A DNA stretch of 25,501 bases, taken from a virus. How positions within the stretch are numbered: position 1 is the stretch's first letter; every line of letters starts with the position of its first letter. The notes beneath the pieces are model-generated. The model did no database searches. It had not been told where the DNA came from and saw only the letters and a list, made by a program, of their open reading frames with translations. Of the stretch, positions 1 through 25,501 are shown piece by piece. The translations under genes were made by a program, and so were the position numbers. The stretch covers positions 1-25,501 of IMG/VR virus record IMGVR_UViG_3300037502_001333; one strand, given 5' to 3'.

Positions 1-1
1 C

Positions 2-1435
2 CTTGGAAACACGGCTTCATTGGCTTTGAATTTGACAAACGCATCTGGCTCTGGTTTTTGGAATAGCACAACTCCAACATCAACCGAATTCACGCTTGGC
101 AACCAAGGTCAGGTAAATGACAGTGGTCAAACCTACGTCGCCTACCTCTTCGCCCACAACGCAGGAGGCTTTGGCCTGTCGGGTACGGACAATGTAATTT
201 CGTGCGGGTCTTATACGGGCAACGGCTCGGCAACAGGCCCCGTGGTAACGCTTGGGTACGAGCCTCAGTGGGTGATGGTCAAGCGTACTGACTCCACTTC
301 CAACTGGACCATGTTTGACACCATGCGCGGGATGTCTCAGACAAGCGCAAACCTGCTGTACGCAAACCTTTCTGATGACGAGGGCATTGGAACTCAGGGC
401 TGGGTTGTCCCTAACGCAACTGGATTTCAGCTTGCAATTACGCAGTCCAGTGTAAACGCTTCCGGCTCCAACTACATCTACATAGCCATTCGTCGTGGTC
501 CTATGGCCGTCCCAACAACGGGGACGAGTGTGTTTGCTCCTGTTGTTTATGCCGGTAATGGAACAACGCAAAACATTACGTCAGGATTTGCCAACGATAT
601 GCAGATCATTAGGCGCAGGGCTTCTGCTGAAAATAACGTCATTGAAGACAAACTTCGCGGTTCACGGGTTATGTTTACCAACACAACCGATTCAGAACTT
701 ACCAGCACTGGTGATGTCACAGGGTACTTGAACACTGGCTTTACGCTTGGCGCAAGTAACCAAGGCTCTACAAACGATGGCGGCTCACCTTCCTATATTT
801 CTTGGAACTTCCGCCGCGCCCCCGGCTTCTTTGATGAGGTTTGCTATACGGGGACGGGTGCAAACTTGTCTGTGAATCACAATCTTGGTGTTGCGCCTGA
901 GATGATGATTGTGAAGCGAAGAAACACTAGTCAAAACTGGTATGTCTCGCACAGTGGTCGTGGTTCGCCTTGGGCTACATTCAACGGCTTTCTAAACGAC
1001 ACTGGCGCATTCGATCAATACTATGTTTGGTATCAGAACCCGACATCTACGCAGTTCTTTGTTGAAGCCACTGGCGGAGCGAGTGCATCAGGCGGAACCT
1101 ACGTATCCTACCTCTTTGCCTCCTGCCCCGGCGTGAGCAAGGTGGGCAGCTACACAGGTAACGGCAGCAGTCAGACCATCAACTGCGGTTTCACAGGCGG
1201 TGCAAGGTTCGTCATGATCAAGCGCACTAACTCTACTGGTGATTGGTACGTCTGGGACACAGCGCGAGGGATTGTGAGCGGTAATGATCCGCACCTCAGC
1301 CTCAACACCACTGCTGCTGAAGTGACAAGCAATGACACCATTGACACTGACAGCACTGGCTTTGTGGTGAATCAAGTCTCTGCTACCAACGTGAACGTGA
1401 GCAGTGCAACCTATATTTTCATGGCTGTGGCCTGA
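2..1435 (+). CDS. Repeat-built phage tail/fibre protein (DUF7483-like modules), 5' end outside window
   Basis: The frame is open to the left edge, so the gene starts upstream; a TTG at 20 is a possible but unlikely internal start. Counting from that TTG (471 residues), the protein is a series of modules of about 95-105 residues. Each opens with a Y-T/A-G-N/T-G motif (near residues 65, 178, 277 and 382), continues with a V-M-V/I-K-R strand and a W-Y/T-V/M-x-D/H-x-x-R-G segment, and ends with a hydrophobic Y-V-S/A-Y-L-F-A strand; a partial module precedes the first. This matches DUF7483-type repeats of phage tail proteins as I know them. It is Ser/Thr/Gly/Asn-rich and beta-prone, as expected for a fibre or an adhesin-like tail appendage. 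The tail-chaperone gene follows 18 nt downstream. Host-binding function is inferred from composition and position. Confidence 0.75.
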   Translation, partial: LGNTASLALNLTNASGSGFWNSTTPTSTEFTLGNQGQVNDSGQTYVAYLFAHNAGGFGLSGTDNVISCGSYTGNGSATGPVVTLGYEPQWVMVKRTDSTSNWTMFDTMRGMSQTSANLLYANLSDDEGIGTQGWVVPNATGFQLAITQSSVNASGSNYIYIAIRRGPMAVPTTGTSVFAPVVYAGNGTTQNITSGFANDMQIIRRRASAENNVIEDKLRGSRVMFTNTTDSELTSTGDVTGYLNTGFTLGASNQGSTNDGGSPSYISWNFRRAPGFFDEVCYTGTGANLSVNHNLGVAPEMMIVKRRNTSQNWYVSHSGRGSPWATFNGFLNDTGAFDQYYVWYQNPTSTQFFVEATGGASASGGTYVSYLFASCPGVSKVGSYTGNGSSQTINCGFTGGARFVMIKRTNSTGDWYVWDTARGIVSGNDPHLSLNTTAAEVTSNDTIDTDSTGFVVNQVSATNVNVSSATYIFMAVA

Positions 1436-1453
1436 CCACAAGGAGAAATCAAA

Positions 1454-1951
1454 ATGCAAGTACGAGTAAGAACCACAGGCGCAGTAATGTACGAGGCAGA
1501 GTTTCGTGCATACCAGCAAGCCAACGGTGGCCCTACATGGGGTCAGACAACCGAAGAAATCCTCAACAGCTTGGGCGCTGATGTGGTCTTTGAAGGGCCA
1601 CAAGCAACAGGTGGCACGGTCTATCAATACTCCATGCCTAACGGTGTAGAGCAAATTGAAGGCAAGTGGTATACCAAGCACATCCTTGGGCCTGTTTTTA
1701 CCGACACTACAGTTGATGGCGTGACAACCACTGCTGCTGCCAACGAAGCTGCTTACAAAGCCGCTAAAGACGCAGAACAGGCCAATGCTGTACGTCAACA
1801 GCGCGGTGAAAAACTCAAGGACAGCGATTGGACGCAGGTGGCTGACTCTCCAGTGGACCAGGCTGCCTGGGCTACCTACCGCCAAGCCTTGCGTGACATC
1901 ACAGCGCAAGAAGGCTTCCCCTGGGACATCGAGTGGCCTGAGAAGCCCTAA
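1454..1951 (+). CDS. Phage tail assembly chaperone (Phage_tail_APC-like)
   Basis: A protein of 165 residues preceded by a strong ribosome binding site (AAGGAGAA, about 6 nt before the ATG). The C-terminal third is diagnostic: R-G-E-K-L-K-D-S-D-W-T-Q followed by P-V-D-Q-A-A-W-A-T-Y-R-Q-A-L-R-D-I and F-P-W-D-I-E-W-P, the pattern of the phage tail assembly chaperone domain found after tail fibre genes. The N-terminal half is variable, as is common in this family, and probably contacts the neighbouring fibre. It lies directly after the repeat-built tail protein, so the two probably form a fibre/chaperone pair. The proposed role is to help that appendage fold or attach; it need not be in the virion. 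The family is recognised from motifs, the partner is inferred. Confidence 0.8.
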   Translation: MQVRVRTTGAVMYEAEFRAYQQANGGPTWGQTTEEILNSLGADVVFEGPQATGGTVYQYSMPNGVEQIEGKWYTKHILGPVFTDTTVDGVTTTAAANEAAYKAAKDAEQANAVRQQRGEKLKDSDWTQVADSPVDQAAWATYRQALRDITAQEGFPWDIEWPEKP

Positions 1952-1969
1952 GCATTGTTGGAGCAGTAA

Positions 1970-2149
1970 ATGTCAACGATTGACGCGACAGACGCACGCC
2001 TGGCAACTCATGAAGAAATCTGCGCCATCAGGTATGACCAGATCAATGCCAGGCTCAAGCGCATAGAGGGCATATTGATGAAAACTGCTGGCCTGATGAT
2101 CGTGTCCATGGCTGGCACGATTTTCTCAGCGGTCTGGATACTCAAATGA
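1970..2149 (+). CDS. Small single-span membrane protein with N-terminal helical segment (lysis block)
   Basis: A protein of 59 residues. Residues 1-35 are charged and helix-prone (I-D-A-T-D-A-R-L-A-T-H-E-E-I then Q-I-N-A-R-L-K-R-I-E-G-I-L), and a hydrophobic segment at about 37-58 could span the membrane. This layout resembles small XhlA-type phage proteins that accompany holins, but I see no family-specific motif. Its stop codon overlaps the next start by 4 nt (ATGA). It starts 18 nt after the tail chaperone gene; upstream purines (GGAGCAG) could serve as the ribosome site. It is the first of a chain of tiny membrane genes ahead of the spanins and endolysin, so an accessory role in lysis is plausible. 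Function is not established. Confidence 0.6.
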   Translation: MSTIDATDARLATHEEICAIRYDQINARLKRIEGILMKTAGLMIVSMAGTIFSAVWILK

Positions 2150-2238
2150 GAGATTGGGCAGTCAGCTTCATTGCGGCTGCCCTTCTTGTTGGCATGATCG
2201 TTTGGTGCGTCAGGGTCTTCATCCTGGTGCTGTCATGA
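2146..2238 (+). CDS. 30-residue membrane peptide (holin-block micro-gene)
   Basis: A very short frame of 30 residues, M-R-D-W-A-V-S-F followed by a hydrophobic stretch (I-A-A-A-L-L-V-G-M-I-V-W-C-V) that would form one membrane helix. It overlaps the previous stop by ATGA and its own stop overlaps the next start the same way, which is the main reason for calling it: three successive 4-nt overlaps are unlikely by chance and suggest translational coupling. No family is recognised. A single-helix peptide this small, next to a spanin and endolysin cassette, is a candidate pinholin, antiholin or holin partner, but this is inference. Confidence 0.5.
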   Translation: MRDWAVSFIAAALLVGMIVWCVRVFILVLS

Positions 2239-2318
2239 GAATTAAAATTGCCATCGGCATCATTGCCGTTTGGTGGCTTCTTCAGGTCGCCTTGTTTGTA
2301 TTAAGGGGGCTTGAATGA
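2235..2318 (+). CDS. 27-residue membrane peptide (holin-block micro-gene)
   Basis: A frame of 27 residues: M-R-I-K, then one hydrophobic helix (I-A-I-G-I-I-A-V-W-W-L-L-Q-V-A-L-F-V-L), then R-G-L-E. It shares a 4-nt ATGA overlap with both neighbours. The positive N-terminus suggests the amino end stays in the cytoplasm. No family is recognised. Like the 30-residue peptide before it, it could be a lysis-timing or holin-partner peptide, or a regulator of the next, larger membrane protein. The call rests on the overlap pattern and the clean membrane-helix composition. Confidence 0.5.
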   Translation: MRIKIAIGIIAVWWLLQVALFVLRGLE

Positions 2319-2803
2319 TCGATCCAGTAAGCGCATTGGCGGCAGTTAACACTGCGGTCAACATGATTAAAAAGGCGTCAGCCACTGTGGACAATGTGGC
2401 CAGCCTGGGGCCGCTGATCGGCAAATACTTTGACGCCAAGCACACGGCCACCAAAGCCGCCAGAGAGGCCAAGAAGTCCGGCGGCTCCAACATGGGCAAG
2501 GCCATCGAGATCGAACTGGCCATCAAGGCCCAAAAGGATTTCGAGGTCGAGTTAAAAAATCTGTTTTTTTCTACCAATAACATGGACGTCTGGAACCAGA
2601 TCCAGGTTCGTGTGATGGAGATGAACAAAGAGGACCGGGAAGAGGAGCGCAGAGAAGCTGCCCGTGCTGCAAATGCTGCCAAGCGGCGCAAAGAGTTGAT
2701 CGAGTTGGGCGTGGGCATCACGCTCATCACCGTCATCTGCGTGATCATCCTGTGGGGTGTCTTTGCCCTGATCGCTTATTGCTCTGATGTGGGGTGTGGC
2801 TGA
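2315..2803 (+). CDS. Uncharacterised phage protein with C-terminal membrane segment
   Basis: A protein of 162 residues starting in an ATGA overlap. Residues 1-100 are mostly helix-prone with many Ala and Lys. Residues 103-130 are dense in Glu, Arg and Lys (N-K-E-D-R-E-E-E-R-R-E) and probably form a coiled coil. A hydrophobic stretch at about 132-155 would form one membrane helix, followed by a short Cys-containing tail (C-S-D-V-G-C-G). I recognise the general type as one seen in the lysis regions of environmental phages but know no function for it. With its cytoplasmic-looking helical body and C-terminal anchor it could be a holin-associated protein or an inner-membrane lysis factor. Alternative: a minor virion membrane-interacting protein. 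Confidence 0.7.
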   Translation: MIDPVSALAAVNTAVNMIKKASATVDNVASLGPLIGKYFDAKHTATKAAREAKKSGGSNMGKAIEIELAIKAQKDFEVELKNLFFSTNNMDVWNQIQVRVMEMNKEDREEERREAARAANAAKRRKELIELGVGITLITVICVIILWGVFALIAYCSDVGCG

Positions 2804-2963
2804 TGTGGACAAGTGGAAAGAAGTCAAAGATGGTTTTGACCAGTGGCTCAAGATCTCCTGTTATCTCGCCCTCATCGGCGTGGGGTTTGACTTGCTCCAG
2901 TACTTGCCTGTTTACATTGCAGAGCGAATCATTGAAGCAGCATTGGGGTACTTAGGCATATGA
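2787..2963 (+). CDS. Small hydrophobic protein of the lysis block
   Basis: A frame of 58 residues beginning M-W-G-V-A-D-V-D-K-W-K and overlapping the previous gene by 17 nt. It has an amphipathic N-terminal helix (K-W-K-E-V-K-D-G-F-D-Q-W-L-K) and a hydrophobic region at about 24-55 interrupted by Asp, Glu and Arg, so it may be one kinked membrane helix or a peripheral membrane protein. A GTG a few codons downstream is an alternative start. Its stop overlaps the next ATG by 4 nt. No family is recognised; a role in lysis or membrane association is inferred from position. Confidence 0.55.
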   Translation: MWGVADVDKWKEVKDGFDQWLKISCYLALIGVGFDLLQYLPVYIAERIIEAALGYLGI

Positions 2964-3133
2964 AAGTCGAAGCGCATCAACGTCACCTGAAAGAACTGCA
3001 AGAGCGTTTTCGGCTTATTCATGAGCAAAACCTCAAGCGGATGCAGGTAAATGCTCAGCAAACAAAAGAGCATCACGTCAAACTGATTGAGGAAAGCAAA
3101 CCCTCAAAACACATGGTGGATGTACGAGCATGA
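2960..3133 (+). CDS. Small charged helical protein
   Basis: A frame of 57 residues, ATGA-coupled to both neighbours. It is almost entirely charged and polar (M-K-V-E-A-H-Q-R-H-L-K-E-L-Q-E-R-F-R-L-I-H-E-Q-N), without Cys or a hydrophobic segment, and should form a single long amphipathic helix. It has an unusually high share of His and Gln. It could be a soluble partner of the surrounding membrane peptides, but no family is recognised and no function can be assigned. Confidence 0.5.
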   Translation: MKVEAHQRHLKELQERFRLIHEQNLKRMQVNAQQTKEHHVKLIEESKPSKHMVDVRA

Positions 3134-3348
3134 AACACATTGCACTGATCTTGGCGGTGTTGGCACTGGTCGGCTGTGAAGACCGATACCGATACCCGTG
3201 CCAAAACCCTGACAACTTCCACAAACCAGACTGCCAAAAGCCCAAGTGTTTGTTCACGCAGCAATGCCCTGAGTATTTGGTGGCCCCTATCTTGGAGAAG
3301 CAAATTGATCAAACTAAACCACCCGCAGACACCAAAGCTGACCGCTGA
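3130..3348 (+). CDS. Small lipoprotein
   Basis: A protein of 72 residues with a textbook lipoprotein signal: M-K-H, a hydrophobic core (I-A-L-I-L-A-V-L-A-L) and lipobox L-V-G-C, so the mature protein would begin at Cys16. The mature part has five more Cys (C-x-N-P-D-N, C-x-K-P-K-C, Q-C-P-E) and could be disulfide-bonded in the periplasm. It starts in a 4-nt overlap with the preceding gene and overlaps the following one by 44 nt in another frame. A second lipoprotein, Rz1-like, lies downstream at 4040. This one is not Pro-rich like an o-spanin and more likely acts in the envelope or in superinfection exclusion. Function is inference. Confidence 0.65.
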   Translation: MKHIALILAVLALVGCEDRYRYPCQNPDNFHKPDCQKPKCLFTQQCPEYLVAPILEKQIDQTKPPADTKADR

Positions 3349-3832
3349 GGAACTCGAAGTCAGGGTATGGGGATTTGTGGTCGTGATGATCACACTGATC
3401 CTGGCTGGCATCGTCTTTGCCCTGCTGTATTCAGTGACCTTTGTGACGCAGCCGATCAAGTCGATGGCTCCTATCGACCAGGCATATACCAAGATGCTCA
3501 ACGACATCGTGCTGCTGATTGTGGGCGGCATTGGCGGTATTGTTGGCAAGCGTGCTGTCAGTGGTGTGATCAACAACAAGCCACCAGCCACCTCTGCTGT
3601 GGCTACAAACACTGCCACCAACACGGCAGCGCAGACCACCACAGCAGCGCCCCAGGCTTATTGCGCCCCATCGACCACGGTGTCGATGCCTGACTTCAAC
3701 TGGATGGGATACAAGAACCCAGACTTGGATGAGTCCTGGACGCCTGGCCCACCACCGACAACGCCACCAGAGCATCAAGAGCCTGAAGAAGACCGTGCAG
3801 AGATTGCAGCGGCTCGGAAAGAGGCGACATGA
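3305..3832 (+). CDS. Two-span membrane protein with Pro/Thr-rich tail (lysis block)
   Basis: The frame is open further upstream, but the best start is TTG at 3305, with GGAGAAG 4-5 nt before it; this gives 175 residues. The region after L-T-A-E-E-L-E-V-R-V-W-G-F is clearly coding. Hydrophobic helices lie at about 22-46 and 67-83, separated by a short polar loop (P-I-K-S-M-A-P-I-D-Q-A-Y). The second helix is Gly-rich (V-G-G-I-G-G-I-V-G). A long Ala/Thr/Pro-rich tail carries an acidic end. Two helices of this type just before a spanin pair and endolysin make it the best conventional holin candidate, but the long tail is atypical, so holin is inference. It overlaps Rz by ATGA. Confidence 0.65.
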   Translation: MIKLNHPQTPKLTAEELEVRVWGFVVVMITLILAGIVFALLYSVTFVTQPIKSMAPIDQAYTKMLNDIVLLIVGGIGGIVGKRAVSGVINNKPPATSAVATNTATNTAAQTTTAAPQAYCAPSTTVSMPDFNWMGYKNPDLDESWTPGPPPTTPPEHQEPEEDRAEIAAARKEAT

Positions 3833-4350
3833 CCTCCATACAGCGCACGGGCATTGCAGTGCTGCTAACGCTGCTGGCGATCTTTGGCATCTACAAGTAC
3901 GGCTACAACAGCGGCTGGGGTGATCGAGATGCCGAGATGCAGGCAGAGATTGCCAAGAAGAATGAAGAGGCGAGAGCCAAAGAGCAAGAGATGGCCAAGG
4001 CTGTCGCAGACAAAGAAACCGAACTGAGAAAGGCCAACGATGTTGTCTCTCAAAAGCAAACTGACCTTAATCGCCTCATTGCTGCTGGCAGGGTGCGCAT
4101 CCCCACCGCAAGTTGCGTACAAGCCACCCCAAATCCCCCCATTGCCGCCAGAGATAGCAACCAAGCGCCAAGCCAACCTGACCGAGCGCCTGACCCAGAT
4201 CCTGGTTCCAGTGGAGCCAGCGAGGCCGAGCGCCAAACCCTCCAACTGATCGCGCAGATTGCAGCCGATGGGGACAGGGCGATCAACCAATTGAATGCGT
4301 GCATAGACGCCTACGACAACATGAGGAACATCATCAATGCTCAACGCTGA
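3829..4350 (+). CDS. Rz-like inner-membrane spanin subunit
   Basis: A protein of 173 residues. An N-terminal membrane anchor (about residues 8-25) is followed by a long charged helix (about 33-85: D-R-D-A-E-M-Q-A-E-I-A-K-K-N-E-E-A-R-A), a Pro-rich linker (about 95-130) and a C-terminal helix ending N-I-I-N-A-Q-R. A small lipoprotein frame is embedded in the +1 frame (4040-4249), the classical Rz/Rz1 arrangement. Known spanin biology: Rz-type proteins bridge the periplasm with Rz1 lipoproteins and disrupt the outer membrane after the endolysin has cut peptidoglycan. The Pro-rich part of Rz here is the stretch that overlaps Rz1 coding, so its composition is constrained by the other frame. It is ATGA-coupled to the gene before and overlaps the endolysin start by 14 nt. 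Confidence 0.85.
   Translation: MTSIQRTGIAVLLTLLAIFGIYKYGYNSGWGDRDAEMQAEIAKKNEEARAKEQEMAKAVADKETELRKANDVVSQKQTDLNRLIAAGRVRIPTASCVQATPNPPIAARDSNQAPSQPDRAPDPDPGSSGASEAERQTLQLIAQIAADGDRAINQLNACIDAYDNMRNIINAQR
4040..4249 (+). CDS. Rz1-like outer-membrane spanin lipoprotein, nested in Rz
   Basis: A frame of 69 residues lying entirely inside the Rz gene in the +1 frame. It begins M-L-S-L-K-S-K-L-T-L-I-A-S and has the lipobox L-L-A-G-C, so the mature lipoprotein would start at Cys19. The mature part is Pro-rich near its start (S-P-P-Q-V-A-Y-K-P-P-Q-I-P-P-L-P-P-E-I), the hallmark of o-spanins such as lambda Rz1. There is no strong ribosome site, as expected for an embedded gene that is probably coupled to Rz translation. 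Together, Rz and Rz1 make the call on both stronger. Confidence 0.85.
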   Translation: MLSLKSKLTLIASLLLAGCASPPQVAYKPPQIPPLPPEIATKRQANLTERLTQILVPVEPARPSAKPSN

Positions 4351-4951
4351 CCAACTCAAGAAGCTGCACATTGGCCCTCAGTGGGTCGATGCGCTAAACG
4401 CTACATTCGAGAGATTCAACATCCTGACGCCACGCCAGCAGGCCGCGTTCATTGGCCAGTGTGGCCATGAGAGTGCCAACTTCCGATTGCTGGAAGAGAA
4501 TCTGAACTACCGGGCGGCAACGCTGCTTAAACTATTTCCCAGAACGCCACGGCGCACCTGGGGCTTTACGCCTGAAGAGGCTGCCGCATATGAACGCCAA
4601 CCGAAGAAAATTGCAAACCGCATTTACAGCAACCGCATGGGCAATCGGGACGAGGCTTCTGGTGATGGGTATCGTTTTCGTGGTCGTGGCTGCATCCAGT
4701 TGACAGGATCTGCAAATTACTACCATGCAGGCAAGGCACTGGAGGTGGACTTCATCATGGAGCCTGACCTTGTGGCCACACCTCAGTATGCTGCCCTGAC
4801 CGCTGGCTGGTTTTGGGACACCCAGAAGCTGAATGCTTTGGCTGAGTCAGGCAACAACCTGGCGCTGACAAAGAAGATCAACGGCGGCACGATTGGCCTC
4901 GATGACCGCATCTTGCACACGAATCACGCCCTTGAGGTGTTGGGCGGGTAA
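4337..4951 (+). CDS. GH19 (chitinase-like) endolysin
   Basis: A protein of 204 residues with glycoside hydrolase family 19 motifs: A-A-F-I-G-Q-C-G-H-E-S at 36-46 (catalytic Glu45 expected), E-E-N-L-N-Y at 53-58 (second acidic residue about Glu54), and the downstream substrate-cleft strand Y-R-F-R-G-R-G-C-I-Q-L-T-G. The length is right for a single-domain phage GH19 lysin that cleaves the peptidoglycan glycan backbone. No signal peptide or signal-anchor is visible, so export should depend on a holin, consistent with the many membrane peptides upstream. The ATG at 4337 overlaps Rz by 14 nt with a GAGGAAC ribosome site about 7 nt before it. Confidence 0.92.
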   Translation: MLNADQLKKLHIGPQWVDALNATFERFNILTPRQQAAFIGQCGHESANFRLLEENLNYRAATLLKLFPRTPRRTWGFTPEEAAAYERQPKKIANRIYSNRMGNRDEASGDGYRFRGRGCIQLTGSANYYHAGKALEVDFIMEPDLVATPQYAALTAGWFWDTQKLNALAESGNNLALTKKINGGTIGLDDRILHTNHALEVLGG

Positions 4952-4969
4952 AGGTGGAATAATTGGACT

Positions 4970-5623
4970 ATGGCCAACGTCAAACAGCAATTAGAAACGC
5001 CCTTTGTACCGAGTCTGGGATTTCCTCCAGAGGGGTACGAGCGCAGGCACTTTAATGAGAATTACGGTGCGCTGAACAATTTCTTTTTGAAGTTGGTGTT
5101 TAGTCTTGGATCTCTTTTTGGACCCAGGGGTGGCAAGTTCTTGAACAATCCGCATGGCGCGTTTCAAGACAGCACTGACCAGACAGCAGCTAACACGACA
5201 ACTGCATACCCTGTTACGTTCAACACCACAGACTTTGCCAATGGCGTGACGGTGGCCAGCAACTCTCGAATCACTGTTGCGGTGGATGGCCTGTGGAATT
5301 TGCAGTTTTCTTTCCAGTTCAAAAACATTGGCAACGATGGCCAAGATGTTGATATTTGGTTCAGGAAAAACGGCACAAACATTGACAACAGCAACAGCCG
5401 ATTTCACATCCCAGCGAGAAAGTCTTCTGGAGATCCAAGCCACTTAGTTGCAGCAATGAATTTTTATGTGAGCATGGTGGCCAATGATTATGTTGAGATC
5501 ATGTGGCGCACCACCAGCACCGATGTGAGTTTGGAGCATTTCGGCACAAGCACCAGCCCCACCAGGCCAGCAGTGCCATCAGCCATTGTGACCATGAGTT
5601 TTGTGTCCAATTTACCGAGTTAA
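4970..5623 (+). CDS. Beta-rich virion protein (possible head or tail fibre)
   Basis: A protein of 217 residues starting M-A-N-V-K-Q-Q-L-E-T-P-F-V-P-S-L, with AGGTGGAAT upstream as ribosome site. Residues 1-70 are linker-like and residues 75-217 form a beta-rich domain: T-T-A-Y-P-V-T-F-N-T-T-D, then alternating strands (I-T-V-A-V-D-G-L-W-N-L-Q-F-S-F-Q-F, V-D-I-W-F-R-K-N-G, M-N-F-Y-V-S-M-V-A-N-D-Y-V-E-I-M-W) and an end S-A-I-V-T-M-S-F-V. This strand order, with Y-x-V-x-F and W-x-x-x-F-x-F-Q-F positions, resembles the C1q/TNF-like jelly-roll of phage fibre tips; that fold is inference. It sits between the lysis block and the tail/ejection genes, which supports a virion role. Confidence 0.6.
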   Translation: MANVKQQLETPFVPSLGFPPEGYERRHFNENYGALNNFFLKLVFSLGSLFGPRGGKFLNNPHGAFQDSTDQTAANTTTAYPVTFNTTDFANGVTVASNSRITVAVDGLWNLQFSFQFKNIGNDGQDVDIWFRKNGTNIDNSNSRFHIPARKSSGDPSHLVAAMNFYVSMVANDYVEIMWRTTSTDVSLEHFGTSTSPTRPAVPSAIVTMSFVSNLPS

Positions 5624-5628
5624 CAGCC

Positions 5629-7107
5629 ATGTATCTACCCATCAAGCTGCCGCCAGGCATTTACCGAAATGGCACTGAGTACCAGGCTGCTGGCCGCTGG
5701 TATGACGCCAACCTTGTGCGCTGGTACGAGAACACGCTGCGGCCCATTGGCGGCTGGCGCAAACGCTCCACTGCTCAGATGTCTGGGTCTTGCCGTGGCC
5801 TGATCACCTGGCGCGACAACAGCGCCAACCGCTGGATTGCTGCTGGCACGCATACCAAGCTGTATGTCATGAATGAGGCTGGCACGCTCAAGGAGATCAC
5901 GCCATCTGGCTTCACGGCAGGCGTGGCCAACTCCACCACACTGACAGGCTACGGCGCAAACGTCTATGGCTCTTTTGCCTATGGCGTGGCGCGGCCTGAC
6001 ACTGGCCAGCCCATCCCTGCCACCACCTGGAGCCTGGACAATTGGGGCGAGTATTTGGTGGCCTGCTCTAATGCCGATGGCAAGCTGTACGAGTGGCAGC
6101 TTGGCTTTTCCTCGCCTACGCTGGCAGCAGCCATTGCCAACGCACCAACGAACAACGAAGCCTTGCTGGTCACGCAAGAGCGCATCTTGTTTGCGCTCGG
6201 CGCTGGTGGCAACCCTCGCAAGGTGCAGTGGTGCGACCAGGAGAACAACACCCTTTGGACGCCTGCCACCGACAACCTGGCTGGTGACTACGAACTGGCC
6301 ACGCCTGGGTCACTCCTGGCTGGCAAGCGCGTCAAGGGTGTGAACCTGCTGTTTACCGATGTGGATGTGCACACAGCGCAGTATGTGGGTGCGCCATTCG
6401 TCTATGGCTTTGAGAAGGCTGGCTCGGGCTGTGGCCTGATCTCGGCTCAGTCAGTGGCTGCCATTGACACTGCGGCCATCTGGATGAGCAAGGCTGGCTT
6501 TTGGATTTATGACGGTTACGTCAAGCCCCTGCCAAGTGATGTAAGCGATTTTGTTTTTAAAGACATCAACTTGGCCCAGGCTTCCAAGATTTACTGTGTC
6601 CATAACAGTAAGTTTGGTGAAATCTGGTGGTATTACCCAAGCGGCGGCAGCAACGAGAACGACAGCTATGTCACGTTCAACTATCGTGAGAACCACTGGA
6701 ACATCGGCTCTCTGTCACGCACGGCTGGCACAGATTCTGGTGTGTTTACATACCCGCTGATGGTGTCCAGTGATGGCTACATCTACGAGCATGAAGTGGG
6801 CTTTGCCTATGACGGTGCGTCTGTTTACGCTGAGTCTGGGCCAGTGCAGCTTGGCAATGGCGACAACGTGATGGCTGTGCGCCAGGTTGTGCCGGATGAG
6901 TCAAACCTGGGCGATGCCGTGGTGTCGTTTACCAGCAGGCTGTACCCCACAGGGGCACAAACCTCATTTGGCCCGTATTCGGCAGCCAACCCCACCAGCG
7001 TGCGCTTTTCGGGCAGGCAGATCAACATGAAGGTGACAGGCGACACCCTGGCCGATTGGCGGGTTGGCGTGATGCGCCTTGACGCTGTGCCAATGGGCAA
7101 GCGATGA
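5629..7107 (+). CDS. Tail nozzle / DNA-stabilisation-like virion protein
   Basis: The frame is open further upstream, but the ATG at 5629 (M-Y-L-P-I-K-L-P-P-G-I) follows the previous stop by 5 nt and gives a sensible 492-residue protein. It is rich in beta strands and Trp/Tyr motifs recurring at intervals (R-G-L-I-T-W-R-D, T-T-W-S-L-D-N-W-G-E-Y-L, V-Q-W-C-D-Q-E-N-N-T-L-W, E-I-W-W-Y-Y-P, N-Y-R-E-N-H-W-N-I-G), suggesting a beta-propeller. This recalls P22 gp10 / T7 gp12-type tail hub or nozzle proteins of podoviruses, whose genes also precede ejection proteins. The family link is by pattern only; a homology or fold search is needed to settle it. No good ribosome site is visible before 5629. ATGA overlap with the next gene. 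Confidence 0.6.
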   Translation: MYLPIKLPPGIYRNGTEYQAAGRWYDANLVRWYENTLRPIGGWRKRSTAQMSGSCRGLITWRDNSANRWIAAGTHTKLYVMNEAGTLKEITPSGFTAGVANSTTLTGYGANVYGSFAYGVARPDTGQPIPATTWSLDNWGEYLVACSNADGKLYEWQLGFSSPTLAAAIANAPTNNEALLVTQERILFALGAGGNPRKVQWCDQENNTLWTPATDNLAGDYELATPGSLLAGKRVKGVNLLFTDVDVHTAQYVGAPFVYGFEKAGSGCGLISAQSVAAIDTAAIWMSKAGFWIYDGYVKPLPSDVSDFVFKDINLAQASKIYCVHNSKFGEIWWYYPSGGSNENDSYVTFNYRENHWNIGSLSRTAGTDSGVFTYPLMVSSDGYIYEHEVGFAYDGASVYAESGPVQLGNGDNVMAVRQVVPDESNLGDAVVSFTSRLYPTGAQTSFGPYSAANPTSVRFSGRQINMKVTGDTLADWRVGVMRLDAVPMGKR

Positions 7108-7472
7108 ACGATTTGGAGCATCTGAAGCGACTGCGCCACCATGTGGAGGCGGCATTAGAATACTCTGGAGGCACACACCATTTCGATGATGTCATTGAGA
7201 TGGTCAAGCAGAACAAGTTGCAGGTATGGCCTGCTGTCAATTCTGTGGTGCTCACTGAGATCATTGTCTATCCCAGGCTCAAGAATTTGCATTACTTCTT
7301 GGCTGGTGGCGACCTCGATGAACTCTCACGGATGCGACCGATGATCGAGTCCTGGGGCAAATCGATTGGATGCACCAGGGTGTCATTGGCAGGCCGCAGG
7401 GGCTGGGCCAAGACATTTTTGAAGGATGAGGGGTACAGCCCACAGTGGACTGTCCTTGCGAAGGCACTTTAG
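7104..7472 (+). CDS. GNAT-like small protein at the head of the ejection cassette
   Basis: A protein of 122 residues, ATGA-coupled to the nozzle-like gene. It alternates helices and strands in GNAT order: helix 1-35, strands V-V-L-T-E-I-I-V-Y and N-L-H-Y-F-L-A-G-G (about 48-69), a helix with W-G-K-S-I-G-C, then the strand T-R-V-S-L-A-G-R-R-G-W (91-101) and a C-terminal F-L-K-D-E-G-Y end. The canonical acetyl-CoA loop (Q/R-x-x-G-x-G/A) is not clearly present, so an active acetyltransferase is doubtful. Known parallel: podovirus T7 gp13 is a small protein with a GNAT-like look encoded next to the internal virion proteins. Similar placement suggests a virion assembly role. Confidence 0.6.
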   Translation: MNDLEHLKRLRHHVEAALEYSGGTHHFDDVIEMVKQNKLQVWPAVNSVVLTEIIVYPRLKNLHYFLAGGDLDELSRMRPMIESWGKSIGCTRVSLAGRRGWAKTFLKDEGYSPQWTVLAKAL

Positions 7473-7479
7473 GAGATAG

Positions 7480-8673
7480 ATGATGGCGACAGAACAGCAA
7501 ATCTTGTCATTCTTGCAAACACCCGGCTTGAGCGATCAGCAGATCGCCACCGAGTTGAACCGCATTGGCGCAACAGCGCAGCAGGTGTCGAACGTCACTG
7601 GCGTGCCAGTGGCTGAAGTGCAAAGCCGTATTGCTGCGGCAATGCCAGCAGCAACCACTGCGCGCCCAGCAGTTGAGCAAGGTCTGTTTGATTACTTGCA
7701 GACGCCAGGGCTGACAGATGCACAGATTGCTGCTGAGATTCAACGCTTGGGTGCATCAGCGCAGCAGGTGTCGAACGTCACTGGCGTGCCTGTCAACCAA
7801 GTCAACACCCGTGTTCAGACTGCCAACTACACGCCTGCCGAGAGAGGCTTTTTCAACTTCTTGCAAACGCCTGGCCTGACCGATGCGCAGATTGCTGCCG
7901 AAGCCAACAGGCTTGGCATTCTTCCGCAGCAGGTTTCGAACATTACAGGCGTGCCTCTTGCTGATGCGCAGAACCGATTCTTCACAGAATTCATGCGCAC
8001 ACCTGGTTTGACAGATGCGCAAATTGCTGCCGAGATGGCGCGGCTTGGCATCTCTCAGCAGCAAGTCTCAAGAATTACTGGCGTGCCAGTTCGTGATGTC
8101 ACCAACAGAGCCAACACGGCACTTCCATTTGCCAATGCTGGTGTGCCGTCCAACATGGGTACATACACGCCACCACCGGCAATGTCGCCAACGTCTGCGA
8201 CATTTGCCGAGAACTTCAACAATTACGTTTCGATCCCAATCGGCGCTCAATACAACCCCAACGTGACCGCTGGTGGTGCATCTCCTTACGGCCAGATCCG
8301 CGCCCAGATGCAGCCAATTGGAAACCCCTACGCTGGCACAGTGGGTGGCCAGTTCATGGGTGGCTATGACCCTACCATCTACGACCCCAACCTGTTCACA
8401 AACTTTGTGCAGCAGCGTGCAGATAAAGCAGCCGCTGATGCAGCAGCCACAGCAGCGCAACAGACTGCCATGGACTACGGCGGATTTGATGGTGGCTTGA
8501 TCACCAAGGTCATGGGGCCAAAGCCACCAACACCAGACGATGGCACGATGTTTGTCCAGAAAGGCGAGTACATCGTGAAGAAAGATGCCGTGAATAAATA
8601 TGGCAAGGGCTTGCTGGATAAGGTCAATGAAGGCAAGATTCCAGCAGGCAAGATGAAATCACTTTTGGGTTAA
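7480..8673 (+). CDS. Four-repeat internal virion protein candidate
   Basis: A protein of 397 residues preceded by AGGAG; ATG codons at 7480 and 7483 are both possible, and 7483 has the better spacing. Residues 11-210 hold four copies of a 40-residue helical module: F/Y-x-x-T-P-G-L-T/S-D-x-Q-I-A-x-E, then L/I-G, then Q-Q-V-S-N/R-V/I-T-G-V-P, then R (residues 11-50, 72-111, 127-166, 171-210). The module looks helix-turn-helix-like. Residues 211-330 are low in structure and Pro/Ala/Asn-rich. The C-terminus (G-T-M-F-V-Q-K-G-E-Y-I-V-K-K-D-A-V-N-K-Y) is a compact element I have seen ending other phage proteins. It is the first of five large consecutive genes before the terminator. Ejection or internal head protein is inferred from position. 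Confidence 0.6.
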   Translation: MMATEQQILSFLQTPGLSDQQIATELNRIGATAQQVSNVTGVPVAEVQSRIAAAMPAATTARPAVEQGLFDYLQTPGLTDAQIAAEIQRLGASAQQVSNVTGVPVNQVNTRVQTANYTPAERGFFNFLQTPGLTDAQIAAEANRLGILPQQVSNITGVPLADAQNRFFTEFMRTPGLTDAQIAAEMARLGISQQQVSRITGVPVRDVTNRANTALPFANAGVPSNMGTYTPPPAMSPTSATFAENFNNYVSIPIGAQYNPNVTAGGASPYGQIRAQMQPIGNPYAGTVGGQFMGGYDPTIYDPNLFTNFVQQRADKAAADAAATAAQQTAMDYGGFDGGLITKVMGPKPPTPDDGTMFVQKGEYIVKKDAVNKYGKGLLDKVNEGKIPAGKMKSLLG

Positions 8674-8683
8674 GGGGAACAAA

Positions 8684-9628
8684 ATGTCAAAAGGCGGCGC
8701 ACCAGATGTCACGACCAATGCGGTCGATCCAGACATCAAACAGGCATTCCTTGCCAACTTCCAGAACGCTCAAGGCATTGCAAGCGCATTGCCTGTGCAG
8801 CAGTTCGCTGGCTTCAACCCGATGTATCAGGCTGGCGAGGAGGCTTTGATCAACACGGCCCTGGCTGGCCCAGGCATCAGTGGCACTGACCTCGCAGCCC
8901 AGATGGCTGCATATGGTGGTGTGTACCAGCCAGCCATGCAGACAGCCAACTTGGCTAACCTTAGCCTTGGTCAAGGGCCAGGAACAATTGGCTCATACAT
9001 GAACCCATTCACCAGCCAGGTGCGTGCCAACGCCTTGGCTGATCTGGAGTCAGCACGCCGAGCAGCCATCCAGCAAACTGGCGAACGCGCAACGCAGGCG
9101 CGTGCCTTTGGTGGCTCACGCCAAGGTGTCGCAGAGGCTTTGACCAACGCAGGGTTTGCACGCCAGGCTGGCACGCTCGGCACGACCTTGAACGAGCAAG
9201 CATTCAACCAGGCGGTGCAGATGCAGGCCGCAGATTTGGCACGGCAGCAGCAAGCGCAAGCGGCCAACCAGGCGGCAGGCTTGCAGGGTGCGCAGTTGCG
9301 TTTGGCTGGCGCAGGGCAACTCGGCAGCTTGGCCGCACAGCAGCAGGCTTTGCGCCTTGGCGGTGCACAGGCTGTCATGGGTGCTGGCGGGGCGCGTCAG
9401 GCGGCAGAACAGCAACAGATGGATGCGATCCGCAACATTGGCTTGCAGCGCCTTGGCATCGTGCAGTCCTCCTTGGGTGCGCAGCCTGCCAACCTTGGCG
9501 GCACTGTATCCACACCGACTTACAGCAACCCAGCCGCTGGCGCTCTTGGTGGTGCAATGGCCGGATTCCAGATGGGGGGGCCATACGGTGCAATTGCTGG
9601 CGGTCTTCTTGGCGCATTAGGGGGGTAA
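8684..9628 (+). CDS. Ala/Gln-rich ejection (internal virion) protein candidate
   Basis: A protein of 314 residues with AAGGGGAAC as ribosome site. It is strongly Ala/Gln/Gly-rich: a long helical region at about 115-250 (A-D-L-E-S-A-R-R-A-A-I-Q-Q-T-G-E-R-A, Q-A-Q-A-A-N-Q-A-A-G-L-Q-G-A-Q-L) and a glycine-zipper end (G-A-L-G-G-A-M-A-G-F-Q-M-G-G-P-Y-G-A-I-A) that could enter membranes. Such composition and a Gly-zipper are typical of podovirus DNA-ejection proteins that form a conduit through the cell envelope. No sequence motif proves it; the call combines composition, position after the nozzle-like gene, and neighbours of similar character. Confidence 0.6.
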   Translation: MSKGGAPDVTTNAVDPDIKQAFLANFQNAQGIASALPVQQFAGFNPMYQAGEEALINTALAGPGISGTDLAAQMAAYGGVYQPAMQTANLANLSLGQGPGTIGSYMNPFTSQVRANALADLESARRAAIQQTGERATQARAFGGSRQGVAEALTNAGFARQAGTLGTTLNEQAFNQAVQMQAADLARQQQAQAANQAAGLQGAQLRLAGAGQLGSLAAQQQALRLGGAQAVMGAGGARQAAEQQQMDAIRNIGLQRLGIVQSSLGAQPANLGGTVSTPTYSNPAAGALGGAMAGFQMGGPYGAIAGGLLGALGG

Positions 9629-9631
9629 ACC

Positions 9632-10936
9632 ATGGCTCAATTTGATTTCATGAATATGTTTGCGCCCCGTGGCGCACCATCAGGGCTTGATGCGTTGCTC
9701 AATGCTGACCAGCGCCGACTGATGAACCAGCAGGCCAACCTGTCGGCTGCTACTGCGCTGCTGCAAGCCAGCGGCCCCAGCCGCCAGCGTGTTGGCCTTG
9801 GCCAAGCCCTTGGCGCTGCTTTGCAGGCTGGCCAACAAGGCTACCAGCAAGCCCGTGCTGGGTCTTTGCAAGAGTTGCTGCTGGGTGAGAAGTTGCGGGA
9901 GGCGCAGCGCAATGCCACCGCTGAAGAAACCTTCAGGAATCTGCTCAACCCTCCAGCGCAGCCAGCACCAGCAGGCGGTCAAGTTGCTATGCCACCAGCG
10001 GCTATTGATGGCCAAGGCGTGCAAGTGTTTGCACCAGATGCACCTGTGCGCCATGTTGCTGCACCTCAGGCTGGCATTTTCAGCAACTTGACGCCAGAGC
10101 AGCGTGCGCTGGTTGGCAGCCTTGGCCGCGAAAAGGGGACTCAGTACCTGCTGGATACCATGAAGCCAGAGGCCACACCAGAAGCCATCAGGACGCTGAG
10201 AGCATTGGGCTTGCCTGTTACTTTGGAGGGTTTGCGTCAACTCGATAAGCCAGAGGCATCACCATCAGAAGTCAAAATTCTGCAAGCTACCAACACGCCA
10301 GTGACGTTTGAAAACATCATGCGCCTGCGTCAGTCTGGTGCATCCAACGTTAAGGTCAACGTGCCAGTTGACATGACAGGTGGCCAAAAGGGTTTTGAAA
10401 ATGAAATGAAACTTGGCAGCGCATTCAAGGGTGAGCCAATTTACAAAGACTTCAGCGACATGAAGTCTTCATTCAGCCAAGTGGTGTCTTCACTGAGTGC
10501 TGGCACGCCAATTGGCGATGTGGCTGGCGCTACCAAGATCATGAAGCTGCTGGACCCTGGGTCTGTGGTGCGAGAGTCTGAATTGGCCATTGCCATGCAG
10601 GCTGCTGGCCGCATGGACCGTTTGCAGAACTACTTCAACAACATGATCACGGGCGAGAAGTTGACGCCAACACAGCGTGAAGACTTCAAGGCTTTGGCCA
10701 ACGAACTGTATGCAGCCGCTGGCGATGCGTACAACAAAAAGCGTGCAGAGTATGAGCAGTTCGGCCAAGCCTATGGCTTCAAGAATCTGAACACTGCACT
10801 TGGCCCTGCGGCCAACATCCCATCTCTTGTGCGCAAAACGCCTGGTGCTGGCGGCAGTGCTGGAGGTGGCGCCAGAACAAGTACAGGACCACGGCTTGAG
10901 CGCGGTCCAGATGGTATGTTGCGTTACGTCCCATAA
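9632..10936 (+). CDS. Internal virion / ejection protein candidate
   Basis: A protein of 434 residues, starting 3 nt after the previous stop with a G-run (GGGGGG) as ribosome site. The N-terminal 110 residues are Ala/Gln/Leu-rich helix (L-N-A-D-Q-R-R-L-M-N-Q-Q-A-N-L-S-A-A-T-A). The middle (about 165-235) contains related helical segments ending in T-P, with I-R-T-L-R-A-L-G-L-P-V-T-L-E-G-L echoed by I-L-Q-A-T-N-T-P-V-T-F-E-N-I. The C-terminal half (about 250-400) is mixed helix with a Gly-rich linker (G-A-G-G-S-A-G-G-G-A) and an end R-G-P-D-G-M-L-R-Y-V-P. No named family is recognised. It is called as part of the ejection cassette from its place and composition. Confidence 0.6.
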   Translation: MAQFDFMNMFAPRGAPSGLDALLNADQRRLMNQQANLSAATALLQASGPSRQRVGLGQALGAALQAGQQGYQQARAGSLQELLLGEKLREAQRNATAEETFRNLLNPPAQPAPAGGQVAMPPAAIDGQGVQVFAPDAPVRHVAAPQAGIFSNLTPEQRALVGSLGREKGTQYLLDTMKPEATPEAIRTLRALGLPVTLEGLRQLDKPEASPSEVKILQATNTPVTFENIMRLRQSGASNVKVNVPVDMTGGQKGFENEMKLGSAFKGEPIYKDFSDMKSSFSQVVSSLSAGTPIGDVAGATKIMKLLDPGSVVRESELAIAMQAAGRMDRLQNYFNNMITGEKLTPTQREDFKALANELYAAAGDAYNKKRAEYEQFGQAYGFKNLNTALGPAANIPSLVRKTPGAGGSAGGGARTSTGPRLERGPDGMLRYVP

Positions 10937-10949
10937 GTAAGGTAAAGAT

Positions 10950-12794
10950 ATGGCCGACAAAATTGTTGAAGTCCCGAACATCGGACGAGTGGCATTCCCA
11001 TCGGCAATGACCGATGAGGAAATCCTAAAGGCCATTGGCGATCTGCTAAGTGGTGGTGAGCAGCAACCAGACACCTTGTCTCGCCAAGCTGGCTTGGCCG
11101 TGCGTCCCATGGCCCAGGCTGTGATGACAGGCGGCGGTATGCTGCCGCTGGCTGTGGACCCTTTGGTCAACCTGTTCAACCTGGCGGCTGGCACAAACGT
11201 GCCGACCATGACGCAGGCCACACAGACAACGCTCAATCGCATGGGCTTCCCACAGCCTCGCACAGCGCAAGAGCGCGTGGTGCAAGACGTTGCTGGCGCT
11301 GGCTACGGTGTGGGCGGCTTGGCCAATCTGGCCGCGCGCGCAGCGCCTATCGTGACATCACCCACAGCGCAGGGCGTGACCCAGATGCTGGCCACTAACC
11401 CATTGGCGCAGTCTTCCGCAGCATTAGCATCATCTGCCGCTGGTGGTGCACTGCGTGAGGGCGAGTTCTCTCCAGGCGTGCAGTTGGTCGGCGCAATGGG
11501 CGCTGGCATGATCGCCCCTGGTGGCCAGAGCCTGCCACTGACTCAGCGTGCGATGGCTGGTACTGGTGCATTGGTGCAGCCATTCTCACGCGAAGGTCGC
11601 CAGGTCATCGTGGGTAATGTGCTGCGCAATGTCGCAACAAATCCAGAACAAGCCATGGCCAACTTGCAGCAGGCTCAATCCACAGTCCCAGGGCTGCGCC
11701 TGACCACAGCCGCTGCTGCTCGAGATCCTGGCCTGGCTGGTCTTGAGACACCCCTGCGATCTGCTGTATTCGACCCGTCAAACCAGTTTGGCGCAAGACT
11801 GTCGGCCAACCAGCAAGCCCTGCTTGAAGGCTTCCGCAGACTGTCGGGCCAGCCTGGCTCGATTGAGCGCGCCGAGGCCAAGCGCCAAAGCATCACAGCG
11901 CCAATGCGTGAGTCGGCATTTGCCAACGCGCAGCCCGTATCTGTCGAGCCAATTGCTGCCGCCATCCAAGGCATCACCAGCAACCCAGCAACGCAGCGTG
12001 AAACTGTTGACCAGGCCATGAAGTATGTGGCCGATTTGTTGGCCAAGCGTGTTGACCCAGCGACAGGGACCATCAACCCGATGGCGCTTTATGGCGTGCG
12101 CAAAGACATTGGCACGGCTATGTCTGGAAAACTTTCAGGAGATGCCTCCAACTTGAAACTTGCAAAAGGTGAATTGAGATCTCTTTTGCCCGTCATCGAT
12201 GCAGTCATCGAATCTGGTGCGCCAGGCTTTAACCGCTATATGCAGCAGTTTGAAAAATCATCGAGCGCCATCGACCAGATGCGCTTGCTGCAAGGCATCG
12301 AGGCCCAGGTCACGACAGGCCAGCCAAACCTGATGACGGGTGAGCCTGTGCTGGCAGCCGCTGCACTGCGCAGACAGTTGGCCATGAAGAAGGAAGAGAT
12401 CGGCGCTGACCTGTCGCCAGCAGCGCAAAGACGCCTGGACAACATCATCAACGAGATCAACCGTGGTCAGGCTGCGACTGCACCAGGTGTGCGTGCACCA
12501 GGCTCCAACACCTTCCAGAACATGAGCATGGGCAACCTGATTGGCCGTGTGTTCAGTGAGTCGATGGCCGACAACACCACACTACGCACCATGACACGGC
12601 CTCTCGATTGGCTGTACAAGCTGCCCGATCAGCAGGTGCAGCAGTTGCTGGTCGAGGCCATGCTGGACCCCAAGCTGGCAGCCCAGATGATGAGCAAGGC
12701 CAGCATCATGAAGGTCGAGCCACTGGCCAAGTCACTGCGTAAGAAGGCCGAGGAACTCGGCTACGGCTCAATCATTGGCGCTGCTCAGGAGTAA
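10950..12794 (+). CDS. Large internal virion / ejection protein candidate
   Basis: A protein of 614 residues with a weak TAAGGT ribosome site. The first 33 residues (V-E-V-P-N-I-G-R-V-A-F-P-S-A-M-T-D-E-E-I) form a short motif that I have met at the N-terminus of phage internal proteins. Residues about 45-200 are Ala/Gly/Val-rich with several weakly hydrophobic helices (A-G-A-G-Y-G-V-G-G-L-A-N-L-A-A-R-A), so membrane insertion is possible. The rest is helical (I-E-R-A-E-A-K-R-Q-S-I-T, L-L-Q-G-I-E-A-Q-V) with a basic end. This is the largest of the run, comparable in place to the third large ejection protein of podoviruses. No lytic transglycosylase motif is seen, which argues against direct equivalence to T7 gp16. 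Confidence 0.6.
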   Translation: MADKIVEVPNIGRVAFPSAMTDEEILKAIGDLLSGGEQQPDTLSRQAGLAVRPMAQAVMTGGGMLPLAVDPLVNLFNLAAGTNVPTMTQATQTTLNRMGFPQPRTAQERVVQDVAGAGYGVGGLANLAARAAPIVTSPTAQGVTQMLATNPLAQSSAALASSAAGGALREGEFSPGVQLVGAMGAGMIAPGGQSLPLTQRAMAGTGALVQPFSREGRQVIVGNVLRNVATNPEQAMANLQQAQSTVPGLRLTTAAAARDPGLAGLETPLRSAVFDPSNQFGARLSANQQALLEGFRRLSGQPGSIERAEAKRQSITAPMRESAFANAQPVSVEPIAAAIQGITSNPATQRETVDQAMKYVADLLAKRVDPATGTINPMALYGVRKDIGTAMSGKLSGDASNLKLAKGELRSLLPVIDAVIESGAPGFNRYMQQFEKSSSAIDQMRLLQGIEAQVTTGQPNLMTGEPVLAAAALRRQLAMKKEEIGADLSPAAQRRLDNIINEINRGQAATAPGVRAPGSNTFQNMSMGNLIGRVFSESMADNTTLRTMTRPLDWLYKLPDQQVQQLLVEAMLDPKLAAQMMSKASIMKVEPLAKSLRKKAEELGYGSIIGAAQE

Positions 12795-12798
12795 AAGC

Positions 12799-13965
12799 AT
12801 GGCTGGATTGCTGGGTGATATTTTTGGCGCTGCCGATGCAACCAAGCGCAGGCTGCGCGATGTGGTGGCCAATCCGCTACTGAGTGCGCAGCAGTTTGTC
12901 GGCAACCTCAACGACAGGGCCAGAAACCTCAACGAAATGACAGCAGCCGCTGCGCTTGAGGGCGTGGACTATGGCCCAGCATCCAGGCGCTTAGGTGGCC
13001 TGTTGGCTGATGCGTACAACCCTGTTGGCATGACAATGCGCGTGCCTGGCAAAGCCTTTGACCCACGATTTGATGATCGGGCTAAAGAGCAAGAACGCTT
13101 GGCCAAGCTGACCACAGATGTGACTGAGCGCGTCACCAACGTGCCGCAAGTATCGTTGACCAATTTTGTTGGCAGGCCATTTATCACATCGATGGCCGAC
13201 AGGACGGGTGTCGGTATGCTCAACAGGATCAACAATGTGGACCTCAACAGGCCAGTGAACACGCAGGGTGGTCAGCCCTTTATGTTTGATAACCCTGGTC
13301 AAGTTTGGGCGTCTGCAAGAGGACCAGCTAAGCAGATTTTGCAAGAGGCTGAGATCATCAAGCAGGTCACTGGCCAAAACCCATTGTTTTTGCCATGGCG
13401 CATGGCCCCAACTGGCGGCGACTTTGCATCCATGACGGGCGAGGCTATGCTGTCATACGCAGATGCAGCAATGAACAAGACAAACAAAAAGAAGCTGGAT
13501 CGAATGATCAAGGGATACATCCCTGAATGGTCCGGCGTCAGTTCAGACAAAGCAGCAGAGCAATTCAGGGCAGCCCCAGACCGGGTGCGCAAAGCACTCA
13601 AAAACGCCATGGACGTTCAATTCAGGGATGCTGGTGGTTTGAGTATTGGCGAGGCGCGTTTGTCTGTTGCCGACCCATTTCAGTTGACCAGCCCTGATGC
13701 TGGCCTACTAAGTGTTGGCGAAGTTTTTGCAGACAAAGCCCTGATCCCTAAATCTGGCCATGCTGCATATCCGGCAGGCGTTCCAGGCCAAGGCTTGGGC
13801 CAACTCAAAGAAGATGTGAACATCTTCCAGTTGATGCCCAATGTGGTCAGCGCTAGAGGTATTCCAGATCCGAGAAACCCACGGGCAACAGACATCAGGG
13901 CTTTGCAGATGAAGCCCTATGCTGGAGTCATCACAGACGAATTGCTCAAGCGGCTTGGCTACTGA
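12799..13965 (+). CDS. Uncharacterised protein at the end of the late operon (possible virion cargo)
   Basis: The ATG at 12799 is chosen because AGGAG lies 6 nt upstream and the prior gene ends 4 nt before; a TTG at 12775 in frame is unsupported. This gives 388 residues. Residues 1-90 are helical and Arg-rich (D-A-T-K-R-R-L-R-D-V-V-A-N-P); the C-terminal 250 residues are mixed with conserved-looking Trp, Asp and Gly positions (N-P-G-Q-V-W-A-S-A-R-G-P-A-K, F-L-P-W-R-M-A-P-T-G-G-D-F). No named family is recognised. As the last gene before the terminator and in the ejection run, it may be a protein carried in the virion and delivered with the DNA, possibly an enzyme. That is inference. Confidence 0.6.
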   Translation: MAGLLGDIFGAADATKRRLRDVVANPLLSAQQFVGNLNDRARNLNEMTAAAALEGVDYGPASRRLGGLLADAYNPVGMTMRVPGKAFDPRFDDRAKEQERLAKLTTDVTERVTNVPQVSLTNFVGRPFITSMADRTGVGMLNRINNVDLNRPVNTQGGQPFMFDNPGQVWASARGPAKQILQEAEIIKQVTGQNPLFLPWRMAPTGGDFASMTGEAMLSYADAAMNKTNKKKLDRMIKGYIPEWSGVSSDKAAEQFRAAPDRVRKALKNAMDVQFRDAGGLSIGEARLSVADPFQLTSPDAGLLSVGEVFADKALIPKSGHAAYPAGVPGQGLGQLKEDVNIFQLMPNVVSARGIPDPRNPRATDIRALQMKPYAGVITDELLKRLGY

Positions 13966-14146
13966 TCAAAAACTCTGGACGAAAAAGGCTGGCGACTTTG
14001 TCCCCGGCCTTTTCTTTTATGAACTCAAGCACCTGATCTTGCGTCACATCAGTGATGCCAGAGACAATGCAATAAGTCTCATGCAGGGACAAGACACGCA
14101 GCACTGACGCTGGCATCTTCACATCAACATTAACCATCGGCGTCAT
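13946..14146 (-). CDS. Small protein, last gene of the minus-strand operon
   Basis: A protein of 66 residues (M-T-P-M-V-N-V-D-V-K-M-P-A-S-V-L-R-V-L). The ribosome site GGAGGTG before the ATG is strong, and the start overlaps the previous gene's stop by ATGA, so it is a real gene. It looks like a short strand followed by helices (T-Q-D-Q-V-L-E-F-I-K-E-K-A-G-D-K). The end of its coding sequence overlaps the convergent late gene by 20 nt and includes the likely terminator. No family is recognised; it is the distal gene of an early, probably regulatory or host-takeover operon. Confidence 0.65.
   Translation of the reverse strand: MTPMVNVDVKMPASVLRVLSLHETYCIVSGITDVTQDQVLEFIKEKAGDKVASLFRPEFLISSQAA
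13983..14018 (+). terminator. Likely intrinsic terminator at end of late operon (bidirectional)
   Basis: A stem AAAAGGCTGG / CCGGCCTTTT (10 pairs, one G-T) with a 10-nt loop is followed by C and TTTT, 18 nt after the stop of the late operon's last gene. On the minus strand the same stem is followed by a T run, so it could stop transcription from both sides. It lies inside the coding region of the minus-strand gene at 13946-14146. Confidence 0.6.
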
Positions 14147-14541
14147 TTCACACCTCCAAAAAACGCAGCAACAAGCGGGTCACGTTTGACGACCCGTCTT
14201 TGTTGTCTGCGCTTGGCATCCTTGAATGCCTTGTCCTCAATCGTCATCTTTGCCCTGAACTCTTTGACCCGCTGCGTGCTCGTGCGCCCTGTTGGTGGTG
14301 GTGCTGGCACATCAACGCCAAAGCCCATCTTGTACATTGGCCGCCAGCGGTAACTGTCACCAGCAGGCGACCATGCCGCAATGTGCACCAGCCCCTTGGC
14401 GTGCAACTCTTGCAGCCTGCGCTGGACCACACGGCGATTGCTGAACACGATCTCCATCAGTTCCCTGTCGCAGCGTGGCGTGCCATCGGCCAAGGCAATC
14501 AGCAGGCTTGGCAGCACGCGAGGCTTTAATCCTCCAGCCAT
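14143..14541 (-). CDS. Winged-helix DNA-binding protein
   Basis: A protein of 132 residues. Residues 1-75 read as a winged helix: L-P-S-L-L-I-A-L-A-D-G-T-P-R-C-D-R-E-L, then a recognition-helix-like N-R-R-V-V-Q-R-R-L-Q-E-L-H-A-K-G-L-V-H-I and a wing (Y-R-W-R-P-M-Y). The C-terminal part is strongly basic (K-D-A-K-R-R-Q-Q-R-R-V-V-K-R) and probably contacts nucleic acid. It overlaps the next gene by ATGA and the preceding one by 16 nt. It may be a transcription regulator of the phage switch or a replication helper; nothing in the sequence separates these. Confidence 0.7.
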   Translation of the reverse strand: MAGGLKPRVLPSLLIALADGTPRCDRELMEIVFSNRRVVQRRLQELHAKGLVHIAAWSPAGDSYRWRPMYKMGFGVDVPAPPPTGRTSTQRVKEFRAKMTIEDKAFKDAKRRQQRRVVKRDPLVAAFFGGVK

Positions 14542-14726
14542 TTTCTTGCCTCATCCTGTTTGACTTCCCACAGCGCCAAGTCCCTGCGCCTGGCACGCTC
14601 AAGCATCCCCCTGGCCACATAAGCCCGAGTGCGAAGATCTTGCGGTATTGCGTGGCCACTGCCATCTGGGTCCAGCAGGTCATCGAGCAAATCGATGGCC
14701 ACATCCAACGCTGGTGTGATGCTCAT
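14526..14726 (-). CDS. Small acidic helical protein
   Basis: A protein of 66 residues with a clear GGAGG ribosome site before the ATG. The first half is acidic and helical (A-L-D-V-A-I-D-L-L-D-D-L-L-D-P-D-G), the second basic (R-G-M-L-E-R-A-R-R-R-D-L-A-L-W-E-V-K-Q). The start overlaps the preceding stop by ATGA. Acidic small early proteins sometimes act as inhibitors or DNA mimics, but nothing here proves that; no family is recognised. Confidence 0.65.
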   Translation of the reverse strand: MSITPALDVAIDLLDDLLDPDGSGHAIPQDLRTRAYVARGMLERARRRDLALWEVKQDEARKWLED

Positions 14727-14899
14727 TTCAGATCCTCCGCATCTTTGCGGTACAGCGGCCCAAAGTGCATCAGGCTTGGCAGCTTGAAGGCATCCATTGC
14801 GCCAGGCCTGCTGGCGTAAGGCAGCAACTCCTTGCCATCGTATGTGCCAGCCATCCGATTGATCATGGTAGGTGGGGTCTTAATAGATTGGTCGGCCAT
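14723..14899 (-). CDS. Small hypothetical protein
   Basis: A frame of 58 residues (M-A-D-Q-S-I-K-T-P-P-T-M-I-N-R-M-A-G-T-Y), coupled by ATGA to the following gene and overlapping the preceding one by 20 nt. It is without Cys and has a proline-rich start and a C-terminal L-M-H-F-G-P-L-Y-R-K-D-A-E-D-L-K. The ribosome site is weak (TTAGAAA), so translation is probably coupled to the gene before. No family is recognised; existence rests on tight packing between two supported genes. Confidence 0.55.
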   Translation of the reverse strand: MADQSIKTPPTMINRMAGTYDGKELLPYASRPGAMDAFKLPSLMHFGPLYRKDAEDLK

Positions 14900-15089
14900 T
14901 TTCTAAGCAATCAATTTGATATTGGAGATTCTGGACTTTACGCCATGCCTGGTCACGGCCTTGCAGGTCGCTCGGGCAATTGCGCACGGCGTGCGCTGGC
15001 AGGCTCATCTGGTGAGCCTGATCCAGTGCGTGCTGCAACTGCGCTTCCAGTTCCGGCAGGTCGGCAATGGTGAGGTCTTTGACTCTCAT
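14880..15089 (-). CDS. Small helical protein
   Basis: A protein of 69 residues. The ATG at 15089 is preferred to an upstream TTG at 15113 because it gives an ATGA overlap with the preceding gene, as elsewhere in this operon. The N-terminus (M-R-V-K-D-L-T-I-A-D-L-P-E-L-E-A-Q-L-Q-H-A-L) suggests two amphipathic helices joined by a loop with Cys (V-R-N-C-P-S-D-L-Q-G-R-D). No ribosome site is evident, fitting coupled translation. No family is recognised. Confidence 0.55.
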   Translation of the reverse strand: MRVKDLTIADLPELEAQLQHALDQAHQMSLPAHAVRNCPSDLQGRDQAWRKVQNLQYQIDCLENGRPIY

Positions 15090-15229
15090 GATGACAGCCC
15101 GTAAAAGAGGCAAGCGGCCAAGCCAATGCCGATGGCGCAGGCCAATGCCACACTCAGTGCAGCGTCTGCACGGGCGTGCAGCTTGGCTGCCTTGACTTGA
15201 TAGTGCTGGTGATATTTGTGGTGTTTCAT
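15086..15229 (-). CDS. 47-residue membrane peptide
   Basis: A frame of 47 residues: a basic, His-rich N-terminus (M-K-H-H-K-Y-H-Q-H-Y-Q-V-K) followed by one hydrophobic helix (about 24-45: A-L-S-V-A-L-A-C-A-I-G-I-G-L-A-A-C-L-F-Y). It ends in an ATGA overlap with the next gene. It probably lies in the inner membrane with its His-rich end in the cytoplasm. No family is recognised. The ribosome site is only a GAGAAAG some 10 nt upstream. Confidence 0.5.
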   Translation of the reverse strand: MKHHKYHQHYQVKAAKLHARADAALSVALACAIGIGLAACLFYGLSS

Positions 15230-15248
15230 GGCTTTTCTTTCTCAGGAA

Positions 15249-15264
15249 AGGGGCCGAAGCCCCT
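15249..15264 (-). terminator. Hairpin with UUCG tetraloop between two minus-strand genes
   Basis: On the minus strand AGGGGC-TTCG-GCCCCT forms a 6-bp stem with a C(UUCG)G loop, an unusually stable tetraloop. It follows the stop of the 15271-15510 gene by 6 nt. Only TTTCC follows, so it may be a weak terminator that lets part of the transcription through, or a stabilising or processing element. Confidence 0.5.
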
Positions 15265-15270
15265 GGAAAA

Positions 15271-15510
15271 TTAATAGCAGGTGGTGAACTTTTCAGGCTG
15301 GTGAGATGGCTGGCTCATTTCCCACTGCCATGCCGCCTCAAGCTGACGGGCTTTTGCATGGGCCAGGCCGAATTGCTCGGCTGTGCCATAAACATCGCCT
15401 TCATAGGTGATGCGGTAATCGTTTTTGCCAGCGTGCCACACGATGTGGTCACCGCAAGCGCCAGCAAACTTCCAGCCTGCTGGGTGGGTTGGGATTGATT
15501 TTTTTGCCAT
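15271..15510 (-). CDS. Small hypothetical protein, first gene of the minus-strand operon
   Basis: A protein of 79 residues beginning M-A-K-K-S-I-P-T-H-P-A-G-W-K-F-A-G-A-C-G-D, with ribosome site GAGGAAAA about 5 nt before the ATG. It has a strand-rich centre (H-I-V-W-H-A-G-K-N-D-Y-R-I-T-Y-E-G-D-V-Y-G-T-A) followed by a helix (L-A-H-A-K-A-R-Q-L-E-A-A-W-Q-W-E). The size and Trp pattern suggest a small compact domain, but no family is recognised. It is the first gene transcribed from the promoter at 15567-15595, so probably expressed early. The operon separates the late region from the replication module, a typical place for host-takeover genes. Confidence 0.65.
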   Translation of the reverse strand: MAKKSIPTHPAGWKFAGACGDHIVWHAGKNDYRITYEGDVYGTAEQFGLAHAKARQLEAAWQWEMSQPSHQPEKFTTCY

Positions 15511-15566
15511 GTCGTTTTCCTCGGTTTAGTCGTTAACCAGAACAAAGATCTGTGCTGGTGAAACGT

Positions 15567-15595
15567 ATTATGGACTAAATTAAAACAGCACGCAA
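15567..15595 (-). promoter_or_regulatory. Sigma70-like promoter for the minus-strand operon
   Basis: Reading the minus strand, -35 TTGCGT (15595-15590), 17 nt, and -10 CATAAT (15572-15567), 57 nt before the ATG at 15510. The -10 has five of six consensus bases. The same form (TTGCGT-N17-CACAAT) occurs on the plus strand before the helicase gene, and both transcripts share a CGAGGAAAACG leader. Confidence 0.55.
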
Positions 15596-15630
15596 CACCC
15601 CTACAAAACAGTCAACTATTAACAAACAGT
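15583..15630. promoter_or_regulatory. AAACAG(T/C) direct repeats, operator candidate
   Basis: AAACAGC at 15583 and AAACAGT at 15606 and 15624 lie in the divergent region between the minus-strand operon and the HTH gene; the last two are 18 nt apart. The first overlaps the spacer of the minus-strand promoter. They could be binding sites for the small HTH protein encoded next to them. The motif is short and the region A-rich, so chance is not excluded. Confidence 0.3.
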
Positions 15631-15647
15631 GCAAGTAAAATGCTGGC

Positions 15648-15836
15648 ATGACATCTGTTCACGACATCCGCACCATGGCCAAGCAGCACGGCATCAGCAT
15701 GAAGGCCGTTTGCTTGGAGGCCAAAATACAACAGCCCCAGGTCAGCAGGTGGCTGTCTGGGGCTGTCGATCCATTGTGGGGTTCAGTCAATCAGCTTGAG
15801 CAGGCTTTGCTCAAGCTGATCGCGGCTAAGGGCTGA
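15648..15836 (+). CDS. Small HTH (Cro/XRE-like) DNA-binding protein
   Basis: A protein of 62 residues: V-H-D-I-R-T-M-A-K-Q-H-G-I-S-M-K-A-V-C then I-Q-Q-P-Q-V-S-R-W-L-S-G at about 27-38, the recognition helix and following turn of a Cro/XRE-type helix-turn-helix, ending with a helix (V-N-Q-L-E-Q-A-L-L-K-L-I). The size is right for a Cro-like regulator. It is divergent from the minus-strand operon, as for a phage switch regulator. There is no clear ribosome site before the ATG. A TAAAAT box at 15636 lies only 6 nt before the start, so a nearly leaderless message is possible. It is convergent with the SSB gene, the two stop codons directly abutting. Confidence 0.75.
   Translation: MTSVHDIRTMAKQHGISMKAVCLEAKIQQPQVSRWLSGAVDPLWGSVNQLEQALLKLIAAKG
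15790..15820. repeat. Perfect 13-bp inverted repeat with 5-nt loop
   Basis: ATCAGCTTGAGCA, loop GGCTT, then its exact complement TGCTCAAGCTGAT. It lies in the last 50 nt of the HTH gene and just beyond the 3' end of the convergent SSB gene. No T run follows on either strand, so it is not a standard intrinsic terminator. Confidence 0.8.
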
Positions 15837-16406
15837 TTACCAATCATCCCCCACATCAGCAGTGGCAGCCGCTGGCGCTGCACTGCGGCCAATGCCAAAG
15901 TCAGCAGCCGCTGTGGGCTTTGCACCACCCAATGGCTCACCCTTGCGCACCAGCAAGATGTTATTGAGGCCAAAGCTGACGCCATTGTTGCCAGCCTGGC
16001 TGTACGCATACGCATTCAAGCTGACTCGAATGTAGTCGCCACTTACGATGTCATCGCTTCCGATCAGGTCGTTGCCGTGCGTGTCGATCGCGCCAGGCTT
16101 GCTGGTGCTCTTGACGTTGCAGAAGAAGTGGCCAGCGTATTCCTTGCCCAATGGGCTGCCATCGGACTTGGTTTCGGTGTCGCCATCACGCAACGGATTG
16201 CGCACGTTCTTGGGGATCTTCTCGCCAAACTTGGCGGTCAATGCCTCCTTGGCCGCAGCCTTCAATGCGGTGATGGTGGCTGTATCTGTCTTGGGGATCA
16301 GGATCTGCGTTGAGAACTCATCCTTGCCGGACAGTTCATTCTTGCGTGGTGCAAGGGCAGAGAAATAGGAGGTGCGAACCTCGCCAGTGGTGACACGTGT
16401 GGTCAT
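15837..16406 (-). CDS. Single-stranded DNA-binding protein (DUF2815 / Enc34-like)
   Basis: The ATG at 16406 is chosen because AAGGAAAC lies about 6 nt upstream; the frame is open 38 codons further. The 189-residue protein starts M-T-T-R-V-T-T-G-E-V-R-T-S-Y-F-S and has motifs of the DUF2815 ssDNA-binding family of phages: S-G-K-D-E-F-S-T-Q-I-L-I-P-K early, R-N-P-L-R-D-G-D in the middle, and later G-D-Y-I-R-V-S-L-N-A-Y-A-Y and a strand with L-N-N-I-L-L-V-R-K-G. The C-terminus is acidic with aromatic end (D-V-G-D-D-W), typical of SSB tails that recruit partners. Expected role: coating ssDNA for the helicase, primase and Fe-S nuclease encoded next to it. It is on the opposite strand from the rest of that module, under its own divergent promoter. 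Confidence 0.8.
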   Translation of the reverse strand: MTTRVTTGEVRTSYFSALAPRKNELSGKDEFSTQILIPKTDTATITALKAAAKEALTAKFGEKIPKNVRNPLRDGDTETKSDGSPLGKEYAGHFFCNVKSTSKPGAIDTHGNDLIGSDDIVSGDYIRVSLNAYAYSQAGNNGVSFGLNNILLVRKGEPLGGAKPTAAADFGIGRSAAPAAATADVGDDW

Positions 16407-16471
16407 GATCGTTTCCTTCAGGTTTGATCGTTTACAGGTTTTCAGCGCCATCAAATCGACAACGCAATTGC

Positions 16472-16501
16472 ACTTTAGCACAAATAAATTTCTTGCGTCA
16501 A
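16472..16501 (-). promoter_or_regulatory. Candidate promoter for the SSB gene
   Basis: Minus strand: -35 TTGACG (16501-16496, five of six consensus), 18 nt, -10 TAAAGT (16477-16472, four of six), 66 nt before the ATG at 16406. The -35 overlaps the -35 of the divergent helicase promoter within the palindrome TTGACGCAA/TTGCGTCAA, so the two promoters may compete. Confidence 0.4.
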
Positions 16502-16521
16502 AAAAAATACAGGCGCACAAT
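16493..16521 (+). promoter_or_regulatory. Candidate promoter for the replication module
   Basis: -35 TTGCGT (16493-16498), 17 nt containing an A8 run, and -10 CACAAT (16516-16521), about 35 nt before the ATG at 16557. It has the same form as the minus-operon promoter (TTGCGT-N17-CATAAT) and a similar leader ending in GAGGAAAACG. Confidence 0.45.
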
Positions 16522-16556
16522 GGCGGCTCATTTCAACCGAGAAACCGAGGAAAACG

Positions 16557-17777
16557 ATGAAACTGTTCCCCCACCAAGAGCAAGCAAAGAAATTTTTGCT
16601 GGCGCAAAAGAGGGCCATCCTGGCCGACCAACCCCGAGTTGGCAAGACACTGCCCACCACAGCAGCAGCCCTTGAAAACCTTCCCGCCCTGATCGTCTGC
16701 CCAGCGATTGCCAAGACCGTCTGGGAGGCCGCATTCAACAAGCTGGCCCCCGATGTATCGGTGCGCGTTATCAGTGGCCGCAATGACGCTATGAAGACCA
16801 CCAGCGACAAGGTGGTGGTGGTCAACTACGACCTGCTGCAATACTTCAACAATGCTGGCTTTCAAACGCTGGTGCTTGACGAGTGCCACCGCATCAAGAA
16901 CCCCAAGGCCGCACGCACCAAGTCGGCCATGCTGCTGATGAAACAGATCCCCCAGGTGTATGCGCTCAGTGGAACACCCATCCCCAATCGCCCGATTGAA
17001 CTGTGGCCCATCTTGCACGGCCTTGGCATCTACCGTGGCGGCTGGTTTGATTTCGCTGCACGCTACGCCAAGATGTGGAACGCACCATGGGGGCTGGACA
17101 CCAGCGGCGCATCCAACATCCCTGAACTCAAGGCGCTGATGAAGCCCCATGTTCTGCGGCGCAAAAAAGAAGATGTGTTCAAAGACTACAAAGACCCACA
17201 GGTGTCGCTCATCACGTTTGACCTGCCCAACGACAAGCGTGAGCAGCAGTTCGATGCCGATGCCCTGGTGGCCAACCCGAATGCGCTGATGGCGTTTGAG
17301 GGTTTGGCAGAGGTCATGCGTGAAGCAGGGATGCGCAAGGTGCAATATGCCGCCGACTTCATCGATGATCTGCTGCAAGCGGGTGAGCCTGTTGTCGTGT
17401 TCGCCCACCACAAAGATGTGGTGCAGGCTTTGCAGTCAGAACTCAAGACCCACAAGCCTGTGGTCGTGGTCGGTGATACGCCTAGAGCGCAGCGCGACAA
17501 AGCCATCTCTGACTTCCAGGCTGGCAAGGCCAAGGTGATCATCGGCAACATCGCAGCCATGAGCGAAGGCGTGGACCTGAGTGCCGCTGACACGATTGTC
17601 TTTGTCGAATGCACATGGTCCACCAGTGCGCTGGAGCAGGCGTCCAGCCGAGTCGAGAACATCACCAAGAACGGCATCGCCCCTGTGATTTACATCCTGA
17701 CCATCAGGGCATCCCTCGATCACACAGTGCTGGCCAAGGTGCTGAAGAAGTTGAATGTCGTTAACCAGATCATCTAA
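16557..17777 (+). CDS. SNF2-type superfamily 2 helicase
   Basis: A protein of 406 residues with the superfamily 2 motifs in order: motif I D-Q-P-R-V-G-K-T at 24-31, motif II D-E-C-H at 108-111, motif III S-G-T-P-I-P-N-R-P (about 142-150), and in the C-terminal half G-D-T-P-R-A-Q-R, S-E-G-V-D-L-S-A-A-D and Q-A-S-S-R-V-E-N (motifs V-VI; the last takes the place of the usual Q-x-x-G/A-R-x-x-R). It is compact, without chromatin or zinc domains, as are phage SNF2-like proteins. Ribosome site GAGGAAAACG. It is first in the rightward replication operon and the start of the next gene is 2 nt away. Probable role: ATP-driven DNA remodelling or fork restart in recombination-dependent replication; the substrate is not visible. 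Confidence 0.88.
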   Translation: MKLFPHQEQAKKFLLAQKRAILADQPRVGKTLPTTAAALENLPALIVCPAIAKTVWEAAFNKLAPDVSVRVISGRNDAMKTTSDKVVVVNYDLLQYFNNAGFQTLVLDECHRIKNPKAARTKSAMLLMKQIPQVYALSGTPIPNRPIELWPILHGLGIYRGGWFDFAARYAKMWNAPWGLDTSGASNIPELKALMKPHVLRRKKEDVFKDYKDPQVSLITFDLPNDKREQQFDADALVANPNALMAFEGLAEVMREAGMRKVQYAADFIDDLLQAGEPVVVFAHHKDVVQALQSELKTHKPVVVVGDTPRAQRDKAISDFQAGKAKVIIGNIAAMSEGVDLSAADTIVFVECTWSTSALEQASSRVENITKNGIAPVIYILTIRASLDHTVLAKVLKKLNVVNQII

Positions 17778-17779
17778 AT

Positions 17780-18574
17780 ATGTCCAACCCATTTCAAATA
17801 CTTGAGCCAACTTGCATCAGTTTTTCTGGCGGCAGGACATCGGCTTATATGCTCTATAAGGTGCTGGAGGCTCACCAGATGAGCCTGCCAGATGAGGCCG
17901 TGGTCTGCTTTGCCAACACGGGCAAAGAGGACGAGGCCACCTTAAAGTTTGTCCACGACTGCGCAACCCATTGGAACGTGCCAATCGTTTGGTTGGAGTA
18001 CCAGCGTGATGAGCCTGGCTACAAGATCGTGAACTTTGAGACAGCCAGCCGCAATGGTGAGCCATTTGAGGCGCTCATCAAAAAGAAAAATTACCTGCCC
18101 AATCCAATCGCCAGGTTTTGCACCGAGGAACTCAAGGTCAAAGCCATCAACAAGTATTTGCGTGATCAGGGCATTGACGCATCCACCATGGTCGGCATCC
18201 GCGCCGATGAACCAAGACGCATCAGCAAGCTGCGGCAGCGCGGCCTGTTGATTCCACTGTTTGATGCTGGCGTCACCCAAGATGCTGTCCAAACATTTTG
18301 GAAAGCGCAGTCATTTGATCTTGGCTTGCCATTTAGAAATGGCGTCACGCCTTTAGGCAACTGCGATTTGTGTTTTCTCAAAGGACCGCAGCAGATCATG
18401 GGGCTGATCAAAGACAACCCAGACCGCGCCACATGGTGGGCCAGCCAAGAGCAGGCAATAAACGCCACCTTCCGCAGTGATCGGCCATCCTATGGCCAGA
18501 TGCACAAGTTCCTGTCTGAGCAGTCAGATATGTTTGACAAAGCTGGCAGCGTTGAATGCTTCTGTGGGGACTGA
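17780..18574 (+). CDS. PP-loop ATPase of PAPS-reductase type, with cysteine cluster
   Basis: A protein of 264 residues, with the PP-loop S-F-S-G-G-R-T-S-A-Y-M at 14-24, the F-A-N-T-G strand at 44-48, F-C-T-E-E-L-K-V-K at 113-121 and G-I-R-A-D-E-P-R-R at 139-147, all marks of the phosphoadenosine phosphosulfate reductase/adenylylating family. Cys114, Cys195 and Cys198 (C-D-L-C) and Cys260 and Cys262 (C-F-C) suggest a bound metal or Fe-S cluster. Known relatives activate a substrate by adenylation; some insert sulfur into tRNA or DNA. Sulfate assimilation is unlikely in a phage replication operon. Nucleic-acid modification or a redox-dependent repair role is inference. No dndD/E-like genes are next to it. 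The ribosome site is weak, fitting coupling to the helicase. Confidence 0.8.
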   Translation: MSNPFQILEPTCISFSGGRTSAYMLYKVLEAHQMSLPDEAVVCFANTGKEDEATLKFVHDCATHWNVPIVWLEYQRDEPGYKIVNFETASRNGEPFEALIKKKNYLPNPIARFCTEELKVKAINKYLRDQGIDASTMVGIRADEPRRISKLRQRGLLIPLFDAGVTQDAVQTFWKAQSFDLGLPFRNGVTPLGNCDLCFLKGPQQIMGLIKDNPDRATWWASQEQAINATFRSDRPSYGQMHKFLSEQSDMFDKAGSVECFCGD

Positions 18575-18575
18575 A

Positions 18576-18782
18576 ATGAAGAAAAACTTACTTGAAGCAT
18601 TGACACAGGTTGTCGCTGGCACAGTGTTGATTTTCATTTCCAACCTGCTGATTTTTAAGATGCTGGGCATTGAGGCATCTACGACAGACAACGTGCTGCT
18701 GGTTTCCATCAACACAGTTGTGGCCTTTGCAAAGTCATATTCAGTCCGATATTTCTTCCAAAAACTTGAAAGCCAAAAATGA
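18576..18782 (+). CDS. Small two-helix membrane protein (DUF7220-like)
   Basis: The ATG at 18576 directly follows the previous stop (one base between) and gives 68 residues; the frame is open upstream. Two hydrophobic stretches (V-V-A-G-T-V-L-I-F-I-S-N-L-L-I-F and V-L-L-V-S-I-N-T-V-V-A-F-A) are separated by a polar turn; the end is S-Y-S-V-R-Y-F-F-Q-K-L. This pattern (E-A-x-T-Q-V at the start, S-Y-x-x-R at the end) matches the DUF7220-type small phage membrane proteins that I know. Function is not established. It overlaps the nuclease gene by ATGA and so is co-translated with it. Confidence 0.65.
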   Translation: MKKNLLEALTQVVAGTVLIFISNLLIFKMLGIEASTTDNVLLVSINTVVAFAKSYSVRYFFQKLESQK

Positions 18783-19816
18783 CCACTCAAATTGATCACA
18801 AAGAGCGCGGCCATGCCCGTCTGTCCGCTTCCAGAATCCAGCGCGTGATGGATTGCCCTGGATCTGTCCGGCTCGAAGCCCTCATGCCCTATGAGCCAGC
18901 AGGCGAGGCGGCGGCCATCGGCACGGCCATCCATGAACTGTCCGAGCGCATCCTGAACGGCCACGAGATTGATGACCCAGACATCAACCCAGACCACATC
19001 GCCATGGCGCAGGAATATGCCAACTTCATCAACAACCTTGTGCCCAACCCGCGCAAGAAGCTGATCGAGGTCAACCTGGACAAAGGCCTCAAGTCCCTGC
19101 ACCCAGCCCTTGGCGGCACGGCTGACGCCATCCTGGTCGATGGCAACCACCTCCATGTTGCCGATCTCAAGACGGGTCGTGTGCTGGTTGAGGCCGAGAA
19201 CAACAAGCAACTCATGACCTATGCCCTGGGCGCGATGCGTCAGTTGAACGCGCCTGCCGACATTCAATGCACGATGCACATCTTCCAGCCCCGTGCTGGC
19301 CACAGCAAGTGGACAGTCAGTGGTGTGGACCTCATCAGCCATGGCCACGATCTGGTCAACTCAGCCAGGCTCGCCTTATCCCCAGACGCGCCAACCATCC
19401 CCAGCCCTGACGCCTGCAAATACTGCAAGGCCAAGACCATCTGCCCGTCCATGCGGCAGAAGGTCCAGGACAACGCACGCAAGGATTTCGCACCAGACAC
19501 CACCGTCACGCCAGAGATGATCGAGTTGGCCAAGCTGGCAGAAACGTGGTCCGAGGCCGTGCTGACAGCCGCCAAGCAGCAACTGACCAACGGTGCAACG
19601 ATTACTGGATGGAATTTAAAGCCAGGTCGCAAGACCCGTTTTTGGAAGTCAGAGGAACTGGCCGCTGCCGCTTTAAAAGACTATCCGCAAGCCTTCACCC
19701 TAAGAAGTCCAGCAGCCATTGCAGACCTGAAGATTGAAGTGTCTGAAGACCTGATCGGCATCACCCATGCCGCACCAAGTCTTGCCAAAGAAAAAGCCAA
19801 AAAGGCCCAGGACTAG
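18779..19816 (+). CDS. Cas4/RecB-like Fe-S nuclease (DUF2800)
   Basis: A protein of 345 residues. N-terminal S-A-S-R-I-Q-R-V-M-D-C-P-G-S (Cys26) and G-T-A-I-H-E-L at 48-54, then the PD-(D/E)xK core: G-G-T-A-D-A-I-L-V-D at 112-121 (Asp116), H-V-A-D-L-K-T-G-R at 126-134 (Asp129, Lys131), and N-K-Q-L-M-T-Y-A at 142-149 (Gln144). C-terminal C-K-Y-C-K-A-K-T-I-C-P supplies Cys213, Cys216 and Cys222; with Cys26 these fit the four-Cys iron-sulfur staple of AddB/Cas4-type nucleases. DUF2800 and DUF2815 genes often accompany each other in phages. Expected role: exonuclease making ssDNA ends that the SSB binds. No CRISPR array or other cas genes are here, so Cas4 function in adaptation is not implied. 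Confidence 0.85.
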   Translation: MTTQIDHKERGHARLSASRIQRVMDCPGSVRLEALMPYEPAGEAAAIGTAIHELSERILNGHEIDDPDINPDHIAMAQEYANFINNLVPNPRKKLIEVNLDKGLKSLHPALGGTADAILVDGNHLHVADLKTGRVLVEAENNKQLMTYALGAMRQLNAPADIQCTMHIFQPRAGHSKWTVSGVDLISHGHDLVNSARLALSPDAPTIPSPDACKYCKAKTICPSMRQKVQDNARKDFAPDTTVTPEMIELAKLAETWSEAVLTAAKQQLTNGATITGWNLKPGRKTRFWKSEELAAAALKDYPQAFTLRSPAAIADLKIEVSEDLIGITHAAPSLAKEKAKKAQD

Positions 19817-19842
19817 AATCCAGCCCCATCCCCAAAAGAAAA

Positions 19843-19872
19843 GCCCCTGTGTGAGGCAAATCACGCAGGGGC
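19843..19872 (-). terminator. Strong hairpin; intrinsic terminator on the minus strand
   Basis: A 12-bp stem GCCCCTGTGTGA / TCACGCAGGGGC (one G-T pair), loop GGCAAA. Read on the minus strand it is followed by TTTTCTTTT, the form of an intrinsic terminator. On the plus strand, where all neighbouring genes lie, no T run follows. It sits in the 87-nt gap between the nuclease and primase-helicase genes. Confidence 0.6.
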
Positions 19873-19903
19873 CAAGTTCTCAACCAAGGAAAAGAGAGAA
19901 AGC

Positions 19904-22072
19904 ATGAGCAGTTTACCAGAGCAGATGCCCAATGCGTTTGCACAATCCCAAGCTGTTGCGCTGAAACTTGGCAACGTCTATCCAGACGCCAACTTCTGCA
20001 CATTCAGCGTCCAAAACAGCAAGAAGATCCCTCGAAAGCGTGATGGCAGCCAAGGCGTGGCCAGGGACACACCAGCCGAAGCCCTCTTTAACACTGAAGA
20101 CGTTTGGGGTATGGAGTCAATGCCCCATGGCGACTACTTTGGCCTGGTCTTGCAAAAGGCCGCAGTCATTCCAGACAAAGGCCACCTGGTGGTGCTGGAT
20201 GTTGACCTCAAACACAGCCAAACCACCACCAACATCGCCATCCAGAAGATGGCCAGGTGGGTCAAGTCCAACAATGCCCTGACAGAGATCTCTGTCTCAG
20301 GCAAGGGCCGCCACATTTTCTTGATCGCCAACAAGGCCGAGAACATCTTGCCCAAGTACAAGCTGGCGGCAGGCCAGGAGGTCGAGGTCTTTGGCCTCGA
20401 CAACAGCGCAGGCAAGTCGGTGCTACTGAGTGGCTCTCAACTCTCTGGCGAGGTCATCGAGGTCGAAGACCTCCACGCCCTTTTCACCGAGTGGGGGATC
20501 ATCGAGCAGCACGATTTGAACCAGCCAAAGTCAGAACCCATTGATTTCTCACCGCTGGAGCGCAAAGCACCAAGCCCAGCCATTCAGCCGCAAGCCCCAG
20601 ATGACATCTACAAGGCCGCCAGCGCCATGATGTTCATCAGCCCAGATATTGAGTACGACCAATGGATCGCCATCGGCCAAGCCCTGCACACAGCGTTTGG
20701 CGGTCAAGGCCATGACCTTTGGCATCAATGGTCAGCATCCGGCAGCAAGTACAAAGGCCCACAGGACATCGAAAGCCACTGGAAGTCATTCCACCAAGGC
20801 AAAGGCATTGGCCTTGGTACGCTGTTTCATACAGCAAAGCAAAACGGCTGGGAGCCACCGACAAAGGCGTCTGAGCGCAAATCAGCCGTGGAAGATTTCC
20901 AAAACATATTGAGTGCAGTACCTGTTGCGACAGGCTCACCAGATGAGCCACTGCCATTGAATGCCTTGCAAGGCTGGCCAGAACTGGAACTCGACATCAC
21001 CAGCCTGAAGCCCATTGATTACCTCATACAAGGTTTCTGGGCGCATTCCTTCTTTGTCTTGGCTGGCCAGCCAGGTGTTGGCAAGACCACGGCCATGATC
21101 TCAGCCTGCATGGTCATGGCAGGGTTTCAGATCTCTGACACCACCGTCACGGCCAAGATCAGGCGCAAAACCATCTTTGTGACCGAGGATTCAGACCAGA
21201 TCACCCGCACCCTGTTTGCCTATGCCAAGCACTTCAAGATCCAGCCAAAAGAACTTCTGAACTGGTTTGTGGTCATTGATGCCAAACGCTCAGACGTCAA
21301 AGATCTCTTGACCCTGGCCCACAATGTGATGCGCCACACGGTCAACGGCATACGCCCTCACCTTGTCTTGGACACCGCAAACAGCACCATGGCCATCGAC
21401 AACGAGAACGACAACTCCGAGGTTGGCAGCTACTTGGCGGCCCTAAAGCAGACCATCTACGTTCAGCTTCACACGCCCATATCCATCCTGACCCACACCA
21501 ACAAGACCATCAGCCGCCAGGACTCAGACGCCATGGCCCGTGGAGCCAGTGCCTTCACAGGTGATGCAACCCTGACAGGCATCCTGTTCATGGACCCAGA
21601 TGGCACGCGCTACATGAAGCTGACAAAAACCCGGTATGAGCCAGATTTCAGGGAAATCAGGTTTGAGACCCAGCTATTCCCAGAAATAGTCATTGACCAG
21701 CACGGTGAGCCGCAGACCATGCTGTGCCGCATTGCAGTCCCATATCCATCAGCCGAAGAAACCCGCAAGCAACTCCAAGCCGAAAAACAGGAAGATAAGC
21801 AGAACCAAAAGATCCAGGACAAATGCGATAAGGCCGTTTTGTTTGTCCAGGACATCATCAACCAGCACCAGTTGGTCACCATCCGCAAGGGCAGCAATTG
21901 CCCCAAAAACCCGCCGCCTGAACTGGCCAACCACTACCAACTGGAGTGGTCAGAGATCTATGCAAACGTGCCAGGCTCGGACCGCAGCGACACCAGAAAG
22001 GCCATCGGCGCGGCCATTTTCAGAAACTTCAACCCGACAGATTTGAACAACCTGTGGGTCCAGTTGGCATGA
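19904..22072 (+). CDS. Bifunctional primase-helicase (prim-pol, PriCT-2, RecA-like ATPase)
   Basis: A protein of 722 residues. The prim-pol domain (about 1-200) carries V-L-D-V-D-L-K at 97-103 (Asp99, Asp101) and S-G-K-G-R-H-I-F at 132-139 (His137). About 230-320 matches a PriCT-2 domain (Y-D-Q-W-I-A-I-G-Q-A-L-H, W-S-A-S-G-S-K-Y, W-K-S-F). About 365-600 is a RepA/AAA_25-like ATPase: Walker A G-Q-P-G-V-G-K-T-T at 388-396, then H-L-V-L-D-T-A-N-S and S-I-L-T-H-T-N-K-T. The remaining C-terminus is Lys/Gln-rich helical and winged-helix-like. It would synthesise primers and unwind DNA at the fork. No separate DNA polymerase is present in the window. The ribosome site is uncertain (AAGGA 13 nt upstream or GAGAGAA nearer). 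The stop overlaps the next ATG by 4 nt. Confidence 0.88.
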   Translation: MSSLPEQMPNAFAQSQAVALKLGNVYPDANFCTFSVQNSKKIPRKRDGSQGVARDTPAEALFNTEDVWGMESMPHGDYFGLVLQKAAVIPDKGHLVVLDVDLKHSQTTTNIAIQKMARWVKSNNALTEISVSGKGRHIFLIANKAENILPKYKLAAGQEVEVFGLDNSAGKSVLLSGSQLSGEVIEVEDLHALFTEWGIIEQHDLNQPKSEPIDFSPLERKAPSPAIQPQAPDDIYKAASAMMFISPDIEYDQWIAIGQALHTAFGGQGHDLWHQWSASGSKYKGPQDIESHWKSFHQGKGIGLGTLFHTAKQNGWEPPTKASERKSAVEDFQNILSAVPVATGSPDEPLPLNALQGWPELELDITSLKPIDYLIQGFWAHSFFVLAGQPGVGKTTAMISACMVMAGFQISDTTVTAKIRRKTIFVTEDSDQITRTLFAYAKHFKIQPKELLNWFVVIDAKRSDVKDLLTLAHNVMRHTVNGIRPHLVLDTANSTMAIDNENDNSEVGSYLAALKQTIYVQLHTPISILTHTNKTISRQDSDAMARGASAFTGDATLTGILFMDPDGTRYMKLTKTRYEPDFREIRFETQLFPEIVIDQHGEPQTMLCRIAVPYPSAEETRKQLQAEKQEDKQNQKIQDKCDKAVLFVQDIINQHQLVTIRKGSNCPKNPPPELANHYQLEWSEIYANVPGSDRSDTRKAIGAAIFRNFNPTDLNNLWVQLA

Positions 22073-22242
22073 TCTTGGGCGCACAAAACATGGCCGCTAA
22101 AGTCGACCGGACGGCCGGACAGTCGACCGGACGTCCGGTCGTCCGGTCGACAGCCAAATGCCCGGAGTGTGATGATGGATATGCACACATATGTGTGCAT
22201 TCCATCTCCACGCATGGGAGAGATTTTTCATCTAAAAGTTGA
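22069..22242 (+). CDS. Small Cys-motif protein overlapping an octamer repeat array
   Basis: A frame of 57 residues in ATGA overlap with the primase-helicase. It begins M-I-L-G-A-Q-N-M-A-A-K, then V-D-R-T-A-G-Q-S-T-G-R-P-V-V-R-S-T, which is simply the translation of the GACCGGAC repeats, then C-P-E-C-D-D-G-Y-A-H-I-C-V-H, a possible zinc-binding knuckle (C-x-x-C, later C-x-x-H), and ends with I-S-T-H-G-R-D-F-S-S-K-S. The overlap and Cys/His motif support a real gene; the repeat-encoded middle suggests DNA constraints on the sequence. If it is not translated, the whole 22073-22340 segment is an intergenic repeat region. Confidence 0.5.
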   Translation: MILGAQNMAAKVDRTAGQSTGRPVVRSTAKCPECDDGYAHICVHSISTHGRDFSSKS

Positions 22243-22282
22243 CCGGACGACCGGACAAAATCCTTTGGGGTGTCCGGTCGAC
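22102..22282. repeat. Array of GACCGGAC octamers in both orientations
   Basis: Exact GACCGGAC at 22105, 22125, 22241 and 22249 and its complement GTCCGGTC at 22133, 22141 and 22272, plus a near copy GGCCGGAC at 22113. The copies at 22125-22140 form a perfect 16-bp palindrome, and GTCGACCGGAC (22122-22132) is mirrored exactly at 22141-22151. The right group forms a stem from AAAAGT-T-GACCGGAC (22234-22248) with GTCCGGTCGACTTTT (22272-22286), one G-T pair, followed by another T, terminator-like. No other copies were noticed elsewhere in the window by eye. Confidence 0.85.
22181..22200. repeat. Perfect 20-bp palindrome
   Basis: ATGCACACATATGTGTGCAT reads the same on both strands. It lies between the left and right GACCGGAC groups, inside the small Cys-motif frame. 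A dimeric regulator site or a cruciform are possible; there is no loop, so it is not a terminator. Confidence 0.8.
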
Positions 22283-22340
22283 TTTTTGGGTGTTTTGGGC
22301 AAGTATTACAGTATTACTTTTGATTCGTGGGAGTATTGCG

Positions 22341-22661
22341 ATGGAAATCACTGAAACCTGGGTCGAAGACGACCGTGTTTTGTGCAGCCAGTGCGATCAC
22401 GCAAAACTGGTCGACTGCAAGCAGTCCATGCCAGCAGAGCAGATGGAAAAGCACCGCAAGGTCAATGCCAAACCGCTGCAATGGATGTTCGATGTGGCCA
22501 AGGTCAGGAACGGCTGGGCGACAGTCACATGGAAGGAATGGCAGTGCCAGGCTACTGGCATGGCCACTCAGCCACTGGATCTCAAGCACCGCTGCCATTT
22601 GTATTCCAAGGCAACTGCCAAGCCTTCATCGGTAGAATCCGATGCATGGTGGCTCGACTGA
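22341..22661 (+). CDS. Small Cys-rich protein (possible zinc-binding)
   Basis: The ATG at 22341 has GGGAG 7 nt upstream; the frame is open further 5' but without support. The protein has 106 residues with C-S-Q-C at 15-18, Cys26, Cys69 and H-R-C-H at 83-86, a plausible zinc site. Trp-rich in the middle (W-A-T-V-T-W-K-E-W-Q-C). No family is recognised. It sits between the octamer array and the VRR-NUC gene, which it overlaps by 16 nt; a DNA-binding accessory role in replication is inference. Confidence 0.65.
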   Translation: MEITETWVEDDRVLCSQCDHAKLVDCKQSMPAEQMEKHRKVNAKPLQWMFDVAKVRNGWATVTWKEWQCQATGMATQPLDLKHRCHLYSKATAKPSSVESDAWWLD

Positions 22662-23023
22662 GAAAAAGCATTGAACACACTGAACAGGTCAAGCTGGTGC
22701 AGCGGGTCAGAGCCTTCTATCCAGATGTCATCATTGCCTCGATACCGAATGGAGGCGATAGAACGGCCTCAGAGCGCGTTAGGCTGCACAGTGAGGGTGT
22801 ACTGGCTGGAATGCCTGATTTGTGCGTCCTGGAGGCTTGTGGTGGCTTCCATGGGCTGTTTGTGGAGATGAAGACAGCAACAGGGCAGCAGAGCAAAGAG
22901 CAAAAGGCTTTGCAGTTGCAATTAAACAACAGAGGCTATCTGTGCACCGTGGCCAGATCAGCCGCTGAAGGCTTTGAAATCATTAAGGGGTACTTGAATG
23001 GCGAAAGCAAACACACTGGCTGA
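22646..23023 (+). CDS. VRR-NUC family nuclease (Holliday-junction-resolvase-like)
   Basis: The ATG at 22646 is chosen (125 residues); the frame is open well upstream, but that part overlaps the previous gene. The VRR-NUC motifs are in order: H-T-E-Q at 11-14, I-P-N-G-G-D-R-T at 33-40, G-V-L-A-G-M-P-D-L at 51-59 (Asp58), F-V-E-M-K at 72-76 (Glu74, Lys76), Q-S-K-E-Q at 82-86, L-N-N-R-G-Y-L-C. These make up the PD-(D/E)xK catalytic site. Phage VRR-NUC proteins are proposed structure-specific endonucleases that resolve branched DNA before packaging, consistent with the terminase gene that follows with a 26-nt overlap. Confidence 0.85.
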   Translation: MVARLRKSIEHTEQVKLVQRVRAFYPDVIIASIPNGGDRTASERVRLHSEGVLAGMPDLCVLEACGGFHGLFVEMKTATGQQSKEQKALQLQLNNRGYLCTVARSAAEGFEIIKGYLNGESKHTG

Positions 23024-23498
23024 ATGGGCTGACAACATTGCAGACAGACAGATGAGCCAGAAAGACAAAGCCAGCGTTGCACGCAAGGAAGCCTCAGACG
23101 TCAACAAGAAGATCCACCAGTTCGGTGGCGAAATGGCCATCGTCGACAGACTATCCCAAGGGGAAACAGTGTTGGGGTTGGCTCGGACGCTGGGGATAAG
23201 TCACACCGCTTTTTACGATTGGGTGGACAGAGGGGGCGAGGCACGCGCTGCTGCCCTCGCGCGTGCGCGCGCCCGTGGTGGGCAGAGTTTAGCCGAGCAG
23301 ACGCTGGACATCGCCGACAGCGCATCACCGCAAGAGGCGCAGGTGGCCAAGCTGCGGGTGGACACCAGGCGCTGGCTGGCCAGCAAGATGGCTCCTGACG
23401 AGTACGGTGACAAGCAGCAGCCGCTGGTCAACATCGACCTGGGCAGCATGGCGCTCGATGCGCTGCGCAAACGCAGCATTACGCATACCGAAGACTGA
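22998..23498 (+). CDS. Terminase small subunit (Sf6 gp1-like)
   Basis: A protein of 166 residues with AAGGGG about 7 nt before its ATG. The middle holds a helix-turn-helix, I-V-D-R-L-S-Q-G-E-T-V-L-G-L-A-R-T-L-G-I then S-H-T-A-F-Y-D-W-V-D at 48-77. The C-terminal half has A-K-L-R-V-D-T-R-R-W-L-A-S-K-M-A-P-D-E-Y at 117-136, a signature of this small-terminase family. It would bind the packaging site and regulate the large subunit. The large subunit gene is not adjacent: about 1.4 kb with a repeat-rich non-coding segment and six small genes separate them. Confidence 0.85.
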   Translation: MAKANTLAEWADNIADRQMSQKDKASVARKEASDVNKKIHQFGGEMAIVDRLSQGETVLGLARTLGISHTAFYDWVDRGGEARAAALARARARGGQSLAEQTLDIADSASPQEAQVAKLRVDTRRWLASKMAPDEYGDKQQPLVNIDLGSMALDALRKRSITHTED

Positions 23499-23864
23499 CG
23501 CTGCTGCACACAACGTCCATTATGTAAAGTCGCTCTTGAGTTATCCACAGATTTAGGAATACGTTAGGCGTAGCTTCTGAGTTATCCACAGGAATCTGTG
23601 GATAAGTGTGGACAAAAGCCTGTGGACAGGTGACTGCCGCCAGCCTGGCGATCTGGCCGCGACCCCCCCCATGGGCCGCGCGGCGGGGGCGCGGCTGTGG
23701 CGGTGCTTAACCTACATCCCCAACATCCCTGAAAAAAAATTTTTTAAGTGTGTTGGAAATGTGGCGCAGCCCTGAAAAAATTTTTGAGTTAATTTCCCCC
23801 AACCACTTGCACCGCTTCATCAACTTGACTTAAACTGCAATTCCCTTCAACCAGGAGTAAACCG
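23499..23864. other. Gene-free 366-bp segment with DnaA boxes: candidate replication origin
   Basis: No gene is visible here. It contains three perfect DnaA boxes TTATCCACA: plus strand at 23541-23549 and 23582-23590, minus strand at 23597-23605. Variants TTGTCCACA (minus, 23607-23615) and CTGTCCACA (minus, 23621-23629) follow. Boxes two and three form the inverted repeat TTATCCACAG-GAAT-CTGTGGATAA. TGAGTTATCCACAG is repeated at 23537 and 23578, 41 nt apart. A GC-rich hairpin follows (CCGCG-a-CCCCC with GGGGGCGCGG, 23657-23694). Then come two A-tract/T-tract elements, CCCTGAAAAAAAATTTTTT (23727-23745) and CCCTGAAAAAATTTTTG (23770-23786). DnaA boxes with A/T-rich DNA nearby are typical of bacterial and plasmid origins; that this one works is inference. 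A weak promoter TTGCAC-N18-TAAACT (from 23807) may serve the next gene. Confidence 0.7.
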
Positions 23865-24029
23865 ATGAACACGACATATCTGACTAAAGTGAGAACCCTC
23901 TACCCGAACAGCCGCCACAATCAGCGCCAGTGGGTGAAGTCAATTCGCCAGCTTGGCCCCAGGTGGTTGGTGGCCCAGCCGCAGCCGCAAGCCAAACTGC
24001 GTGAGCAGGCAGCGGGGCGGTGTGTATGA
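23865..24029 (+). CDS. Small basic phage protein
   Basis: A frame of 54 residues with a good ribosome site (AGGAG, about 8 nt before the ATG). It is rich in Arg, Gln and Trp: M-N-T-T-Y-L-T-K-V-R-T-L-Y-P-N-S-R, then Q-R-Q-W-V-K-S-I-R-Q-L-G-P-R-W-L. I have seen similar short proteins with the motif N-R/Q-x-Q-W-V-x-S-x-R-x-L-G-x-R/K-W-L in phage genomes, function unknown. It is first of six genes coupled by ATGA overlaps and lies directly after the candidate origin. Confidence 0.65.
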   Translation: MNTTYLTKVRTLYPNSRHNQRQWVKSIRQLGPRWLVAQPQPQAKLREQAAGRCV

Positions 24030-24124
24030 AGACCAACCTGATCTTGCTCGCCAGCCTGGCGGCATCGGCTGTGGTGTCTTTGTCAACCATTTATGCCCTG
24101 CTGTGGCTGGTGGGGGTGGTATGA
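24026..24124 (+). CDS. 32-residue membrane peptide
   Basis: A frame of 32 residues, M-K-T-N-L-I-L-L-A-S-L-A-A-S-A-V-V-S-L then S-T-I-Y-A-L-L-W-L, one hydrophobic helix or a signal-anchor. ATGA overlaps on both sides support it. No family is recognised. Together with the similarly tiny membrane frames at 2146 and 2235 it shows a habit of this phage of keeping membrane micro-genes in coupled chains. Confidence 0.5.
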   Translation: MKTNLILLASLAASAVVSLSTIYALLWLVGVV

Positions 24125-24360
24125 GTGACACGATAGACATGGCCCGTGAAGTCAAGATGCCTTATGACTTTGTAACTGGTGAGCCAATCTACCTTGAAAA
24201 GCTGAAAGCCTTTGAAGCCCTTGTCCGTGCTGATGAGCGTGAGGCGTGTGCAAAAGAGTGCGATGAATTAGCTGGGATTCTGGCCTGCCACAACGACAAG
24301 GATGGGTCTGAAATCTGCGTAAGCCTGCGTGACACCATCCGAGCAAGGGGGAACACATGA
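24121..24360 (+). CDS. Small soluble phage protein
   Basis: A protein of 79 residues in ATGA overlap with both neighbours. A central helix F-E-A-L-V-R-A-D-E-R-E-A-C-A-K-E-C-D-E-L is a frequently met motif in phage hypothetical proteins; it continues with A-C-H-N-D-K and ends in I-R-A-R-G-N-T. Four Cys (C42, C46, C56 and C66 by count) might bind a metal. No function is known. Confidence 0.65.
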   Translation: MSDTIDMAREVKMPYDFVTGEPIYLEKLKAFEALVRADEREACAKECDELAGILACHNDKDGSEICVSLRDTIRARGNT

Positions 24361-24473
24361 CCCAATGCAAACACCGCTGGCTACTGACCCCATCACCGCA
24401 CCGCAGTCAGTACCACTACCAATGCGCCAAGTGCAACCAAGTGGCATGGACCACCATCAAGGAAAAAGAATGA
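24357..24473 (+). CDS. 38-residue zinc-knuckle-like peptide
   Basis: A frame of 38 residues, M-T-Q-C-K-H-R-W-L-L-T, later Y-H-Y-Q-C-A-K-C-N-Q-V-A-W. The pairs C4/H6 and C23/C26 fit a small treble-clef or zinc-ribbon-like fold. ATGA overlaps on both sides. No function is known; small zinc peptides in phage early regions can bind nucleic acids or host polymerase, which here is only a possibility. Confidence 0.55.
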   Translation: MTQCKHRWLLTPSPHRSQYHYQCAKCNQVAWTTIKEKE

Positions 24474-24634
24474 CCAAAAAAGAAGCCCTTGAGGCAATCA
24501 AACTTTTAGCCGCGCTGGAGTCGTGGGCGTTCAGCCAATCAAACCGAATACCCGACTATTTGGTCGACGACATTCACCGCTCAATAGCTGTGCTGGAGAT
24601 GATTGCGCTGAACCATGTTGAGGAGAAGCCATGA
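24470..24634 (+). CDS. Small helical protein
   Basis: A frame of 54 residues: M-T-K-K-E-A-L-E-A-I-K-L-L-A-A-L-E-S-W-A, then R-I-P-D-Y-L-V-D-D-I-H-R-S-I-A-V-L-E-M-I. It looks like two amphipathic helices joined by a loop, a likely dimer. ATGA overlaps on both sides support it as a gene. No family is recognised. Confidence 0.6.
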   Translation: MTKKEALEAIKLLAALESWAFSQSNRIPDYLVDDIHRSIAVLEMIALNHVEEKP

Positions 24635-24936
24635 CCCCAGTACGCCAAAGAAAAGTCAGGGCATTGCTGAGAGCTAATCCATGGGGATTGACGCCGATGG
24701 AGATTGCAGCGGCAACGGGGATGCACGTTGCCAACGTGCGGACATCTCTAAGGGCAATGCCTGATGTGTATGTGGACCGCTGGCAGCTTGGAAAAAGGGG
24801 GCAGTTTTCCAAGGTGTGGGTGGCGGTGAAAGTGCCGGAAGACTGCCCACATCCGAAAGACAGAACGAAGTGGGGTGGCAACACATACAAGCCGAGAACG
24901 CATTGGCAGCCTGGAGCGTATGCCGTGGCGGCATAA
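24631..24936 (+). CDS. Winged-helix protein before the large terminase
   Basis: A protein of 101 residues. Residues 6-45 form a helix-turn-helix (V-R-A-L-L-R-A-N-P-W-G-L-T-P-M-E-I-A-A-A then T-G-M-H-V-A-N-V-R-T-S-L), and a wing follows (V-D-R-W-Q-L-G-K-R-G-Q-F-S-K-V-W-V). The C-terminus is basic and Trp/Tyr-containing (K-W-G-G-N-T-Y-K-P-R-T-H-W-Q). It is last in the coupled chain and ends 9 nt before the terminase start. It may regulate the chain or assist packaging; the sequence does not decide. Confidence 0.7.
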   Translation: MTPVRQRKVRALLRANPWGLTPMEIAAATGMHVANVRTSLRAMPDVYVDRWQLGKRGQFSKVWVAVKVPEDCPHPKDRTKWGGNTYKPRTHWQPGAYAVAA

Positions 24937-24945
24937 TTGACGCCT

Positions 24946-25501
24946 ATGGCAAAAACAGAAAATGTGTTTCAGCAGTGGGTGGACAGGTATCACCCAGACC
25001 CGGTGCTGTTTGTGCGTGAGGTGCTGGGGGTAGATCCTGACCCCTGGCAGGTGAAGTTCTTGGGGGCGATTGCCCGTGGGGACAGGAAGATCAGCGTGCG
25101 CAGTGGCCACGGGGTGGGAAAGTCAACAGCATCAAGCTGGGCCATGCTGTGGTACTTCATGACCCGCAGCCCGGTAAAGGTGGTGGTGACAGCGCCGACT
25201 AGCAGCCAACTGTATGACGCCATGTTTGCTGAACTCAAACGCTGGATCAACGCTATGCCGCTGCCATTGCAGGGGCTGCTGACTGTCAAGCAAGAGCGTA
25301 TTGAGTTCAACGCTGCGCCCACTGAGATGTTTATCTCGGCCCGAACTTCAAGGGCCGAGCAGCCTGAAGCGTTGCAGGGTATTCACTCTGAGTATGTGAT
25401 GCTGGTGGCCGATGAGGCGTCAGGTGTGCCGGAGCAGGTGTTTGAGGCGGCGGCTGGGTCGATGTCTGGACACAATGCTGTGACCTTATTACTTGGCAAC
25501 C
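24946..25501 (+). CDS. Terminase large subunit, 3' end outside window
   Basis: 185 codons are present and the gene runs off the right edge. ATPase motifs: Walker A S-G-H-G-V-G-K-S-T at 53-61, the strand V-V-T-A-P-T-S-S-Q at 80-88, Walker B V-M-L-V-A-D-E-A at 151-158 (Asp156, Glu157). The adenine-binding region F-V-R-E-V-L-G and D-P-W-Q precede it. This is the packaging motor ATPase of tailed phages; the nuclease domain should follow outside. The start codon is ATG at 24946 without a strong ribosome site. The small subunit is 1.4 kb upstream. Confidence 0.92.
   Translation, partial: MAKTENVFQQWVDRYHPDPVLFVREVLGVDPDPWQVKFLGAIARGDRKISVRSGHGVGKSTASSWAMLWYFMTRSPVKVVVTAPTSSQLYDAMFAELKRWINAMPLPLQGLLTVKQERIEFNAAPTEMFISARTSRAEQPEALQGIHSEYVMLVADEASGVPEQVFEAAAGSMSGHNAVTLLLGN

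Follow-up and report, generated by a model that had tools for sequence, protein, structure and literature searches.

What use a tailed phage might make of a dense group of host DnaA boxes lying between its terminase genes is the question raised by a 25.5-kb virus fragment, which we analysed over its full length of 25,501 bp (referred to as the window; Table 1). The preliminary description had proposed either a DnaA-dependent origin or a trap for host DnaA. Its account of the letters was accurate: three exact boxes (two plus, one minus) and two near-copies within about 90 bp, a 14-bp direct repeat (TGAGTTATCCACAG) with a spacing of 41 bp, a 10-bp inverted repeat (TTATCCACAG/CTGTGGATAA) and a nearby primase-helicase gene are all present, and the array lies in gene-free DNA between the two terminase genes, in an interval that also holds small ORFs. 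The density far exceeds chance, as had been claimed: none of 300 Markov-shuffled windows contained three exact boxes anywhere, and hence none did within 100 bp. The record has no exact box besides these three. Two further elements had been overlooked, namely a 28-bp Xer-like site and an iteron array (22102-22282).

Table 1. Positions of the features discussed, in window coordinates.
Feature	Position	Strand	Basis or remark
RepA-like primase-helicase, PriCT_2 + AAA_25 domains, primase/polymerase-like N-terminal part	19904-22072	+	Pfam, PHROGs
Exchangeable C-terminal part of primase-helicase (~90 residues)	21809-22072	+	comparison with L041
Iteron array 1, GTCGACCGGAC units, direct then inverted	22102-22151		core of likely origin
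Perfect palindrome ATGCACACATATGTGTGCAT	22181-22200		
Iteron array 2, two direct units and one inverted	22241-22282		
Small terminase subunit, Sf6-like	22998-23498	+	Pfam PF20901
Predicted XerC/XerD (dif/psi-like) site, 28 bp	23503-23530	+	published-dif matrix; conserved in relatives
XerC arm GCTGCACACAA	23503-23513	+	
Central hexamer CGTCCA	23514-23519	+	
XerD arm TTATGTAAAGT	23520-23530	+	
DnaA box 1, exact TTATCCACA	23541-23549	+	begins 10 bp past XerD arm
DnaA box 2, exact TTATCCACA	23582-23590	+	41 bp from box 1
DnaA box 3, exact TTATCCACA, inverted	23597-23605	-	15 bp from box 2
DnaA box 4, TTGTCCACA, one mismatch	23607-23615	-	
DnaA box 5, CTGTCCACA, two mismatches	23621-23629	-	
GC-rich stretch 3' of boxes	23655-23700		alignment: conserved in the window's phage group
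A-tract/T-tract AAAAAAAATTTTTT	23731-23746		in nearly all aligned relatives
Large terminase subunit, cut by window end	24937-25501	+	

Other Pfam identifications in the window comprise an Enc34-type ssDNA-binding protein, an SNF2-type helicase, DUF2800 and a VRR-NUC nuclease. A PAPS-reductase-like gene (17780-18574) sits inside the replication module, and a small Cro/C1-like helix-turn-helix protein (15648-15836; weak match) hints at a lysogenic switch. A search of 13 related contigs, including a complete genome, gave no match to the DNA polymerase A family.

The Xer-like site has the 11 + 6 + 11 layout of dif, and its arms match XerC and XerD sites. Scored against a matrix derived solely from the arms of 31 published chromosomal dif sites, it reached 23.1 bits and ranked first in the window, the next distinct site scoring 3.1; shuffled windows (n = 60) gave a maximum of 18.5 and a mean of 4.1 bits. 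It likewise ranked first in all 14 module-bearing contigs. Each contig scanned has one strong site, with the exception of G715, in which two copies tie for the top score, 36.3 kb apart, at both contig ends. Across relatives the block standing 10 bp before box 1 reads (A/G)CTTTATACAA-NGNCCA-TTATGTTAAGT, corresponding to GCTGCACACAA-CGTCCA-TTATGTAAAGT in the window, and it is better conserved than the adjoining coding DNA.

These arms are nearly those of Burkholderiales dif sites. The dif of Rhodoferax ferrireducens is ACTTGATACGA-TGTATA-TTATGTTAAGT, and that of Bordetella ends with TTATGTAAAGT (PMC2731167); by sequence identity to these published sites, the XerD arm of the window equals that of Bordetella and the arm of most relatives equals that of Rhodoferax. 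The central hexamer differs, being NGNYCA in the phages and TGTATA in dif, with TG or TGT on the XerC side common to dif and some relatives. No DnaA box lies within 300 bp of the single host dif examined, a chromosomal one (L315); the contig of this dif-like site (about 1501-1528, in a Burkholderiales genome) also holds a PriCT_2 protein match at a distance of about 17 kb. Because the phage site matches dif, we infer that XerC and XerD act at it, and the host is probably a Burkholderiales bacterium, an assignment for which the Xer arms are the sole basis.

IMG/VR scans revealed that the Xer site and the DnaA boxes occur as one module of fixed spacing, with boxes at +38, +79 and +94. A consensus Xer pattern derived from the window's family, from which the boxes were excluded, gave at least about 166 matches; of the matches listed, every one except L189 has DnaA boxes behind it, and the offsets agree in nearly every case. 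In a converse scan with the inverted box pair, the XerD-arm motif was present in 103 of the 105 matches listed with enough upstream DNA. Two loci among the matches listed, L250 (8591-8613) and L278, have the same inverted DnaA-box pair and no Xer site. Among 48 non-redundant modules (less than 85% identical to one another), 44 have box 1 at +38 when up to two mismatches are allowed, 40 have box 2 at +79 and 36 have box 3 at +94, and boxes 4 and 5 occur in 21 and 28, respectively. Both arms and box 1 are conserved (0.91, 0.97 and 0.89), whereas the spacers are not (0.54-0.57). With the primase-helicase as query, 22 and then 80 of 240 related IMG/VR loci were found, and all of these that reach far enough have the terminase-side cluster with box spacings of 41 and 15. 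The DNA of the module gave no convincing match in phage and plasmid collections.

The module also recurs in differing gene orders and beside different replicases and large terminases. About 47 loci among the matches listed lack a RepA homologue despite enough flanking DNA; the module stands alongside a Toprim/AAA_25 protein in L146, and in L300 a VapE-like primase-helicase (6096-8267) replaces the RepA-like one amid the same neighbouring genes while the module is kept. At the level of sequence comparison, these results establish the existence of the module and its portability across phage groups: many freshwater phages carry a conserved, predicted Xer-DnaA module. One contig assigned to a published Acidimicrobium MAG (L038) represents a phage of the window's group and was probably mis-binned.

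Large terminases near the modules belong to at least two families and lie on either strand, at distances of about 0.2 to over 2 kb. A DnaA-dependent control of terminase-gene transcription or packaging would account for the presence of a large terminase gene within 3.5 kb in 74 of the 78 modules with 3.5-kb flanks, but the variable strand and distance fit a shared spacer better than a promoter, and we regard such control as extremely improbable.

Binding of host DnaA to the array is well supported by comparison, the boxes being kept in position and sequence across the 48 modules while the spacers are not. To this extent the host-DnaA reading of the preliminary description stands, and the expectation that relatives would conserve the boxes is borne out; its placing of an origin at the cluster is not supported, as set out below. 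Clusters of the datA type are dense in DnaA boxes, and with five box-like sites, three of them exact, in 90 bp, the array could likewise slow or steer host replication, either by titrating DnaA as a decoy or by reactivating it as a DARS-like element. Such an element, like a pure DnaA trap, leaves the fixed linkage to the Xer site across phage groups unexplained, and one or two copies per genome titrate little before late infection; we consider it very improbable. A candidate IHF site between boxes 1 and 2 was dropped: allowing at most one mismatch, it occurred in 5 of 48 modules versus 16 of 400 control pieces, which is not clear enrichment, and it is not conserved. Inspection by eye revealed no evident DnaA-trio or unwinding elements near the boxes. 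Beyond them, a conserved GC-rich stretch (GC fraction 0.83 at 23640-23699) is followed by A-tracts, the two together spanning 23655-23790.

The likely origin lies at the iterons, another tight repeat cluster, directly 3' of the primase-helicase gene. Iteron units are about 11 bp long and type-specific, with TAATCCGGTAG, TAATGCGGAAC and AGTAAACCGGT in relatives and GTCGACCGGAC in the window. The GC-skew minimum of the window falls at 22053, and in 9 of 9 contigs of its group the detrended minimum lies 49-336 bp before the iteron array or its first box, with the caveat that GC skew may also reflect gene content. Third-codon-position skew flips sign at the iterons although the genes all lie on one strand. 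This strong but indirect evidence suggests that the origin of the window's phage group is likely the iteron array just behind the primase-helicase gene. Within this group the skew minimum is about 1.4 kb upstream of the DnaA-box array, and in five single-module contigs of other groups (G711, G712, G714, G717 and G722) it is 5-9 kb from the module, so that, judged by skew, the module would not be their origin. An origin at the cluster itself was rejected because of these skew positions and because the module is kept with replicases of a different kind.

A second DnaA array of the origin, working with the iterons 1.4 kb away, is a subtler possibility, for which plasmid P1 provides a model, either of its two DnaA-box arrays being able to serve (PMC4980987). 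Relatives have boxes at both places with fixed spacing: those on the iteron side follow the primase-helicase stop codon, typically at +93, +225 and +236, and are absent only in the window and L001, which have lost them and keep the terminase-side ones. Just three exact boxes in 15 whole contigs fall outside these two places. P1 oriR and RK2 oriV combine iterons and host DnaA boxes near an element-encoded initiator (PMC4980987), and the A-tract near the present array, one of the window's least stable segments, would offer weakly paired DNA. However, the second array here is tied to an Xer site rather than to the initiator, independently of which it moves, the skew minimum lies at the iterons and, in the five other-group contigs, kilobases from a module that is kept with unrelated replicases, and MW202879 has iteron-side boxes only. 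We therefore judge a bipartite origin unlikely. Some 70-100 bp past the primase-helicase stop in L109 and others, the first DnaA box is directly adjoined by a GC-rich hairpin (e.g. AAGTGGGG...CCCCACTT) whose two strands change in concert (AAGTAGGG/CCTACTT, AAATGGGG/CCCATTT); the palindrome of the window lies near the position of this hairpin, without an adjoining box.

The primase-helicase itself offers a candidate initiator domain. Between L041 and the window, its C-terminal part is 46% identical and the remainder 96%, and the iterons of L041 differ; residues GSDRSDTRKAIG of this part vary with iteron type. This co-variation with iteron type is an indirect sign that the domain may bind the iterons. 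Its AlphaFold model (mean pLDDT 79.5) gave no PDB match. Domain and iterons (21809-22151) appear to have been swapped together between L041 and the window, and the residues of the likely recognition helix, which follow iteron type, would represent a natural specificity code. PICIs, P4 and pRN1 also place the origin directly 3' of a primase-helicase gene, and PICIs have two iteron sets (PMC6092414, PMC4234260); the present system differs in its RepA-like AAA_25 helicase and in the DnaA boxes that most relatives add.

The Xer site and the DnaA array probably, though by no means certainly, constitute one module for recombination by host XerCD, most likely for multimer resolution. Use of the host enzymes accords with the lack of any PF00589 tyrosine recombinase in the 28 contigs examined. 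Host XerC and XerD would occupy the arms and carry out recombination between a pair of sites, and host DnaA on the XerD-side array would shape, license or time the reaction; the likeliest purpose would be the conversion of circular phage genome multimers to monomers, the task of cer and psi in plasmids. Replication would begin at the iterons, bound by the C-terminal domain of the primase-helicase. A role for DnaA as an accessory factor is suggested by the fixed spacing and the co-occurrence with the Xer site. That DnaA is a genuine Xer accessory, the XerD-side complex restricting or timing strand exchange and thereby coupling genome resolution or integration to the replication state of the host, is a more tentative proposal, which we rate as slightly less likely than not. 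L189 without boxes, and L250 and L278 without an Xer site, all among the matches listed, count against the module reading, and we saw neither a partition gene nor a convincing lysogeny gene, which counts against multimer resolution.

Attachment is a competing purpose for such a site: the host dif would be the target at which XerCD insert the phage genome, and the DnaA boxes would tune integration or excision to the host replication cycle. No phage integrase of the PF00589 tyrosine recombinase family was found in 28 contigs, the arms match Burkholderiales dif sites, and filamentous phages and Jorvik use XerCD in this way (PMC4246890, PMC5357621, PMC10589892). CTXphi, VGJphi, TLCphi and Jorvik share with the window's phage a dif-like site and the lack of an integrase, but they are filamentous or membrane-containing and integrate into chromosomal dif-like sites; the excerpts available of the reports describing them mention no DnaA array. 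Here, the phage-type site was present in 0 of 301 genomes of the G256 family, and the only match in 399 genomes of the order is an apparent chromosomal dif, although the host of the phage may lie outside both sets. Integrated close relatives or prophages were not found in genome contigs or Burkholderiales samples. The only named relative covering the RepA protein, MW202879 (L023), lacks the Xer site and the terminase-side boxes, and a serine resolvase gene (MW202879.1, 966-1634) stands in place of the relatives' Xer-DnaA module. Three observations lead us to favour multimer resolution over integration: the centre is unlike that of dif, no integrated copy appeared in about 700 Burkholderiales genomes, and MW202879 has a resolvase at the same place. 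Attachment we consider distinctly unlikely.

Among known systems, psi has an array occupied by the host DNA-binding protein ArcA, and in cer and psi it is the XerC arm that is flanked by accessory sequences; in sites of this type these serve ArgR, ArcA or PepA. The present site resembles psi (pSC101) and cer (ColE1) in its two 11-bp arms, short centre, host recombinases and adjoining host-protein array (PMC5357621). It differs in that the array consists of DnaA boxes and lies on the XerD side, which counts against our preferred reading, in that the carrier is a tailed phage, and in that recombination is predicted only. Neither accessory arrays at Xer sites nor the use of XerCD by phages is new; the literature searched yielded no Xer site tied to a DnaA-box array and common to tailed phages whose replicases differ.

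If the proposed role is correct, DnaA would be added to the partners of Xer recombination, alongside ArgR, ArcA, PepA and FtsK, and a widely shared, portable phage module would unite the initiator of the cell with its dimer-resolution machinery. Many uncultured freshwater phages would then exploit two host systems, replication initiation and dimer resolution, in one way, which would explain how circular genomes are managed in tailed phages without an integrase.
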